Origin: Acidimicrobiia bacterium
GTDB taxonomy: Bacteria > Actinomycetota > Acidimicrobiia > Acidimicrobiales > Poriferisodalaceae
Direction of reading: 5' to 3'
Assembly (NCBI GenBank): GCA_022821985.1
Contig: JAJECP010000030.1
Span: forward strand, 1 to 64,000
Length of the DNA: 64,000 nt
Below, piece by piece: positions 1 through 64,000 of the stretch. The first letter of the stretch is position 1, and each line of letters begins with the position of its first letter. Position numbers and translations under genes: made by a program. Under the pieces are notes generated by a model. It was given only the letters and a program-made list of their open reading frames with translations, had not been told where the DNA came from and made no database searches.

Positions 1-67
1 CACCCAAACCGCCTGACAGACACCCCAGCGCCGGGCCCACACAGCCCGCCAGAACCTCCAGCAGACA

Positions 68-92
68 CCCCCAAACCCGCCCGCACACACCC
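68..92 (-). other. Putative G-quadruplex motif downstream of parE
   Basis: Read on the minus strand, four G-runs of 3, 3, 3 and 5 are separated by loops of 7, 1 and 3 nt. This meets the usual G3N1-7 quadruplex rule. It begins about 45 nt past the parE stop, inside the 1-136 stretch, which holds no recognisable gene and is extremely poor in T (C/A-rich) on the plus strand. It could act in 3'-end formation of the parC-parE transcript or be a by-product of the skew. Folding is not shown by the sequence. Confidence 0.35.
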
Positions 93-136
93 AACCAGCC
101 ACAACACCGGGCCTCCCGCCAAATTTCAGCACCCTG

Positions 137-2224
137 CTAGATGTCGAGGGCGTGGCCGTAGCTGCTGCTGTGGGCGACGATGAAGGTCCTGCGTGGGTCG
201 ACCGCCGCGCCCATCATCACTTCGAATGCCTCCTGCGCCGCTCGCGCATCGCCAACGGTGATCTGGCGCAGCACTCGCGTCTCGGGGTTGAGCGTGGTCT
301 CGAACAGTTCGTCGTCGTCCATCTCGCCGAGGCCCTTGAATCGCGTCAGCCGGTAGCGCCGCCCCGCTGCGTCCAACTCGGCGATCAGCGTGTCCCGTTC
401 TGCCTCGGCGTACACGAACCGCTTCTCCTGACCGATCGTGAAGGCGTGCGTCGGCGGCTGGGCGGCGAACACCCTGCCGACGTCGAGTAGCGGGCGCATG
501 TAGTGGTACACCAGCGTGAGCACCAGGCAGCGAATATGACTGCCGTCTACGTCGGCGTCGGCCAGCAGCACGACGCGGCTGTAGCGGGTCTGATCCAGAT
601 CGAACGCCGGTCCTGAGCCGCCGCCCACGGCGGTGAACAGCGCTGTCGCCTCCGCGTTGTCGAGCACTGCTTTGGCCGTGCCTTTGCCGGCGTTGACCAC
701 CTTGCCACGCAGCGGCAGCACCGCCTGCCAGGCACTGTCACGCGCCCGCTTGGCCGGCCCGGCGGCCGAATCGCCCTCCACGATCAACAATTCGCCCCCG
801 GGATGCAGCCGGCAATCGGCCAGCTTGGCCGGCATGCCCCCCGATCCCAGCGCTGCCGCCTTGCGCCGCTCGTCAAGAGCGCGGCGGGTGGTCACCCGGT
901 TCACCACGGCGTTGGAGATCTTGTCGAGCACCGCCTTCACGTGGGTCCGCTTGCTCGATGCCGACGTGCCCGAGAACCAGTCGCGCAAACCGTCGCGAAC
1001 GATGTTGTTGACGGTGCGCTGCACCGGGGGCGTCCCGAGCTCGCGCTTGGTCTGACCCCGGAATTGGGGTTCGGGAAACGTCACCCGTACTACAGCTACT
1101 AGGCCCTCCTGCGCGTCGTCGCGCTGGGCGCGGGCGTCATCTCGCAGGCGCCGCAGCTTGCGCAGATCGGCGTCAGCCAGCGCCCCGTTCACGGCAGTCG
1201 TGAGCGCCCGCTCGAAACCCGCCACATGGGTGCCCCCGTCGGGCGTGGGAATGGTGTTGACGAAGCTCACGATGCGGGCGTCGAACGATGCACACCAGCG
1301 CATCGCCACATCCACCTCGCAATGACGGACGACCTCGGTGAGCTGACCGTCCACCGGCACCTGCTCGGTGAAATCTTCGGTGCCGTGCAGCTCGATCAGG
1401 CCGCCCACTGGCTCAGCATCGCCTCGCAACTGCTCGACGAAGTCGGCCAAGCCTCCCGACGACATCAGTTCCTCAGACGTGATCGGTTCGCGGCGGCGGT
1501 CAGTCAGGGAGATCTTCACCTTGGGCACGAGGAAGCACGTCTGCTTCACGCGCTCACGAACCTCGGCGTAGCTGATCGAGGCATCGGCATCGAACACGTC
1601 GGCATCGGGCCAGAAACGCACCCTCGTGCCGGTCCGCTTCGGTGACACCTTCCCCACGATCTTGAGCGCATGACCTCGCCGGAAGCGCCCGGCAGCGTCG
1701 GTATTGCCTGCCTCACGGTCCCGAAACTCCAGCCGGTGGGTGCGGCCATTGCGGTCGACCTCGACCTCCATGCGCGATGACAGCGCGTTGACCACCGAAG
1801 CGCCCACGCCGTGCAAGCCTCCCGACGCGCCGTACGCGCCGTTGCCGAACTTGCCCCCAGCATGCAGCTCGGTGAACACCACTTCCAGCGCAGTCACGTC
1901 GCCTTCCTTGATGTCGACGGGAATGCCGCGACCTTGGTCGGCGACCTCGTAGGAACCGTCGCCGTGGAAGGAGACCTCGATCAGCTTGCCGTGCCCCGCA
2001 GCCGCTTCGTCCACGGCGTTGTCAATGATCTCCCACAACAGGTGGGTGAGCCCGCCAGAACCGGTGCCGCCGATGTACATGCCGGGTCGCTTGCGGACCG
2101 CTTCGAGGCCTTCCAGCACCTCGATGGCGTCGGCGTCGTATACGCCGGTTCCCGCCGCTGCGGCGGGAACGATCGGTCGGTTGGGACCATCGTCGGCTGT
2201 GGGGTCGATAGTGGTCATGCTCAT
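137..2224 (-). CDS. parE: DNA topoisomerase IV/gyrase subunit B (ParE/GyrB type)
   Basis: ATPase subunit of a type IIA topoisomerase, pairing with the ParC/GyrA-type subunit encoded just upstream to pass one DNA duplex through another. The 695-residue protein has the GHKL ATPase at the N-terminus: [11 protein letters not shown] (E65, N69, D72), DQGRGIP, and the ATP lid [16 protein letters not shown] transducer domain follows, then TOPRIM with EGDSAAG and the metal-binding [10 protein letters not shown]. It ends in the usual ...HALDI tail, so its TAG stop is genuine. The start overlaps the parC stop as ATGA, indicating translational coupling. A lone subunit could be called gyrase or topo IV; the parC-parE gene order and the degenerate GyrA box in the partner favour topo IV. 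Confidence 0.93.
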
Positions 2225-4707
2225 GCGAACCGATCCTGACCGAGAGCAACGATTCTGAGGCCTGTCCGCCGGGCCCGCAGGTTGCGCTTGGTGGGCGCCA
2301 GCTCTGGGCGCACCGGCGTGGGGTCGGGCCGCTTCGGATCGCCGTCGTCAGCCACGATGGCGGCGATCTGGCGATTCACGCCGACCCATGCGTAGGCAAC
2401 GCATGTCTCGAAGCCGCCGAAGCGCACAGTCGGCGAACCTGCGGTGCCTCGGCCCTGAGCGGGCACCTCGGACATGTCGGTCACTTTGAGCGTGCCTTCA
2501 TCGGTGACCGCAGCCACCAACGAGCCGAACGCGACCTGCGCGGCAGTCAGCACCGTGGCCCCTGCAGCAAGCTTCATGGCGTTCACTCCCCCGGCGTTCG
2601 GCCCCTTGGGAGCGAAGGCGTCGGACGCCGTGCGCAGCACATGACCGGTGGAGGACACGACCGCCAGCTCGGATCCGTCAGGTGCCTCAAACGCGGCCAC
2701 AAGCCGGTCGCGATCGCGCAGCGTCATGGCTGAGGCGCCGTCGCGGCGCGCCAGCAGCTCGGCTGCATCGACGCGCTTGCCGGTACCGCTGCGAGTCACC
2801 AGCGCTACGAGGCCCGCACCGGTCTCCGCGGCAAGCAGCGCCACAATCCGTTCGCCCCTGGACAGATCGAACATCTCGCTCTGGGGCGCTCCCCTGCTGC
2901 CGCGCGCCATCTCGGGAATCACCCGCACATCCACCGTGAGCAGTCGTGCCCGATCGGTGAGCGCAGTCACCGTTTCGAGATCGGACACAGTGACTTCTGC
3001 CGCCAGCACATCGTGGCGGCCGGGCTTGGCTGCGAGCGGGTCTTCGGCATGACGGCGCCCGAGCAAACCCGATGTCGACAGCGTCACCGTGCTCACACCG
3101 GCGACTGCCACTCCCCCACCAGCCACTCCAGCCAGCGCTCCCCTACCAGCCGAGCCGCCATTGGCTGTCTCGGCCGCCTCGTCGGCCAGCCGTGCTGCTT
3201 CGGCGTCGACCTCCGCACGTTCCACCAGCTTGCTGCGGCGGGGCACCCCGAACTGTTCGACCAGTTCGTCGAGTTCGGTGGCGACGATCTGGCGACGGCG
3301 TTCGTTGGATTCCAGAATGGCGAGATACGACGCAATGGCCGTACGCAGCTCGGTCAGCTCGTCTCGCAGCTTCTGCGTCTCCAAGGCCGTCAACCGCCGC
3401 AACTGCATGTCGAGAATGTGGTTGGCCTGCACCTCGGTCAGGCTCAGCCGCTCGATCAGACCGGCACGGGCAGCTTGCACGTCGGCGGAGCCCCGGATGA
3501 TGGCGATCACCGTGTCGATGGCGTCGAGCGCGATGAGCAGACCCTCCACGATGTGCTCGCGTTCGCGCGCCCGATCCAGCCGATGCTGTGTTCGGCGCAC
3601 GATGACGTCGAGCCGGTGGGTGATGTAGTGCTCACACAGCTCCCGGATGCCCAGCGTTTGCGGAACTCCGCCCACCAAGGCCACGTTGTTGATGCCGAAC
3701 GACTCCTCCAATGGCGTCCGCCGCCACAGCTCGGCCAGCACCTGTTGAGGGTCGGCGTGCGGCTTGCACTCGATGACCAGCCGCAGCCCGCTGGTGCGGC
3801 CCGACAGGTCGTTCACATCGCCAACTTGGTCGAGCTGTCCTGCCTTGACGAGTTCCCGGATCTTGGCGAGCACCCGCTCGGGCCCCACCATGTACGGCAG
3901 CTCGGTCACCACAATGGCCTGCCTGGTGGCCGTCAACCGTTCGAAATGCACCGTGGCGCGGATTCGCACCGAGCCACGACCGGTCTCATAGGCCTCGGCG
4001 AGCTGCTCGTCCCACAGCACCCTGCCGCCCGTGGGGAAGTCGGGCCCTGGCAGCACTTCCATTAGCGTCTGGATGCCCGGGCGGCGCTGGGCGCGGCGCA
4101 GCACCAGCTTGATGGCCTCGGCAACCTCACCGAGGTTGTGGGGCGCCATGTTGGTGGCCATGCCCACTGCGATGCCGCTGGCGCCGTTCACCAGCAGGTT
4201 CGGCAGCAGCGCCGGCAAGCAGGTGGGCTCGGTCCGTTCGCCGTCGAAGTTCGGAGCGAATTCGACGGTGTTCTCGTCGATGTCGGCCACCATCGTCATC
4301 GCAGCGCCTCGCAGCCGAGCTTCGGTGTAGCGGTAGGCGGCCGGCGGATCGTCGAGGCTGCCGAAGTTGCCCTTCGGCTCTACCAGCGGCACCGACATAG
4401 CGAAGTTCTGGCCCATGCGGACCATCGCCTCGTAGATCGCGCTGTCACCGTGGGGGTGGTACTTGCCCATCACCTCGCCCACGACCCCAGCCGACTTGCG
4501 GAACGGCGAGCCGGGTCGCAGTCCCAGATCGTCCATCACATAGAGGATCCGCCGCTGGACCGGCTTGAGGCCGTCACGAACATCAGGTATCGCCCGCGCC
4601 GTCGTGACCGACAGCGCATAGGGCATGAACGAGTCACGCATCTCGTCGGCGACATCGATCTCGTGGATCTCGCGTGCGATCGTCGTCGGTGCGGTCGGTC
4701 CGGCCAT
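2221..4707 (-). CDS. parC: DNA topoisomerase IV/gyrase subunit A (ParC/GyrA type)
   Basis: DNA breakage-reunion subunit of a type IIA topoisomerase. The start chosen is the ATG at 4707, preceded by AAAGGG; an in-frame ATG 63 nt upstream lacks comparable support. In the resulting 828 residues, RYTEARL carries the active-site Tyr (about Y127), and [14 protein letters not shown] is the quinolone-resistance region with the drug-sensitive-type Ser89 and acidic Glu93. A long coiled coil precedes the C-terminal beta-pinwheel. The canonical GyrA box is replaced near the C-terminus by a degenerate QGRGTAG, which favours topo IV over gyrase. Odd: an Ala/Gly/Val-rich insert of about 38 residues (roughly 509-546) lies between the core and the first pinwheel strand. 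It overlaps parE by 4 nt. Confidence 0.92.
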
Positions 4708-4934
4708 CGTCGGAGGCCCTTTCAGGGACTGGTGGTGTTGCAGAGCTACAGGCGTGCGTGAGCGCGCCACGAATGCCTAGGTGAACCGCGGTAACGCGGG
4801 GCACCCGGTAGCTGCTTTCGAGGGTACGACGATTGCCGTCCCCCTCCGAGGAATTTTCTCGCAGGCCTCCGATCGGGCCCAGGAGCACCTGCGGCGCTGC
4901 GTGATCCCGTGCCGCCAAACCGGAGGCACGCCAC

Positions 4935-4968
4935 TAACCTCCCGCGAGTGTTGGTGAAGGCGCCGTGA
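4935..4968 (+). promoter_or_regulatory. Candidate promoter and 6-codon leader ORF
   Basis: A TANNNT box (TAACCT, 4935-4940) lies 7 nt before a GTG at 4948. That GTG opens a six-codon frame (GTG TTG GTG AAG GCG CCG TGA) whose stop overlaps the GTG start of the downstream 524-residue gene as GTGA. The layout resembles a leaderless leader peptide coupled to the main frame. No clear -35 is visible. It may be coincidence. Confidence 0.3.
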
Positions 4969-6539
4969 GCCGTCGCCTCGAAGTCGAGTTGACCAGCCGG
5001 CGTGACGACGGCTCGTGGACATGGCGCGCCGCAGGAGCGAAAGAGCCGAAAGGCGTGCTGGATGGCGGCTTGCTGCCAAAGGGCGCCGCTGCGGGAGATG
5101 TTCTGCGCGTCGACGCCGAGTTCGAGGTCGACGGCATCTTCGTCACCGAGGTGCTCCCGCCCAAGGCTCGCAGCGGCAAGCCACCCGCAGAGCGCATCGA
5201 GCTGATCGGCCCGCCGGATCGCGGCGCGGGAACGACGACAACCAGGGTGAGCCGCGGTCGTGACGGCCGCAAGCGCAGTGGCGAAGGCGAGCGAGGACGC
5301 CGCCGAAGCGGCGAGCGAGACTCGCGAGGCTCCCAGCGCAAGCGCCAGGGAGCACGCCGGAGCCGTGACGGTGCCGCAGACTCAAGCGGGGACAAGCCCC
5401 AGCAGCGCAAGCGACGCGAGGACGAAGGTCGTCGCAGGCGTGAGGGCAGCGGCAAGCGGCAGGCGCGAGATGCCGACGTCCAGAAAAAGCCCGATACCCC
5501 CGACCGCCCCCCGCGCCCCAAAGCGCGCAAGCTCCGCCCTGGTCGTAAGCACCGTGAGGCACTTATCGCCTCGCTGCCGGCCGAGCAGCAGGTAGTGGCC
5601 GAACAGGTGGTACGCGGCGGCCTCGCTGCGGTGCGGGCCGAGATCACCGAACAGAATCGCAAGGCGGCTGCCGACGGTGCGCCCGAAGTGCCGGCCGAGG
5701 GTGTGCTCCAGCTCGCGGAATCACTGATCAGGCCAGTGCAGATCGCCGAGTGGCGCGACCGCGCCGACGCCGCTATCGCCGGCATCGAACGGGTCGACCT
5801 GCGCGACCTTCGCTCCGTGCTGGTAGCTGCCGAAGACTTCGCCCGCGACGCAGAGACCCGGGATCTGGCCGACAAGATCCGGGAAGGGCTCAACGATCGC
5901 GTCGAGCGCAGCCAGCATGAATGGCACGACGAGCTGCGGACCACCCTGACGGAAGGGCGCGTCGTGCGAGCGCTGCGCCTCAGCTCCCGCCCTCCCAAGG
6001 CCGGCGCGCCGCTTCCCCCCGAGATCGCTCAGGAACTGACATCCCAGGCCAATGCCGCGCTGGGCACCGGAGCTTCCCAGCACCGGATCGCCGTTGTGCT
6101 CGAGGCGGTGGCGTACTCGCCGGTGCGGCCCTATGTGGTGCTGCCTGCCATTCCGGCCGAGCCGACCCCCGAGCTGCTCGAAGCGGTGCGCAAGGTGGCA
6201 TCTCGCCTGCCCGAGGTGGCAACGGCCCTGGGTATCGACCCGACCGAGGCGCGCCCGCGCAACCAGTCACGGCGCGGCCGCGGGCGCCGACCGAAGGGCG
6301 AGGCGGCGGAGGCTTCGGCCGAAGCGGGCAGCGACACCGAAACCCCCACCGAAGACGCTGACAGCGAGGACGCTGCCGGGGCACAAGTCGAGAATTCGGC
6401 AGACGACGCCGAAGCACCGAGCGAACCTGTGGTTGAAGCCGCAGCCGACGACGCTGGCACGTCGAGCGACAGCGAGAACGACGCCAGCGATTCAACCAGC
6501 GAAGACGTGGCGGTCGAGGAAGTCACGCATCCCGCCTGA
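4965..6539 (+). CDS. Unrecognised charged protein, possible nucleic-acid binder
   Basis: I do not recognise this 524-residue family. Visible layout: residues 1-85 form a compact, strand-rich module (LEVELTSRRDDGSW ... GDVLRVDAEFEVDGIFVTEVLP) that could be an OB- or TRAM-like fold. Residues 90-195 are an Arg/Lys/Gly/Ser-rich, probably disordered segment. Residues 196-425 are helical, with an Arg/Glu-rich middle. Residues 433-445 are a second basic patch (RRGRGRRPKG). Residues 446-524 form a strongly acidic Glu/Asp/Ala/Ser tail. A basic low-complexity stretch plus an acidic tail is typical of RNA-binding or ribosome-associated proteins, but that is inference. It is divergent from parC. The GTG start is preceded by GAAGG at short spacing. 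Its last 48 nt are antisense to the NUDIX gene. Confidence 0.72.
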   Translation: MSRRLEVELTSRRDDGSWTWRAAGAKEPKGVLDGGLLPKGAAAGDVLRVDAEFEVDGIFVTEVLPPKARSGKPPAERIELIGPPDRGAGTTTTRVSRGRDGRKRSGEGERGRRRSGERDSRGSQRKRQGARRSRDGAADSSGDKPQQRKRREDEGRRRREGSGKRQARDADVQKKPDTPDRPPRPKARKLRPGRKHREALIASLPAEQQVVAEQVVRGGLAAVRAEITEQNRKAAADGAPEVPAEGVLQLAESLIRPVQIAEWRDRADAAIAGIERVDLRDLRSVLVAAEDFARDAETRDLADKIREGLNDRVERSQHEWHDELRTTLTEGRVVRALRLSSRPPKAGAPLPPEIAQELTSQANAALGTGASQHRIAVVLEAVAYSPVRPYVVLPAIPAEPTPELLEAVRKVASRLPEVATALGIDPTEARPRNQSRRGRGRRPKGEAAEASAEAGSDTETPTEDADSEDAAGAQVENSADDAEAPSEPVVEAAADDAGTSSDSENDASDSTSEDVAVEEVTHPA

Positions 6540-6899
6540 CAGCGAGACTGCACCCGACCTGATCTCGTCGAAGCCCACGAAACGGGCGTCGGCAGCGTCG
6601 TCGCCGGCGACCGGCATCGCATCGGCGGGGCACTCCACGGCGTAGTCCAAGATCACGAAGTGCAACTGCTCGCTGATGTGCTCGGTCACGCCGACGAGTT
6701 GGCCGCACCGCACCACGAGCCCGGTCTCTTCGGCCAGTTCGCGCTCGACGGCGTCGCTCAGAGACTCCCCGGGCTCGACACGCCCCCCAGGGAACGCCCA
6801 CAGTCCCTCTGCCGGCGGTCGGCCACGGCGCACCAGCAACACGGAGCTGCCGCGCACCGCAACTCCGCCGACACAAACTTCAGGAACCGGCTCGCTCAC
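6492..6899 (-). CDS. NUDIX hydrolase
   Basis: Small pyrophosphohydrolase (135 residues) of the MutT/NUDIX superfamily, which cleaves nucleoside diphosphate-linked compounds; the substrate cannot be read from sequence. The NUDIX box is complete: G-RVEPG-E-SLSDAVE-RELAEETGL fits GX5EX7REUXEEXGU. A short beta strand with AFPGG precedes the box. Its start overlaps the stop of the upstream GNAT gene as ATGA, so the two are probably co-translated. Its final 48 nt lie antisense to the convergent plus-strand gene, with no room for an intergenic terminator. Confidence 0.88.
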   Translation of the reverse strand: MSEPVPEVCVGGVAVRGSSVLLVRRGRPPAEGLWAFPGGRVEPGESLSDAVERELAEETGLVVRCGQLVGVTEHISEQLHFVILDYAVECPADAMPVAGDDAADARFVGFDEIRSGAVSLSGGMRDFLDRHVFAG

Positions 6900-7417
6900 G
6901 GCGATTCGGGAGTCGGCTCGCTTGGAGACTCAGTGTCCGGCGCCAGCTTGCGGTGCAGCACCAGCAGACGTGCAGTGAATCCGAATGTCTCGAAGAAGTT
7001 CTTGGTGGCACGATTGCCCGGCAGCGCCAGCGAATCGACGCCCACGCAGCCCCGCTCAGTGCACCACTGCAGCACCTCTCCGATCAGCACCTCCCCGACG
7101 CTGACCTCGCGGGCGCCGGGAGCGACATACAGGTCGGCGACGCGCCCCAGCATCTCTCCGGTCTGCAATGGTTCGACAACCGCAACGGCATAGCCAACCG
7201 GCGTGCCGTCGATCTCTCCGATCCACACCGCACTGTCGGAATCATCGAGGGCCTCTGCAATGCTCTGCTCGAACGGCCTCGTTCTCACCTCCCGGCGCGA
7301 CCAGACCCAGCCGCCCCGCGCATCCACCTGCTCAGCCACGGCGTCTGCCGCCATCTGCGCGAGCACTCCCACGTGCTCGCTGTCGGCAAGGCGGGCCACT
7401 ACGTCCATGCGGAGCAT
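6896..7417 (-). CDS. GNAT-family N-acetyltransferase
   Basis: Probable acetyl-CoA-dependent N-acetyltransferase of 173 residues. The core includes a GYAVAVVE strand, RVADLYVAPGAREVSVGEVLIGEVL (the acetyl-CoA-binding region, with a loosened R/QxxGxG/A motif) and NRATKNFFETFGF, the usual closing helix and strand. The acceptor is unknown. An alternative ATG three codons in is possible. It lies 31 nt downstream of the ThyX-like gene and overlaps the NUDIX gene by 4 nt, as the penultimate gene of the minus-strand run that starts at tatA. Confidence 0.78.
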   Translation of the reverse strand: MLRMDVVARLADSEHVGVLAQMAADAVAEQVDARGGWVWSRREVRTRPFEQSIAEALDDSDSAVWIGEIDGTPVGYAVAVVEPLQTGEMLGRVADLYVAPGAREVSVGEVLIGEVLQWCTERGCVGVDSLALPGNRATKNFFETFGFTARLLVLHRKLAPDTESPSEPTPESP

Positions 7418-7448
7418 TCCATCAGGCGAGGCCCCCGGGGCTCGACCG

Positions 7449-9155
7449 TCAAGCGGGTTCGGCAGACTGCCGTCGGGCCGTGGCTTCCTCGGCGCCCAGG
7501 CGTCCCAAGATGCCCTCAGACAGATCCACGTGCGTCAGCATCGCAGCCACTGCCCGGTGTCCTGCGGTCTCGGCGATCTGGCGATACATCTCGGTCACGA
7601 CCCGCCGGTAGTCCTCGTGCCCCTGAGGTTGTGATCGCAGCTCGATGAGGTGCATGGCCTCACGAGCGTTGAACTGCATGCTGTAGCGCACGCGATAGGC
7701 CATCGACACGGCATACGACGCCTCGAGCGTCCCAACCGCCTCGGCAAGCGTGTCGTACAGCTCGGCTGACAGCTCCATCACCTCGTCGTAGGCCTCTCCC
7801 CCGCCGGCTGCATCCACGAGCGCGGGCACGGAGTATCCGTGCTGTGGGCTCAGCGGCTGCCATTCGATGGTGAGCAGCCGGTGCCGCTGGAGGTCGCGGA
7901 AGCTGCCGTAGTCGGCGAGCACATCGAACCGGTAGTCGAGGCGTTCGAGCGCCCGGCCCGGCCGGTGGCGCCGGTTCGTCCGTTCGCCGCAGTATCGCTT
8001 CACCAGCTCCATGCGCTCGGCCTCGGTCATCTGGGCCACACGGGCAGCGATCTGCGGTTCTCCCAGCGACGTGTAGGGGTACAGCATGGCCGCCAGCATC
8101 TTGTCCTCGCCGGAGGGATCCCAGTCGGTCAGCTGGACCTCGGGCACCGGCTCCGGTTCGTCCGCGGCGAAGAGGTCTGCAGCGAATTCCGACATCGCAA
8201 CCCGGTTGGCCTCGAGGTAGTCCGACCACACGACGCCCCGGTCGGGTTGGTCGACGCGCCGCAGGAACGAGGGGATGACTTTGCGCAACTCGGTCAGCAT
8301 CATCTGGGCGTAGCTGCGTGCCTCGGGCAGCGGGTGCGCTCGCATCCGCAGCAGGAGTGCTTCGTAGGCCTGTCCGCTGCCGAAGATGCCGACGTTGGAC
8401 AGGCTGGCCGCCGGCAACAGACCCCTCGCCGCGTCGAATGCCTGTGCACGGATGGCCCGCCGGCGCGCGAGGTCGCTGCCGGCGGCGGCACCGGCTGTCG
8501 CATCGGGATGCTCGGTGAGCCAACCGGTCATGCGGCGGACCATGTCGCCGTAGGCGTCGAACATGCGGTCCACGTCGCCGACGAATCGAGTCCCCGCACG
8601 CGAGCCCATCACCTCGGGCGGCCGGTGGTACCGGTACCGCCCTTGGACTCGCTCGTCGTAGGCGAGGTAGCGGGTGGACTGCTCGAGGTACGACATCAGC
8701 CGCCCTCGTTCGAGGATCTTGGTGAGCAGGTTGGAGGCCTGCTCGCATGCAAGATGCACGGCTCCGAGCTGCGCCACCGAGTCGTCGCCGTATTCCACGA
8801 ACACGCGCTGGTACAGCTGCTCGGCGCGGGCGACGCCCACCGTGGCGTCGATGGTCTCGTCGCCGGAGATGTCGAGGTCGTCCACGAATTCGTCCAGCAG
8901 CAGCCGCCGCAGGCTCTTGTGCGTCCTGGAGTAACGGGCGAAGAGCGCCCCCTTCACCACTTCAGGCAGGTTCACGAGTGCGAAGACCGGCTGGCGCAGA
9001 TTCGTCACATAGCGCCGCAGAATGTCCTGCTCGGCAGACGTGAACGTCTCGGTGGTGTAGTGGATCACCGGATCACCGGCAGGTCGGGTCGGCGGAGACA
9101 CTGCGCCGATGGTATGGCCCATGGGCAAGCGGCAAGGGGATGTCACAGGGCGCAC
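7449..9155 (-). CDS. Tandem ThyX-like (FAD-dependent thymidylate synthase-related) protein
   Basis: The protein is up to 568 residues and carries two regions resembling ThyX, the flavin-dependent thymidylate synthase fold, which is normally about 220-250 residues. The first half has a YGDDSVAQLG segment followed by ERGRLMSYLEQSTRYLAYDE, matching the end of the ThyX motif (EQSTRY) but with the leading RHR reduced. The second half has DLQRHRLLTIEWQPLSPQHGY, which keeps RHR but loses the S-N-E-S-R part, and ends with a ThyX-like RSQPQGHEDYRRV helix. Neither half carries a full canonical motif, so true thymidylate synthesis is doubtful. The start is uncertain: GTG 9155, ATG 9122 or a later GTG. 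It lies 14 nt downstream of the lipid-kinase-like gene. Confidence 0.72.
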   Translation of the reverse strand: MRPVTSPCRLPMGHTIGAVSPPTRPAGDPVIHYTTETFTSAEQDILRRYVTNLRQPVFALVNLPEVVKGALFARYSRTHKSLRRLLLDEFVDDLDISGDETIDATVGVARAEQLYQRVFVEYGDDSVAQLGAVHLACEQASNLLTKILERGRLMSYLEQSTRYLAYDERVQGRYRYHRPPEVMGSRAGTRFVGDVDRMFDAYGDMVRRMTGWLTEHPDATAGAAAGSDLARRRAIRAQAFDAARGLLPAASLSNVGIFGSGQAYEALLLRMRAHPLPEARSYAQMMLTELRKVIPSFLRRVDQPDRGVVWSDYLEANRVAMSEFAADLFAADEPEPVPEVQLTDWDPSGEDKMLAAMLYPYTSLGEPQIAARVAQMTEAERMELVKRYCGERTNRRHRPGRALERLDYRFDVLADYGSFRDLQRHRLLTIEWQPLSPQHGYSVPALVDAAGGGEAYDEVMELSAELYDTLAEAVGTLEASYAVSMAYRVRYSMQFNAREAMHLIELRSQPQGHEDYRRVVTEMYRQIAETAGHRAVAAMLTHVDLSEGILGRLGAEEATARRQSAEPA

Positions 9156-9169
9156 GGAACAGCGTCAAC

Positions 9170-9799
9170 TCAGAACACGATCACCGCTGCGTCGGGTCGG
9201 ATTGCGAGAATCAGCTCGCGGCATCTGCCGACCCGCTCGCCATCGAGCCAGAGTCCGAGCGGCCGGTCGAACCGATGCCACCAGCGCTCCACACGCCGCA
9301 CGGCGATTGCCGGATGCGGCACGTGGGCGCCGGACCGCAGCCGCCGACGGGCCAGCGCTCTTTGGGCCACGCTGAGCCCTGGCTGGTCCAGACCGGTGCT
9401 GAGCACGTGCAGCCGTCCGTCGTTGGGATGGGCTGCGGGTGCCAGTCGCCACGGCCCGAGCGATTCGGCACTCATGGCAACCACGACGGGGCCTCGCCAC
9501 CACGAGTTGCGCGCGATGGCCCCGACGCAAGCCCAGTGCGTCTCGCCGTCCGCAGTTACCTCGATGAGGTCAATGGGCGCTGTTCGCGCGTGTCCGGAAT
9601 GCAGGCGATCCGCACCGCCTGCCGGTGCGCCCACCACGCGCCACAGGTCGCCGCCGACCACGCCGACCGGCGCCGCCGGCGCGTCACCGGTGCGCTGGCA
9701 GGTGGTCAACCGGCGCAATTCGGCATTGCTGCTGGCGATCGGCGCCCCATCGGGCAGCATCGCTGCGGTTCCCCACGGCTCGTTGCGCCGGACCGTCAC
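9170..9799 (-). CDS. Lone diacylglycerol kinase/YegS C-terminal domain protein
   Basis: This 209-residue protein resembles the C-terminal beta-sandwich domain of diacylglycerol/sphingosine-type lipid kinases. Visible marks are WRLAPAAHPNDGRLHVL (equivalent to the APxAxxxDGxLxV strand), a LRSGAHVPHP segment and LWLDGERVGRCRELILAIRP (the D-G-E catalytic-base region). The N-terminal NAD-kinase-like domain with GGDGT is absent. The start is fixed by a GTGA overlap with the upstream helicase stop (GTG at 9799); the frame stays open upstream, but that stretch is antisense-like and Arg-rich. It may bind lipid or work with a separate catalytic partner. That role is inference. Confidence 0.66.
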   Translation of the reverse strand: MTVRRNEPWGTAAMLPDGAPIASSNAELRRLTTCQRTGDAPAAPVGVVGGDLWRVVGAPAGGADRLHSGHARTAPIDLIEVTADGETHWACVGAIARNSWWRGPVVVAMSAESLGPWRLAPAAHPNDGRLHVLSTGLDQPGLSVAQRALARRRLRSGAHVPHPAIAVRRVERWWHRFDRPLGLWLDGERVGRCRELILAIRPDAAVIVF

Positions 9800-12192
9800 G
9801 TGAGCCTGCGCGTGCGTGTCACCACCGGCAACGACACGAAGCCGTCTCCCGGCGCCGCGGTGACAGATTCCCCCACCCGGCCATCGGAGACTCGGGCAGC
9901 TGCAGCGACGACACCGTGGTCGAGTGCCGAACAGGCATCGGCTGCGGTGCGCCGCGTGCGCTGCTGGGAGGCAACGCCTGCGATCCGGTCGACGAGATCG
10001 ATGAGCTGGCGCATCTGGCGAACGAAATCGCCGCCAGAGGGCACTTGGTCGCCCCCCGCATCGCCGTGCCACAGATCGGTGTATGCCGTCCCTCCAGCCC
10101 AGGCATGGGCAATGGCGAAGAAGGCTGCGTCGGGCGCGCGCGACGGCGCCACGCTGTGCTGTCGCTCAGCGCTGTTGATCTGTGACGCCAGCTCGAACAT
10201 GTGCGCTGCCCTCTCGCGGGAGTCGTTGTCGGGGTAGCGGGGCGCCGGCGGCGGCTGGCTGCTGCGATGTTCGTAGGTCAGCACCGACACCAGGCCGGCG
10301 AGTTGAGCGGGCGCCACACCGTCGAAAACGCCGTCGCGCAAGCACAGCACCGTCAGCAGATCGCACTCGTGGAAGACGGACTTCAGGCAGTCACCGGTGG
10401 CGGTCAGCGACCAGCCATCCGCACAGCCGAAGATGTTCAGCACCTCGTTGGTGGCGTCGAGCTGGCGGGCCAGCCCTCCCTTGGCGAGTTTGATCCGATC
10501 CTTCAGACGGCTCACCCGTGCTCCCACGCGCTCGGCGTGACGCTCCGCATCGACGAGTGCCCGGTCGGTGCGGCGGTCGGCAGGCCTGCCGCGCCGGTGC
10601 CGACCCGAGCCCGACGACCTCCCGCGTGCCGATGCGTGCGACTGCGAACGGCCACGACCGCCCCCCATCGACCGCAGTCGTGCCCGGGCCTCGCGCAGCG
10701 CTTTGCGTTCCACCTCGAGTTCCGCGGTCCACTGGCCGACCCGGCGATCAGCCCGCCACTGGGCGAACGATCGCTGCAACAGCTCGACTGCCTCGTCGTG
10801 GGTGCGGCTGGCAATGAGGTTGGCGACCATGTTGTACGTCGGTCGGAATGACGACTCCAGCTCGAAATCACTGCTTGCGACCAAGCGGGCCGTCTCGTCG
10901 AACGCCGTCTGCGGATGCCACAGCGTGTACGCATAACCGGTCTCGTCGATGCCGCGGCGACCCGCCCGACCGGTGAGCTGGGTGTACTCACCCGATGTCA
11001 GCAGCGCAAAGCCCTCTCCGCGGAATCGGCTGAGCTGCTCGATCACCACCGAACGGGCAGGCATGTTCACGCCCACCGCCAGCGTTTCCGTTGCGAACAC
11101 CACTGCCAGCAGTCCGGCCGAGAAGCACTCTTCGATGGCCTCCTTGAAGGCCGGTATCAAGCCTGCGTGGTGGGCCGCGACACCGGCCGTGAGATGCCCC
11201 AGCCACTCGTCGTAGCCGAGCGCGTCGAGATCACTGGCCTCGAGATCCGCTGTGTGCGCCGCCGCGATCTGGCGCACGCGATGCTGCTGAGCGGCATCCA
11301 GAAACGCCGCCCCCTCAGCGACGAGCGTCCGGGCAGCGTCGTCGCAACCCTGACGGGAGAACACGAACACGATCGCCGGCAGCCTGGCGCTGGCAGCCAG
11401 ATGCTCGACGATCTCCGAGCGGCGCGGACGGGCCGGTCGCGCGCCTGCCCGTCGATGCCGGCGCTGGCCGCCGGATCGGGAACGTGCCTGCTCGACTATC
11501 CGTTCGATCTCGGGATTCGGGCGGCCGTCCCGCAGCGTCGGCAGATCCACCAAACGGCGGCTGTGCCGCTCGTAGAGCAGGAAGCGATCTTCCAGGGGCA
11601 CCGGACGCTGTGAGCACACCACCGCCGTGCACCCGCCTGCAGTGGCTTCGACCCACGACGCGAGCTCGTTGGCATTGCTGACCGTGGCCGACAGGCACAC
11701 CAGTCGCATATGCGGCGGCGTGCTGATGATGACCTCTTCCCAGACCGCTCCCCGGTAAGGATCCTGCAGGTAGTGGACCTCGTCCAGCACGGCCATGCCG
11801 AACTGCGCGATGTGCGATGAGCCGGCGTACATCATGTTGCGCAGCACTTCGGTGGTCATGACCACGACATCGGCATCGGGGCAGATGACGTTGTCGCCGG
11901 TGAGCAGGCCTACCCGTTCGGATCCCAGCCAGGAACGCAGCTCGCGCAGCTTCTGGTTCGACAACGCCTTGGTGGGCGCTGTGTAGGCCGCACGTTGGCC
12001 GGCCTCGAGTGTCGCTGCGATGCCGTACTCCGCAACGAGGGTCTTGCCCGACGATGTCGGCGCAGCGACGAGCACCGACTTGCCCCGATCCAGCGCGGCG
12101 AACGCCTCGGTTTGAAAGCCGTCGGGCGAGATGCTCCGTGCACTCAAGAGCTCCGCGAACAGCGTTGGCGCTGCGGTCCCGTTCGCAGTCAC
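9796..12192 (-). CDS. helY: Ski2/Mtr4-like DEAD/DEAH-box RNA helicase (HelY family)
   Basis: Superfamily 2 helicase of 798 residues, probably acting in RNA processing or decay. Motifs in order: AAPTSSGKT (Walker A), LLTGD, DEVHYLQD (DEVH box), LSATVSN (motif III), and in the second RecA domain FVFSRQGCDDA, ATETLAVGVNMPAR and QLTGRAGRRGID (motif VI). A basic linker rich in Arg, Gly and Ser (around RGRSQSHASARGRSSG) splits the C-terminal part, followed by a helical domain. It is shorter than mycobacterial HelY (about 900 residues). The GTG start overlaps the tatC stop as GTGA. The tatA-tatC-helY arrangement is, from memory, typical of actinobacteria. Confidence 0.88.
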   Translation of the reverse strand: MTANGTAAPTLFAELLSARSISPDGFQTEAFAALDRGKSVLVAAPTSSGKTLVAEYGIAATLEAGQRAAYTAPTKALSNQKLRELRSWLGSERVGLLTGDNVICPDADVVVMTTEVLRNMMYAGSSHIAQFGMAVLDEVHYLQDPYRGAVWEEVIISTPPHMRLVCLSATVSNANELASWVEATAGGCTAVVCSQRPVPLEDRFLLYERHSRRLVDLPTLRDGRPNPEIERIVEQARSRSGGQRRHRRAGARPARPRRSEIVEHLAASARLPAIVFVFSRQGCDDAARTLVAEGAAFLDAAQQHRVRQIAAAHTADLEASDLDALGYDEWLGHLTAGVAAHHAGLIPAFKEAIEECFSAGLLAVVFATETLAVGVNMPARSVVIEQLSRFRGEGFALLTSGEYTQLTGRAGRRGIDETGYAYTLWHPQTAFDETARLVASSDFELESSFRPTYNMVANLIASRTHDEAVELLQRSFAQWRADRRVGQWTAELEVERKALREARARLRSMGGGRGRSQSHASARGRSSGSGRHRRGRPADRRTDRALVDAERHAERVGARVSRLKDRIKLAKGGLARQLDATNEVLNIFGCADGWSLTATGDCLKSVFHECDLLTVLCLRDGVFDGVAPAQLAGLVSVLTYEHRSSQPPPAPRYPDNDSRERAAHMFELASQINSAERQHSVAPSRAPDAAFFAIAHAWAGGTAYTDLWHGDAGGDQVPSGGDFVRQMRQLIDLVDRIAGVASQQRTRRTAADACSALDHGVVAAAARVSDGRVGESVTAAPGDGFVSLPVVTRTRRLT

Positions 12193-13034
12193 AGCGTCGG
12201 TCCGGCCGCAGCGGGGCTCTGCTCGCTCTCCTTCGGCGACCGGCGGAATCGGCGCCGCAGCGGGGGTTCACCGCTGCGGCGGCGGAGGACGAGGTAGCCG
12301 ACCAGGATCGACAGCTCGTAGAACACGTACAGCGGCACCGACAGCGCCGCGAGTGTGATCGGATCTCCCGACGGCGTGATGATCGCCGCGCCGGCCACGA
12401 TTCCGACGATGGCGTAGCGGCGGGCCCGATTCAGCTGCCGCGGCTCGACGATGCCGGCGAGCTGGGCGAAGATCAGCACGATCGGGAACTCGAACCCGAT
12501 GCCGAACGCCAGCATCATGAACGTCACCAGGCCGAGGTAGGCACCGGGTCCGAGCAGCGGGTCGACGGCGTCGCCGCTGACTGCGATCAGGAAGTCCAGC
12601 GCCCGTTCGAACGTGAAGTAGGCCAAGACTGCACCGGCCGAGAACAGCACGAACCCCGCAATCACGAACGGGATCGCCCACCGCTTCTCCCGGCGGTCCA
12701 GCGCCGGCGTGATGAACCGCCACAGGTGCCACAGCAGCACCGGCATGGCCAGTACCACGCCCAGGTAGGCCGACACCTTGATGCGGGTGCGGAATCCCTC
12801 CAGCGGCGCGGTGATCACCAGGCTGCACGGCCGGTCGATCTCCTGGGCTACCAGCACATTGCAGTACGGCGGCAGGAATACCTCGCGGAGCAGCCAGTCA
12901 TAGACGATCAGCCCGACGACCATGCCAAGCCCGATGGCCACGATGCTCCAGATGAGCCGGTTCCGCAGCTCGGCGACATGATCCCAGAAACCCATCACCT
13001 CCGGCCGGGGCCGGCGGCGCCACCGGAGCCTCAC
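12189..13034 (-). CDS. tatC: Twin-arginine translocase subunit TatC
   Basis: Integral membrane receptor for folded Tat substrates (281 residues). It has the conserved cytoplasmic N-terminal segment FWDHVAELRNRL, then six hydrophobic segments. FRTRIKVSAYLGVVLAMPV and FGIGFEFPIVLI (with the functionally important F-E region) match the family, as does the ARRYAIVGIVAGAAIITPSGD closing segment. A charged C-terminal tail (RRRFRRSPKESEQ) faces the cytoplasm. The GTG start overlaps the tatA stop, and its stop overlaps the helicase start, so three genes are chained by 4-nt overlaps. Confidence 0.95.
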   Translation of the reverse strand: MRLRWRRRPRPEVMGFWDHVAELRNRLIWSIVAIGLGMVVGLIVYDWLLREVFLPPYCNVLVAQEIDRPCSLVITAPLEGFRTRIKVSAYLGVVLAMPVLLWHLWRFITPALDRREKRWAIPFVIAGFVLFSAGAVLAYFTFERALDFLIAVSGDAVDPLLGPGAYLGLVTFMMLAFGIGFEFPIVLIFAQLAGIVEPRQLNRARRYAIVGIVAGAAIITPSGDPITLAALSVPLYVFYELSILVGYLVLRRRSGEPPLRRRFRRSPKESEQSPAAAGPTL

Positions 13035-13393
13035 GCAGCGCCGTCTCTGGTCGCGTCATCGCCAGCCGGGTCGCTAGCTCTGGGCTGCTTGATCTCGGCT
13101 TGGTCACCCTCCGGCTGTTCCGCTGCAGCGTTCGGCTGCTTGGTCTCGGTATCGGCGCCTTCCAGCTCAACCTCCGAATCAACTGACGCAGCGGGACGGG
13201 CGGGCGGCGATGCAGGTTCGACTATGGGCGGCGAGATCGTGGCATCCATTTCCTGGCGAACGGTGGTCGAGAAGTCGCGCACCTGCCGGAAGGCGCGGCC
13301 GATGCCCCGGATTGCGCCCGGCAGCCGCTTGGGGCCGAGCACGATCAGCGCCACGAGCACGATGATCAGCACCTCGTTGGGCTGCAGGCTCAC
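13031..13393 (-). CDS. tatA: Twin-arginine translocase subunit TatA/TatB
   Basis: Single-span component of the Tat pore (120 residues from GTG 13393). A short hydrophobic helix (EVLIIVLVALIVLG) is followed by the GPKRLP hinge and the amphipathic helix AIRGIGRAFRQVRDF, then an acidic disordered tail. The hinge reads L-G-P-K-R-L-P, so TatA and TatB cannot be told apart with certainty. The start is chosen because an open frame upstream is Cys/Arg-rich and implausible, and because a TACCAT -10 element sits exactly 6 nt before this GTG, as expected for a leaderless transcript. It is first in the tatA-tatC-helY run. Confidence 0.9.
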   Translation of the reverse strand: MSLQPNEVLIIVLVALIVLGPKRLPGAIRGIGRAFRQVRDFSTTVRQEMDATISPPIVEPASPPARPAASVDSEVELEGADTETKQPNAAAEQPEGDQAEIKQPRASDPAGDDATRDGAA

Positions 13394-13399
13394 GGCTCG

Positions 13400-13405
13400 A
13401 TGGTA
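13400..13405 (-). promoter_or_regulatory. Leaderless -10 element (TACCAT) of tatA
   Basis: TACCAT on the minus strand fits the actinobacterial -10 consensus TANNNT and ends 6 nt before the GTG start of tatA. That would place the first transcribed base at or next to the start codon. No Shine-Dalgarno sequence precedes the gene, which agrees with a leaderless message. Confidence 0.5.
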
Positions 13406-13478
13406 GAACCCCGACCCTGCGCAGCGGTTCTGTGCCGCGCACGCACAGGCGGACCCGTGTGCAGCGACTGCTAACCCA

Positions 13479-13757
13479 TCAGAAGGGCAGCACCCGGCGA
13501 GCGGCCCACCGCACCGCCAGGCCGAGCACCCGCTCGGCAGTGGCCTGGCGCAGCGACGGCACGTCCAGGCTGTCGATTGCGGCGCGTGCTCGCATGACGT
13601 CAGCGCGCACCGCCGCAGCGGCATCTGCGATCGACGCCAGGCTCTGGGCCGTCGCACGCAACTCCATCGCCAGCCGTCGGATCATGACGATGCTCACCAC
13701 GGCGAGCACGCCGAAGGCAACGATGGGCAGCAGCCATATCGCCGGCACAAGTGGCAC
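13479..13757 (-). CDS. Small single-span membrane protein
   Basis: A 92-residue protein that I do not recognise. An N-terminal transmembrane helix (about residues 7-26, LLPIVAFGVLAVVSIVMI) is followed by RR, then an Ala-rich helix with heptad-like spacing (RLAMELRATAQSLASIADA, continuing through AAVRADVMRARA) and a basic end. It could be a membrane-anchored coiled coil. Its GTG start is only 9 nt from the divergent GDPD start, so at least one of the two genes must lack a leader or start further in. Confidence 0.55.
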   Translation of the reverse strand: MPLVPAIWLLPIVAFGVLAVVSIVMIRRLAMELRATAQSLASIADAAAAVRADVMRARAAIDSLDVPSLRQATAERVLGLAVRWAARRVLPF

Positions 13758-13766
13758 GATAGAGGC

Positions 13767-14528
13767 GTGCCCCCTCAGCCATTGCCGTCACTGCGCACGC
13801 CTCCGATCGCGTTCGCACACCGCGGCGGGCGAGCGCACGGCCCCGACAATGCCCTTGACACGTTCGCCCTGGCCCTGGATATGGGAGCGACGGGCCTCGA
13901 GACTGACGTCTGGTTGAGCCAGGACGGTCACCCCATGCTGGACCATGACGGCATTGCTTGGCACCGGGGCGTGCGCCGTGCCTTCAGCTCGTTGCAACGG
14001 GAGCGCATCGGTGACGACATTCCCACGCTTGCGGACATGTACAAAGCATGCGGCACCGACTTCGAGCTGTCGGTCGATCTCAAGGACCCGGCGGCGGCAG
14101 ATGCCGTGATCTCTGCTGCTCGTGCCGCGGGCGCGGAGGACCGCCTGTGGCTGTGCCACGGCGACTGGGATCTCCTGGTCGACCTGCGCGGGCGCACGTC
14201 TGCCCACATCGTCGATTCGACCCGGGTGCGGCGCATCAAGGAGGGCCCCGAGCGTCGGGCTGCGGCGATGGCCGTTGACGGCATCGATGCCGTCAACCTC
14301 CCCGCCAAGGACTGGACTGGCGGCCTCGCGGCCCTCTTCCACCGATTCGAACGCCTCTGCTTCGGGTGGGACGTGCAGCACACCCGCCTGGCGACAGCGC
14401 TGCGGGACATGGGCCTCGACGGCCTGTACGGCGATCACGTCGACCGTCTGCTGGCCGGCCTCGAATCATCGAAGACTCCGGGCGGGTCCGCCCCTGCGGG
14501 CGATATCTGCGAGACACAGCCCGCCTGA
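13767..14528 (+). CDS. Glycerophosphodiester phosphodiesterase family protein
   Basis: Probably cleaves glycerophosphodiesters to glycerol 3-phosphate and an alcohol (253 residues). The GDPD signature is present: FAHRGG near the N-terminus (His/Arg), PDNALDTFALALDMGATGLETDVWLSQDG (E-x-D metal ligands) and LDHD (second His). ELSVDLKDP supplies the distal acidic site. No signal peptide is visible, so it is probably cytoplasmic. The start is a GTG with little room upstream. It converges on lepB, separated by a hairpin. Confidence 0.85.
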   Translation: MPPQPLPSLRTPPIAFAHRGGRAHGPDNALDTFALALDMGATGLETDVWLSQDGHPMLDHDGIAWHRGVRRAFSSLQRERIGDDIPTLADMYKACGTDFELSVDLKDPAAADAVISAARAAGAEDRLWLCHGDWDLLVDLRGRTSAHIVDSTRVRRIKEGPERRAAAMAVDGIDAVNLPAKDWTGGLAALFHRFERLCFGWDVQHTRLATALRDMGLDGLYGDHVDRLLAGLESSKTPGGSAPAGDICETQPA

Positions 14529-14550
14529 CCGTGATCGGCGTCGATCGCGG
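14529..14550. terminator. Hairpin between convergent GDPD and lepB genes
   Basis: CCGTGATCG and CGATCGCGG flank a GCGT loop: a 9-bp stem with one G-T pair, starting right after the GDPD stop codon. No T-run follows, as is common in high-GC actinobacteria. Its position between convergent genes suggests a bidirectional terminator. Confidence 0.45.
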
Positions 14551-14560
14551 CGCTGGAGAT

Positions 14561-15151
14561 CTACAAGCCGCCGAGGCGGGTGGGCGGCCAGAAACGTGCA
14601 AATGCCCTCCCAACGATCTCGCTCTCGGGAATCGCGCCGAAGACGCGGCTGTCCTGGCTTGAACGGCGGTTGTCGCCCATGACGAACACGTAGCCGGCAG
14701 GCACCAGCACTGGGCCGAAGTCACGCGTGTACACCTCGGTCGACAGGTAATGCTCATCCACCGGCGACCCATCGATGATGAGCCTGCCATTCACCGCTTC
14801 GACCTGCTGGCCGCCGACCGCCACGACTCGCTTGATGAGCTCTGCAGTCTGCGCCGGTTGCATCGAAGGCGGGGTGCGAAACACGACAACATCGCCGGGT
14901 TCGGGATCCCCGATGCGGTAGCTGAGCTTGGAGACCAGCAGTCGATCCCCGATCTCGAGCACGGGCTCCATCGACTCGGACGGGATGTAGAACGCCGCGA
15001 TGAGAAACGTCCGCATCAGCAGCGCGAGCGTCACCGCGGCCAGCAGCACCCATGTCCACGACAGCAGGCTGCGCGTGCGCCGGCTCATAGCCCGCCGAAC
15101 GAGCGGCTGCCGAGGCGGCGGCAGATCCTCGGGTTCGTCGGGAATGCTCAT
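14561..15151 (-). CDS. lepB: Signal peptidase I
   Basis: Membrane-bound serine/lysine protease that removes signal peptides from secreted proteins (196 residues). After a proline-rich cytoplasmic lead there is one transmembrane helix (SWTWVLLAAVTLALLMRTF). IPSESMEP then carries the nucleophile (Ser60) and LIKRVVAVGGQ the general base (Lys107). The closing box GDNRRSSQDSRVFG is intact. The ATG at 15151 is preferred because it overlaps the DUF3866 stop as ATGA; an in-frame start 45 nt upstream would overlap that gene more. Confidence 0.94.
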   Translation of the reverse strand: MSIPDEPEDLPPPRQPLVRRAMSRRTRSLLSWTWVLLAAVTLALLMRTFLIAAFYIPSESMEPVLEIGDRLLVSKLSYRIGDPEPGDVVVFRTPPSMQPAQTAELIKRVVAVGGQQVEAVNGRLIIDGSPVDEHYLSTEVYTRDFGPVLVPAGYVFVMGDNRRSSQDSRVFGAIPESEIVGRAFARFWPPTRLGGL

Positions 15152-16257
15152 GCCGATGCCGCCAGCCACGCTGCTGCCGCCCCCAGCCACAGGCAAGCCT
15201 GCTCGTCGCTCTCCAGCGGGCGGCCCATGGACCTCACGCTCAGACCGCTGCCAGCAAGGGCATCTGCGACTGCAATCGGCTCTGCTCTGAAGGCCCGCTC
15301 TCCCAGCTCATCGATCCATGAGGCATCGCCCGCCGTCGGGTCGAGCTTGCTGCTCGCCGGGACTGGAACGACGGTCCGAGTGGGCGCCAGCGCTGCCATC
15401 GCCCGAGTGTGATGGCTTATGCCACGGTGCCGTAGGCGCTCGTCGACCGAAGATGCACGTGCAGCCAGCGCTGTCGCCGCTCCGAGCCCGTCCAGCACGG
15501 CTGCGTGGCCGACGAGATCCAGCGCCGAGAAGCCCAATGGGCTCGCAGTGCCGAGGTGCCCTAACCCCGGCGCGACGACCACACGCTGGATGTCCCGCTC
15601 CGCCAGTGCGGCCACGCCAGAGGCAACGGTGACTGCCTCGATGGGGGCCCCGAAGGCCTGCCCAGCACTGACCGCCGTCGCGATCATTCCTTGCTCCAAG
15701 CACGTGGCAGCGAGATCGCTGAGCACGAACGGCAGCGCTCCGCCATCGGTCATGACATAGCCCGGCGCCTCGCCGGAAACACCGTGGACTGTTGCGGCCA
15801 GCGCCAGCGCATGGCTGTGCAGCACGCACAGCACCACCCGCACGCCCGCGAGCGATGGCAGGGCCAGACCGATGTCAGCGGGCCGCGCCTCACGAGGATC
15901 AGCGCCATCGGGCGCTGTCTCTACAAGGGCAGTGCGATCCGTTCCGGCCCCGCCGGCCGCCTCCTCGAATGCGTCGACGGGCAGCTGCTCAGCCAGATAA
16001 CGGGCCTTCATGACGCGCCCCGGCCCCCGGGCGCCCCCGAATGGCGACGTGAGGTTCGTGTGCACCACATGTGCCCCGCCGGTGCCAAGGCCGAGATCCA
16101 TTGCCGACGTGTTCACGAGCAGCTCGTCGCCAGCCGCGACCGGGCCGCACAAGTCCGTGAGCGCATACGCCTCGCTGCCGTCGGACAGGGTCACCCGCGC
16201 CAACCCGGGCCGCACGTCACGCACCTCGGCGGCTCGTAGGCGCGCAAAGCGCGGCAT
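15148..16257 (-). CDS. DUF3866 family protein
   Basis: A 369-residue protein of the uncharacterised DUF3866 family, found in Gram-positive bacteria. Features include an N-terminal strand-rich part (GDELLVNTSAMDLGLGTGGAHVV), a GGARGPGRVMKARY motif, then two alternating alpha/beta parts with GYVMTDGGALPF and VVVAPGLGHLGTASPLGFSAL. The final third has HRGISHHTRAM. No membrane segment or known catalytic motif is evident. It is translationally coupled to lepB by an ATGA overlap and lies 50 nt downstream of pafA. The function is unknown. Confidence 0.82.
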   Translation of the reverse strand: MPRFARLRAAEVRDVRPGLARVTLSDGSEAYALTDLCGPVAAGDELLVNTSAMDLGLGTGGAHVVHTNLTSPFGGARGPGRVMKARYLAEQLPVDAFEEAAGGAGTDRTALVETAPDGADPREARPADIGLALPSLAGVRVVLCVLHSHALALAATVHGVSGEAPGYVMTDGGALPFVLSDLAATCLEQGMIATAVSAGQAFGAPIEAVTVASGVAALAERDIQRVVVAPGLGHLGTASPLGFSALDLVGHAAVLDGLGAATALAARASSVDERLRHRGISHHTRAMAALAPTRTVVPVPASSKLDPTAGDASWIDELGERAFRAEPIAVADALAGSGLSVRSMGRPLESDEQACLWLGAAAAWLAASA

Positions 16258-16307
16258 CTGCTGCTTTCAGCCAGCTGAGCGCCGGCGCACACGGTCCACG
16301 GTGCACA

Positions 16308-17675
16308 TCACAGCGACTCGATCAACTTGTCGACACGCTCGTCGTGCGAACGGAACGGGTCCTTGCACAAGACGGTTCGCTGCGCCTGGTCGTTGAGCTT
16401 CAGATGCACCCAGTCCACGGTGTAGTCACGGCGCCGAGCCTTGGCCTCGCGAACGAACGCCCCGCGCAGCCGGGCCCGCGTCGTCTGGGGCGCTTCCTCG
16501 GTGGCCCGACGCACATCGGCGTCATCCAAGACTCGCTCGACCAATCCGCGTCGCTGCATCACATAGAAGACGCCTCGCGTCGAGTGGACGTGGTGGTACT
16601 GCAGGTCCAGCAGTGCGATGTGCGGGTCGTCGAAGCCGACCCCAGCGCGGTCGGCATAGCTCGTGAGCAGCTTGTGCTTGATGACCCAGTCCACCTCGCG
16701 GTCGAGCTGCAGCGGGTCATCAGCGATGGCTGTCATCACGTGCTCCCACATCTGCAGAGCACGCGACTCCTCCTCGGTGAGATCGTTCGTCTCGGCAAAG
16801 CGCAGGGCTCGTTCCAGGTACTCCGACTGGATGTCGAATGCGCTCACTTCACGCCCATTGGCCAGGCGCACCTTGCGTCTGCAGGTGATGTCGTGGCTGA
16901 TCTCGCGGATCGCCCGGATCGGGTTCTCCAGCGTCATGTCCCGCAGCACCACGGCGGGATCCTCGAGCATGCGCAGCATGAGTGCAGCCGCGCCGATCTT
17001 GAGGAATGACGTGTACTCGCTCATGTTCGAGTCGCCGACGATGACGTGCAGGCGCCGGAAGCGCTCAGCATCGGCGTGCGGCTCGTCGCGGGTGTTGATG
17101 ATCGGGCGGCTGCGGGTCGTCGCGCTCGACACGCTCTCCCAGATGTGCTCCGCTCGCTGGGTAATGCAATACCGGGCGCCCTTGGCCGTGTTGAGCACCT
17201 TGCCTGCGCCGGCGTAGATCTGCCGAGTCACCAGGAACGGGATCAGCACCTCGGCGTAATTCGAGAAGTCGTCAGCGCGGCTGGTCAGGTAGTTCTCGTG
17301 GCACCCGTAGCTGTTGCCGGCCGAGTCGGTGTTGTTCTTGAACAGGAAGATCGTGCCGTTGAACGCCTCCTCGGCCAGTCGCTCGGTGGCGCTGGCAACG
17401 AGCTGTTCGAGGATCCGCTCCCCCGCCCGGTCGTGGCACACCACGTCATAGACGGAATCGCATTCGGGCGTGGCGTATTCGGGATGGCTGCCGACGTCGA
17501 GATACAGGCGCGCCCCGTTTGCCAGGAACACATTGCTGGATCGCCCCCACGACACGACCCGGCGGAACAGGTAGCGCGCCACCTCGTCGGGGCTGAGGCG
17601 CCGTTGTCCCCGCAGTGTGCACGTGACGCCGTACTCGTTCTCGACACCCATGATGCGCCGCTGCACGGCGCTCAC
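16308..17675 (-). CDS. pafA: Pup-protein ligase PafA
   Basis: Ligates the C-terminal glutamate of Pup to substrate lysines using ATP, marking proteins for the proteasome (455 residues). The N-terminus [14 protein letters not shown] carries the nucleotide-site Glu (about E12). [19 protein letters not shown] carries the catalytic Asp (about D60) typical of the carboxylate-amine ligase fold shared with Dop. CHENYLTSR and NTRDEPHAD match the Pup/nucleotide groove. The length matches characterised PafA. It follows prcA by 12 nt, closing the dop-pup-prcB-prcA-pafA run. Confidence 0.96.
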
Positions 17676-17687
17676 CGTACTTCCGAT

Positions 17688-18410
17688 CTAGGAATCTTCC
17701 TGATCGGAGTCGTCGTCGCCGAGGGCGGCCGCCACCTCGTCGTCCTCGAGACGCCGGAAGCACCGGCGGCGGTGTGTTGCGTCTTCGAGGTTCGACTCGA
17801 GCAAGGCCACCTCGAGATCCGGTGCAGCGATCTCACGCTCGGGACCGGCGAGCGCCGCGCGAGCCAGCCGGATGGCTGCGTCGGCATCGAGCTCAGGGTC
17901 GTAGCCCTCAGCCACCCGCTCGCGCACCGCGTCGGCATCGCCCCCGATGCAGCAGTACGCCTCCTCGTCCATGACGGTCCCGTCGTACTGGATCCTGTAG
18001 AGCTGGTTGGCCTCTTCGCCGATCCCCACCTCCACCACCACGATCTCGACCTCGAGCGGCTTGAGCTCATGGGTGAAGAACTGCCCCAGCATCTGCGCGT
18101 ACTGGTTGGCGAGGCTGCGAGCTTCCACGTCTGAACGGGAGTACTGGTAGCCCTTCAGCTCAGCGTGGCGGACACCCGCGATGCGCAGCTGATCGAACTC
18201 GATGTAGCGGCCCACACCACCGAAGGCGATCCGGTCGTAGATTTCCGACACCTTGCGCAGCGTTGCGCTGGCGTTCTCCGCAACCAGGGCGATGCCGCTG
18301 CCGTATTCCAGCGTCACCAGCGAGCGTCCCCGGGCGATTCCCTTGCGGGCATAGTCGGCCCGGTCTTGCATGAGCTGCTCAGGGCTGACGTACATCCCGG
18401 GCATGCTCAT
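17688..18410 (-). CDS. prcA: Proteasome subunit alpha
   Basis: Outer-ring subunit of the 20S core particle (240 residues). It has the gating N-terminus MYVSPEQLMQDRADYARKGI, the alpha-type GIALVAENASATLRKVSEIYDRI region and YSRSDVEARSLANQYAQ. The C-terminus is acidic (DDDSDQEDS), as in other actinobacterial alpha subunits. It lacks the N-terminal catalytic Thr, consistent with alpha. Start and prcB stop overlap as ATGA, giving equal-stoichiometry coupling. Confidence 0.96.
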   Translation of the reverse strand: MSMPGMYVSPEQLMQDRADYARKGIARGRSLVTLEYGSGIALVAENASATLRKVSEIYDRIAFGGVGRYIEFDQLRIAGVRHAELKGYQYSRSDVEARSLANQYAQMLGQFFTHELKPLEVEIVVVEVGIGEEANQLYRIQYDGTVMDEEAYCCIGGDADAVRERVAEGYDPELDADAAIRLARAALAGPEREIAAPDLEVALLESNLEDATHRRRCFRRLEDDEVAAALGDDDSDQEDS

Positions 18411-19297
18411 GGCGACACCTCGCTGCGGCTGCCTCCGGCAGAACTGAGATCGCCGCCGGCTGAGTCGGCGCGGGCTGCTCCCCCGCTCCCGCCGCCAGAG
18501 AGCTCGGCTTGCAGATCAGCGAATACAGCCCCTGACTCGGCGTCGCTGAGCTGGCGGAAGCCCTCGCTCCCGATTGCCGCGAGCACCGGGTAGATGCCGC
18601 GCACGGGATCGGGACCGCCGGTGGCGCTGTCCTCGTCGGCAGCGTGCCACAACGCCTGCACGCTGAGCGTCAGTGCTTCGGGCTCGCTCAAGTCGTCACG
18701 GAAGCCGAGCTTCAGGACCGTCCCGGCGTGCAGGCTGCCCGAGCCGGCCGTGGCATAGTCCTGCTCCTCGTAGCGGCCACCGGTCACGTCGTACTGGAAG
18801 AGCCTGCCCCTTCCGTCGGCGGGGTCGAATCCGGCGAAGATCGGCACTACCGGGAGGCCGCGCATCGCCTGGGGCAGGTGTGCCCGAAGCATCTCGGCCA
18901 GCTGGTTCGCCTTGCCCTCCAGGCTCAGCGGCTTGCCTTCGATCTTCTCGTAGTACTCGAGCTGCAGCTGGAAGAGGCGGACCATCTGCACGGCCGGGCC
19001 TGCGGCACCGGCAATGGCCACCGCCGAATAGGAATCGGCCGGGAAGACCTTGCGCATGTCGCGGTGACTGATGAGGTTGCCACTGGTGGCCCGCCGATCG
19101 CCCGCGACAACCACTCCGTCGGAGCTGCGCACCGCCAGCACGGTGGTGGCGTGAGAACCCTCAAGGGAGCCGAAACCCCCCTCCGCGGCAGGAACCTGCG
19201 CGAGACCGGCAAATGGCTCGCTGCCGGTGCGCCGCAGCAGTTCGAGGAAGCTCGCCCCCGGATCGTCCCCTGGGGCGAAGAAGGGCATGGGGGTCAC
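18407..19297 (-). CDS. prcB: Proteasome subunit beta
   Basis: Catalytic inner-ring subunit (296 residues). A propeptide of 50 residues ends at ...GSLEGSHA and is predicted to be removed autocatalytically, exposing Thr51 (TTVLAVR) as the N-terminal nucleophile. The conserved VVVAGDRRATSGN region and the lysine and Asp residues of the active site follow. An unusual Gly/Ser/Ala-rich C-terminal tail (ELSGGGSGGAARADSAGGDL) is present. The GTG start overlaps the pup stop as GTGA. Confidence 0.96.
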   Translation of the reverse strand: MTPMPFFAPGDDPGASFLELLRRTGSEPFAGLAQVPAAEGGFGSLEGSHATTVLAVRSSDGVVVAGDRRATSGNLISHRDMRKVFPADSYSAVAIAGAAGPAVQMVRLFQLQLEYYEKIEGKPLSLEGKANQLAEMLRAHLPQAMRGLPVVPIFAGFDPADGRGRLFQYDVTGGRYEEQDYATAGSGSLHAGTVLKLGFRDDLSEPEALTLSVQALWHAADEDSATGGPDPVRGIYPVLAAIGSEGFRQLSDAESGAVFADLQAELSGGGSGGAARADSAGGDLSSAGGSRSEVSP

Positions 19298-19485
19298 TCG
19301 CCGCCCTTCTGCACGTAGTTCTTCACGAACTCCTCGGCGTTGGTCTCGAGCACATCGTCGATCTCGTCGAGCAGGTCGTCGAGTTCCGCCTTCAGTTCGG
19401 TCGCTCCTTCAGACGAGGTGTCCTGCGGTGCGGGACTCTCGGCTTCCCTCGGAGCCGACCGTCGCATCTGCTCGCGTTCTGCCAT
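19294..19485 (-). CDS. pup: Prokaryotic ubiquitin-like protein Pup, ending in Glu
   Basis: Small disordered tag (63 residues from the ATG at 19485, preceded by a strong GGAGGAGG). The ARC-binding helical region ELKAELDDLLDEIDDVLETN is followed by AEEFVKNYVQKGGE. The last codon is GAG (Glu), not CAG (Gln). Mycobacterial Pup ends in Gln and must be deamidated by Dop, so this Pup should be ligation-ready as made. The gene sits between dop and prcB. Confidence 0.95.
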   Translation of the reverse strand: MAEREQMRRSAPREAESPAPQDTSSEGATELKAELDDLLDEIDDVLETNAEEFVKNYVQKGGE

Positions 19486-19571
19486 CTCGGGCCTCCTCCG
19501 GTGTCGATTGCTTGGGTCTCGAATGCGTGAGAGTTCCGATTGCCGCTTGCGTTCGAGTCTGAACCTGGCGG

Positions 19572-21080
19572 CTAATTTCCCAGCCGGCGCAACAGCTCGG
19601 CTGCGTCCCGGCACTCGTCCAACAAGCTACCCACGTGCGCTTGGGTTCCTCGCAGCGGTTCGAGCATCGGTACGCGACGCAGCGGATCAGTTCCGATGTC
19701 GAACACCATCGAGTCCCAGTTGGCGGCCACGATCTCATCCCCGAACTTGTCGAGGCAACGACCCCGGAAGTAGGCACGTGTCGTCGGCGGCGGCACCGAG
19801 ACCGCTTCGTCCACTTCGTCGTCGGTGGTGACCCGCTCAAGTCCGACGCGTCGGGCCAGCGACTTGGACGGTCGCAGGTCGTGATACTGCAGGTCGAGGG
19901 CGGCGAGCTTCGGATCGTCCCAGTCGAGGTCGTGCCGCTCGGCGAAAGCCTCGTACAGGCGCAGCTTCGCCACCCAGTCCAACTGCGTCGCGAGCCCCAT
20001 CGGATCCGATTCCAGCCCAGTGAGCATGGCTTCCCAGCGATCCAGGATGTCATTGCCGACGTCGTCGCCGCCGACGGGATCCAGACCATGGCTCTGCGCA
20101 TACTTCCGGGCCAGGTCCAGGTACTCCCATTGGACGTCGATGGCCCGCATGCGACGGCCGTCGACCAGTTCGATCAGCCCCGACAGGGCGGTGTCGAAGC
20201 TCACCTGACGGAGCGCCGCCACTGGCACGAGAGGCGTCAGGGGCTCAGGCACGAAGTCGTCGTCGATCATCGCCAGCACCAGCGAGGTCGTGCCCACCTT
20301 GAGGTACGTCTGCAGCTCGCTCATGTTGGCGTCGCCGATGATGACGTGCAGTCGCCGATACTTGCGCGTGTCGGCGTGCGGCTCATCGCGGGTGTTGACG
20401 ATCGGCCGCTTGAGCGTGGTCTCTAGCCCGACTTCCTCCTCGAAGAAGTCCGCACGCTGGCTGATCTGGAACGGCCGGTTCCCGAACGGTGCCGGCGAGC
20501 GGTCATCCATCGGGACCTCGACGCCCAGCTTGCCGGCGCCGCAGAAGATCTGGCGGGTCACGAAGAACGGCAGGATGTGCGTCACCACCCTGCCAAAGGG
20601 CACATCGCGGTCCAGCAGGTAGTTCTCGTGGCAGCCGTAACTGTTGCCCTTGCCATCGCTGTTGTTCTTGTGGATCACCAGCTCTTCGTCGTCGGGCAAG
20701 AGGTTGTTGGCAGCCTGCATGGACCGGATGAGGATCTCCTCCGCGGCCCGGTCGTACACGACGCATTGGCGTGCGTCTGAGCACTCTGGAGTCGACAGCT
20801 CAGGATGCGCGTGGTCGACGTAGTAGCGGGCGCCGTTGGTCAGCACGGCATTGACCAGGTGCGTTTCGATCTCGGGCGCCAGCGCGTCGAACTCGTTGAA
20901 GCCCCTCGCGTCGGCGCCGGGCTGCTCGTCTTCGAAGTCCCAGCTGACGCGCTGGCACAGGAAGCCGTTGACGTAAGCGTTGATGATCATCGACGACGCC
21001 GCCACGGGATTGGAGTCGCCCGTGCAGCGATGGATGATGCCGAACTCAGTCTCGATGCCAACGACCTTGTGAACCGCCAC
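19572..21080 (-). CDS. dop: Depupylase/Pup deamidase Dop
   Basis: Removes Pup from substrates and, where Pup ends in Gln, deamidates it (502 residues). The N-terminus VVGIETEFGI carries the ATP/metal-site Glu (E10). YYVDHAHPELSTPEC holds the catalytic Asp (about D89). [17 protein letters not shown] and [19 protein letters not shown] are shared with PafA. Between them lies the longer Dop-loop region (DFEDEQPGADARGFNEFDALAPE), which distinguishes it from PafA. GTG start; a TAGGGT box lies 8 nt upstream. The gap to pup is 86 nt. Confidence 0.94.
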   Translation of the reverse strand: MAVHKVVGIETEFGIIHRCTGDSNPVAASSMIINAYVNGFLCQRVSWDFEDEQPGADARGFNEFDALAPEIETHLVNAVLTNGARYYVDHAHPELSTPECSDARQCVVYDRAAEEILIRSMQAANNLLPDDEELVIHKNNSDGKGNSYGCHENYLLDRDVPFGRVVTHILPFFVTRQIFCGAGKLGVEVPMDDRSPAPFGNRPFQISQRADFFEEEVGLETTLKRPIVNTRDEPHADTRKYRRLHVIIGDANMSELQTYLKVGTTSLVLAMIDDDFVPEPLTPLVPVAALRQVSFDTALSGLIELVDGRRMRAIDVQWEYLDLARKYAQSHGLDPVGGDDVGNDILDRWEAMLTGLESDPMGLATQLDWVAKLRLYEAFAERHDLDWDDPKLAALDLQYHDLRPSKSLARRVGLERVTTDDEVDEAVSVPPPTTRAYFRGRCLDKFGDEIVAANWDSMVFDIGTDPLRRVPMLEPLRGTQAHVGSLLDECRDAAELLRRLGN

Positions 21081-21088
21081 CGCGCGAG

Positions 21089-21094
21089 ACCCTA
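21089..21094 (-). promoter_or_regulatory. Candidate -10 element (TAGGGT) of the dop-pup-prc run
   Basis: TAGGGT on the minus strand ends 8 nt before the dop GTG start, and no clear Shine-Dalgarno lies between them. It fits TANNNT and would give a message with almost no leader. It lies in the 73-nt gap after arc, so dop-pup-prcBA-pafA could be transcribed apart from arc. Confidence 0.4.
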
Positions 21095-21153
21095 GCCCTC
21101 AGGCCCGCGAACCCCGCAGAGCAGCACCTGGCGCCCGTTGGCCGTGCAGTGCT

Positions 21154-22917
21154 CTACAGGTACTGGCTGGTCTGCACCCGTTCGATGGCTCGGCCGCCGA
21201 GCGCATCGCTCTCGTCGGGATCGACGAGCGTCCGGATGAACACGATCCGTTCGCCCTTCTTGCCGGAGATCTTCGCCCAGTCGTCGGGGTTCGTCGTGTT
21301 GGGCAGGTCTTCGTGCTCGCGGAACTCCTGGCGGATCGAGCCCATGAGGTCGTCCAGCCGGATGCCGCTGCTGCCGGTGGCAAGCGACCGCTTGATGGCG
21401 TTCTTCTTGGCCCGGCGCACGATGTTCTCGATCATGGCCCCCGACGCGAAGTCCTTGAAGTACATGACTTCCTTGTCGCCGTTCTGGTAGGTGACCTCGA
21501 GGAATCGGTTGAGGTCGTCGGGGCGGTACATCTCGTCGACGGTCCGCTCGATCATGATCCGGACGGCCTTGTGGGGATCGCCGCCTCCGAGGTCGGCGAC
21601 TTCCATCGGGTCGATCGGCAGCGTCGGCGTGAGATACGTGCTGAAGATCGACAGTGCCGCCTGCTCGTCGGGACGGTTGATCTTGATCTTCACGTCGAGT
21701 CGGCCAGGGCGCAGGATCGCCGGATCGATGAGGTCTTCCCGGTTCGAGGCGCCGATCACGATCACGTTGCGCAGGCCCTCGACGCCGTCGATCTCCGCGA
21801 GCAGCTGGGGCACGACCGTCGACTCCATGTCGGAGCTGATGCCGCTGCCGCGCGTGCGGAACAGCGACTCCATCTCGTCGAAGAAGACGATCACCGGCCA
21901 GCCCTCGGAAGCCTTCTCTCTGGCCCGCTCGAAAATGCGCCGGATCTGGCGCTCGGTCTCGCCCACGTACTTGTTGAGCAGCTCGGGACCCTTGATGTTG
22001 ATGAAGAAGCTGCGTGCGCCCTGCTGGCCGGAGACCTCCCCCACCTTGGCTGCCAGCGAGTTGGCGACCGCCTTCGCGATCAGCGTCTTGCCGCACCCGG
22101 GCGGGCCGTAGAGCAGGATGCCTTTCGGGGCCGGGAGGTCGTAGGTGCGGAACAGGTCCTGGTGCAGGTACGGCAGCTCCACGGCATCGGTGATGAGCTC
22201 GATCTGCGTGTCCAGCCCGCCTATGTCTTCATAGGTGACGTCTGGCACTTCCTCGAGCAGCAGATCGTCCACTTCGGGGCGTGGCAGGCGCTCGAGCACG
22301 ATGTTGGAGCGCACGTCGAGCAGCAAGTTGTCGCCCGACCGCAGCGGCTCGTCGCGCAGGTCGCCTGCGAGCTCCACGATGCGTTCCTCGTCGGCGCGAC
22401 CCGTGACCAGCGCACGGAAGCCGTCGGAGAGCACCTCGTTCAGCGTCACCACCTCGCCGGACGTCTCGGGCCCGCGGGCCAGCACGATGTTGTACGACTC
22501 GTTCAGCACCACCTCGCTGCCTTCGACCAGCTCGGTCTCCGCCAAGTCGGGGTGCAGGGCCACGCGCATCTTGCGCCCGCTGGCGTGCACATCCGCCGTG
22601 CCGTCGTCGTTGCGGGACAGGAACGTGCCGTAGGCCGACGGCGGCTGGGTCAGCTTGTCGACCTCTTCGCGCAGGGCTGCGATGTGCTCTCGCGCCTCGC
22701 GCAGGGTGTAGGTCAGCTTCTCGTTCTGCGAGACCGCAGCCGACAGCTGACCCTTCGCCTCGAGCAGGCGTTCTTCGAGCGTGCTGACCCGCGCCGGCGT
22801 GTCGGCCAGCTTGCGCCGGAGCAGCGCGACCTCTTCCTCGAGCGTGCGCATGCGGCTGCGGAGCACGCCCGCATCGGCTGCGCTGCTGCGCTGGGACTCC
22901 TCGTCGCCCTGGTCCAT
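21154..22917 (-). CDS. arc: Proteasome-associated AAA ATPase ARC/Mpa
   Basis: Hexameric unfoldase that recognises Pup and feeds substrates into the 20S core (587 residues). In order: an N-terminal coiled coil for Pup binding (about 20-90), tandem OB domains (about 95-220), and an AAA module with Walker A GPPGCGKT (271-278), Walker [11 protein letters not shown] (DE at 347-348) and the second region [20 protein letters not shown]. The C-terminus SQYL has the penultimate Tyr used to dock on the proteasome. It is upstream of dop on the same strand and divergent from a ferredoxin gene. Confidence 0.96.
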
Positions 22918-22926
22918 GCGCGGCCG

Positions 22927-22932
22927 ACACTA
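22927..22932 (-). promoter_or_regulatory. Candidate -10 element (TAGTGT) of arc
   Basis: TAGTGT on the minus strand ends 9 nt before the arc ATG, giving a near-leaderless arrangement. The same hexamer appears before three other transcription units in this window (flavin reductase, sugar-acid dehydratase, aco operon). Confidence 0.45.
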
Positions 22933-22943
22933 CCCTGACACTG

Positions 22944-22975
22944 CTGGCAAGACGCGACGCCTGCCCGCTTGCCAG
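22944..22975. promoter_or_regulatory. Inverted repeat in the arc-ferredoxin divergent promoter
   Basis: CTGGCAAG (22944-22951) and CTTGCCAG (22968-22975) form a perfect 8-bp inverted repeat around a 16-nt spacer. It lies upstream of the arc -10 and upstream of a possible ferredoxin -10 (TAGATT at 23030-23035). The position suits an operator for one or both divergent units; the regulator is unknown. Confidence 0.4.
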
Positions 22976-23091
22976 TCCGGCCGCTGGGCCGGGGGCGATC
23001 AGTGCCGTGCAGGACGCGCGCCGACTCGGTAGATTTCATAGGTGGCTCGGTTCCCCCCTTCGGGCCGCCCCACAGGAAGGGTCGTTACACG

Positions 23092-23325
23092 ATGAAGGTC
23101 TGGATCGATCAGGATCTGTGCACCGGTGACGGGCTCTGCGAAGAGATCGCACCCGATGTCTTCACGCTGCTCGACGACGGGCTTGCCTACGTGAAGGAAG
23201 GCGACAAGATCTTCTCCGAACCGGGTGGTGTCGAGGGGCTCGCAGAGTTTCCCGATTCGCAGCTCGACGCCGTGATCGAGTCCGCCGAAGAGTGCCCCGG
23301 GGAGTGCATCTTTATTGAAGCGTGA
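23092..23325 (+). CDS. Single-cluster ferredoxin
   Basis: Small electron carrier (77 residues from the ATG at 23092, preceded by AGGAAGGG). The form DQDLCTGDGLCEEIAPDVF is that of cytochrome P450-type [3Fe-4S] ferredoxins, in which the second cluster Cys of a CxxCxxC motif is replaced (here Asp13), leaving C10 and C16. The downstream pair is EECPGECI (C68, C72). C72 occupies a position usually Ala, so a fourth thiol is near the site and the cluster type needs testing. It lies beside the proteasome genes and is divergent from arc. Its last codons and stop form the start of an unusual tandem repeat. Confidence 0.88.
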   Translation: MKVWIDQDLCTGDGLCEEIAPDVFTLLDDGLAYVKEGDKIFSEPGGVEGLAEFPDSQLDAVIESAEECPGECIFIEA

Positions 23326-23337
23326 GCTTCAATAAAG
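23310..23337. terminator. 12-bp perfect hairpin spanning the ferredoxin stop codon
   Basis: CTTTATTGAAGC and GCTTCAATAAAG pair perfectly over 12 bp around a GTGA loop that contains the ferredoxin TGA stop. The stem is A/T-rich, unlike its surroundings. It lies between the convergent ferredoxin and serine-protease genes, so it could be a bidirectional terminator, but it starts inside the coding region, so a translational effect at the stop codon is also possible. Confidence 0.5.
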
Positions 23338-23401
23338 CGACAGGCACAGATCGAGGCGTAGGCCGAGATAAAGCGACAAGCTCAGATCGAGGCGTAAGCC
23401 C
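23317..23401 (+). repeat. 36-nt tandem repeat carrying in-frame TGA, TAG and TAA
   Basis: Copies start at 23317, 23353 and 23389 (the third is partial). Each opens with Glu-Ala-stop in the ferredoxin frame: GAAGCGTGA, GAGGCGTAG, GAGGCGTAA. Between stops the frame reads ASIKRQAQI and then AEIKRQAQI. The first two copies differ at nine of 36 positions. In the ferredoxin frame four affected codons are synonymous, one is a stop for a stop, and one (TCA/GAG) changes residue. The repeat therefore behaves like coding sequence punctuated by stops. Confidence 0.8.
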
Positions 23402-23412
23402 CTGGTCTCTCG

Positions 23413-24306
23413 TCATCTGAGGCGACAGTCGCCGCTGGACGTCACGCTGAGACTCGCCGGTTGTGCGTGGATCACTGCATCGCCGCGATAGTCAAATCGC
23501 ACATCGACTCCCGACGAGCCGAGGAAGCCCAGCAGTTCGCCCCGGCTGAGCGCATATCCGACGTCGTCGGGTCCAGTCGCGGTGGCGAACGCCACACCGA
23601 CAACGCCACCCCGGTCGACCAGCGGCCCGCCGGACTGGCCCTTCTGGACGTCGGCCGCGAGGAAGTACACGTTTCGCCCGACTCCGTCACCCCACAACCC
23701 CGATGCCAGTATCAGGTGCTCGATACGCGCCGGCGACACTTCAAGCCGCTCTCCTTGTAGGTAGCCGATAACTGCCCCGGTGCTGCCGAAACGCACGCGT
23801 TCGATTTGCAGCGGCGGCACAGCAGCATCGGAACGCAGCAAAACGAGGTCTCGTGCCGGGTCGAACCCGACAATGTCTGCCGGTGAGGTGACGAGCCCAT
23901 CGCCGCCGCCCGCGTTCCATGCAATCTCGACGCTTGATGATCCGGCAACAACATGGGCCGAGCCGACCAGCAATCCCGGCGCGACGGCGAACCCCGAGCC
24001 ATGAGATACCGGTCCGCAGCCGAATGCATGCACCGCGACGACGCTGGCCAGTACGCCGTCATCAACCGCCACGGATAGGGGCGGTGCACCCAACCAGACT
24101 GGTCCGTCGGGACTCGGGATCGAGGCGACGCTGGCGACCGGCGACCTTCCCCGGCCGGAATCGTCGGGATCTGCTCCGCAGGCAACCATCGTGCCGACCA
24201 ACAGCACAGCGCCCAGCAATCGTGCCGTCCGCAGCACCAGCCGTCGGATCGGTCGATCATGGCGCCGCCACGATGCGGCAGCGCGGGTCACGCAAGCTCG
24301 TGTCAC
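23413..24306 (-). CDS. Lipoprotein trypsin-like serine protease
   Basis: Predicted extracytoplasmic protease (297 residues). The start is set by a GTGA overlap with the trmI stop (GTG 24306). A basic N-terminus and hydrophobic stretch lead to the lipobox GTMVAC, giving lipidation at Cys43. The trypsin-fold triad is visible as GSAHVV (His118), ARDLVLL (Asp153) and KGQSGGPLVD (Ser225). This resembles the protease domain of MarP-like and HtrA-like enzymes, but there is no PDZ domain and no multi-span anchor. It ends the minus-strand run that begins near the ThrH gene; a hairpin and tandem repeat lie beyond its stop. Confidence 0.82.
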   Translation of the reverse strand: MTRACVTRAAASWRRHDRPIRRLVLRTARLLGAVLLVGTMVACGADPDDSGRGRSPVASVASIPSPDGPVWLGAPPLSVAVDDGVLASVVAVHAFGCGPVSHGSGFAVAPGLLVGSAHVVAGSSSVEIAWNAGGGDGLVTSPADIVGFDPARDLVLLRSDAAVPPLQIERVRFGSTGAVIGYLQGERLEVSPARIEHLILASGLWGDGVGRNVYFLAADVQKGQSGGPLVDRGGVVGVAFATATGPDDVGYALSRGELLGFLGSSGVDVRFDYRGDAVIHAQPASLSVTSSGDCRLR

Positions 24307-25163
24307 GCCTCGATCAATCGGGCGTGAGTCAGAAAGCCGGTGTGGGCGACCATGCGGTGATCCGGCCGCACGGAAGCTCCCTTGACATGCCAGCTCCGGT
24401 GCATGACCTCGATGGTCTCGATGAGCGCCCATGGTCCGTCGTCCAGCGTGCGGCGCAGTTGCTGCACCTGGGTCACTGACGGGTTGTACGCCACCAGGAT
24501 CCCGCCGCGCCGCAACCGCTCGGGCAAGTGCACCGCGACCCGCCAAGGCTCGGGGATGTCGAGCACCGCCCGGTCGTACCGGCGCTCGGGAGAACTCAGT
24601 CCCCCGGCAGCCCTGGTCCCGGCATTGCCCAGTGCCGGATTGCTGCGGGGCAGATCGACCGATTCGTAGGCATCGCGGAGCTGGACGTCATAGCGATCCA
24701 GCGCTTCGGCACCGGCAATGCTCTCCACGTTCTGGACGGCTCGCTCAGCAAAGTCCTCCCGCAGCTCGTAGCCGGTGACATAGGCCCCGCAGCGGAGCAG
24801 GGTCGCCGACAGGGCACCTGAGCCCACACCGGTCTCGAAGACCGCCATGTCGGCTCGAACGTCGGCCAGCATCCATATCGCACCGAGATCCTTCGGATAG
24901 ATCACCTGCGCGCCTCGCGGCATCTTCAGTACGTGATCAGCGAGCGTTGGGCGCACCGCCACGAAGCGGGCACCCGATGCGCTGCGGAACTCCGAGCCTT
25001 CTGGCGAGCCGATGATCTGGTTGTGCGGCACGACTCCAGCATGAGTGTGAAACTCACCGCCAGAGCGCAGCGTCACGAGGTACCGGCGCTGTCGACTGTC
25101 GACCATCAGCACTGTTTCGCCGGATTGCAGCTCGCCGTCCTGCAGCTCGTCGGGTTGCTTCAC
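24303..25163 (-). CDS. trmI: tRNA (adenine-58-N1)-methyltransferase TrmI
   Basis: SAM-dependent enzyme forming m1A58 in tRNA (286 residues, close to the 280 of mycobacterial Rv2118c). An N-terminal beta domain includes FHTHAGVVPHNQIIGSPEG. The Rossmann part has YPKDLGAIWMLADV, SAM motif I VFETGVGSGALS, and YELREDFAERAVQNV. The later YDRAVLDIPEPW holds the catalytic-pocket Asp. The association of TrmI with the proteasome locus is widely seen in actinobacteria. GTG start overlapping the upstream small gene stop. Confidence 0.93.
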   Translation of the reverse strand: MKQPDELQDGELQSGETVLMVDSRQRRYLVTLRSGGEFHTHAGVVPHNQIIGSPEGSEFRSASGARFVAVRPTLADHVLKMPRGAQVIYPKDLGAIWMLADVRADMAVFETGVGSGALSATLLRCGAYVTGYELREDFAERAVQNVESIAGAEALDRYDVQLRDAYESVDLPRSNPALGNAGTRAAGGLSSPERRYDRAVLDIPEPWRVAVHLPERLRRGGILVAYNPSVTQVQQLRRTLDDGPWALIETIEVMHRSWHVKGASVRPDHRMVAHTGFLTHARLIEA

Positions 25164-25405
25164 GCCCCCTCCGCCGCTGAGCGGATGCCGTCATCGTCAG
25201 GTGGCACGTGTCGGATCATGAGCTGTTCGCCCGGCGCCAACTCGCCGCGGTAAACCACGTCCCGCTCGCGTTTGGACCATCGAACAAGCAACCGCAGCCC
25301 GCTGGCCATGATCGCCGCGGCCAGCCATATCCCGTTGCCGGTCCGCGCCCGTCGCCACAGTGCATCGGTGGCTCGGGCCGGCATGCGCCTCAGCCGCTTC
25401 GCCAT
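25160..25405 (-). CDS. Small basic membrane-associated protein
   Basis: An 81-residue protein without a recognised family. A basic N-terminus (MAKRLRRMPARATDALWRRAR) precedes a hydrophobic helix, GIWLAAAIMASGLRLLV. RWSKRERDVVYRGELAPGEQLMIRH follows; the GELxPGExLxI pattern looks like a small strand-rich cytoplasmic end. The start is the ATG at 25405, 13 nt after the preceding stop; a longer frame would overlap its neighbour. It is coupled to trmI by a GTGA overlap. Confidence 0.6.
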   Translation of the reverse strand: MAKRLRRMPARATDALWRRARTGNGIWLAAAIMASGLRLLVRWSKRERDVVYRGELAPGEQLMIRHVPPDDDGIRSAAEGA

Positions 25406-25418
25406 GGGGTTCAGCTTC

Positions 25419-25664
25419 TTATACCCGGACGATTTCGACAAGCGTGCTGCGTCGGCGACCCCTGCGACGGCCGAACAGGAATGCGGCCAGCACGAGGCCG
25501 GTCCCAACGGCGGCAGCTACCGCCACAGCGGCGCTGGACACCTGCTCGGCTGCGTCACCCGCTCCACCGACGAGCTGTCGCACACGATCGGAGATGTCCG
25601 AGGGCGTGATGCGCTGGCTATCTGTGCCCGATCCGGTCCCAGCACCCCGGTTGCTGTCAGCCAT
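25419..25664 (-). CDS. Small single-span membrane protein
   Basis: An 81-residue protein starting at the ATG at 25664, which overlaps the preceding holin-like gene by 8 nt. A Gly/Ser-rich N-terminus is followed by SDISDRVRQLVGGAGDAAEQV, a transmembrane segment (about residues 45-63) and a GRRRGRRR stop-transfer patch ending STLVEIVRV. The helix-TM-RRR form resembles the C-terminal part of DUF3618-type proteins, which often neighbour Holin-X genes; that assignment is weak. Confidence 0.55.
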   Translation of the reverse strand: MADSNRGAGTGSGTDSQRITPSDISDRVRQLVGGAGDAAEQVSSAAVAVAAAVGTGLVLAAFLFGRRRGRRRSTLVEIVRV

Positions 25665-26037
25665 CGCCATCCTCCGCTGCATGCTCGTCTGCCCGTGGTG
25701 CGGCCGGTTCCGGCGCAGCGGCATCGGTGTGCCTGGGCCGGACAGCGCGGATCAGCAGCGCAATCGCCAGTAAGAGAAACACTGCGCCAGCCACATGGGG
25801 AACGAATGACCAGTTCGCGTTGAAGAGGTCAGTTTCAGCCTGCAGGACGCGCACCACCCCCAACGCCCCGAAGATCACTCCCAGGCTCACGCCGATGGCG
25901 CCGATGAGCCCGAACAGCACATATCTGCCCAGCCCGCGCAGCGGACCCACCGTCTCTTGGACGATGTAGGACCGCAGCATGCCGACCAATTCGGAAATCT
26001 CGGCGCGCAGGCCGGAGTCTCGTCGAGGCACAGTCAC
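25657..26037 (-). CDS. Holin-X/YqjE-like small membrane protein
   Basis: A 126-residue protein resembling the actinobacterial Holin-X (phage_holin_3_6, YqjE-like) superfamily. An amphipathic N-terminal helix (AEISELVGMLRSYIVQETVGPL) is followed by two transmembrane helices (YVLFGLIGAIGVSLGVIFGALGV and HVAGAVFLLLAIALLIRAV), and a Pro/Ala/acidic tail. Despite the family name, most chromosomal members are not phage lysis proteins. It lies 7 nt after the LON-domain gene and overlaps the next small gene. Confidence 0.65.
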   Translation of the reverse strand: MTVPRRDSGLRAEISELVGMLRSYIVQETVGPLRGLGRYVLFGLIGAIGVSLGVIFGALGVVRVLQAETDLFNANWSFVPHVAGAVFLLLAIALLIRAVRPRHTDAAAPEPAAPRADEHAAEDGDG

Positions 26038-26044
26038 GGCGACG

Positions 26045-26782
26045 CTACCGTTCGCCCAGCAGTTCTTCCACGCCGTCGAGGATCTCCCCGATGACGTCTA
26101 CGCGGCTGGCGGGGTCGGGAGCGCACAGCAGGCTGTGGCGGTCGAACGGACCCGCGGGCACCAGCGACGCAAGCTGGAACGACCACGCCGATGCTCCAGC
26201 AGACGCAACGGCGAGTTTTGCGAGCTGATCGTCGATGGCTGCCGACTCGGCCGCGGTCACTCCGAGCGCTCCGATCTCAGACGCCCGGGCGCGCAAGCGG
26301 CGAAGTCGGGCCACGGTCGCTTTGCGCTCCTGGGCGGGCACGTCTGCAGGATCGTCGGGCCAATCGCAGACCAGAGCCCGGGGGTAAGGGTCGTCGACCA
26401 GCCACTCGACGATCCTGATCCGCCGATCGCCAGTGGCCAGCATCACCCAGCGTCCGTCGGGCAGTTCCTGGTGCTGGGCAATGGTGGCCAGGCAACCTAC
26501 GTCGGCGCGCACATCGCCGCCGCCGACCTCGCTGCCGCGCTCGATCATCACGACGCCGAAGGGGTCATCGTTGCTGGTGCAGCGCCGGGCGAGGGCCCGG
26601 TACCGAGGCTCGAAGATGTGCAGCGGCAGCACAGCGCCAGGCAGCAGCGGCGATCCGAGAGGGAACATCGCACGCTCGCGTGCGACATCGGACTCAGCAC
26701 GCTCGCTTGCAACGTCGGACCCAGCACGCTCGCTTGCGACATCGGGCCCAGCATGCTCGGGATCCTGATCAGGCAGGGGCAC
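26045..26782 (-). CDS. LON substrate-binding domain protein
   Basis: A stand-alone N-terminal LON domain (245 residues from GTG 26782) without the AAA and protease domains of Lon. The family opening is clear: MFPLGSPLLPGAVLPLHIFEPRYRAL, then FGVVMIERG, RIRIVEWLVDDPYPRALV and a helical C-terminal part ending DRHSLLCAPDPASRVDVIGEILDGVEELL. Odd: before this domain come three 9-residue repeats (xDVASER type) from a 27-nt tandem repeat. Translation may instead begin at the internal Met of MFPLG (26668), leaving the repeats untranslated. With the upstream GTG it overlaps dacB by 14 nt. Confidence 0.8.
   Translation of the reverse strand: MPLPDQDPEHAGPDVASERAGSDVASERAESDVARERAMFPLGSPLLPGAVLPLHIFEPRYRALARRCTSNDDPFGVVMIERGSEVGGGDVRADVGCLATIAQHQELPDGRWVMLATGDRRIRIVEWLVDDPYPRALVCDWPDDPADVPAQERKATVARLRRLRARASEIGALGVTAAESAAIDDQLAKLAVASAGASAWSFQLASLVPAGPFDRHSLLCAPDPASRVDVIGEILDGVEELLGER
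26673..26753 (-). repeat. 27-nt tandem repeat, three copies, in frame in the LON-domain gene
   Basis: Copies at 26673-26699, 26700-26726 and 26727-26753, with a trace of a fourth. On the minus strand they encode AGPDVASER, AGSDVASER and AESDVARER. The unit length keeps the frame. The region is either an N-terminal extension of the LON protein or its 5' leader. Confidence 0.85.
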
Positions 26783-28250
26783 GGGTCAATCCTCGCAGGG
26801 CCGCGGCGTCTCCGACGGGGTACCGCAGGAGCTGTCCGGCCAATGACTCCTGCAGTTCCAGGCCGAGGCGGCCCTCGGGCGGCACGCCGTTCAGCATCTG
26901 CGCGAATGTCACCGTCCCGCTGTCGGTCTCGATGAACCCGGCGAGAGCATTCACGCCGGTGAGCAGGCCGGTCTTCGCATGCAGCCGACCCGCTGCGGGA
27001 TGCTCGGCGAACCGGTGTGAGAGTGTCCCCGTGTGTGCAGCAACCGGCAATCCCGCCCCGAAAGCAGAGTCGATGCCGAAGCGATCCAGCAGCGCGGCGA
27101 GGAAGCTGCACGTCACCATGTTCTGCCGGTCCAATCCCGAACCGTCCACTACTGCAGGCCGCGACTGATCGGGCAACAGGTCCGACACGATCCGCTCGGC
27201 GGCCGCGGCACCAGCCGGCGTTGAGCCTGCCCCCGCACTGCGCAGACCGATCTCGCGCAGCATCATCTCCGCGGTGGTGTTGTCGCTCTCGCGCAGCATC
27301 TGCTGGATGATCTCCACCAGCGGGGGCGACGTGAGGCGAGCGATCTCGCTCATGCCGCTCGGCGCCGCTGACACGTCGATCTCGACGTCCACCGAGACAC
27401 CTCGGACTCGCAGCAGGTCTGCCAGTGTGGAAACGAACCAGCGCGCCGGGTGCTCGGCCGCAGACAGCGTCGTGGTGAAGCCCGTGATGCCGTCGTTCAA
27501 GTTCAGGGCCGACAGCGGGCCGCTGTTGAGCTGCGTGATGTACCGCTGCGGCCACGTCTCGGGAAATCGCGTCGTGTCATAACGAGATTCGTCGGCAATG
27601 AGATTGCCCCGCAGCGTTTCGATGCCGAGCGCGACGAGGTCGTCGGCCAGGCGTTCCATCGGAGTGCGCAGCTGCGGCTGGCGCCGGTGAGAATCTGCAT
27701 AGGACTGCGTCATGATCAGCGGATCACCGCCGCCGACGACCCAGACGGTGCCGTCAAGGACGCCGTCGACGATCTCCGCATCCGTCAGCACCTGGGTGAC
27801 CAGCCGCTCATCGGCATCGACCACGGCCAGAGCTGCTGCGGCAGTGATGAGCTTCTGCACGGACGCGGGGATCACCGGTTCGGCATTGCTGGAGAACACT
27901 TCGACGCCGTCGATCCAGATCGCGAGGCAGTGCGGCTCGGGCCAGTCGGAACTGAACGCGGTCATCTCATTGCCGATGTGGTGCTGCTGTGCCGCTCGCC
28001 ACAGCGCGTCGGGTACGCGCTCGGCGCGAAGCATCGGCGGCGTCGACGCCGACACATCGACGCCGGGGGCAGTCGCGGCGGGGTCGTCAGGGTCAGCCGG
28101 TTCGGCTGGGCCGAGCACAGGGGTGCGCAGCGACGCCGCGTGTGCGGCCGCATCGTCGGCTGTGTTCCCCGCGCGCACCGCCGCCAGCGTCGGCAGCAGG
28201 CCGGCTGCTGCGATCAACAGCATCAGCACCGCTGCGCGCAACGGTTTCAT
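26769..28250 (-). CDS. dacB: D-alanyl-D-alanine carboxypeptidase/endopeptidase (PBP4, DacB)
   Basis: Class C low-molecular-weight penicillin-binding protein that trims or cleaves peptidoglycan cross-links outside the membrane (493 residues). It has an N-terminal signal peptide (MKPLRAAVLMLLIAAAGLLP). Active-site motifs are SVQK (Ser130, Lys133), RESDN for SxN, and HAKTG for KTG. The long insertion between SxxK and SxN is typical of PBP4. It overlaps the ROK gene by ATGA upstream and the LON gene downstream. Confidence 0.92.
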   Translation of the reverse strand: MKPLRAAVLMLLIAAAGLLPTLAAVRAGNTADDAAAHAASLRTPVLGPAEPADPDDPAATAPGVDVSASTPPMLRAERVPDALWRAAQQHHIGNEMTAFSSDWPEPHCLAIWIDGVEVFSSNAEPVIPASVQKLITAAAALAVVDADERLVTQVLTDAEIVDGVLDGTVWVVGGGDPLIMTQSYADSHRRQPQLRTPMERLADDLVALGIETLRGNLIADESRYDTTRFPETWPQRYITQLNSGPLSALNLNDGITGFTTTLSAAEHPARWFVSTLADLLRVRGVSVDVEIDVSAAPSGMSEIARLTSPPLVEIIQQMLRESDNTTAEMMLREIGLRSAGAGSTPAGAAAAERIVSDLLPDQSRPAVVDGSGLDRQNMVTCSFLAALLDRFGIDSAFGAGLPVAAHTGTLSHRFAEHPAAGRLHAKTGLLTGVNALAGFIETDSGTVTFAQMLNGVPPEGRLGLELQESLAGQLLRYPVGDAAALRGLTRAPA

Positions 28251-29263
28251 GTCACTGGCTCGGAACCGCCGTCTGGAACTGCGCCTTCTGTGTGCGCGCC
28301 GCCCAAGGCCGCACGGTGCTCCCTCGCGCCGCCCAAGGCGGCGCTGTGCTCTCTCGCACCGCCCAGTGCGGCGCCGAGCGCTGCGGACAGCTCGCCGGCC
28401 TTCGATCGGACCACCGCGGGTCTCGACTCGGCCGTGCGGCCGATGAGCAGCTGTGTGAGGTGCTCATCGACCGGCTGGGCGATCAGATCCCAGTCCTCGC
28501 TCAAGCCCCCGCCAATCACCACCATCTCCGGATCGGTCAGGACACAGAGATTCGAGATGCCGAGTGCCAGCCAGTATGAGTACTCGCCGAGCACCTCCAG
28601 CGCCCCGACATCGCCATGGCGCGCTGCGGCGGTGACATCGGGACCCCGCACCTCGCCGCCGAGACGCTCGCCAGCCAACCGGTCCAACGCAGAGCCCGAC
28701 GCGTACATCTCCCAGCAGCCCCGCCTCCCGCACGGGCAGGCGCGTCCGCCCGCCTCGACGATCATGTGCCCCGGCTCGCCGGCGAGGCCCAAGCTGCCGC
28801 GCAGCACCTCGCCGCGGAGCATGAACGCTCCTCCGATGCCAGTGCCCACAGCCACCATGACGCCGTGATCGATCCCTTGCGCCGCACCGTCTGCCAGCTC
28901 CCAGCGCGCAGCGCAGTTGACTTCGTTGTCGAAGCTGATCGGCATGTCCAGCGCTGCGCTGAGATCGGCGCCCACAGTTGCGCCGTCCACACCGGTCAGA
29001 TTGGGAGAGATCGTCACTCGCCCGTCAGTGGTGATGAGGCCTGCCATGCCGACGCCGACCGAGACCGGGCCCGGCTGGGGCGCGAGTTGGCGCACCATCC
29101 CAGCCAGCGTCGTGACCAGATGCTGCGCACCCGCCGGGGTGGGCTCGCGCACGGTGTGCAGCAGCTTGCCCGCACCGTCCGTGGCGACGCCGAAGATCTT
29201 CGTGCCGCCGACATCGAAGCCGATGTGCACAGCCGATGTCGCTTCACGGGCCGCTCGGGCCAC
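28247..29263 (-). CDS. ROK-family sugar kinase (glucokinase-like)
   Basis: Probable ATP-dependent hexose kinase (338 residues). It has FDVGGTK (phosphate binding), DNEVNCAARWE, VAVGTGIGGA, EPGHMIVE and the ROK zinc motif CPCGRRGCWE. No N-terminal DNA-binding domain is present, so it is an enzyme rather than a ROK repressor. Odd: the C-terminal tail carries near-perfect decapeptide repeats (AALGGAREHS, AALGGAREHR, AALGGAHTEG). It overlaps dacB by 4 nt and follows the peroxiredoxin gene by 27 nt. Confidence 0.88.
   Translation of the reverse strand: MARAAREATSAVHIGFDVGGTKIFGVATDGAGKLLHTVREPTPAGAQHLVTTLAGMVRQLAPQPGPVSVGVGMAGLITTDGRVTISPNLTGVDGATVGADLSAALDMPISFDNEVNCAARWELADGAAQGIDHGVMVAVGTGIGGAFMLRGEVLRGSLGLAGEPGHMIVEAGGRACPCGRRGCWEMYASGSALDRLAGERLGGEVRGPDVTAAARHGDVGALEVLGEYSYWLALGISNLCVLTDPEMVVIGGGLSEDWDLIAQPVDEHLTQLLIGRTAESRPAVVRSKAGELSAALGAALGGAREHSAALGGAREHRAALGGAHTEGAVPDGGSEPVT
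28296..28375 (-). repeat. 30-nt tandem repeat in the ROK-kinase C-terminus
   Basis: Two near-identical 30-nt copies (28296-28325 and 28326-28355) and a decayed third. They encode decapeptides built on AALGGAREH at the C-terminal tail. The frame is kept, so the array extends the protein rather than breaking it. Confidence 0.8.
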
Positions 29264-29290
29264 GGCTTCGCCTATCGGCTCAGCCTCTGG

Positions 29291-29773
29291 TCAGAGCTTG
29301 CCCAGAATCGAGGCGCAGCTCGACACGTCGACGGCGCCTGCCGGCTCGACCTCGAGCGCAGTCACCGTGCCGTTCTCGATGACCGCCGCGTAGCGCCGGG
29401 AGCGAGAACCCAGGCCGAAGCCCGAGCCATCCATGACCAAGCCCATGGCCTCGGCAAAGTCGCCGTTGCCGTCAGCAGCCATCTCGATGCCCTCTGCGCC
29501 CTGCGCCTGCGCCCAGGCGTTCATGGTCCACGCGTCGTTCACCGAGACGCAGACGATCTTGTCGACACCCTTGCCCGCAAGCTCGGACGCACCTTCGATG
29601 TATCCCGGGAGATGGACGTTGCTGCAGCCCGGGGTGAATGCGCCCGGCACTGCGAACAGCACCACCTTGCCGCTGCCCAGCATCTCGCCGGACTGCACGG
29701 GCGCAGGCATGCCGCCCTCGTCCAGTACTCGCAGTGTCACATCGGGAATCTGGTCGCCGACCTCAATCGCCAT
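29291..29773 (-). CDS. Peroxiredoxin, Prx5 type
   Basis: Thiol peroxidase reducing H2O2 or alkyl hydroperoxides (160 residues from ATG 29773). The peroxidatic site PGAFTPGCSNVHLPGY (Cys50) is the Prx5 signature, with Gly in place of the common Thr before the Cys. KIVCVSVNDAWTMNAWAQAQGA and FGLGSRSRRYAAVIENG follow the family. A C-terminal Cys (VSSCASILGKL) may serve as resolving Cys. Upstream frame extensions are implausible. It lies between thrH and the ROK kinase on the minus strand. Confidence 0.9.
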   Translation of the reverse strand: MAIEVGDQIPDVTLRVLDEGGMPAPVQSGEMLGSGKVVLFAVPGAFTPGCSNVHLPGYIEGASELAGKGVDKIVCVSVNDAWTMNAWAQAQGAEGIEMAADGNGDFAEAMGLVMDGSGFGLGSRSRRYAAVIENGTVTALEVEPAGAVDVSSCASILGKL

Positions 29774-29847
29774 TGCTTCGCTCCGTCCCTGCTCGTTGTG
29801 TGGGGAACATGTGGCTCGCAGCGTATCCGGCGCCCGAGCCCCGGGGC

Positions 29848-30480
29848 TCAGCGGATGGCCGGCACCTGCACGCTCTCGATCCAGCGCAGCAGCTCGCCGT
29901 AGGTGGACACCGACGGCAGGTCCGGATTGGCCTCGGCTACCGCCTCGGGACATCGGAACAGGCTCGCCGCATCAGCCGCCCTCAGCATCGTGAGATCGTT
30001 GTAGGAGTCGCCCATGGCGGTCACGTGGTAGTTCAGCGCACGGTACGCCTCGACGGCGCGCCGCTTGGCATCGTCGACTCGACGTCTCCACCCCGCCAAG
30101 CGCCCGTCGGCCACGTCAAGACGATGGCAGAGCAGGTGGGGGTAGCCCATCAGATCCAGGAAGTGATCGTCGAATTGCTCGAACGTGTCCGACAGCAGCA
30201 CCACGACCCAGCGCTGCCGGAGCTCGTCGAGAAACTCCCGCGCTCCCTCCAGCAGGGGCAGCTCAGCAATCACGTCGCGGATCTGCTCGAGCGACACGCC
30301 GTGCGTGTTGAGCACATCGATCCGGTACCGCATCAGCGCGTCGTAGTCCGGCTCGTCACGGGTCGTACGTCTCAGCTCGTCGATGCCGGTGCGTTGGGCC
30401 ACCGCTATCCAGATCTCGGGCGTCAAGACGCCCTCCATGTCCAACGCGATGACCCTCTGCACGAGCGCCGATTCTGTCAC
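29848..30480 (-). CDS. thrH: ThrH-type HAD phosphatase (phosphoserine/homoserine)
   Basis: HAD-fold enzyme matching ThrH, which has phosphoserine phosphatase and phosphoserine:homoserine phosphotransferase activity. The nucleophile motif is IALDMEGVLTPEIWIAVAQ (DxE form with two Asp/Glu), followed by TTRDEPDYDALMRYRIDVL, motif II VVLLSDTFEQF and motif III/IV AMGDSYNDLTMLR. I use the GTG at 30480 (VTESALVQRV, 210 residues), because ThrH proteins begin a few residues before the nucleophile strand; starts up to 30528 are possible. First gene of the long minus-strand run, divergent from the VOC gene. Confidence 0.87.
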   Translation of the reverse strand: MTESALVQRVIALDMEGVLTPEIWIAVAQRTGIDELRRTTRDEPDYDALMRYRIDVLNTHGVSLEQIRDVIAELPLLEGAREFLDELRQRWVVVLLSDTFEQFDDHFLDLMGYPHLLCHRLDVADGRLAGWRRRVDDAKRRAVEAYRALNYHVTAMGDSYNDLTMLRAADAASLFRCPEAVAEANPDLPSVSTYGELLRWIESVQVPAIR

Positions 30481-30614
30481 GCACACAGCACCACGCCTCA
30501 TGACTGCCTGCGCCGCCTCGAAGCACATCGAGGCAGGCCCGATACTGTTGAGGCCGAGCCGCCGTGTTCGTTGCTGGCGGCCGTACCGGACAGCTTTTCC
30601 TAGAGGGGTTGCTC

Positions 30615-31169
30615 GTGCCGAACGCCAACGGTCCCCAAGTCCGCCTGCCCACCAAGATGGCCCATTGCGTATTTCGCACTGACGACATCGCAGCGGTGCG
30701 CGATTGGTGGTGCACCGTGCTGGGGGCGCAGGTGGTCCACGAGAACGAGTTCATCTGCTTCATCTCCTATGACGATGAGCATCACCGCATGGCCTTCGTC
30801 AACCGGGGCCAGCCGGGTCGATACGAGTCGCGCAACGGCACCCTCGAGCACATCGCCTACACCATGGGCACGTTCGGCGACCTCATGGACCACTACGAGC
30901 GTCTGCGTGCGGAGGGCATCCTGCCGGTGCGCACCATCAATCACGGGCCGACCACCTCCATGTACTACGCCGATCCCGATGGCAACGGGGTGGAGTTCCA
31001 GGTCGAGAACTTCGCGACGATGGCCGAGTGCATCGAGTTCATGAACGGACCGGTCTTCGCGGAGAACCCCATCGGAGTGGTCTTCGACGCCGACGTGCTG
31101 CTTGAGCGGTTCCGCCGCGGCGACCCGCTCGCCGAATTGGTTCAGCAAGGCTCAGCTCCGGCTGCGTAA
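30615..31169 (+). CDS. VOC-superfamily (extradiol dioxygenase-like) protein
   Basis: A 184-residue protein with paired beta-alpha-beta-beta-beta modules of the vicinal oxygen chelate fold. A plausible metal triad is MAHCVF (His17), LEHIAYTM (His79) and NGVEFQVEN (Glu127), as in catechol 2,3-dioxygenases and glyoxalase-type enzymes. YYADPDGNGVEF is the usual closing strand. The GTG at 30615 is chosen for the AGAGGGG Shine-Dalgarno 6 nt upstream. An acyl-CoA dehydrogenase follows 23 nt later, so an aromatic or fatty-acid catabolic role is possible but unproven. Confidence 0.8.
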   Translation: MPNANGPQVRLPTKMAHCVFRTDDIAAVRDWWCTVLGAQVVHENEFICFISYDDEHHRMAFVNRGQPGRYESRNGTLEHIAYTMGTFGDLMDHYERLRAEGILPVRTINHGPTTSMYYADPDGNGVEFQVENFATMAECIEFMNGPVFAENPIGVVFDADVLLERFRRGDPLAELVQQGSAPAA

Positions 31170-31192
31170 CCCCCCCCGCCCGGAGGCAACCA

Positions 31193-32356
31193 GTGAGCAA
31201 CACCGTCCACCGCAACGTCTACATGACCGACGAGCTGCAGGCGATCTATGACCAGACGGTCGCTTTCGTCGCCAATGAGGTCACACCAGTCGGCGATGCC
31301 TGGGAGGAAGACGGCCAGGTGCCCCGCGAGATCTACAAGCGCATGGGCGAACTGGAGATGTTCTCGCTGCGGGTGCCCGAGCGGTGGGGCGGGCTCGGCC
31401 TCGGCCCTCTTGCCTCAGCGACGTTCGCCGAAGCGCTTGGCACCTCCACCTACGCAGGCTTTGAGGCGAACATCCTGGTGCACACCGACATGGCGTTGCC
31501 ACACCTGCTCAATGCAGGCACTGATGAACAGCTTGAGCGCTGGCTGCCGTCGATCCAGTCCGGGGACACCATGATGTGCATCGGCGTCACCGAGCCTGAC
31601 GCAGGATCCGATGTGGCGGGATTGCGCACAACCGCGGTGCCCGACGGCGATGGGTGGCGCCTCAACGGCACCAAGACGTTCATCACCGGTGCCGTGTACG
31701 GCGACATCGTCGCACTGGCGGCGCGCACGAACCCCGATGACCGCTACGGGATCTCCATGTTCCTGGTGCCGACCAACGCGGACGGGTTCGAGGTGGCCAA
31801 CAAGCTCGACAAGCACGGCTGGCGCTGCTCGGACACTGCCGAGCTCGTGCTGCACGATGTGTGGCTGGGGAGCGATCACCTGCTCGGCGAGGTGCACCGG
31901 GGCTTCTACGCCGCCATGCAGAATTTCCAGAATGAGCGGATGGTCATCGTGGGGATGGGCATCGGCGCGGCGCAGGTCGCTATCGATCTGACCAACGCGT
32001 ACACCCAGCAACGCAAGGCGTTCGGCGGTTCGCTCTACGACTTGGGGGCCATCCGCCAGCGCATGGCGATGAATCAGGCCAAGGTCGACGCAGCGCGCGC
32101 CTCGATGTACCACGCCGCATGGCTCAAGGAGCAGGGCATCGATGCCACCAAGGAGATGTCCGGCGTCAAGGCATTCGGCGCCGAAGTCGTGAATCAGGTG
32201 ATGTACGACTGCATGCAATTCCACGGCGGCATCGGCTACATGCGCGAGTCGACCATCGAGCGGATGTGCCGCGACGCACGCATCCTGCCGATCGGCGGCG
32301 GTGCCACCGAGGTCATGCTCGAAGAGGTCGCGAAGCGCAGCTACATCGACGGCTAG
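31193..32356 (+). CDS. Acyl-CoA dehydrogenase
   Basis: FAD enzyme catalysing alpha,beta-dehydrogenation of an acyl-CoA (387 residues, GTG start after GGAGG). Signature segments are CIGVTEPDAGSDVAGLRTTA (flavin/substrate site), ERMVIVGMGIGAAQVAIDL, RKAFGGSLYDLGAIRQRMA, and FHGGIGYMRESTIERMCRDARILPIGGGATEVMLEEVAKR, with the catalytic Glu of the G-A-T-E segment. The substrate length cannot be read. It converges on the aco E2 gene; the two TAG stops share one CTAG. Confidence 0.92.
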   Translation: MSNTVHRNVYMTDELQAIYDQTVAFVANEVTPVGDAWEEDGQVPREIYKRMGELEMFSLRVPERWGGLGLGPLASATFAEALGTSTYAGFEANILVHTDMALPHLLNAGTDEQLERWLPSIQSGDTMMCIGVTEPDAGSDVAGLRTTAVPDGDGWRLNGTKTFITGAVYGDIVALAARTNPDDRYGISMFLVPTNADGFEVANKLDKHGWRCSDTAELVLHDVWLGSDHLLGEVHRGFYAAMQNFQNERMVIVGMGIGAAQVAIDLTNAYTQQRKAFGGSLYDLGAIRQRMAMNQAKVDAARASMYHAAWLKEQGIDATKEMSGVKAFGAEVVNQVMYDCMQFHGGIGYMRESTIERMCRDARILPIGGGATEVMLEEVAKRSYIDG

Positions 32357-33813
32357 CGGGATTCGAGCAAGTCTCGTACCGAGCCGGCGAACCGTGCTGC
32401 CGGGGCGCCGTCGAAGGCTCGATGGTCCCAGGTCAGTGAGAGGGTCAGGACGGGCCGAGGCTCAGGCGCGGCATCTGCCCACACGGTTTCGTTGCGGATG
32501 CGACCCACGCCCAGGATCGCCGTGTTGGGCGAGTTGATGATCGGCGTGAATGCATCGACGCCGAACATGCCCAGGGCAGTCACGGTGAATGTGGCGCCTT
32601 GGTAGTCGTCGTATCCGAGTGTGCCGTCGCGAGCCCCAGTGGCGAGGCGCGTGGTCTCCGAAGCGATCTCATCGAGACTGAGCCGGTCGGCGTGGCGGAC
32701 AACCGGCACGAGCAACCCATCGTCAAGCGCGACAGCAAGCCCGACGTGGATGTCGCCCAAGAGCGCCACCGCATCGTCGGTGACCTGAGAATTCACCCGA
32801 GGGTGCCTACCGAGCGCAGCCGCCGCCGCAGCGATCACATAATCCGTGTAGCCCGGCACCACCGCTACGACAGCATCTGCGTCCCCGTCACGCTCGTCGG
32901 CGTCATCGCCACGAGCAGCTTCGACGAGGTCAGCCCGCTCTGCTACCACGGCGCTCATGTCGACATCCATCGTGAGCGTCAGCTGGGCCATCGAGCGGAG
33001 CGAAGCGCTCATGCGCTCGGCGATCACGCCCCGTATCCCCCGCAGGGGAATCTGTTCGGTCGGGGCCTGCGACAGGGGCGGCGCAGCTGAACCTTCATCG
33101 GCGGATCGTGAGCTGAGATCAGCCAGCAAGGTGCGGACATGCGCAGCCACATTGGCACGCGAGATGCGCCCGTCTCCAGCACTGGCGGGCACGCGGCGGA
33201 GATCGACGCCGAGCAGATCGGCAAGTTGGCGAGCTGCGAACGTCGCCGGCGGCTGCGCCGGCGCGCCTGGCTCAGGTGCCGCGGATCCCGCGATGCCGGC
33301 CGGCCCGGCCGCAGGCGCTGTGGCCAGAGCCTCGTTCGCCGCTCGCACATCGCGCTCGGTGATGCGGCCCTTGGGCCCGCTTCCGGCCAACGTTGCGATC
33401 TCAACCCCCAGCTCTCGGGCCAGCCGCTTGGCCGCCGGCGACGCCAGGATCCGCTCGCCGGGTGCACGCACAGGCGCTGTGGGGACAGCTTGCGGGGAGG
33501 GCTGGGATGCGGGGACGGCCGCCGCCTGCACCTGCGCCGCAGCCGACGCTGCATCGGCGGGCGCCGGAAGCTCCTCGCCGGCTTCCAGAAACCAGCCGAT
33601 CCGCACGCCGCAGGGGTATTCCACGCCGATCTCGCCGGTTTGAGCAAGCACACCGCTGCCCGAGGCCTCGATCTCGGTCTCGACCTTGTCGGTTTCCACC
33701 AGCAGCACTGCCTGCCCTGCGGTGACCTCGGCACCGTCAGGCACGAGCCAGCGCAGGATCGTCCCCGACTCCATCGTCAGGCCCAGCTTCGGCATTGCAA
33801 ACTCGATGGCCAT
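32353..33813 (-). CDS. acoC: Dihydrolipoamide acyltransferase (E2) of an acetoin-type dehydrogenase
   Basis: E2 core of a 2-oxo-acid/acetoin dehydrogenase complex (486 residues; ATG 33813 after AAAGGGA). Lipoyl domain 1-80 with lipoylation Lys43 in ETDKVET. Two peripheral-subunit-binding-like domains follow, about 121-160 (RILASPAAKRLARELGV ... GRITERDV) and 191-230 (TFAARQLADLLGV ... GRISRANV). The catalytic acyltransferase has WDHRAFDG (His464, Asp468). Two binding domains in one E2 are unusual. It is last in the acoA-acoB-acoX-acoC run. No dihydrolipoamide dehydrogenase gene is in the window. Confidence 0.88.
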   Translation of the reverse strand: MAIEFAMPKLGLTMESGTILRWLVPDGAEVTAGQAVLLVETDKVETEIEASGSGVLAQTGEIGVEYPCGVRIGWFLEAGEELPAPADAASAAAQVQAAAVPASQPSPQAVPTAPVRAPGERILASPAAKRLARELGVEIATLAGSGPKGRITERDVRAANEALATAPAAGPAGIAGSAAPEPGAPAQPPATFAARQLADLLGVDLRRVPASAGDGRISRANVAAHVRTLLADLSSRSADEGSAAPPLSQAPTEQIPLRGIRGVIAERMSASLRSMAQLTLTMDVDMSAVVAERADLVEAARGDDADERDGDADAVVAVVPGYTDYVIAAAAAALGRHPRVNSQVTDDAVALLGDIHVGLAVALDDGLLVPVVRHADRLSLDEIASETTRLATGARDGTLGYDDYQGATFTVTALGMFGVDAFTPIINSPNTAILGVGRIRNETVWADAAPEPRPVLTLSLTWDHRAFDGAPAARFAGSVRDLLESR

Positions 33814-33827
33814 CGGCGTCCCTTTGC

Positions 33828-34880
33828 TCAGCGGCCCGCAACCGCAGGGCCGAAGGGGTAGCGCCGTCGCTGTGCTGCCGCAACCGCCGCACCCACGTCG
33901 ATCACGTACGGACCATCCGGATTGACGGTGATATCCGCCCCCTCGCCCCGACCCAGCACGATCTCGCGTTCTCCGTCCAGCGTCAGCACGCCGGGACCCG
34001 ACAGGGTGATCGGCTGGCCGAAGCGCAGCTGCTCGCAGTGTGCGACGTCGATGTCGGAGTAGGTGCCGGGCATCACAGCTGCTCGGATGCGTCTGTAGCT
34101 CTGTAGATCCCGTGCATTCCCGGACGCGCACCCCAAGCCGACATGGATCCCGCCGGGTTCCTTCCTGCCCACAGGTGCAACGGCGGCAGCGACGGCGGCG
34201 AGTCCGACCGAATCCGGCTCGGCAATGGCAGCCACGATCTCGCTCACCGACCCCAGATCCCAAATGGCGCGTGCTCCCACGAACGCGCTCCTCACGAGGC
34301 ATACGTCAACGAGCGCCACCTCCGCGCGCTGGTTCCCCTCCGCCGTGATGTCGATGATCTTCGCCTGCCACGTCACCTCGGCCGCATCGGCATGGCCGCT
34401 CGCCACGGCTCCCGCAGCGAAACCGGCGACGGTGGCCTCAGTCGGGATTGGAAACACGTTGTTGGTGCCGACAGCCAGCGGCACCAGCGGTGCTTCGCGC
34501 CACCCCGTTACGACATCACGCTGGGTGCCATCACCGCCGAGCGCAACGATCGCCCCCACGCCTTCGTCACGAAACTGCGCGGCGGCCAACTGCGAGTCAC
34601 GCCCGGTGTGCCAGCCATGCGGTTCGGCGACCTCCACCGATCCCGGCACCTCCAACCCCGCCAGCGCACGTTCCCCCAACCGTGCCCGGTCGCCGCTGAT
34701 CAGCACGCGCTCGGCGCCGCCCTCGATCGCACCCACCACGGCGCGCCGTATCGCGCCGATCTTGACGGCGTCCGACACGGGGGTCGCCCCCGAAGTCAGC
34801 CGCCTGACGTCTTTGCCGGCCAGCGGGTTGGCGACGATTCCGACTGCTGGGCCGGCCGCCGAGTCGGCAGCCTCGCTCAC
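33828..34880 (-). CDS. acoX: AcoX, NAD kinase-like protein of acetoin operons
   Basis: A 350-residue protein of the ATP-NAD kinase superfamily, of the type found inside acetoin-dehydrogenase operons. Visible motifs are GIVANPLAGKDVRRL, the kinase diglycine box LGGDGTQRDV (115-119) and PLAVGTNNVFP (138-141), equivalent to the NNE/D region. Its role in acetoin metabolism is not settled. The start is the GTG at 34880, which overlaps the acoB stop as GTGA. It is followed by the E2 gene after 14 nt. Confidence 0.85.
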   Translation of the reverse strand: MSEAADSAAGPAVGIVANPLAGKDVRRLTSGATPVSDAVKIGAIRRAVVGAIEGGAERVLISGDRARLGERALAGLEVPGSVEVAEPHGWHTGRDSQLAAAQFRDEGVGAIVALGGDGTQRDVVTGWREAPLVPLAVGTNNVFPIPTEATVAGFAAGAVASGHADAAEVTWQAKIIDITAEGNQRAEVALVDVCLVRSAFVGARAIWDLGSVSEIVAAIAEPDSVGLAAVAAAVAPVGRKEPGGIHVGLGCASGNARDLQSYRRIRAAVMPGTYSDIDVAHCEQLRFGQPITLSGPGVLTLDGEREIVLGRGEGADITVNPDGPYVIDVGAAVAAAQRRRYPFGPAVAGR

Positions 34881-35878
34881 GCGGCCGCGAGTGCCCGGAT
34901 CCGCTCGCCGATCATCTCGGCGTTGGGAACCCATTCCTTCTCGAGCACAGGGCTGAACGGCACCGGGCTGAATGGTGCGCCGACGCGCTCGATCGGAGCA
35001 TCCAGGTAGTCGAACGCCTCCTCGGCGATCTGCGAAGCGATCTCGCCGCCGAGGCCGCCGAACCGGACGGCCTCGTGCACCACGGCCACCCGGCTGGTCC
35101 GCTGTGCCGACTGGATCACGGTGTCCATGTCCAGCGGCTGGAGGGTGCGCAGATCGATGACATCGCACTCGATGCCTTCCGCGGCCAGCGCATCTGCCGC
35201 CGATGTGGCCTCGTGCACCATCCGGCCGTAGGTCACCACCGTCACGTCGTCGCCTGATCGCACGGTGCTTGCCGTTCCCAGGGGGATCTCGTAGAGCTCT
35301 TCGGGAACCTCGCCCTTCAGTCCCAGCAGGCGCTTGTGCTTCACGAACACTGTGGGGTTGTCGTCGCGAATGCACGAGACAAGCAGGCCCTTCGCGTCGT
35401 AGGGGTTCGACGGCATGACCACCTTGAGTCCCGGGATGTGGCACAGCATCGCTTCGAGGCTCTGGCTGTGCTGAGCCGCCGCTGACAGCCCGGCCCCAGC
35501 GCTCGTGGTGATCGTCATCGGCAGCGTGGCCTTGCCGCCGAACATGTACTTCAGCTTTGCCGCCTGGTTCACGATCTGGTCCATGGCCACGAGCATGAAG
35601 TCCATGAACATCACGTCGACGACCGGGCGAAGGCCGCTCACTGCCGCCCCAGTGCCGAGGCCCACGATGGCCTGCTCGCTGATCGGCGTGTCCACGACTC
35701 TCATGTCGCCGAAGCGCTCGTTCAGCCCGCGGAACGAGCCGAACACTCCCCCGGCTCGGCCGACATCCTCGCCGGCCACGAACACGTTCGAATCGGCGTC
35801 CATCATCTGCGCCAGCCCCTCGGTGAAGGCAGCTCCATAGGCGATGCGGCGCTCCTCGGTGTCGGTTGGGGGTGTCAT
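34877..35878 (-). CDS. acoB: Acetoin/pyruvate dehydrogenase E1 component beta subunit
   Basis: Beta chain of the thiamine-diphosphate E1 enzyme (333 residues from ATG 35878, overlapping the acoA stop as ATGA). It has the family features FVAGEDVGRAGGVFGSF, RVVDTPISEQAIVGLGTGAA, and HSQSLEAMLCHIPGLKVVMP, with a C-terminal transketolase-like domain (DVIDLRTLQPLD ... VAVVHEAVRFGG). It pairs with acoA to decarboxylate acetoin or a branched/short 2-oxo acid. The acoX neighbour favours acetoin. Confidence 0.9.
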   Translation of the reverse strand: MTPPTDTEERRIAYGAAFTEGLAQMMDADSNVFVAGEDVGRAGGVFGSFRGLNERFGDMRVVDTPISEQAIVGLGTGAAVSGLRPVVDVMFMDFMLVAMDQIVNQAAKLKYMFGGKATLPMTITTSAGAGLSAAAQHSQSLEAMLCHIPGLKVVMPSNPYDAKGLLVSCIRDDNPTVFVKHKRLLGLKGEVPEELYEIPLGTASTVRSGDDVTVVTYGRMVHEATSAADALAAEGIECDVIDLRTLQPLDMDTVIQSAQRTSRVAVVHEAVRFGGLGGEIASQIAEEAFDYLDAPIERVGAPFSPVPFSPVLEKEWVPNAEMIGERIRALAAA

Positions 35879-36867
35879 GCGGTGGCTCCTGAGTACGCGG
35901 CCTGCGTATAGACGTCGACCAGCAGGCTGTCGGGATCGGGCAATGGGCTCTCCTCGGCAAAGGCGATCGCAGCTTCGATGTCTGCCTCTGCAGCGGCGTG
36001 CACTGCTTGGGCGCCGTCGGCGTCGAGCACGCCGGCGGTTGCCAGCCGATCCTCGAACAGCTCGATCGGGTCTCGCTGCTTCCACTGTTCGAGCTCGTCG
36101 TCGGACCGGTATTTCATGCCGAGGGTCTGCACGCCGTGATGGTTGTAGAAGCGGTAGGTCTTGGCCTCGATGAACGAGGGTCCTTCGCCCCGGCGGGCCC
36201 GACTGACTGCCTCGTGTGCGGCTTCCCATACGGCGACCACGTCCATGCCGTCGACGATGGCCCCGGGCATGCCGTAGCCGGCGGCGCGGTCCACCACGTC
36301 GGTGATGGCCATCGTGCGGCCACGTGGCGTGAACTCGCCGTACTCGTTGTTCTCGCACACGAACAGCACCGGCAGCGACAACGCAGCCGCCATGTTGGCA
36401 GCCTCATGGAATGCGCCGATGTTCGAGGCGCCGTCGCCGAAGAACACCACCGAGACCCGGTCGCTTCCCCGGTACTTGTTGGCGAAGCCGGCGCCTACGG
36501 CGATCGGCACGCCGCCGCCCACGATGCCGTTCGCACCGAGCATGCCCAGGTCGAGATCGCAGATGTGCATGGAGCCGCCCTTGCCCCCGCAGTAGCCGGT
36601 GGCCTTGCCCATCAGCTCGGCCATCATCCCGCCGTAGTCGCCTCCCTTGGCCACCAGGTGCCCGTGCCCTCGGTGGGTCGAGCTGATCTGGTCGTCATCG
36701 TCGAGGTTGGCGCACACCCCGGCGGCCACGGCCTCCTCCCCCACGTACAGGTGCAGGAACCCGGGCAGCCGGTTCTGCTCCGCGAGCCGGCCGGCGGCTT
36801 CCTCGAAGTGGCGGATCCGCACCATGCGCCGGTGCAGATCCAGCAGTGTCTCTGGACTCGGATCCAT
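35875..36867 (-). CDS. acoA: Acetoin/pyruvate dehydrogenase E1 component alpha subunit
   Basis: Alpha chain of E1 (330 residues; ATG 36867 after GAGGGG). It has the thiamine-diphosphate motif GDG at 144-146 followed by NN at 173-174 (FFGDGASNIGAFHEAANMAA ... VCENNEYG), STHRGHGHLVAKGGD, and GGKGGSMHI, which is characteristic of acetoin-type and pyruvate E1 alpha. It is the first gene of the aco run, with a TAGTGT element and a short leader upstream. Its promoter region is shared with a divergent sugar-acid dehydratase. Confidence 0.92.
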   Translation of the reverse strand: MDPSPETLLDLHRRMVRIRHFEEAAGRLAEQNRLPGFLHLYVGEEAVAAGVCANLDDDDQISSTHRGHGHLVAKGGDYGGMMAELMGKATGYCGGKGGSMHICDLDLGMLGANGIVGGGVPIAVGAGFANKYRGSDRVSVVFFGDGASNIGAFHEAANMAAALSLPVLFVCENNEYGEFTPRGRTMAITDVVDRAAGYGMPGAIVDGMDVVAVWEAAHEAVSRARRGEGPSFIEAKTYRFYNHHGVQTLGMKYRSDDELEQWKQRDPIELFEDRLATAGVLDADGAQAVHAAAEADIEAAIAFAEESPLPDPDSLLVDVYTQAAYSGATA

Positions 36868-36902
36868 GCGAACCCCCTCGTGGCACGGCTCCAGCGCGCC
36901 TC

Positions 36903-36908
36903 ACACTA
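36903..36908 (-). promoter_or_regulatory. Candidate -10 element (TAGTGT) of the aco operon
   Basis: TAGTGT on the minus strand, about 35 nt before the acoA ATG. Unlike the leaderless cases, a leader with a good GAGGGG ribosome-binding site remains. No clear -35 hexamer is seen at 17 nt. Confidence 0.4.
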
Positions 36909-36948
36909 GTTCTGGCCCTGTGCGCCGATCACGGCTGCGTTCGGCCCG

Positions 36949-36990
36949 TCCGTCGCCGTCACGGGTTGGCGACTCCGTTGCCGTCACGGG
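36949..36990. promoter_or_regulatory. Direct repeats and GTCGCC/GGCGAC arms in the aco-dehydratase divergent region
   Basis: TCCGTCGCCGTCACGGG (36949-36965) recurs as TCCGTTGCCGTCACGGG (36974-36990), 16 of 17 identical and 25 nt apart. The first copy also forms GTCGCC-N10-GGCGAC (36952-36973). The repeats lie between the aco -10 and the dehydratase -10, a good position for a regulator of one or both units. There is no known match that I can name. Confidence 0.45.
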
Positions 36991-36997
36991 CGACGCG

Positions 36998-37003
36998 TAG
37001 TGT
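36998..37003 (+). promoter_or_regulatory. Leaderless -10 element (TAGTGT) of the dehydratase gene
   Basis: TAGTGT ends exactly 6 nt before the GTG at 37010, and no Shine-Dalgarno is present. The geometry is the same as for the flavin reductase gene at 59.5 kb. Confidence 0.5.
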
Positions 37004-37009
37004 GGCCCG

Positions 37010-38872
37010 GTGGCTCCCGAACCAGATGCACCTCCGATTTCCGAACCTCGTTCGATTCATCCCAGCGGGCCCGATCCCGGCATCGGGCGCGGCGGCCTGC
37101 GCTCCGCAGCCTGGTTCGACATCGAGGGCGATCCGCTCATGTCGGCGCTGTACCTCGAGCGCTACGCCAACTATGGATTGACTCGCGAAGAACTTCAGTC
37201 GGGCAAGCCGATTATCGGCATCGCCCAGACCGGCTCAGACCTGTCGCCGTGCAACCGGCACCACCTCGAGCTGGCCAAGCGGGTGCGCGAGGGCATCCGC
37301 GAGGCGGGCGGCATCGCGTTCGAATTCGGCGTGCATCCCATCCAGGAGACCGGCAAACGGCCCACCGCTTCGCTCGACCGCAACCTGGCCTACCTGGGCC
37401 TCGTCGAAGTGCTGCAGGGGTATCCGTTCGACGGCGTGGTGCTCACGATCGGCTGCGACAAGACCACGCCGGCGTGCCTGATGGCAGCCGCAACCGTGAA
37501 CCTGCCGGCCATCGCACTGTCGGTCGGGCCGATGCTGAACGGCTGGCACGAGGGGCGCCGCACCGGCTCGGGCACGGTCGTGTGGAAGGCGCGGGAGCTC
37601 TACGCGGCCGGCGAGATCGACGACACCGGGTTCATCGATCTGGTGGCGTCCTCGGCCCCGTCGGTCGGCTACTGCTCCACGATGGGCACCGCCACCACCA
37701 TGAACTCGCTCGCCGAGACGCTGGGCATGCAGCTGCCGGGCTCCGCGGCGATCCCTGCCCCGTATCGCGAGCGGGCGCAGATGGCCTACCGGACGGGTCT
37801 GCGCATCGTCGAGATGGTGCGCGAAGACCTTCGACCGACGGACATCATGACTCGCGAGGCCTTCGAGAACGCCATCGTGGTGAACTCCGCCATCGGCGGG
37901 TCCACCAACGCCCCGATCCACCTCAATGCGATCGCCGCGCACCTCGGCGTGCCGCTCGACAACGACGACTGGCAGAAGCACGGCTTCGCAGTGCCGCTGC
38001 TGGTGAATCTCATGCCTGCCGGGGAGTACCTCGGCGAGGACTATCACCACGCCGGCGGTGTGCCCGCGGTAGTCGGCGAGCTGATGCGTGCCGGGCTGCT
38101 GCCTCACCCCGAGGCGCTGACCGCCAACGGTCGCAGCATCGGCGAGAACTGCGCAGACGCCGCGATCATGGACACCGATGTGATCCGCGCTGCGGGAGAG
38201 CCGCTCCTTGCCGACGCAGGTTTCATCAACCTGTCGGGCAATCTCTTCGACAGCGCCATCATGAAGACCAGCGTCATCTCCGACGAGTTCCGCCAGCGTT
38301 ACCTGTCCAACCCTGACGATCCCGACGCCTTCGAGGGCCGCGCCATCGTCTTCGACGGGCCGGAGGACTATCGGGCCAACATCGACAATCCCGAACTCGG
38401 GATCGACGAGCACTGCATGCTGTTCGTGCGCGGGACCGGCCCGGTGGGCTACCCCGGCGGCGCCGAGGTGGTCAATATGCAGCCGCCGGCAGCGCTGCTG
38501 GTGCGCGGCATCCACTCGCTGCCGTGCATCGGCGACGGTCGCCAGTCCGGTACGTCAGGCTCGCCGTCGATCCTGAACGCCGCGCCCGAAGCCGCCGTCG
38601 GCGGCGGTCTGGCGCTGCTGCGCACTGGCGACCGCGTCCGGATCGACTTGCGGCGCGGCAGCGCCGACATGCTGGTGGATGACGACGAGCTGGCACGGCG
38701 CCGCGCCGAGTTGGACGACGCCGGCGGTTACCCGGTGCCGCCGTCGCACACCCCGTGGCAGGAGATCCAACGAGGGATCGTCAGCCAGTTCGACGAAGGC
38801 ATGGTGCTGCGCCCGGCAGTGAAGTACCGGGACACCTCGCGCACGCACGGCACACCGCGCCACAACCACTAG
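37010..38872 (+). CDS. IlvD/Edd-family sugar-acid (pentonate) dehydratase
   Basis: Iron-sulfur dehydratase (620 residues) of the IlvD/Edd superfamily. It has the pentonate-type opening [11 protein letters not shown] and [20 protein letters not shown] rather than the IlvD opening. Cluster ligands are Cys81 (SPCNRHH), Cys149 (GCDKTTPAC) and Cys222 (GYCSTMG). Their spacing (68, 73) is the same as that recalled for the [2Fe-2S] L-arabinonate and D-xylonate dehydratases. [14 protein letters not shown] and TSGSPSILN complete the site. The likely substrate is an aldonic acid such as arabinonate or xylonate. It is divergent from the aco operon. Confidence 0.86.
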
Positions 38873-38914
38873 CGGCCGGATGACGACACCCGGCGTGCCA
38901 GAACGGTCTCAGCG

Positions 38915-39868
38915 ATGATCTGGGCACTGCTGGCGCTGCTGGCGGGATTGGTCCTGCTGGTGGTAGCCGGAGACCACTTCGTGGCAGGTGCATCACGCCT
39001 GGCCACGGCACTGCGCATGCGACCGGCCGTGATCGGCGCAGTGGTTTTGGGCTTCGGGACCTCTGCCCCCGAGATGGTCGTGTCGGCGCTGGCGTCGATC
39101 AACGACAACCCGGCGCTGGGCGTGGGCAACATCGTGGGTTCGAACGTCGCGAACCTGAGCCTCGGCCTCGGCGTGGCGGCGCTGCTGATGCCGATCCCGT
39201 TCTCCCGCACCGCGCTGCGAAGGGATGTCCCGTGGTCGGTGGCGACCGCCGCCATCTTCGCGGTGCTCGTGATGGACGACTACCTCAGCCGGCTCGAAGG
39301 CGGGCTGCTGGCAGCGCTGATGGCGATCACGCTGGTGTGGCTCATCCGCACGTCGCGTGACGACGAGCGACTGCCCGATGCGGATGGCGCTCCCGGCTCG
39401 ACGGCACGCGATGCCGGGGCCGCGTGGCGCAATCTGGTGCGGGCGGTCCTGGGCCTGTGCGGGGTGATCATCGGTGCCCAACTCGCTGTGGAGGGCGCCA
39501 TTGCCCTTGCCAAGCATTGGAACCTGAGCGGCGGGTTCATCGGCTTCTCGATCGTGGCACTCGGCACGTCCCTGCCGGAGGTGGCCACCGTCGTGGCGGC
39601 GGTTCGCAAGGGCCATACCGAGCTGATCGTGGGCAACCTGTTCGGTTCCAACGTCTTCAACAGTCTCGCCGTAGGCGGGGCAATGGGGCTCGTGGGCGCC
39701 GGCGCCATCGACGATCCCTCGCTGACGGGCCTGGGCATCGGGGCGATGATGGCCGTGGTCGTGCTGGCCTATCTGGGTGCCTTGGTGGGCAAGCGCGCCG
39801 GACGCATCGACGGCGTCGTGCTGCTGGGCATCTACGTCGCCACCATGATCCTGCTCGGCACCGGCTAG
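38915..39868 (+). CDS. Sodium/calcium exchanger family antiporter (YrbG-like)
   Basis: Integral membrane cation antiporter (317 residues) of the CaCA family. It has two inverted repeats: GFGTSAPEMVVSAL ... GNIVGSNVANLSLGLG (first alpha repeat) and ALGTSLPEVATVVAAV ... GNLFGSNVFNSLAVGG (second), each carrying the ion-binding acidic residue in the G-T-S-x-P-E motif. About ten hydrophobic segments are visible. ATG start 42 nt after the dehydratase stop; possibly co-transcribed but functionally unrelated. Confidence 0.92.
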   Translation: MIWALLALLAGLVLLVVAGDHFVAGASRLATALRMRPAVIGAVVLGFGTSAPEMVVSALASINDNPALGVGNIVGSNVANLSLGLGVAALLMPIPFSRTALRRDVPWSVATAAIFAVLVMDDYLSRLEGGLLAALMAITLVWLIRTSRDDERLPDADGAPGSTARDAGAAWRNLVRAVLGLCGVIIGAQLAVEGAIALAKHWNLSGGFIGFSIVALGTSLPEVATVVAAVRKGHTELIVGNLFGSNVFNSLAVGGAMGLVGAGAIDDPSLTGLGIGAMMAVVVLAYLGALVGKRAGRIDGVVLLGIYVATMILLGTG

Positions 39869-39969
39869 GACTCGTTCCGCTGATCGTCGCTGCTGGCTGT
39901 CGTGCGCAGCGTGCGCCCGCTCACGACGCTGACTGCTCGTGACCGGGGCTGGTCTGGAATGAGCGGTGG

Positions 39970-40461
39970 CTATTCGTACCAGCCGGCGCCGAGCAGCACA
40001 TCGCCGCGGCGCACCACCCACGAGTGCTTCGGTGCGTCCGCACCGGTTACCGGATGGGTGAAGATGTAGCTCACCCAAGCGCCGCCGCTGCCCTCGGTCA
40101 CCGCAGCGAATGCCTCGCCGTAGTCGTAGCCCGTGGAGTCGATGCGATCGCGGGTAGTGCCCACCAAGTCGGGCCGTGCGGGGTTGGCGACCGTATATAT
40201 CGCACCATCACGGTCCTCGAGAACGAAGACATACCAAGGGCCGTCGGCGCGGCCGGTGTCGTTGTAGTGCTCGATCGTGGCGTCGAGGCCGTGCTCGTCG
40301 AAGTAGTCGACAGCGTCGCTGACCAACTACTGTGTGTAGTCCTGAAGCTCTCGCTGCGGCGCCTCGCCCATGGTCGGCGCCGACCCAGAGCACCCGGCAA
40401 TCGCGACAACAGCAACCGCGCACAGCAATCCCGACCAACGTCTCACGCTTCGCATGGACAT
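39970..40461 (-). pseudogene. Cache-type lipoprotein interrupted by an amber stop
   Basis: From the ATG at 40461 (AGGAG 5 nt upstream) the frame encodes a lipoprotein signal with lipobox AIAGC (Cys24). It runs to ...RELQDYTQ, meets TAG at 40327-40329, and continues without shift as LVSDAVDYFDEHGLDATIEHY and on to GVLLGAGWYE-like family sequence at 39970. The second part resembles a single Cache sensor domain (YVFVLEDRDGAIYTVANPARPDLVG ... APKHSWVV). The signal, linker and domain read as one protein of about 163 codons broken by one stop. A sequencing error or real decay are both possible. Other genes here end in TAG, so TAG is a normal stop. Confidence 0.72.
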
Positions 40462-40492
40462 CACGCTCCTGAGAGGATCCGGCAGCGTACTG

Positions 40493-41887
40493 CTACGGGC
40501 CGGCCCGAGAAATGCCCCGTTGCCAGATCCACAGCAGCACGATGCCGATGAGTGAGCACACCGCCGACGCATAGAAAGCGCCGACTGTGGCACCGACGAG
40601 CCACGCCGAGACGCCCAGGATCGGCCCGCCGATTCCCGCAGAGAGCTCGAAGAACATCGTGAAGGTGCTGACGGCTCGCGCACGTTCGTTGGGCGGCACG
40701 CCGTCTACTGCGGCGACCATGAGCGCCGGATAGAGCAGTGATCCTCCCAATGCCAGCACCACGGTTCCCGCATACAGCCCGAACGGCGTCACGAAGGTGC
40801 CCATGATGACCATGCCGAGCGCCGCCCCGAACAGCGCCACCGTCGCAGTCTTGGTGGTTCCGAGCCGGTCCGGGAGCTTGCGGCCGAGGACTCTCAGAAC
40901 CAGCACGAGCATCCCGTACAGGAAGAAAACCGTCCCGTAATCGCCGAGATCCTTCTCGGCCGCCAGTTTCGGCAGGAAGCCCTGCAACGCCGGGAAGATG
41001 ATGATTCCCATCGCCAGGATCACTCCGGGCCAGACGGCGTGCCGGTGGAACAACCGGCTCATGACGGTGGCCCCCTGGTCACCGGACGCGGCGATGCTCG
41101 CTGGGCCCGGAGGCTCGTCGGCACTCCTCACCTCGAACACCGTGGGCTGAGCGATGCTCGGCAGTTGACGGGCACCGAAGGTCGTCCCGCTGGAATCTGA
41201 CGAAATTGCCTGGCCGCTCGGCGCCGGAGTTGGAGCCGGGCTCGGAATCAACAGCGATTCCTCCCGGGGCAACAGCATCCCGATGGCCGTGGCAGCCAGC
41301 ATCAGCGTGCCCGACACGACGAACGCCACATCGAAGCCGTCGAGCGCTGTGGAGGCGTCGCCCCACGCTCGCGCAGCCTCCCCGACGCCTGGGCCGATCG
41401 CCATGCCGCCGTAGATCGATACCGAGAACCAGCTCAGGGCCTCCCCTCGCCGGTGCTCCGGTGCCAAGTCGCTCACCATCGCTGCGCTGCCGACGAAGAA
41501 GGCCCCTTGGAATGCCCCGATCAGCAAGCGCATCAGCAGGATCACGGCATAGGTGTCTGCCCACACGTGGCCATAGGTCGTGAGGGCGGTGAGCAGGCAG
41601 CCCGACACCACCAGGAACCGTCGACCCTTCTGGTCGCCGAGGATGCCGATGGTCGGCCGAGCGGCAATCGCAGTGACAGCGAACACGCTGATCGCAAAGC
41701 CGACAGCCACGTCCCCGCCGCCGGTCTGTTCGACTACGAGCAGAGAGATCAGCGGCAGCAGTGTCGAGAACGAGACAGCCGAGCAGAAGGCGCTCAAGTT
41801 CAGGATCAGGAACGGAACGCTGAACAGGCGCGTGGGCTCGCCAAGGGGCGGAGCGGCGGGTGCCGCTGTGAACGTCGTCTGCGACAT
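40493..41887 (-). CDS. MFS transporter
   Basis: Twelve-span major facilitator (464 residues from ATG 41887, with AGGG just upstream). The first half has the MFS signature after TM2, RPTIGILGDQKGRRFLV, and the second half a degenerate equivalent, RVLGRKLPDRLG. The central cytoplasmic loop is unusually long and rich in Pro, Ser and Ala (about 75 residues between PREESLLIPSP and the TM7 region). The substrate is unknown. It is divergent from the molybdopterin oxidoreductase. Confidence 0.87.
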   Translation of the reverse strand: MSQTTFTAAPAAPPLGEPTRLFSVPFLILNLSAFCSAVSFSTLLPLISLLVVEQTGGGDVAVGFAISVFAVTAIAARPTIGILGDQKGRRFLVVSGCLLTALTTYGHVWADTYAVILLMRLLIGAFQGAFFVGSAAMVSDLAPEHRRGEALSWFSVSIYGGMAIGPGVGEAARAWGDASTALDGFDVAFVVSGTLMLAATAIGMLLPREESLLIPSPAPTPAPSGQAISSDSSGTTFGARQLPSIAQPTVFEVRSADEPPGPASIAASGDQGATVMSRLFHRHAVWPGVILAMGIIIFPALQGFLPKLAAEKDLGDYGTVFFLYGMLVLVLRVLGRKLPDRLGTTKTATVALFGAALGMVIMGTFVTPFGLYAGTVVLALGGSLLYPALMVAAVDGVPPNERARAVSTFTMFFELSAGIGGPILGVSAWLVGATVGAFYASAVCSLIGIVLLWIWQRGISRAGP

Positions 41888-41995
41888 GGGGCCCTGGCCT
41901 CGTTGACGCTGAGCCCGGAATTCGATGCGGGCGGGCGGGTTCCGGTGCGCCATGCTAGGGGCGATGCCCGAGACGCTGCGGGGAATTTCCAGTCG

Positions 41996-44095
41996 ATGAA
42001 TGCTGCGATGAACGCTGCAACATCGGTCGTGCGCGGGGCGTGCCATCACGACTGTCCCGATACGTGCGCTTGGGAGGTCACGGTGCGCGACGGCGTGGCC
42101 GTGAACCTGCGTGGCGATCCCCGCCATCCGTTCACTGACGGGCAGCTCTGCCCCAAGGTGAACCCGTTCCTCGATCGGGTGTATCACCCGGACCGGCTGC
42201 TGCGGCCCCTACGACGCGTCGGACCCAAGGGCGAGGGCCGGTTCGAGCCGGTCGACTGGGATGCCGCGATCACCGAGATCGCCGACCGGATCGGCACCGC
42301 CGTCGCGCAGCATGGTGGCGAGACGGTGCTGCCGTACTCGCTCGACGGCACCCAAGGGCTCGTGCAGAAGGGCGTGCTGGCCGATCGGTTCTTCGCAGCG
42401 CTCGGGGCCACGCAGCTGAACCGGCACATCTGCGGCGTGACCGCCTGGCACGGGGCTGCCGAGGTGCTCGGCGTGCCGCTCGGCGCAGATCCCACCGAGA
42501 TCGCGAGCGCCCGCACCATCGTGCTGTGGGGCACCAACACGCTGCTCACCAACCGCCACCTGTGGCCGTATGTGGAGCAGGCTCATGGCAACGGCGCCAG
42601 CGTCATCGTCGTCGACCCGGTCTCCACGATGACCGCTCAACGCTCCGACTGGCACGTCCAGCCGCGCCCCGGCACCGATGTCGCGCTCGTGCTGGGCATC
42701 ATCGGCGTGCTGGACCGGGACGGTCTCATCGACGAGGAGCGTGTGAGCGCCGCCGCTTCGGGCTGGGCCGAATTGCGTGCCGAAGCCGAGGCCCTGGGCC
42801 TTGAGAGCGCGGCCTCGATCACCGGTCTCGCTGAAGCCGACATCATCTCGCTGGCCCATCGCATCGCGCAACAGCAACCCGCTGTGCTGCGTGCGCTCAT
42901 CGGTATGGAACATCGTGAGCACGGTCAGGACATTCACCGGGCCGTGGCCGCCTTGGCGGTTGTGTCGGGTTCGGAGTACATGCGCTCCACGCAGGTGTAC
43001 TTCGACACGGCATTTGCCGACATCGTGCCGCCGCCGGGACCGCAGCGGACCGTCAACATGTCAGCTCTCGGTGCGGCGCTCACCGATGCCACCCTGCAAC
43101 CGCCGGTCACCGTGCTCGTGAACTACGGCTGCAATCCGGCTGCTATCACGCCCGACCAGAACCGGGTGCTGGCGGGCCTCGGGCGCGACGACCTGTTCGC
43201 GGTGGTCATCGAGCAGTTCATGACCGACACCGCCCGCTATGCCGACATCGTGCTGCCCACCACCACCCAGATCGAGCATCTCGACTTGATGAACGCGTGG
43301 GGCCATCTCTACGTGTCGCTGAACCTGCCGGCCATCGAGCCGCTCGGCGAATGCCTGCCGAACACAGAGATCTTCCGGCGACTGGCCAGCGCGCTGGCCC
43401 TCGACGCATCCGGCCTCGCCGACAGCGACGAACAGATGGCGCGGGACCTGCTTGCGAGCTGCCACCCCTGGCTCGACGGCATCACCTACGAACGGCTCCA
43501 GCGCGACGGCTGGGCACGGCTCGCAGTGCCAGCGGGCTGGTCTGCGCTGGCCGACAGGGAGGTTCCTCTCCCGCCGTCAGGCGTAGATGCCGGGGCGCAA
43601 TCCCGCTCGCTTGGGCCGATCCGGCTCGGCGAGCTGCGCTACCGGCCCGCCGCGGAATCGCTCAGCGGCGACCCGGAACTCGTCGAGCGCTATCCACTGG
43701 CGCTGATGTCGCTCAAGCAGCATCAGCGATTTCTCAACAGCCACTACGGCGGGTTCGAGCACCACCTGCCCGACCCGCCCCGGCCCCGCCTCGACATCAG
43801 CGCCGCCGATGCCGAGGCGCGTGGCATCGCCGAGGGCGAGCGAGTGCGTGTCTACAACGGCCGCGGCGAGCTGTTCACCACTGCTGCCATCTCCGACCGC
43901 CTGCAGCCCGGTCTGGTGACGATGCCCTTCGGCTGGTGGGCTGGCGAAGCCGATGCGCGCACGGTCAACGTGCTCACCAATGCAGCAATTGGCGGCGACG
44001 ATCCCGACGTCGGCTCGGCTGCATTTCACGACACCCTCGTCGAGGTGGAGGCTGCTCCTGATGTGCGGCAGCCAGCCGACCGCCCGTCGTCGTAG
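41996..44095 (+). CDS. Molybdopterin-dependent oxidoreductase
   Basis: A 699-residue enzyme of the DMSO-reductase/formate-dehydrogenase superfamily. N-terminal [4Fe-4S] ligands are C16, C20, C24 (CHHDCPDTC) and C52 (LCPK). Molybdopterin-binding stretches include GVTAWHGAAEVLGVPLGADP, VLWGTNTLLTNRHLW, VVDPVSTMTAQRSDWHVQPRPGTD and the C-terminal domain RYPLALMSLKQHQRFLNSHYGG. No Tat signal is visible, so it is probably cytoplasmic. No electron-transfer subunit is adjacent. The start is the ATG at 41996; the ribosome-binding site is weak. An acyl-CoA ligase follows 12 nt later. Confidence 0.85.
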   Translation: MNAAMNAATSVVRGACHHDCPDTCAWEVTVRDGVAVNLRGDPRHPFTDGQLCPKVNPFLDRVYHPDRLLRPLRRVGPKGEGRFEPVDWDAAITEIADRIGTAVAQHGGETVLPYSLDGTQGLVQKGVLADRFFAALGATQLNRHICGVTAWHGAAEVLGVPLGADPTEIASARTIVLWGTNTLLTNRHLWPYVEQAHGNGASVIVVDPVSTMTAQRSDWHVQPRPGTDVALVLGIIGVLDRDGLIDEERVSAAASGWAELRAEAEALGLESAASITGLAEADIISLAHRIAQQQPAVLRALIGMEHREHGQDIHRAVAALAVVSGSEYMRSTQVYFDTAFADIVPPPGPQRTVNMSALGAALTDATLQPPVTVLVNYGCNPAAITPDQNRVLAGLGRDDLFAVVIEQFMTDTARYADIVLPTTTQIEHLDLMNAWGHLYVSLNLPAIEPLGECLPNTEIFRRLASALALDASGLADSDEQMARDLLASCHPWLDGITYERLQRDGWARLAVPAGWSALADREVPLPPSGVDAGAQSRSLGPIRLGELRYRPAAESLSGDPELVERYPLALMSLKQHQRFLNSHYGGFEHHLPDPPRPRLDISAADAEARGIAEGERVRVYNGRGELFTTAAISDRLQPGLVTMPFGWWAGEADARTVNVLTNAAIGGDDPDVGSAAFHDTLVEVEAAPDVRQPADRPSS

Positions 44096-44107
44096 CCTGC
44101 CAAGGCG

Positions 44108-45610
44108 ATGAACGTCGCTCAACTGCTCGAGCGCTTCCCTCACGACGACACCGTCGTGCTGATCGACCGCTCAGCCACACCGCCCGAGCGGGTCACCGCG
44201 TCGGCGCTGCGAGAACGAGCTCTGCGCTGCGGGGCGGGCCTCGCTGCCCGCGGCCTGGCGCCGTTCACCCGCGTCGGGCTGCTCGCCGCCAACTGCGGCC
44301 AGTACTACGACGTGATGTTCGGGGCGCCCGCTGCGGGGCTGGTCTTCGTGCCGCTCAACACCCGGCTTCCCGCCGAGACGCAGGCATACATCCTCGACGA
44401 CGCCGACGTGCGACTGGTCATCTCCGATTCCGAGCACGCACCGCTCGTACCACCCGACATGCCCCACATCATCATCGGCACACCCGAATGGGACGCCCTT
44501 GTCGCCGCCGATCCCCTCACCGCGGTCGCCGATGTGGACGACGACGACATCGCCGTGCAGATCTACACCTCGGGCTCGACCGGGCGGCCCAAGGGTGTGC
44601 TGCTGACGCATCGCAACATCACCTTCACCGTCCTCGAGTACGGCGCAGCGATGCCGGGCGAGGTGATGCTGGTCTCGGCTCCGCTGTACCACAAGAACGC
44701 TTCGATGTCCTCCAAGCTGGCGTTTGCCAATGGAGGCACGGTGGTGCTCCTTCCGGGCTTCACGGCTTCGGGCTACATCGAAGCCATCGAATCCCACCGG
44801 GTCACCATGTGCTCGGGCGTGCCCACGATGTTCGCCCTCGTCACCGCCGAAATCGCCTCCCGTGTCGCCGCTGGTCAAGAGATGCCGGACTTGTCGTCGG
44901 TGCAGCGGGCTTTCATCGGCTCTGCGCCCCTGACTGAAGCCCTGTACGACGACGTGCAGCGTTTGCTGCCGCAGGCGGTCGTCTCCAACGGGTACGGCAC
45001 CACCGAGGCGGTGCTCGAGTTCGGTCCCCACCCCGAAGGCAAGCCCAGGCCCAAGATCTCTGTCGGCCACCAGCACCCCAAGGTGGAGTTGCGGCTCGTC
45101 GACCCGATCACCGGCGAGGACGCTGACGCCGGCGAGCTGTGGGTGCGCTCGCCCGGCGTCATGACCGGCTACCACAACCTGCCCGACGTCACTGCCGAAC
45201 GTCTCACCGACGGCTGGTACCACACGGGCGACCTCATGACTCGCGATGAGGATGGCTGGTACTACTTCGTGGGCCGCGTGGACGACATGTTCGTCTGCGC
45301 CGGCGAGAACATCTACCCCGATGCCGTGGAGCAGATGCTCGAGAAGCACCCCGCGGTGCACCAGGCCGTCGTGGTTCCGGTGCCCGACGAGCTGAAGGGC
45401 CAACTGCCAGCAGCATTTGTACGTGCCGAACCTGGCCACACGCTCACGGTCGACGACGTCAAGCGCTACGCGCTTGCCAATGGTCCCGCGTACGCCCATC
45501 CCCGCCATGTGTGGATCGTTGACGAGATCCCGCTGGCCTCGACCGCCAAGATTGACCGCAACGGCTTGGTCGCCCAGGCCGCCGATCTGGTGAAGGCTGA
45601 CTCCCCCTGA
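44108..45610 (+). CDS. AMP-dependent acyl-CoA synthetase/ligase
   Basis: ANL-superfamily adenylating enzyme (500 residues) that activates a carboxylic acid with ATP and CoA. Motifs are IYTSGSTGRPKGVLLTH (phosphate loop), NGYGTTEAVLEFGP (A5), DGWYHTGDLMTRDEDGWYYFVGRVDD (A7/A8 hinge) and the C-terminal Lys in LASTAKIDRNGL (A10). The acid is not identifiable. It lies between the molybdenum enzyme and a BrkB protein; a shared pathway is possible but not shown. Confidence 0.9.
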   Translation: MNVAQLLERFPHDDTVVLIDRSATPPERVTASALRERALRCGAGLAARGLAPFTRVGLLAANCGQYYDVMFGAPAAGLVFVPLNTRLPAETQAYILDDADVRLVISDSEHAPLVPPDMPHIIIGTPEWDALVAADPLTAVADVDDDDIAVQIYTSGSTGRPKGVLLTHRNITFTVLEYGAAMPGEVMLVSAPLYHKNASMSSKLAFANGGTVVLLPGFTASGYIEAIESHRVTMCSGVPTMFALVTAEIASRVAAGQEMPDLSSVQRAFIGSAPLTEALYDDVQRLLPQAVVSNGYGTTEAVLEFGPHPEGKPRPKISVGHQHPKVELRLVDPITGEDADAGELWVRSPGVMTGYHNLPDVTAERLTDGWYHTGDLMTRDEDGWYYFVGRVDDMFVCAGENIYPDAVEQMLEKHPAVHQAVVVPVPDELKGQLPAAFVRAEPGHTLTVDDVKRYALANGPAYAHPRHVWIVDEIPLASTAKIDRNGLVAQAADLVKADSP

Positions 45611-45681
45611 ACAGCGAGCACGCGGATTCGGATAGCGCGGCCGACGCTGCAGCGCCGCCCCACTCGCCGGAGAATCGCCCC

Positions 45682-46602
45682 GTGCCAGCGAGCCCTACAT
45701 CGAGGCTCCGCAAGCTGAGTCGCAGCACCCTGAATATCGCCAACGAGATCCGCCAGGACTGGGCTCAGCACCGCATCGCCGGGCTCTCCGCCGAGATTGC
45801 ATTCTTCGCCCTCTTGGGGCTCTTCCCCGCCGTCATCGTGTTCGCAGCGCTGCTGGGATCGCTCGACGTGCTGATCGGCCAGAGCGCGGCATCCGGCACC
45901 GAGGATTGGCTGCTGCAACGGATCAGCGACACCTTCGGAGACCAGAACACGCTCGACGCCACGGTCGCCGATCTCTTCGATCGCTCCGACGCACGGGTCG
46001 TGACCGTCGGCATCGTCGTGGCTGCCTATGCGTCGTCGCGCGGCTTCATCGCCGTGGTGCGTGCCTTGAACGTGACCCGCGGCCACCACGGCGCTCGCAG
46101 CTGGCTGTCGACCCGCTTCGTGGGCTTCGCCCTGACATTTCTGACGTTGGTGGTCGCCGTCGTGGTGGCGACGATGGTGGTCGTGGGGCCGCTGTTCGGC
46201 GGCGGCTCCGAGCTGGCTGGCCGACTGGGCGCTGGAAGCTCGTTCAGCACGGCGTGGGACTGGCTCCGGTGGCCCGTCGTCTTCCTGGCAGTCGTGGCGT
46301 GGGCGGCAACGGTGTACCGGATCGCCCCGCGCCACAAGCTCACCTGGCGACGAGAAGTCCCGGGAGCCCTCCTGGCAACCGTGTGGTGGCTGGCCGTATC
46401 AGTTGGATTCGGTGCCTACCTGCAGCTCGCCTCGAACGGCGTCAACGCCATCTTCGGTCTGCTCGGCGGCGCCCTCAGCCTGCTGCTGTGGCTGTACCTG
46501 CTCGCCATGGGCCTCCTCGCCGGCGCCCAGCTCAACAGCCTCCTCGACCGCCACCGCCTGCAGGCTTTCGACCAACAGGCATCGCCCGAGCCGCTCTCCT
46601 AG
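45682..46602 (+). CDS. YihY/BrkB-family inner membrane protein
   Basis: A 306-residue multi-span protein. An N-terminal amphipathic part leads to IAGLSAEIAFFALLGLFPAVIVFAALLGSL, the characteristic first region of YihY/UPF0761. ASSRGFIAVVRALNV and the last two helices NAIFGLLGGALSLLLWLYLLAMGLLAGAQLNS match the family. The role is unknown; it was once misassigned as RNase BN. GTG start with GGAGAA upstream. Confidence 0.85.
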   Translation: MPASPTSRLRKLSRSTLNIANEIRQDWAQHRIAGLSAEIAFFALLGLFPAVIVFAALLGSLDVLIGQSAASGTEDWLLQRISDTFGDQNTLDATVADLFDRSDARVVTVGIVVAAYASSRGFIAVVRALNVTRGHHGARSWLSTRFVGFALTFLTLVVAVVVATMVVVGPLFGGGSELAGRLGAGSSFSTAWDWLRWPVVFLAVVAWAATVYRIAPRHKLTWRREVPGALLATVWWLAVSVGFGAYLQLASNGVNAIFGLLGGALSLLLWLYLLAMGLLAGAQLNSLLDRHRLQAFDQQASPEPLS

Positions 46603-46612
46603 GGTGGCGGGC

Positions 46613-47398
46613 ATGTGGATTCGTCTTCGTCAGATTGCTGTTACTACTGCCGACTTGGCCCAGACCTCGGCGGACATCCAGAGCGTTCTCGGCGTTGAGC
46701 CGTGCTTCACCGATCCCGGTGTCGGCATCTTCGGCCTCAAGAACGTGCTGTGGCCGGTGGGCACCCAGTTCCTCGAGTGCGTCACGCCGATCCAAGACGA
46801 CACTGCTGCCGGCCGGTACCAGCAGCGGCGCGGCGGCGACACGGGGTACATGGTCATCACCCAGGTCAGCGACGTTGCTGCGCGCCGCGCCCACGTCGAC
46901 GAGATGGGCATCCGGATCGCATTCGAGATGAACTTTCCTGACGAAGGCCATGTCGGCATGCAGCTGCACCCGGCCGACACCGGCGGCGCGTTCTTCGAGA
47001 TGGACCAGATGACCGGACCCACCGGCGACGACGTCGGAGGCGCTTGGACGCCTGCCGGCTCCTACTGGGAGCCCTACGTCTGCACCGACAGGGTGAGCAA
47101 TATCGCCGCCGCCGAGCTCCAGAGCCCCGACCCGCAGCGCTTGGCCGAGCGTTGGAGCCAGATTGCGCAGATCGACCTCGACACCGATGCCGACGGCCAC
47201 CCCACGATCCAGCTCGACAACGCCACGCTGAGGTTCGTGCCCGAAGCCGATGGCCGCGGCGAAGGACTCGGCGCCATCGACGTCACCACCGTCGACCGCG
47301 AAGCGGTGCTCGCAGCAGCCCGCACGCGGGACTGCTACGTGAACGACAGCCAAATCGCGCTCGCCGGCCTGCGCGTCAACCTCGTCGACGCCGGCTGA
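46613..47398 (+). CDS. VOC-superfamily protein with duplicated 3' end
   Basis: A 261-residue protein with the vicinal oxygen chelate fold. Its N-terminal half (IRLRQIAVTTADLAQTSADIQ ... VGIFGLKNVLWPVG) resembles glyoxalase-like proteins with a long inserted middle; the C-terminal half is a second weak module. The canonical metal His/Glu set is not clear. The ATG at 46613 follows a TAGGGT by 7 nt, so it may be leaderless; that TAG is also the stop of the upstream gene. Its last eight codons and stop are repeated in frame 54 nt downstream. Confidence 0.75.
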   Translation: MWIRLRQIAVTTADLAQTSADIQSVLGVEPCFTDPGVGIFGLKNVLWPVGTQFLECVTPIQDDTAAGRYQQRRGGDTGYMVITQVSDVAARRAHVDEMGIRIAFEMNFPDEGHVGMQLHPADTGGAFFEMDQMTGPTGDDVGGAWTPAGSYWEPYVCTDRVSNIAAAELQSPDPQRLAERWSQIAQIDLDTDADGHPTIQLDNATLRFVPEADGRGEGLGAIDVTTVDREAVLAAARTRDCYVNDSQIALAGLRVNLVDAG

Positions 47399-47480
47399 AC
47401 GGGCTTGCCGGCACTTACCGGACCGCGCGTCAATCTCTTCGACGCCGACTGACACGGGCTTGCCGGCGCTCGTCGGCCTA
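47371..47480 (+). repeat. In-frame duplication of the VOC gene 3' end
   Basis: GCGCGTCAACCTCGTCGACG at 47371 recurs as GCGCGTCAATCTCTTCGACG at 47425 (54 nt later, an exact codon multiple). In the VOC frame the copies end VDAG-TGA (47396-47398) and FDAD-TGA (47450-47452). Similarity continues past each stop (ACGGGCTTGCCGGC) with a 1-nt insertion in the second copy. Confidence 0.8.
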
Positions 47481-47539
47481 CCATCGGCATCCGCCGCAGG
47501 TCGCCGCTCGGTTGCGACCACACAGGGAGGTTCTTGCCG

Positions 47540-48091
47540 ATGAGCGAGATCGTTGACCAATTCAAGCGCTCCGTCGCGCTCTTCGACTCGGTGGTGGCCA
47601 GCGTGCCCGACGATGCCTGGGGCAATGACACGCCATGCGCCGACTGGAATGCAAGTGAACTGCTGCGTCACCAGTGCGGCGTGCTCGACGCGCTCGCCGG
47701 TATCGCCCGCACCGGCGAGGTGGGCATGCCCCAGATGGCCGACGATGCCGGCGATCCGGCGGCCCAGTGGCAGGCCACCCGCGAGGGCGTGCTCGCCGCG
47801 ATCGACGGCGCCGACCTCTCCGCCGAGGACAAGTACTGGTTCGGGCCGATGAGCTTCGAGAACTTCGTGGGCATGGTGCAGTGGGACCCGCTGACCCACG
47901 CATGGGACCTGGCCCAGGCCAGCGGCAACCCCATCGACCTGCCCGACGACCTGTGCGAGGCCACCCTCGCCCGGGTGCAAGCCTTGGGCGACATTCCCCG
48001 CAAGTGGAGGCTGATCACCGACGCAGTCGATGTTCCCGACGACGCGCCGATGTCGCACCGCTACCTCGGCTACGTCGGGCGCCAACCGTGA
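47540..48091 (+). CDS. TIGR03086-family (DinB/MDMPI-like) metal-binding protein
   Basis: A 183-residue helical-bundle protein of the TIGR03086 type, related to the N-terminal domain of mycothiol-dependent maleylpyruvate isomerase. The opening FKRSVALFDSVVASVPDDAWGNDTPCADWNASELLRH is typical, with the His of LLRHQ and a later H (DPLTHAWDLAQASG) as candidate metal ligands. The ATG at 47540 has AGGGAGG at good spacing. It is coupled by GTGA to the metallo-beta-lactamase-fold gene, so the two products may act on one substrate. Confidence 0.8.
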   Translation: MSEIVDQFKRSVALFDSVVASVPDDAWGNDTPCADWNASELLRHQCGVLDALAGIARTGEVGMPQMADDAGDPAAQWQATREGVLAAIDGADLSAEDKYWFGPMSFENFVGMVQWDPLTHAWDLAQASGNPIDLPDDLCEATLARVQALGDIPRKWRLITDAVDVPDDAPMSHRYLGYVGRQP

Positions 48092-49014
48092 ACGCCGCCG
48101 CTGAGAGCGAGGCCGGCCAGACAGACGTCGGCAGCGAGCGTGCCGAGCCGCAGCGCTGGCAGATCGGCGACGTGTCCATCACGTCGGTCTCGGAGGCCGC
48201 CACGCCGACCTCGCCGCGCTTCCTCTACGACGGCGTCAGCAAGGGCGGCGTGCTGGCCCGTGCTGAGGCTGCGCCGTGGCTGCGCCCGCACTTCGTCAGC
48301 GACGACGGCTACCTGTTGCAGCGCATCCATACCTGCGTGATCTCGGCAGGCGAACATCGCATCGCGGTGGACACCTGCGTCGGCAACGACAAGGAACGCA
48401 CCAACCCGCTGTGGCACCGCCAGCAAGGTCCGTTCCTCGACGACATGGCCGCCGCTGGCTTCCCGCCCGAGTCGATCACCCATGTGGTGTGCACCCACCT
48501 GCACGTGGACCATGTGGGCTGGAACACCTGCCTGAACGCCGACGGCGAATGGGTGCCCACATTCCCCAACGCGGAGTACCTGTTCTGCGCGCCCGAGTAC
48601 GACTACTGGGCCAATCACGAAGACCTCTTCGGGGATGCCGTGTTCGAGGACTCGGTGGCTCCCATCGCCGCCGCAGATCGCGCCAACATGGTCGAAGCTG
48701 TCGACAGCATCTGCTCAGAGGTGTCGTTCCAGTCCACGCCGGGCCACACACCGGGGCACCTCTCGGTGGTGATCTCCAGCGGCGGCAAGCGAGCGATCAT
48801 CACCGGCGACATGGCACATACCCCGATGCAGCTCGCCGACCCCGACCTCAGCTCGATGTTCGACACCGATCCCGACGAAGCGCGCCGCACCCGCCACGTG
48901 GCGTTCGGCGACTGGGCCGACGGCGAGACCCTGGTGATCGGCACCCACTTCGGGGGACCCACCGCCGGCGTCATGGTTCCCCACGAAGGCGCCTACCGCC
49001 TCGACTGCGACTGA
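48088..49014 (+). CDS. Metallo-beta-lactamase-fold hydrolase
   Basis: A 308-residue MBL-fold enzyme. The metal motif is CTHLHVDHVGWN (His137, His139, Asp141, His142), with downstream ligands in STPGHTPGHLSVV and IITGDMAHTP (Asp) and IGTHFGGPTAG (His). This layout is close to lactonase/aryl-hydrolase-type MBL proteins. The start is the GTG that overlaps the upstream stop as GTGA. It converges on the FAD oxidoreductase with a short hairpin (49030-49044) between them. Confidence 0.85.
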   Translation: MNAAAESEAGQTDVGSERAEPQRWQIGDVSITSVSEAATPTSPRFLYDGVSKGGVLARAEAAPWLRPHFVSDDGYLLQRIHTCVISAGEHRIAVDTCVGNDKERTNPLWHRQQGPFLDDMAAAGFPPESITHVVCTHLHVDHVGWNTCLNADGEWVPTFPNAEYLFCAPEYDYWANHEDLFGDAVFEDSVAPIAAADRANMVEAVDSICSEVSFQSTPGHTPGHLSVVISSGGKRAIITGDMAHTPMQLADPDLSSMFDTDPDEARRTRHVAFGDWADGETLVIGTHFGGPTAGVMVPHEGAYRLDCD

Positions 49015-49029
49015 CGTCCAGAGGCTGCG

Positions 49030-49044
49030 CCCCGGGCCACGGGG
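49030..49044. terminator. Short G/C hairpin between convergent MBL and oxidoreductase genes
   Basis: CCCCG and CGGGG pair around a GGCCA loop, 16 nt after the MBL stop and 17 nt beyond the oxidoreductase stop. The stem is short (5 bp) and lacks a T-tract, so this is tentative. Confidence 0.3.
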
Positions 49045-49060
49045 TCCGCCAGCAAGAGTG

Positions 49061-50512
49061 CTAGTGGCCGCTTCGCAGCAGCCGCGCGATGCCTGACATC
49101 AGGCGATCCGGACGGTCCGGGCGCAGTTCGCGCTGATCCGCGGCACCAAGCAAGGCGCGGCTGGCGCGCACGCCGAGCCAGCGCAGCGGCTCCGGCTCCC
49201 ACCGACGCGAGCTCACCCCTACCCAGGGCAGGCTCGTGCGCTCGGTATCGCGCTCGGCGATCAGCTCGGCCATGGTGCGGCCAGCCAGGTTGGACGCTGC
49301 GACGCCCTCGCCCACGTAGCCGCCCAGCACGCCTTCGCCGGTGCGCGGGTCGAAACGCACGCCGGGCAGCCAGTTGCGCGGGATGCCGAGCACCCCGCCC
49401 CAGCGGTGGGTGACACGCGCCTCGGCGACCTGCGGCAACATCTCGGAAAGCACCCGCCAGATTCGCCGGTGCATACCCAGATGCGTCTCGGCAGCGGGCA
49501 CGATCCGGGAGCCGAAGCTGTACGGCTCCCCGGTGGCGCCGAAAGCGATCCGGTTGTCGGCAGTGCGCTGTCCGTAGGTGACCATGCGGCGATCGTCGGC
49601 GAAGCTCGGCCGGTTCGCGAGGCCGATGTCGTCGAAGACTGCATCAGGCAGCGGCTCGGTGGCGATCATCCGCGAATAGACGGGCAAGATGTCCCGCCGC
49701 AAGCCCTGCAGATCTCTGGTGTACGCCTCGGTGGCGCGCACGATCACCGGGGCCCGAACTTCGCGGCGGCCGCGGCTCATCGGCGAGCCACGAGCGCCCT
49801 CTGCGGCAATCTGCACCGCACCGCCGTCGAAACCGGTGACACGTGACTGCTCGTAGATCTCCACCCCCGCCGCTTCGGCGGCGCAGGCCAGCCCCAGCGC
49901 CAGCTTGGCGGGATCCACTACCGCAGAAGGGCCGAGCAGGACACCGCTGCGCACATCGGTGGCGTTGAGCTGCTCGCGTGCTTCGTCAGCATCGAGCAGG
50001 CGGATCTCGTCTTCGGTCAGCCCGAAGCTGCGAGCTTCGGCTATCTCGGCGACCTGCCGGTCCGCTTGGGGACCCGTGCGCGCCACCCTGATGGTGCCGC
50101 CTTTGGCGTAGTCGCAGTCGATGCCCTCAGCGGATGCCACACGCCCGATCTCGTCGACGGCGTCGAACACGGCTCGCACCAGGCGCCGGGATTCGGTCGG
50201 GCTGGAACGCCGCGCGTAGTCGGCAACCGAGCCGGCCAGCTCCCCCACTGCCCAACCCCCGTTGCGTCCCGACGCACCGAAGCCGCAGTGGTGCCGCTCC
50301 AGCACGACCACACGCATCGCAGGCTCCAGCTGCTTGAGGTAGTAGGCGGTCCACAACCCGCTGAATCCCCCGCCGACGATGGCCACGTCGACGTCGAGAT
50401 CACCCTCGACAGCGGGACGGGGCGCGACAGGCGGCTCGAGCCGGTCGATCCACAGCGGCGTCGTCGATGCCGTCTCCAGCGACCAAGGATCCGAGCTGAG
50501 TGCAGCGGCCAT
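49061..50512 (-). CDS. FAD-dependent amine oxidoreductase (DAO family, PuuB-like)
   Basis: A 483-residue flavoprotein. The dinucleotide-binding motif is VDVAIVGGGFSGLWTAYYL, and the DAO-family GFGASGRNGGWAVGEL follows, as in gamma-glutamylputrescine oxidase and related amine oxidases. The C-terminal GEGVLGGYVGEGVAASNLAGR is the FAD-closing segment. ATG start with GAAGGGG upstream. It is divergent from the GNAT-agmatinase-potABCD run, which supports a polyamine substrate; this is inference from context. Confidence 0.82.
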   Translation of the reverse strand: MAAALSSDPWSLETASTTPLWIDRLEPPVAPRPAVEGDLDVDVAIVGGGFSGLWTAYYLKQLEPAMRVVVLERHHCGFGASGRNGGWAVGELAGSVADYARRSSPTESRRLVRAVFDAVDEIGRVASAEGIDCDYAKGGTIRVARTGPQADRQVAEIAEARSFGLTEDEIRLLDADEAREQLNATDVRSGVLLGPSAVVDPAKLALGLACAAEAAGVEIYEQSRVTGFDGGAVQIAAEGARGSPMSRGRREVRAPVIVRATEAYTRDLQGLRRDILPVYSRMIATEPLPDAVFDDIGLANRPSFADDRRMVTYGQRTADNRIAFGATGEPYSFGSRIVPAAETHLGMHRRIWRVLSEMLPQVAEARVTHRWGGVLGIPRNWLPGVRFDPRTGEGVLGGYVGEGVAASNLAGRTMAELIAERDTERTSLPWVGVSSRRWEPEPLRWLGVRASRALLGAADQRELRPDRPDRLMSGIARLLRSGH

Positions 50513-50559
50513 CCCCTTCGAAAACTACTGCCGCTGCCAGCCGCTTCCCGGCGCAGGGA

Positions 50560-50582
50560 TAATCTCTCAGCCGGCGGCTGAG
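50560..50582 (+). promoter_or_regulatory. Promoter -10 plus perfect palindrome before the polyamine operon
   Basis: TAATCT (50560-50565) fits TANNNT. It is followed directly by CTCAGCCGGCGGCTGAG (50566-50582), 7-bp arms around GGC, covering the expected transcription start. A repressor bound there would block initiation; as RNA it would fold at the 5' end. The GNAT start codon is 27 nt further on. No clear -35 is seen. Confidence 0.5.
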
Positions 50583-50609
50583 TGCGGCAGGCGCCGCGGG
50601 GGAGCTGCG

Positions 50610-51278
50610 ATGCGTGAGATCGAAGCCGTGTCAGTCGGCGAGCGCTCGGGCCTGCGATACGCCCGGATCCGCCCGGAGTGGGCTGCCGAACTGGAGGCCC
50701 TGGAGCTGGCCTCCCACCCGACCGCAGACCGCGCCGACCTCTACGACGCCCAAGGCTTTACCCAGCTGGCGCAGGACTTCCCCGAGGGCTGCTTCGCAGG
50801 GTTCGACGGTGACGAGCTGGTGGCCATGGGGGTCGGCATCTGCTGCGATTTCGACTGGGAGAACCCGATTCACACGATCGCCGATCTCGTCCCCGAAGAC
50901 CACAGCGCCAGCGGGCACGATCCCGACGGCCGCTGGTACTACGGCACCAGCATCGCCACCCGGCTTTCCCACCGTCGCAAGGGCATCGGCGCTGAGCTCT
51001 ACGTGCTGCGCAAGCAGGTCTGCATCGATCTCGGCTTGGACGGCATCGTGGCAGGCGGCGTCATCCCCGGCTACGCCGAGCACAAGGAAAACATGAGCGC
51101 CGACGAGTACATCGCCGAGGTCCGGGAAGGCCGGCTGTACGACAGGACGCTGAGCTTTCAGATCGAGAACGGGTTCGAGGCAGTGTGCGGCCTGCCGAAC
51201 TACATCGCCGATCCGGCAACTGACAGCTGGGCTGCCTTGATCGTGTGGCGCAACCCACAACTACAGAGCGGCGCGTGA
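50610..51278 (+). CDS. GNAT-family acetyltransferase of the polyamine cluster
   Basis: A 222-residue protein with a GNAT core: GCFAGFDGDELVAMGVGICCDF (central strands), YYGTSIATRLSHRRKGIGAELYVLRKQV (acetyl-CoA-binding RxKGIG) and FQIENGFEAVCGLPNYI (closing strand). It is longer than minimal GNATs, with an inserted WENPIHTIADLVPEDHSASG segment. GGGGGAG precedes the ATG at 50610. It is coupled by GTGA to agmatinase, so an amine or agmatine-derived acceptor is plausible. The acceptor is not established. Confidence 0.78.
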   Translation: MREIEAVSVGERSGLRYARIRPEWAAELEALELASHPTADRADLYDAQGFTQLAQDFPEGCFAGFDGDELVAMGVGICCDFDWENPIHTIADLVPEDHSASGHDPDGRWYYGTSIATRLSHRRKGIGAELYVLRKQVCIDLGLDGIVAGGVIPGYAEHKENMSADEYIAEVREGRLYDRTLSFQIENGFEAVCGLPNYIADPATDSWAALIVWRNPQLQSGA

Positions 51279-52300
51279 GCGACAGCACCGATCCCGCGGC
51301 GGGCGGAGGAGGCTTGATCGCCGGCTCCGACGCCGAGACCCTCGGCGACCAGGCATTCCGCTCAGACGACCTTCACGGCCGCAAACCCGAGATGACCTAT
51401 GGCGGCGCGCTGTCGTTCCTGCGACGCCGCTACACCCGCGACATCGCCGACGCCGACATCGTCGTGTCGGGCATCCCGTTCGACATGGCGACGTCGAACC
51501 GGCCGGGTGCTCGGCTCGGTCCGCGCGCCATCCGGGCAGCGTCAACAGGACTCGCCGAGCTCGACGCCTACCCCTTCGGATTCGATCCGTTTGCCTTTCT
51601 CGCCGTGGTCGATTACGGCGACTGCTTCATCGACTATGGCCACCCCACCGAGGCCGTCGAGCGAATCGAGGCCCACTGCACCGAGATCTTGGCTCACGAC
51701 GCGCAGATGGTGACGTTCGGCGGCGACCACTTCGTCACCTACCCGATCCTGCGGGCCCATGCGGCCAAGCACGGGCCGCTGTCGCTCATCCATTTCGACG
51801 CGCATCCCGACACTTGGCCCGACGACGAGGGCCGCCTCGATCACGGCTCGATGTTCCTGCGAGCGCTGCAAGAAGGCATCATCGACCCGTCTGCGTCGGT
51901 CCAGATCGGCATCCGCACCCACAACGATGACGACTACGGGTTCACGGTGCTCGGTGCGCCCTGGGTGCACCGCAACGGACCCGCCGCGGTGCTCGAGGTC
52001 GTGCGGGAGAAGGTCGCCGACCGCCGGGCCTACGTGACCTTCGACATCGACTGCATCGATCCGGCATTCGCCCCGGGCACCGGCACGCCGGTGTCAGGAG
52101 GGCTCACCACCGCGCAATCGCTGGAGATCGTGCGGGGCCTCGCCCCCTTTGACATCGTGGGGATGGACGTGGTCGAGGTCGCCCCCGCGTACGACGTATC
52201 GGAGATCACCGCCCTGGCGGCCGCAACGCTCGCTCACGACTTCATCTGCACGCAGGCCGTTCGTGCCGGGGCGCCTGCACAGCCGCTGGGGCTGACATGA
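51275..52300 (+). CDS. speB: Agmatinase/ureohydrolase family protein
   Basis: Binuclear manganese ureohydrolase (341 residues), probably converting agmatine to putrescine and urea. Metal ligands lie in FGGDHF (His152), DAHPD (Asp175, His177, Asp179) and FDIDCIDPAFAPGTGTP. PVSGG replaces the more usual PEPGG, and the N-terminal 60 residues are longer than in E. coli SpeB; guanidinobutyrase or a related ureohydrolase is possible. It is coupled to GNAT (GTGA) and potA (ATGA), tying it to polyamine uptake. Confidence 0.86.
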   Translation: MSDSTDPAAGGGGLIAGSDAETLGDQAFRSDDLHGRKPEMTYGGALSFLRRRYTRDIADADIVVSGIPFDMATSNRPGARLGPRAIRAASTGLAELDAYPFGFDPFAFLAVVDYGDCFIDYGHPTEAVERIEAHCTEILAHDAQMVTFGGDHFVTYPILRAHAAKHGPLSLIHFDAHPDTWPDDEGRLDHGSMFLRALQEGIIDPSASVQIGIRTHNDDDYGFTVLGAPWVHRNGPAAVLEVVREKVADRRAYVTFDIDCIDPAFAPGTGTPVSGGLTTAQSLEIVRGLAPFDIVGMDVVEVAPAYDVSEITALAAATLAHDFICTQAVRAGAPAQPLGLT

Positions 52301-53439
52301 GCAGCGAGGACATGTCGTCCGCGCCATCGCCCGATGCTGGTTCCAGCGTGCCCGCCGTGGAAATGCACGGCATCTCCAAGCGATTCGGTGATGTCGTGGC
52401 AGTCGACGGCGTTGACCTGCAGATCGGCGACGGCGAATTCTTCGCATTGCTCGGGCCGTCAGGATGCGGCAAGACCACCACGCTGCGGATGATCGCCGGC
52501 CTCGACATCCCCAGCGAGGGACGCCTGGCGATCTTCGGCGAGGAAGTCGCATCGTGGCCTCCTGATCGGCGACCGGTCAACACCGTGTTCCAGGCCTACG
52601 CCCTGTTCCCGCACATGACGGTGGCGCAGAACATCGCATTCGGACTGCAGATGCGGGGCATCCGCGGCCCCGATGCCGACCGCCAGGTCGCTGAGGCCAC
52701 CGCCCTGGTGCAACTCGAAGGCATGGAGCATCGCCGGCCTTCGCAGCTCTCAGGCGGCCAGCAGCAGCGCGTCGCTCTCGCACGAGCCCTGGTGAATCAC
52801 CCCAAGGTGCTGCTGCTCGACGAGCCGCTCGGAGCGCTCGACCTGAAGCTGCGCCAGGAGATGCAGGTGGAGCTGAAGGCCCTGCAGCGCGAGGTGGGCA
52901 TCACGTTCGTGTTCGTCACGCACGATCAAGAGGAAGCCCTGGCCATGAGCGACCGCGTGGGCGTCATGTCGGAGGGCCGGCTGCTGCAGGTCGGCACGCC
53001 AGCAGAGGTGTACGAGCATCCCGCGAACCGCTTCGTGGCCGACTTCATCGGGCGCACCAACCTGCTCGAAGGGGTCACCGAGGGCCCCGCCGCGGTGCGC
53101 CTCGACGCCGGCGCAGTGGTAGCCGCCGCGAACGAACTGGCTGTCGGCTCCCCGGCAGCGCTGAGCGTGCGCCCTGAGCAGGTGCGGCTGCATCGCCGCA
53201 GCGAGGCGCCAGCGGGCGCCCCTTGCCTCGACGGCGTCATCACCGACGCCACCTATCTCGGGCACGCGTTCGTGTACACGGTCGCGATCGGCCCCACCGC
53301 CGGTGCCAGCGGGACGCACGCAGGCGAACGAGCGGCCACCATCACCGCACGCTCGGAAACCGGCTCAGCGGCGCTCGCCGCCGGTGAACCCGTTTCGGTC
53401 AGCTGGTCGCCCGAGGCGACGACGGTGGTCGCGGACTGA
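52297..53439 (+). CDS. potA: Polyamine ABC transporter ATP-binding protein
   Basis: ATPase of a spermidine/putrescine importer (380 residues). Walker A GPSGCGKT (53-60), Q-loop FQAYALFPHMTV, signature LSGGQQQR, Walker B VLLLDEPLGALD, H-loop VFVTHDQEEAL. The C-terminal TOBE-type domain (ALSVRPEQVRLH) is present. Overlaps the agmatinase stop by 4 nt and potB by 1 nt (TGATG). Confidence 0.92.
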   Translation: MSSEDMSSAPSPDAGSSVPAVEMHGISKRFGDVVAVDGVDLQIGDGEFFALLGPSGCGKTTTLRMIAGLDIPSEGRLAIFGEEVASWPPDRRPVNTVFQAYALFPHMTVAQNIAFGLQMRGIRGPDADRQVAEATALVQLEGMEHRRPSQLSGGQQQRVALARALVNHPKVLLLDEPLGALDLKLRQEMQVELKALQREVGITFVFVTHDQEEALAMSDRVGVMSEGRLLQVGTPAEVYEHPANRFVADFIGRTNLLEGVTEGPAAVRLDAGAVVAAANELAVGSPAALSVRPEQVRLHRRSEAPAGAPCLDGVITDATYLGHAFVYTVAIGPTAGASGTHAGERAATITARSETGSAALAAGEPVSVSWSPEATTVVAD

Positions 53440-54392
53440 TGCCATCGCTGCGTCGCGCCAAGCCTGCAGCGGCGCAGTCGACAGATGCTGGACCCGATAC
53501 GCCACCATTGTTGACCCCTGCAGAACTGGCCGCACAGCGCAGGAAGCGGCGCACCGGCACGCTCATCGCCACGCCCGGAGCGCTGTACCTGCTGATCTTC
53601 TTCGTGGTCCCGCTGGGCCTCATCACCGTGTACTCGTTCGCGACCCGCACCTCCACGGGCCGCACCTCGCTGAGCGGCTGGAACCTCAACTCCTACGAGC
53701 GCATCGCCGACGACGTGATCCTCGGCATCATCGCCCGCTCCGCCTGGCTGGCATTCCTCACCACCGTGCTGTGTCTCGTGGTCGCCTACCCCTTCGCCTA
53801 CTACCTGGCCACCCGTCCTCCCCGGCTGCGCGCCCGGCTGCTCGTGCTGGTGATGATCCCGTTCTGGACCAACGGTCTGGTGCGCATCTTCGCCATCCGT
53901 TTCCTGCTCGGATCGAACGGCCCCGCCTCGGCGCTCAGCGAGGCGATGGGTTTCGGCACGTTCCGGATCCTGTTCACCCCCACTGCGGTGGTGCTGGGCA
54001 TGGTGTACGGCTTTCTCACCTTCATGGTGCTGCCGCTGTACGTGGCGCTGGAGCGCATGGACTGGCGCCTGGTGGAGGCCGCCCGCGACCTCTACGCGAG
54101 CGGCGCGAAGGCCTTCTGGCGCGTCACCGTGCCACTCACCCGCTCGGGCATCGTGGCGGGCTGCGTGCTGGTGTTCGTGCCCAGCTTCGGCTCCTATGTT
54201 GTGCCGGAGATCCTGGGCGGCGCCAAGACACTGCTCATCGGCTCGTACGTGGCACGCCAGTTCCAGGCCGCTCGCAACTGGCCGCTGGGCGCGGCGCTGA
54301 GCGTGCTGGTGATCGTGGCGATGCTCGTCGCGGTGGCCATCAACCAGCGGAATTCCGCCAATGCCGAGCGAACCCAGGGCGTCACGCGATGA
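53439..54392 (+). CDS. potB: Polyamine ABC transporter permease PotB
   Basis: Integral membrane subunit (317 residues). About six transmembrane helices follow a cytoplasmic N-terminus. The EAA loop that contacts PotA is VEAARDLYASGAKAFWRVTVPLTRSG. The first helix (TLIATPGALYLLIFFVVPLGLITVYSF) and SFGSYVVPEILGGAKTLLIG match PotB/PotH. Start overlaps the potA stop. Confidence 0.93.
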   Translation: MPSLRRAKPAAAQSTDAGPDTPPLLTPAELAAQRRKRRTGTLIATPGALYLLIFFVVPLGLITVYSFATRTSTGRTSLSGWNLNSYERIADDVILGIIARSAWLAFLTTVLCLVVAYPFAYYLATRPPRLRARLLVLVMIPFWTNGLVRIFAIRFLLGSNGPASALSEAMGFGTFRILFTPTAVVLGMVYGFLTFMVLPLYVALERMDWRLVEAARDLYASGAKAFWRVTVPLTRSGIVAGCVLVFVPSFGSYVVPEILGGAKTLLIGSYVARQFQAARNWPLGAALSVLVIVAMLVAVAINQRNSANAERTQGVTR

Positions 54393-55242
54393 GAAGTCAC
54401 AGGCCGTGAGCACCCTGGGCACCGCCGGCACCAAGCGCTCGGCCAGGCACCTGCTGAAGGCCAATGCCTGGTTCGTCTTCGCGTTCCTGTATGTGCCGAT
54501 CGTGGTCCTGGTGGTCTTCTCGTTCAACGACTCCGAGCGGGTCAACGTCTGGCAAGGCCTTTCGGCGCGCTGGTACGGCGAGGCGCTGGGCAACACGCAG
54601 GTGATCAGCGCCCTGCGTGTGTCGCTCATCGTGGCGATCAGCTCAACCATCGTGTCCACGGTGCTGGGCACCGCTGTGGCGCTGGCGCTCGACCGCTACC
54701 GCTTCAAGGGCCGGCGAGCGCTGGACGGCACCGTCTACCTGCCCATCGTCATCCCCGACATCACCATGGCCGTCATGCTGCTGGTGTTCTTCGCCGAGGT
54801 TTTCAAGCTCATCGACACGATCGGCCCGAGGTTCACGCTGGGCGTCACGACCATCGCGCTCAGCCATATTGCGTTCAACATCTCATTCGTGGCTGTGGTG
54901 GTACGCGCCCGTCTCGATCAGTTCGACCGCACCCTGGAGGAGGCAGCGCGTGATCTGTACGCCACGCCGTGGCGTACGTTCAGGAGGGTGACGCTGCCGC
55001 TGATTGCGCCAGGCATCGCCGCGGGCGCCCTGCTGGCGCTCACGCTGTCGCTCGACGATGTCGTCATCTCGGCCTTCACAGCGGGGCCGGGGGCGACCAC
55101 CCTGCCGGTGTACGTGTTCAGCTCGATTCGCCAAGGTGTGACGCCCGAGCTGAACGCCATCTCCACGCTCATGCTGACAGCCTCGATCACGCTGGTGGTG
55201 GCCTCACTCGCCCTGCAGCGGCCGAGGAGCACCACGCCGTGA
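54361..55242 (+). CDS. potC: Polyamine ABC transporter permease PotC
   Basis: Second permease (up to 293 residues). The EAA loop is LEEAARDLYATPWRTFRRVTLPLIAPG, and SLDDVVISAFTAGPGATTLPVYVFSSIRQGVTPELNA is the strongly conserved PotC/PotI closing region. The ATG at 54361 overlaps potB by 32 nt; the GTG at 54406, 13 nt after the potB stop, is an equally reasonable start, because the conserved first helix begins well after it. Confidence 0.92.
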   Translation: MPSEPRASRDEKSQAVSTLGTAGTKRSARHLLKANAWFVFAFLYVPIVVLVVFSFNDSERVNVWQGLSARWYGEALGNTQVISALRVSLIVAISSTIVSTVLGTAVALALDRYRFKGRRALDGTVYLPIVIPDITMAVMLLVFFAEVFKLIDTIGPRFTLGVTTIALSHIAFNISFVAVVVRARLDQFDRTLEEAARDLYATPWRTFRRVTLPLIAPGIAAGALLALTLSLDDVVISAFTAGPGATTLPVYVFSSIRQGVTPELNAISTLMLTASITLVVASLALQRPRSTTP

Positions 55243-55279
55243 GCACGGCCATCTCGATGTCATCGCACTCAAACACAGC

Positions 55280-55298
55280 GGCGTTCCGCCGGAACGCC
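55280..55298 (+). promoter_or_regulatory. Intercistronic hairpin before potD
   Basis: GGCGTTCC and GGAACGCC form a perfect 8-bp stem around GCC, in the 71-nt gap between potC and potD and just before the AAGGGAGG ribosome-binding site. Hairpins at this position commonly protect binding-protein mRNA ends, allowing more binding protein than permease. That function is inference here. Confidence 0.5.
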
Positions 55299-55313
55299 CA
55301 CAAGGGAGGAACA

Positions 55314-56507
55314 ATGACCAACCCATCTCAGAGCACAGGGCGACTTCGACGAAGTCGCTGGCTTGCGCTCATCGCCGCCGCGGCCCTCGTCGTCGCTGCC
55401 TGCGGCGATGGCGACGACGAGGATGCCGAGCCCGCGGCCACCGAAGCAGCCACGGCAGCCGCCGACGAGGCGCCCGCCGAGGACGCGGGCTGCGCGCCAG
55501 GCGAGATCGACGGCGATCTGGCGTTCTACAACTGGGCCGACTACATGGACGAGGAGCTGCTCCTCGCGTTTGAGGAGGAGACCGGCATCAGCGTCGACTA
55601 CTCGGTGTACGAATCCAACGAGCAGATGCTGACGCAAGTGGAATCCGGCGCAGCCATCTACGACCTGGTGGTGCCGTCGGACTACATGGTGGCGCTGATG
55701 ATCTCGGAGGATCTGCTGCGCCCGCTCGACTTCGACGCCCTGCCCAACGTGGCGAACATCGACGACGCGTGGGACAACCCGCCCTTCGATCCTGAGCACC
55801 GCTTCCACGTGGCCTACCAGTGGGGCACGACTGGCATCGGCATGACCTACGACGTGCTCGACGCTCTCGGCGGCGAGTCCAGCTGGGCGGTCATTTTCGA
55901 TCCCGACACCGCAGCACTGGTGCCAGGCAGCATCTCGTTGCTCGACGATGCGCCCGAGGCCGTGTCAGCGGCCCTGAAGTACCTCGGCTACAGCATCACC
56001 GAGACCATCGAAGCGGGCGATGAGGAAGCGATCCGCGAGGCCGGTGCCCTGCTCAAGGCCACCAACGATCGGCTGCTCAAGTACGACTCGGTGACGTTCG
56101 GCGACGACTTGGTCAACGGCGAAGTCGACGTGGCGCACGGCTGGAGCGGCGGCTTCGCGCAGGCATTCTTCGAGACCGATGCGTATGAGACTCACGTCTA
56201 CACGATCCCTGTCGAGGGCGGCGTGCGCTGGGTCGACACGATGGCCATCCCGCACAACGCGGATAACCCGTGCTCGGCCCACGCCATGATGAACTTCCTG
56301 CTCGACGCACAGAACGGCGCTGCGCTCACCAACTACACGTACTACGGCAGCCCGAACGAGGCGGCGACGCCGTTCATCCTGGATGAGATCCTCGAGGACC
56401 CGGGGATCTACCCGCCGCCGGACGTGTACGAGCGGCTGGAGCTGATCCCCCAGATGGGCGACTTGGGCCTGATCGTGCAGGACATGCTCACCGAGGCCAA
56501 GAGCTGA
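55314..56507 (+). CDS. potD: Polyamine ABC transporter substrate-binding lipoprotein PotD
   Basis: Extracytoplasmic binding protein (397 residues) with lipobox VVAAC (Cys30) and an acidic, Ala-rich linker. The PotD/PotF fold opens with GDLAFYNWADYMDEELLLAFEEETGISVDYSVYESNEQML, has DLVVPSDYMVALMI, and GVRWVDTMAIPHNADNP at the ligand site. The ATG at 55314 follows AAGGGAGGAACA. Last gene of the polyamine run; a strong hairpin lies after its stop. Confidence 0.92.
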   Translation: MTNPSQSTGRLRRSRWLALIAAAALVVAACGDGDDEDAEPAATEAATAAADEAPAEDAGCAPGEIDGDLAFYNWADYMDEELLLAFEEETGISVDYSVYESNEQMLTQVESGAAIYDLVVPSDYMVALMISEDLLRPLDFDALPNVANIDDAWDNPPFDPEHRFHVAYQWGTTGIGMTYDVLDALGGESSWAVIFDPDTAALVPGSISLLDDAPEAVSAALKYLGYSITETIEAGDEEAIREAGALLKATNDRLLKYDSVTFGDDLVNGEVDVAHGWSGGFAQAFFETDAYETHVYTIPVEGGVRWVDTMAIPHNADNPCSAHAMMNFLLDAQNGAALTNYTYYGSPNEAATPFILDEILEDPGIYPPPDVYERLELIPQMGDLGLIVQDMLTEAKS

Positions 56508-56521
56508 GACGGTGACCTAGC

Positions 56522-56557
56522 GGGTGGGCGTGCCTCAGTTGCGGGGCACGTCCACCC
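56522..56557. terminator. Strong hairpin between convergent potD and acyl-CoA dehydrogenase
   Basis: GGGTGGGCGTGCC and GGCACGTCCACCC pair at 12 of 13 positions around a 10-nt loop. The stem starts 14 nt after the potD stop and reaches into the last codons of the convergent acyl-CoA dehydrogenase. Likely a bidirectional terminator. Confidence 0.6.
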
Positions 56558-57773
56558 AGGGCACGTCCTTGTCGATGCGGGGCTCGCCCGGCAGGCCGAG
56601 CACTTGCTCGCCCAGGATGTTGCGCATGATCTCCGACGTGCCGCCCTCGATGGAGTTGGCGCGCACCCGCAAGAAGCCGTGCTGGACGCCGCCGTCGGAA
56701 CCGTCCACCGACAGGTCGCCTGGACGGCGGAACGTGTAGTCGTAGCCGACGAGCCCGTCGGAGCCCATCATGTCGACCGCACAGGTCATGAGGGCCTGGT
56801 TGAGCTCGGCGAACGCCAGCTTGGCGATCGACATCTCCGGCCCGGGGTTGCCCTTGCGCCGGTTGGCACCCGCACGCATGTTCGTGAGCCGCAGCACTTC
56901 GGCGCGGGTCCACAGCTTCGTCAGCCGATCGCGGGTGACATCGTCGCGATCGGCATCGTCACGCTGGTTCCACAGCTTCACCAGCACCGAGATGGGCCCG
57001 GAGCCTCGCTTGGGCGGGCCGGCGCCGCCCGCACCGATCGCGTTGCGCTCGTTCATCAGCGTGGTCAGCGACACCCGCCAGCCGTCGCCCACGTCGCCGA
57101 TGCGGCTGGTGTCGGGCACGCGCACATCAGTCATGTAGACCTCGTTGAACTCGGCCTCGCCGGTGATCTGGCGCAGCGGGCGCACCTCCACGCCCGGCGA
57201 CTTCATGTCGAGCGCGAAGTAGGTGAGCCCGCGATGCTTGGGCACCTCGGGATTGGTGCGGGTCACCAGCATCCCGTAATCACCGAGGTGAGCCAGGGTG
57301 TTCCAGACCTTCTGGCCGTTCACCACCCACTCTTCGCCATCGGCAACCGCGCGGGTCGCCAGCCCGGCGAAGTCGCTGCCCGCACCCGGCTCGCTGAACA
57401 GCTGACACCACACTTCCTCGCCGGTGAACATCGGCCGCAGGAAGCGCTGCTTGACGTCGTCGCTGCCATGGGTGTGAATGGTCGGCCCGGCCAGATGCGC
57501 GAAGAAGGTCACCGGCTTCATGGGCCGGGCGCCAGCCGCCCGCAGCCGCTCCTCGACCCGGCGCTGCAGCTTGGGGCTCACGCCGAGGCCCCCGTGGCCC
57601 TCGTCGAAGTGCACCCACGCCAAGCCTGCGTCGAATTGCGCGCCGCGGAACTCGGCATAGCTGAGCTGCCGGGGATCGTGCGAGGCAAGCAGCTCGTCGA
57701 TGGCAGCGTCAACCCGCGCAGCAGCGGGGTCGACGGCCGCGTCGGCAGCCGGGGCGTCAAGCGTGTCGGTCAT
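56535..57773 (-). CDS. Acyl-CoA dehydrogenase
   Basis: FAD-dependent acyl-CoA dehydrogenase (412 residues). Signature stretches are CQLFSEPGAGSDFAGLATRA (flavin binding), WVVNGQKVWNTLAHLGDYGMLVTRT and the C-terminal VRANSIEGGTSEIMRNILGEQVLGLP, with the GTSEIM catalytic region. An Ala/Asp-rich N-terminal lead precedes the first helix. It lies 34 nt downstream of the PaaG-like gene and is probably in the same transcript as infA and that gene. Confidence 0.92.
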   Translation of the reverse strand: MTDTLDAPAADAAVDPAAARVDAAIDELLASHDPRQLSYAEFRGAQFDAGLAWVHFDEGHGGLGVSPKLQRRVEERLRAAGARPMKPVTFFAHLAGPTIHTHGSDDVKQRFLRPMFTGEEVWCQLFSEPGAGSDFAGLATRAVADGEEWVVNGQKVWNTLAHLGDYGMLVTRTNPEVPKHRGLTYFALDMKSPGVEVRPLRQITGEAEFNEVYMTDVRVPDTSRIGDVGDGWRVSLTTLMNERNAIGAGGAGPPKRGSGPISVLVKLWNQRDDADRDDVTRDRLTKLWTRAEVLRLTNMRAGANRRKGNPGPEMSIAKLAFAELNQALMTCAVDMMGSDGLVGYDYTFRRPGDLSVDGSDGGVQHGFLRVRANSIEGGTSEIMRNILGEQVLGLPGEPRIDKDVPWVDVPRN

Positions 57774-57807
57774 GGCGCCAGTCTGCCAGCAGCCGGCGTA
57801 CTTGGGG

Positions 57808-58653
57808 TCAGTAGCGGTCGCCGGAGAAAGACGGGTCGCTCTTGGCCAGGAATGCCGCTGCCCCGTCGGCCATGTTGCGCGGGATCAGCACCGCTTGGTG
57901 TCCCATCTCGACGTCGAGTTGGTCGGTCAGATCACGCTGCGTGGCGCCGTCCACGGATTCCCGGATGCGGCTCATGGCGGCGGGCGAGCTGCGCCGCAGC
58001 ACGTCGGTCACCTGCCCCACGGCCGAGTCGAGCTCCTCGTCATCCACCGTCTTCCACACCAAGCCCCAGTCTTCGGCCTGATCGGCAGTCACCCGCTCAC
58101 CGAGCAGCGCCATGCCGAGCGCACGGGCACGGCCCACCCGCATCGGAAGCTGCCAAGTGGTTCCCAAGTCAGGAACGATGCCCAACCGGGGTCCGAACGT
58201 CGCTACAAAGAACGCCGAGCGCGCCGCGATCGCCACGTCGCACGACAGCGCCAAACCGATGCCGCCGCCTGCGGTGACGCCGTTGATGCGAGCCACGGTC
58301 GGCACCGGGCACTCGGCCACTGCCCGGATGGCCGGGTGAAACACGTTGTCCATCGAGTCGGTCGTGGCCTCGCCCGCTGCATCAGCGTCGAATCCTTCGG
58401 CGTCGCCAGCGGCCGCATTGCGCAGGTCGGCGCCTGAGCAGAAGCCGCGGCCTTCGCCGGTGAGGACCACCACTCGGATGCCATCGTCGGCAGCAACCAT
58501 GCCGAAGGCCTCGGTGATGTCGTTCATGAACTCGTCGTTCATGGAATTCAGCGTCTCGGGACGGTTCAGCGTGACCGTGGCGACGTCGCCCGCCGCATCC
58601 CGCTCAACGCTGTACATAACGGTGCCGTTGGACGGCTGGGTGGTGGCGCTCAT
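57808..58653 (-). CDS. Enoyl-CoA hydratase/isomerase, PaaG-like
   Basis: Crotonase-fold enzyme (281 residues). The oxyanion-hole segments are GEGRGFCSGADL and NGVTAGGGIGLALSCDVAIA. The segment RLGIVPDLGTTWQLPMRVGRARALGMALLGERV has Asp where hydratases have Glu, followed by the T-W-x-L-P signature of PaaG-type ring-opening isomerases. An epoxide or double-bond isomerase role is therefore as likely as hydration. It starts 5 nt after the infA stop. Confidence 0.87.
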   Translation of the reverse strand: MSATTQPSNGTVMYSVERDAAGDVATVTLNRPETLNSMNDEFMNDITEAFGMVAADDGIRVVVLTGEGRGFCSGADLRNAAAGDAEGFDADAAGEATTDSMDNVFHPAIRAVAECPVPTVARINGVTAGGGIGLALSCDVAIAARSAFFVATFGPRLGIVPDLGTTWQLPMRVGRARALGMALLGERVTADQAEDWGLVWKTVDDEELDSAVGQVTDVLRRSSPAAMSRIRESVDGATQRDLTDQLDVEMGHQAVLIPRNMADGAAAFLAKSDPSFSGDRY

Positions 58654-58658
58654 GACGG

Positions 58659-58883
58659 CTACTTGTAGCGATACGTGATGCGACCGCGACTGAGGTCGTA
58701 TGCCGAGACTTCGACTTGCACCCGATCTCCGGGAAGGATCCGGATGTGGTGCTTGCGCATCTTGCCGCTCAGGTGCCCCAGCACCTCGTGGCCGTTGTCG
58801 AGCTCAATGCGGAAGTGCCCGCCCTTGAGCGCTTCGACGGTCTTTCCTTCGAGCAAGATGGCGTCGTCTTTGACTTTCGGCAC
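58659..58883 (-). CDS. infA: Translation initiation factor IF-1
   Basis: OB-fold ribosomal A-site factor (74 residues). [41 protein letters not shown] and [16 protein letters not shown] are unmistakable IF-1 sequence. The GTG start at 58883 follows AGGG, which matches the usual IF-1 length; the frame is open further upstream. Its position is odd: not in a ribosomal-protein operon but 5 nt before a PaaG-like gene. It may be a second IF-1 copy. A leader of about 77 nt contains a short hairpin. Confidence 0.92.
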
Positions 58884-58938
58884 GTGGTTTCCCTGGTCGG
58901 CGGGCAGAAAATGCGTGCCCACCGCGGTGAACACGCAG

Positions 58939-58966
58939 GCCCCGAGAGGGGCGACACATCATGGTA
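58939..58966 (-). promoter_or_regulatory. infA promoter -10 (TACCAT) and leader hairpin
   Basis: TACCAT at 58961-58966 on the minus strand matches the tatA -10. In the leader, GCCCC and GGGGC (58939-58952) form a hairpin with a 4-nt loop. Upstream of the promoter, CAGGTCTG (58973-58980) and CAGACCTG (59015-59022) form a perfect 8-bp inverted repeat that could bind a regulator. Confidence 0.35.
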
Positions 58967-59031
58967 GCCGAGCAGGTCTGAAACCGCCCACGGACCCTGT
59001 CTCCTGCAGGAATCCAGACCTGGCGACGCCG

Positions 59032-59559
59032 TCAGTGGCGCTTGACGCCGCCGTATTTCATGCGTGTGTCCGACATCGAGGCGAGCCGCACTTCGTCGTC
59101 GTTGATGCCCGCCGCCACGAGTTCGCCCATGAACAACGTGTGCGTGCCCAGATTCACGCTGTGGCGCACCTCGCAGTCCATCCATGCGGCAGCATCGACA
59201 AACACCGGTGCCCCGGTTGCAGCTTCGTACACCGACCAGCCGTTGAGCGTTCCTGTGCTTGTGCCGTCAGCAACGGCTTCGTATGCGGCGGGTTTGGAGA
59301 ATTTCACGAACGGCCGGGTGTTCTCGGCGTCCCAGAGATTCACCGTGAAGCAGCCGCCGTCAGTGATCAACCGGTGAGTCACGGCCGTGTTCTCCACACC
59401 GATGCCGATGATCACCGGCTCCATCGAGAGCTGGGTGATCCAGCTCGTCGTCATCGCATTGCGCTCGTCACCGGACCTCGACCCCACGAGCGCCAACGCA
59501 TTGGGAATCTTCCAGGTCACCCGGTTGACCAACTCGTCGGGCAGCTCCGCAGCAGTCAT
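59032..59559 (-). CDS. Flavin reductase-like, FMN-binding protein
   Basis: A 175-residue split-barrel flavoprotein. It has VTWKIPNALALVGSRSGDERNAMTTSWITQLSMEP (the FMN-binding N-T-W type segment), PVIIGIGVENTAVTHRLI, GCFTVNLWDAEN, and a DCEVRHSVNLGTHTLFMGELV strand. It probably reduces or carries FMN for a partner monooxygenase; the partner is unidentified. The ATG sits 6 nt after TAGTGT, suggesting a leaderless message. Confidence 0.85.
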   Translation of the reverse strand: MTAAELPDELVNRVTWKIPNALALVGSRSGDERNAMTTSWITQLSMEPVIIGIGVENTAVTHRLITDGGCFTVNLWDAENTRPFVKFSKPAAYEAVADGTSTGTLNGWSVYEAATGAPVFVDAAAWMDCEVRHSVNLGTHTLFMGELVAAGINDDEVRLASMSDTRMKYGGVKRH

Positions 59560-59565
59560 GGCTGC

Positions 59566-59571
59566 ACACTA
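59566..59571 (-). promoter_or_regulatory. Leaderless -10 element (TAGTGT) of the flavin reductase gene
   Basis: TAGTGT on the minus strand with exactly 6 nt to the ATG and no Shine-Dalgarno. Same hexamer and spacing as at 36998-37003. Confidence 0.5.
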
Positions 59572-59709
59572 GGCAGCGGAGCGTCACCGGCCCGCACCAC
59601 TGCTCCTCAGGGACCGGCGAAGAGCGCGCGGCTAGCGTAAGCGGCACGGCCTCGGGCCGACCGGCTCGAGGGCAGCGAGCGCGTACGCGCCAAGCACGGG
59701 GACGGCGAC

Positions 59710-61383
59710 ATGGCGTATGACCTGAAGATCACGGGCGGCACGATCATCGACGGGACGGGAGTGCCCCGCTACGTCGGCGACGTGGGCATCTCCGACGGCA
59801 AGGTGGTGGCGCTCGGCTCGGCGCCGGCAGAGGCCGCCGAGACCGTGGACGCCACCGGGCGCATCGTGTGCCCCGGGTTCGTCGACATCCACACCCACTA
59901 CGACGCGCAGATCATGTGGGACCGGCTGGTGAGCTGCTCGCCCTGGCACGGCGTCACCACCATCGTGATGGGCAACTGCGGGTTCTCCGTAGCGCCCACC
60001 CGGCCCGAGCACCGCGATCTCATCATGCGCACGCTCGAGAACGTGGAGGGCATGAGCGTCGATGCGCTGCGCGCCGGCCTCGGCGACTGGGGCTTCGAGA
60101 CCTTCCCGCAATACCTCGATGCGCTCGAAGCCAATGGCGCTGCGGTGAACATGGCGGCACTCATCGGCCACACCGCCGCCCGCATGTACGTCATGGGCGA
60201 AGAAGCAACCGAGCGCGAAGGCACGCCCGAAGAGATCGCCGCCCAGCGCGACCTGGTGGCAGAAGCGCTGCGGGCCGGTGCACTCGGCTTTGCCACGTCC
60301 AAGGCGTCGACCCACGTTGGCTACGAAGGGCGACCGGTACCGAGCCGCGCTGCGACCACCGACGAGATCGTCGAGATCGCCCAGGCGCTGGGCGATGTCG
60401 GCGGCGTGATGCAGGCCACGGTGGGACGGGGGCTCAACCACGACGAGTTCGCCCGGATTGCCGAGACCACGGGAGCACATGTGAGCTGGACGGCGCTGCT
60501 GGGCTCAGCCCGGGGGCCGGGCAGCCACCGCGCTGACCTGGAGCGTGCCCGCGAGATCGCCGACCGCGGACTGCCGGTCTTCCCGCAGGTCGCGGTGCAG
60601 CCCATCCAGTTCGAGATGAGCTGGAAGGCGCCGTTCATCTATGAAGCGCTGCGCTGCTTCAACCCAGTGTCACAGAGCGATCTGGAAGGCCGCAAGCGCT
60701 ACTACGCCGACGCCGATTGGCGGGCCGAGTTCAAGGAGAAGGCCGGCAATGGCGGCAAGATCGGCGACCGCTGGGCGCGCACCGAGATCAGCTACCTGCC
60801 GCACAACCCCGCACTCGAGGGCCGCAACATCCAGGAGATGGCCGACGAGGTGGGTCAAGACCCGGTGGATTGGGTGCTCGACGTGGCCCTCGAAGCCGAT
60901 CTGGAGATGCGCATCGTCCAGGACGTGATCAACCACGACCCTGACGACATCGACGAGCTGCTGCACGATCCCACGACGGTGATCGGGTTGTCCGACGCCG
61001 GAGCGCACGCCAGCCAGCTCTGCGACGCCAAGTACTCCACGGAGTTCCTGCAGACCTTCGTGCGAGGCCGGCAGAGCTTCGATCTCGAGACCGCCATCCA
61101 CATGCTGACCCAGCGTCCTGCTGAGGTGTTCGGCATCTCCGACCGGGGCACGCTCGCCGAAGGCAAGCCCGCCGACGTGGTGGTGTTCGACGCCGACGAG
61201 GTCGGCCACCTGGGCAAGCGGCGGGTGTACGACCTGCCCGCCGGCGCAGACCGGCTGATCTCCGATGCGAAGGGCATCGATGCGGTCGTGGTGAACGGCA
61301 CGATCATCCGCCGCGACAGTGCCGACGCGGTTGATCCGCATGGCCCGCTGCCGGGCAAGCTGCTGCGCAACGGCAAGGGCTGA
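59710..61383 (+). CDS. N-acyl-D-amino-acid deacylase-type amidohydrolase
   Basis: Metal-dependent amidohydrolase (557 residues) of the D-aminoacylase group. The N-terminal strand DLKITGGTIIDGTGVPRYVGDVGI leads to the metal motif GFVDIHTHYDAQIMWD. VTTIVMGNCGFSVAP and the C-terminal GLSDAGAHASQLCD (metal-site Asp) are also typical. In many actinobacteria such enzymes are annotated as D-aminoacylases without proven substrate. ATG start after GGGGACG. Confidence 0.88.
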   Translation: MAYDLKITGGTIIDGTGVPRYVGDVGISDGKVVALGSAPAEAAETVDATGRIVCPGFVDIHTHYDAQIMWDRLVSCSPWHGVTTIVMGNCGFSVAPTRPEHRDLIMRTLENVEGMSVDALRAGLGDWGFETFPQYLDALEANGAAVNMAALIGHTAARMYVMGEEATEREGTPEEIAAQRDLVAEALRAGALGFATSKASTHVGYEGRPVPSRAATTDEIVEIAQALGDVGGVMQATVGRGLNHDEFARIAETTGAHVSWTALLGSARGPGSHRADLERAREIADRGLPVFPQVAVQPIQFEMSWKAPFIYEALRCFNPVSQSDLEGRKRYYADADWRAEFKEKAGNGGKIGDRWARTEISYLPHNPALEGRNIQEMADEVGQDPVDWVLDVALEADLEMRIVQDVINHDPDDIDELLHDPTTVIGLSDAGAHASQLCDAKYSTEFLQTFVRGRQSFDLETAIHMLTQRPAEVFGISDRGTLAEGKPADVVVFDADEVGHLGKRRVYDLPAGADRLISDAKGIDAVVVNGTIIRRDSADAVDPHGPLPGKLLRNGKG

Positions 61384-61467
61384 GCAACCGGGCTGAACGG
61401 GTCCATCTGATCGGCCTTGCCCGGCCCACTCGTTGCACGGCGTAAGCCGCATGGCAGGCTTGCTGCC

Positions 61468-62472
61468 GTGATCGACCTGCGCTCCGACACTGTTTCCAAG
61501 CCGACGCCCGAAATGCGGGCGGCCATGGCAGCCGCTGATGTCGGCGACGACGTGTGGGGCGACGATCCCACGGTGAACGAGCTCGAGCGCTACACCGCCG
61601 AATTGCTCGGCAAGGCGGCGGCACTGTACGTGCCGAGCGGCACCCAGTCGAACCTGTGCGGGCTGCTGGCGCATTGCGAGCGGGGCGACGAGTACATAGT
61701 GGGCCACCACGCCCACACCTACATGTACGAAGGCGGCGGCGCAGCGGTACTGGGCAGCATCCAGCCACAAACGGTGCCGACCGACGAGACGGGAATGCTG
61801 GATCTCGAAGCGGCCGAAGCAGCCGTGAAGCCCGACAACAGCCATTTCGCCCGCACCAAGCTGCTCTGCCTGGAGAACACCATCGACGGCATGGTGCTCA
61901 CGCCGGCCCAGCATCAGGAGGCCCGCGACTTCGCCGACCGCCACGGCCTCGGGCTGCACCTCGACGGTGCCCGCCTCTGGAACGCAGCGGTGTCGCTGGG
62001 CTGCTCCCCCGCCGAGGTGGCCGACCCGTTCGACACCGTGTCGGTGTGCCTGTCCAAGGGCTTGGGCGCTCCCGTCGGCTCAGTGCTGTGCGGCACCGAT
62101 GAACTGGTCGGCCGGGCCCGTCGCTGGCGCAAGGTGCTGGGCGGCGGGATGCGTCAGGCCGGCATCATCGCTGCCGGCGGGCTGCATGCCCTGCAGCACC
62201 ACATCGACCGGCTGGCCGACGATCACGCCAATGCGCAGCGGCTCGCAGCCGGGCTCGCAGCCATCGACGGCATCACCGTCACCGGCTGCAACACCAACAT
62301 GGTGTTCTCACAGCTCGATCAGAACGACCCGACGCTCGGCAAGCGTGTCGAGGGCCGCGGCGTGCTGGCCGACTGGCGATTCGGGCGCTCCCGCATGGTG
62401 CTGCATCTCGACATCAGCGAGGCCGACGTCGACACTGCGCTCGAAGCCATCGCCGCTGAACTGGCCACCTGA
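61468..62472 (+). CDS. ltaE: Low-specificity threonine aldolase
   Basis: PLP enzyme cleaving L-threonine or L-allo-threonine to glycine and acetaldehyde (334 residues). The start is the GTG that gives VIDLRSDTVSKPTPEMRAAM, the family N-terminus. VGDDVWGDDPTVNELE, HLDGARLWNAAV and SVCLSKGLGAPVGSVLCG (the PLP-binding Lys) are diagnostic. It is downstream of the amidohydrolase by 84 nt and may share its transcript. Confidence 0.92.
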   Translation: MIDLRSDTVSKPTPEMRAAMAAADVGDDVWGDDPTVNELERYTAELLGKAAALYVPSGTQSNLCGLLAHCERGDEYIVGHHAHTYMYEGGGAAVLGSIQPQTVPTDETGMLDLEAAEAAVKPDNSHFARTKLLCLENTIDGMVLTPAQHQEARDFADRHGLGLHLDGARLWNAAVSLGCSPAEVADPFDTVSVCLSKGLGAPVGSVLCGTDELVGRARRWRKVLGGGMRQAGIIAAGGLHALQHHIDRLADDHANAQRLAAGLAAIDGITVTGCNTNMVFSQLDQNDPTLGKRVEGRGVLADWRFGRSRMVLHLDISEADVDTALEAIAAELAT

Positions 62473-62518
62473 GATTCGCTTCGCGCGGATGCGATGCCAG
62501 ACCTACGGTCACGAGTAG

Positions 62519-62582
62519 GGCCAGCCTCTCCGAGTGCGAGCTACAACAAGCCTGCTCTGACCACACTCGGTTGAGGCTGGCC
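62519..62582. terminator. Imperfect long inverted repeat between convergent genes
   Basis: GGCCAGCCTC-tc-CGAGTG (62519-62536) pairs with CACTCG-gtt-GAGGCTGGCC (62564-62582): 16 bp broken by one small internal loop, around a 27-nt loop. It lies in the 165-nt gap between convergent ltaE and the monooxygenase. A bidirectional terminator is the simplest reading; the long loop could also hold a structured RNA. The rest of the gap shows nothing. Confidence 0.45.
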
Positions 62583-62637
62583 TCCCGCACAACTATAGGC
62601 GGCGCCAAAGTCCCGAGCCTTCGAATTTTCGGTGCGC

Positions 62638-64000
62638 TCAGTCGGCGATGAGCTCCCGATCGGCCGTTCGCGGCTCGCAGACGTAGTCGTCGAGGTTGGC
62701 TTCGGAGGTCATGGCGAAGTAGTCGACGTTGCGCCATGGCGAGTTGACCACGATGCGGCCAGCCTCGTTGCGGTAGTAGCTGGTCATGCCGGGATGCATC
62801 CACACCATGTTCTCGTGGGCATCGTCAACGCGGTCGCGATACTCGTCGTGGACATCTCGCCGCACTTCCACCGAGCCGAGCCCTTCGGCGCACATCTTGG
62901 CGATCATGTCCATCACGTAGCGCACCTGCATCTCCACCACGAAGATCAGGCTGCCGCCGTGGCCGGGCTGCAGGTTCGGCCCGTACAGCGTGAAGAAGTT
63001 GGGAAAGTCGGGCGTGACCGTGCCCAAGTAGGCGCTGGCGTCGTCGTCGCCCCACGATTCGCGCAGGCTGCGGCCCGAGCGGCCGGTTGCCTCGTAGGTG
63101 GTGATGAACCGCAGCACGTCGAAGCCGGTGGCCAGCACCAGCACGTCGGCTTCGCGCTCGGTGCCATCCGCGGTGCGGATGGTTTGGCCGGAGATCTCGG
63201 CAATCGAATCGTCGACAAGCTCCACCTTGGGATTGCGCAGCATGCGGTACCAGCCGTTGTCCATCAGCATGCGCTTGCCGAACGGCGGGTAGGTGGGCAG
63301 CACCTTGTCCAGCAGCTCGTCTGCCCGGTCGCCCAGCTCGTCGATCACGTAGCGGGTGAAGTAGGCCCGGTGGGCGTCGTTCTGGGCGTTGAGCGACCGC
63401 TCGGGGTGCTCCCAGTCGGGGTCCTTCTGCAAGGCGGTGTGGATGCGGTCGTTGAACGTCCAGCCCAGCCGCACCCGGTACCAGGCCCGGTACAGCGGCA
63501 CCGCCTCGAACAGGGTCCTCATGGCGTCGGGAACCGGCTTGCGGAACTGATCGAACGGCGCAGCCCAATGGTTGGACCGCTGGTAGATCGCCATCGATTC
63601 GACGTCGTGCTGGATCTCGGGTGCGGTCTGCATGCAGCTCGCCCCATTGCCCACGATCGCCACGCGCTTGCCGGCAACATCGGCATCGGCGGGCCAGCGT
63701 GCGGTGTGCCACGTCTCGCCGCTCCAGGACTCGAGGCCTTCGATGTTGGGGCGGATCGGCGGGTTGAAGATGCCCGCGGCGCTGATGATGACGTTGGCCT
63801 CGATGATCTCGGTGGGACCGTCGACGCCTTGAGCATGACCGTTTGCTCCGGGTGCCGTTGCTGCGCCGTCGTCGCGGCGCCGCAGCCCTGTCTCGTCGGG
63901 CGTGGCGCTGAGGCCGAGCCGCCCGGTCTCCCAGCGGCCTTCGTTGTCGGCCACGTGGCGCACCTCGGCCCGCCAGACCTGCCGCTCGGCGTCGTAGCTG
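62638..64000 (-). CDS. Flavin-containing monooxygenase (partial, cut by window edge)
   Basis: The C-terminal part of an FMO/Baeyer-Villiger-type flavoprotein; the frame is open to the window edge, so the N-terminus lies beyond 64000. Visible are IISAAGIFNPPIRPNIEGLESWSGETWHTARWP (the FxGxxxHxxxW-type fingerprint is degenerate), the NADPH-binding GKRVAIVGNGASCMQTAPEI, and VLVLATGFDVLRF (the ATG motif). The C-terminus LYGPNLQPGHGGS and NSPWRNVDYFAMTSEANLDDYV fits cyclohexanone-monooxygenase-like proteins. The substrate is unknown. Confidence 0.85.
   Translation of the reverse strand, partial: SYDAERQVWRAEVRHVADNEGRWETGRLGLSATPDETGLRRRDDGAATAPGANGHAQGVDGPTEIIEANVIISAAGIFNPPIRPNIEGLESWSGETWHTARWPADADVAGKRVAIVGNGASCMQTAPEIQHDVESMAIYQRSNHWAAPFDQFRKPVPDAMRTLFEAVPLYRAWYRVRLGWTFNDRIHTALQKDPDWEHPERSLNAQNDAHRAYFTRYVIDELGDRADELLDKVLPTYPPFGKRMLMDNGWYRMLRNPKVELVDDSIAEISGQTIRTADGTEREADVLVLATGFDVLRFITTYEATGRSGRSLRESWGDDDASAYLGTVTPDFPNFFTLYGPNLQPGHGGSLIFVVEMQVRYVMDMIAKMCAEGLGSVEVRRDVHDEYRDRVDDAHENMVWMHPGMTSYYRNEAGRIVVNSPWRNVDYFAMTSEANLDDYVCEPRTADRELIAD

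Follow-up and report, generated by a model that had tools for sequence, protein, structure and literature searches.

Can a protein built of two ThyX-like domains, neither of which carries the whole ThyX motif, supply a cell with thymidylate? The question is raised by a gene in the window, the 64,000-nucleotide stretch of an Acidimicrobiia bacterium contig (JAJECP010000030.1, assembly GCA_022821985.1) that we analyzed, and which the first-pass annotation had described as a double ThyX-like protein at 7449-9155. Thymidylate synthase is an essential enzyme. Comparisons of sequence and gene content lead us to read the protein, with a probability of about 0.8, as a flavin-dependent thymidylate synthase in which two ThyX domains have been fused and sub-functionalized, and a working thymidylate synthase is the most likely role that we can assign to it. 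The gene and its two domains are as follows.

7449..9155, minus strand, stop included: double ThyX gene, 568 amino acids, Pfam PF02511
8160..9068, minus strand: N-half ThyX domain, residues 1-303, assigned by profile match to canonical ThyX and by an AlphaFold2 model
7452..8159, minus strand: C-half ThyX domain, residues 304-539, assigned by profile match to canonical ThyX and by structural match (VIA Z 16.3)

The start codon is the GTG at 9155, and a second GTG lies at 9068, where conservation among the relatives starts; residue numbers of the double ThyX count from the latter, and numbers marked Tm refer to the ThyX of T. maritima (TM0449). The Pfam family Thy1 (PF02511) matched the whole protein in two stretches (E = 7.1e-35, 121 bits; curated cut-off 24.8), and a six-frame search of the genome gave two separate Thy1 matches in the gene, of 61.3 and 59.1 bits and both above the same cut-off. 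The double architecture stands, and its coordinates are correct. Against the NCBIfam equivalog model for thyX (TIGR02170), the protein scored 54.5 bits, below the cut-off of 87.9, and a search of PDB sequences with the whole protein gave no match at E 0.01. BLAST found no similarity between the N-half and the C-half, and the probability of a match between their profiles was only 4%; the halves are thus recognized through canonical ThyX, with profile matches of E 5.5e-9 for the N-half and 9.1e-13 for the C-half, and not through each other.

Structure prediction, which the first-pass annotation had proposed as a check, gave a predicted ThyX fold for both halves. In the full-length model (mean pLDDT 78.1), the blocks of the C-half mostly reached 86 to 97, residues 90-122 and 124-132 fell below 50, and the C-half matched T. 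maritima ThyX with the VIA Z of 16.3 given above (rmsd 2.5, 192 aligned). Modeled alone with AlphaFold2, the N-half had a pLDDT of 91.7 and a pTM of 0.89 and matched Mtb ThyX with a VIA Z of 14.5 (rmsd 4.0, 200 aligned), unrelated rows staying below 5. The N-half match leans on its alignment, as canonical ThyX was included there: the 77 rows were the window protein, 58 other N-halves of the 80 listed and 18 canonical ThyX of the 28 listed. The profile match of the N-half is separate from the model but was built from part of the same loci.

The canonical ThyX motif is RHR-x7-S, as in the printed T. maritima alignment, and it is absent from each single domain of the protein. According to the first-pass annotation, the first half keeps the end of the motif (EQSTRY) without RHR, and the second keeps RHR and loses the N-E-x-S-x-R part; both observations hold throughout the relatives. 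The N-half motif, ERGRLMSYLEQSTRY, reads RGR-x7-S, with glycine in place of the RHR histidine, and the C-half motif, QRHRLLTIEWQPLSP, has RHR intact and the E-x-S-x-R-Y part replaced, reading RHR-x7-P. The pattern is general in relatives, where the first arginine of the N-half RGR is usually tryptophan (W 82, R 40; n = 122). The positions that matter for the argument are listed below with their retention.

8667..8711, minus strand: N-half motif ERGRLMSYLEQSTRY, RHR lost (R/W-G-R), with E129, S131, R133 and Y134 kept at Tm E86, S88, R90 and Y91
7878..7898, minus strand: C-half RDLQRHR, in which R395, H396 and R397 are Tm R78, H79 and R80; R395 and H396 in 132/132, R397 in 122/122
7845..7877, minus strand: C-half substrate-recognition loop replaced (LLTIEWQPLSP for E-x-S-x-R-Y); E86 in 0, S88 in 12, R90 in 0 and Y91 in 0 of 132
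7635..7637, minus strand: C-half R478, Tm R174 (dUMP activation), 132/132
8424..8426, minus strand: N-half R215, Tm R147 and PolB R166, a dUMP phosphate ligand, 132/132; role from the accessible part of PMC5003785, position from the printed PolB alignment
8928..8930, minus strand: N-half S47, Tm S30, folate loop, 132/132; role from the accessible part of PMC11940539
7662..7664, minus strand: C-half R469, Tm R165, FAD phosphate ligand of the third subunit, an uncertain assignment, 122/122

The 132 fused proteins are the window protein, 102 proteins of the class, 19 others of the phylum, nine from phages or plasmids and one from a viral contig. The search for relatives kept the 80 best of 180. 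Among the phylum regions 19 of 20 were double, the remaining one being dropped; 10 of 12 phage and plasmid matches were taken, two from B. licheniformis being left out, and the exclusion of a single-domain Gordonia protein gave the nine. The class proteins are redundant, with 61 of the 102 remaining at less than 90% identity. Counts with n = 122 cover the window and the genome-source proteins. That both Thy1 matches lie in the same frame was checked for these 122 proteins, the nine annotated phage or plasmid genes and the viral contig; the genome counts further below treat at least two Thy1 matches as double.

Throughout this sample, the pattern ExSxRY was found in 132/132 N-halves and 0/132 C-halves, and RH(N)R in 132/132 C-halves. 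Each of the residues at Tm E86, S88, R90, Y91, R147 and S30 was kept in the N-half of all 132 proteins, and each of those at R78, H79 and R174 in the C-half of all 132. Conversely, R147 was retained in none of the C-halves, alongside the losses in the C-half loop listed above, and the N-halves retained H79 in 0/132 and R78 in 40/132. One protein of the 132 (L099) has a loose RHR-S pattern somewhere in the N-half, away from the motif position, and no N-half has H79 there. Chance is excluded as the source of this complementary motif loss. As the pattern holds in 132 of 132 proteins, including the distant ones of Bacillota plasmids and phage, it is a split and not decay.

The residues sort in a way that is known from solved structures. 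According to the available parts of two reports, ThyX is a tetramer with sites where three subunits meet (PMC3498832, PMC11940539). For Mtb ThyX, the accessible text of a review of the structure assigns RHR and R199 to subunit A, S71 and R190 to B, and S105, R107 and Y108 to C (PMC6514825); in our mapping, R199, S71, R190, S105, R107 and Y108 are Tm R174, T55, R165, S88, R90 and Y91, respectively. In PolB, R86 and R193 come from one monomer and E94', S96', R98' and R166' from the other, as described in the part of the paper at hand (PMC5003785), and we matched the former to Tm R78 and R174 and the latter to E86, S88, R90 and R147. The accessible account of PBCV-1 ThyX places Q75 and R182 in subunit A and S88 and Q89 in B (PMC3498832). 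The sources, as far as available, disagree on one ligand: Mtb R87 is put in subunit C (PMC6514825), and PolB residue 79, which our numbering places one position beyond Mtb R87, is grouped with the other monomer (PMC5003785).

The partition in the fused proteins follows these roles, with the A set (R78, H79, R174) in the C-half and the C set (E86, S88, R90, Y91, R147) in the N-half. The split is more than a single damaged loop, since 57 positions separate Tm R147 from R90 in T. maritima ThyX and the two still sort together. Pooling the halves gives every ligand residue tested for subunits A and C; the position of Tm Q75 is changed to aspartate in the C-half (122/122). The losses thus sort by the subunit roles of the residues in solved ThyX tetramers, which supports the proposal, made in the first-pass annotation, that the fused halves share a site.

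We infer the oligomer, the geometry of its sites, the binding of FAD and dUMP and the synthesis of dTMP. Ordinary ThyX forms a homotetramer with four sites, three subunits contributing to each; two fused chains would make a ThyX-like tetramer of N, C, N' and C' with 222 symmetry. In role A, a C-half would contribute the helix bearing RHR together with the arginine that activates dUMP (Tm R78, H79 and R174). In role C, an N-half would contribute the loop for substrate recognition (E86, S88, R90, Y91), R147 as the arginine for the phosphate and, from the folate loop, S30. Of the four sites, two would then be complete for FAD, dUMP and methylene-THF, and the other two would be missing residues that they need. 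An active thymidylate synthase could also have its sites arranged otherwise, with substituted residues serving in all sites or with N-N' and C-C' pairs. The N-half indeed keeps R174 in 124/132 proteins (taking R241 as that position) and R80 in 122/122, though the shared-site scheme needs neither there, and its nearly invariant GDDSxAQ stretch is without an assigned role. Such arrangements are nevertheless improbable: an N-N' pair would be without H79 in all proteins and without R78 in most, and a C-C' pair would be without E86, R90, Y91 and R147 in all.

The third-subunit residues (Tm H53, T55 and R165) are distributed differently in different relatives. Proteins of the actinobacterial type have D53, S55 and Q165 in the N-half and R165 in the C-half; relatives from Bacillota and phage keep H53, S55 and R165 in the N-half, and the position of R469 in the C-half is W or A, as found in five distant relatives. 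That all third-subunit residues belong to the C-half was considered and rejected, since the Bacillota and phage relatives sort otherwise. A role of C-half H368 as Tm H53 is a guess. With the third-subunit role in either half, two complete sites would, we infer, still be left. The region matching this subunit includes N-half residues 94-102 (window 8763-8789), GDDSVAQLG, which are nearly invariant in the class proteins.

If the double ThyX is a thymidylate synthase, its distribution over genomes should be read against other sources of dTMP. Canonical thyA or thyX elsewhere in the genome had been suggested as a check, and a profile search of the window genome (89.87% complete) found no ThyA and no second ThyX. 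The same genome, searched at that completeness, gave no PF00265 thymidine kinase and no PF00186 dihydrofolate reductase (DHFR). Among 197 genomes of the class, 167 had at least two Thy1 matches, 10 had one and 20 had none, and ThyA was present in 4/167, 0/10 and 19/20 of these, respectively. Comparing genomes with and without Thy1 (ThyA in 4/177 vs 19/20), Fisher's exact test gave P = 1.3e-21, a value that overstates independence as the genomes are related. PF00265 was present in 83 of the 167 double genomes and absent in 84; neither ThyA nor PF00265 was found in 80 of the 167, including the single-contig genomes G003, G014 and G136. Judged by ThyA, Thy1 and PF00265, the last taken as the mark of thymidine salvage, the double ThyX is the only recognizable dTMP source in the window genome and in these 80. 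One genome, G193, had neither ThyA nor ThyX.

ThyX releases THF, so DHFR is dispensable to cells that rely on it. The rarity of PF00186 in double-ThyX genomes fits this: it was found in 3/167 genomes with at least two Thy1 matches, 1/10 with one and 9/20 with none. As a separate observation, the ThyA genomes G071, G108, G111, G127, G133, G145, G185, G189, G191 and G195, of family f43, had no PF00186 DHFR, and a route of dihydrofolate recycling is not evident in them.

These counts bear on two further explanations. The protein could be a flavoenzyme that takes a different substrate or makes a different product, as a UMP C5-methylase of the PolB kind would, dTMP coming from elsewhere; the ThyX fold can methylate UMP, as PolB shows in the accessible text (PMC5003785), both motifs deviate from canonical ThyX, and the equivalents of Q75 and H53 are changed. 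The absence of ThyA and PF00265 from the window genome and 80 of the 167 double genomes, the near-exclusion with ThyA and the dUMP-supplying genes beside the double ThyX in a phage and in Euzebya make this unlikely. Alternatively, with the full ThyX motif in neither half, the gene might be a degenerate or regulatory ThyX remnant without catalysis, and the title of PDB entry 3ge9 tells of an atypical C. glutamicum ThyX that is not needed for thymidylate synthesis. A remnant is very improbable: the complementary residues are invariant in 132/132 proteins, also at 23-26% identity, and the double ThyX replaces ThyA, whereas the C. glutamicum control genome had ThyA in the same scan and the window genome had none. 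The first-pass annotation had offered a new flavin or nucleotide function beside the shared site. With the shared site supported and the double ThyX as the sole recognizable dTMP source in the genome, that function is not needed; being the sole functional thymidylate synthase, which the annotation had counted against its proposal as a whole, would contradict the new function and fits fused domains that share a site.

In the window, the double ThyX comes after a run of Pup-proteasome, Tat and DSHCT-helicase genes and before GNAT, NUDIX and gyrA/gyrB genes.

9796-22917, minus strand: Pup-proteasome/Tat cluster, with an Mpa-like AAA ATPase, a Pup-ligase family gene, two proteasome subunits, a second Pup-ligase family gene, DUF3866, TatA, TatC and a DSHCT helicase

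None of the neighboring genes bears directly on dTMP. The helicase, GNAT and NUDIX genes named in the first-pass annotation are present as described, but its lipid-kinase domain gene matched only YegS_C, at 24.3 bits against a cut-off of 27.

The closest named relatives are from metagenome-assembled genomes of Acidimicrobiales and Acidimicrobiia, with protein identities of up to 96%. The partition of residues also holds in plasmids of Bacillus and Paenibacillus and in the jumbo phage Tunturi_5, at 23-26% identity over 84-86% of the window protein. In a FastTree phylogeny of 36 N-halves, 36 C-halves and 14 canonical ThyX, a small canonical sample in an alignment of distant sequences, the N-halves formed one clade with support of 1.0 and the C-halves one with 0.93. 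The two clades point to a single duplication and fusion before the family spread, and one such old event is, on the evidence of these sequences, the probable origin of the family. The plasmid relatives carry the NCBI label 'FAD-dependent thymidylate synthase'. In Tunturi_5 (L161, 308 kb), the distant double ThyX follows a dCMP deaminase gene with a dUTPase gene close by, and in Euzebya a dCTP deaminase gene is close to the double ThyX. The distant double ThyX of Bacillus is on plasmids of about 200 kb (L166, L168, L169), and that of Paenibacillus is in L165 and L167; in some of the Bacillota plasmids, it adjoins helicase, primase-like and DUF1257/DUF2997 genes, and these plasmids may be phage-like replicons.

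A 2009 paper by Valas and Bourne is the one account of such an architecture that we came across. In its accessible part, most of the Chloroflexi sequenced then are reported to have a domain-duplicated, uncharacterized ThyX and no other thymidylate synthase (PMC3224940). Compared by description, it has two ThyX domains per chain like the window protein, and the available text contains no residue analysis (PMC3224940). Apart from that paper, a literature search that covered few subscription journals, and that looked for ThyX in duplicated, fused or lineage-specific form, showed us neither this protein nor a description of a shared-site partition of residues by subunit role; the accessible parts of PMC5954106, PMC9931769 and PMC10733785 contain nothing on a fused double ThyX. 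As far as we found, the architecture has thus been noticed and not studied.

The double ThyX agrees with known ThyX (T. maritima TM0449, Mtb; PF02511) in the fold of both halves and, with the halves pooled, in the ligand sets of subunits A and C. It differs in having two domains per chain, the whole motif in neither half and a score below the NCBIfam equivalog cut-off. PolB, a UMP/dUMP methylase of polyoxin biosynthesis, shares the ThyX fold and the split of nucleotide ligands between subunits but has a single domain, an intact motif and a different pathway, as far as the accessible text describes it (PMC5003785). An analogue in working principle is the monomeric dUTPase of herpesviruses, in which, by the account available, a multimeric enzyme underwent gene duplication and one site is formed from the usual motifs in a chain of double size; the enzyme and its reaction are different, and one chain suffices there (PMC8961515).

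Should the shared site be real, whole bacterial lineages rely on a form of thymidylate synthase that is unstudied as far as we found, and the protein would be a natural case of sub-functionalization inside a symmetric oligomer, each residue being retained only where its position needs it. With the roles then on separate domains, point mutants could show which ThyX subunit does what. Annotation by single-domain motifs undersells such enzymes, and the curated equivalog model misses them. A more tentative and rather doubtful idea is that the old fused lineage, with members in Actinomycetota, a Bacteroidota record, Bacillota plasmids and a jumbo phage, gave up half of its ThyX sites and that the vacated N-half pocket with GDDSxAQ may have been put to a new use, such as a site for a regulatory ligand.

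The phylum region that was not double and therefore dropped (L160) contains at 297-1946 a PolB-type ThyX gene, Streptomyces-like with the genus guessed, whose RHR motif region is interrupted in frame by an intein-like insert. Its PDB matches were to PolB (4p5a) on both sides of the insert and to a DnaB intein in the middle.
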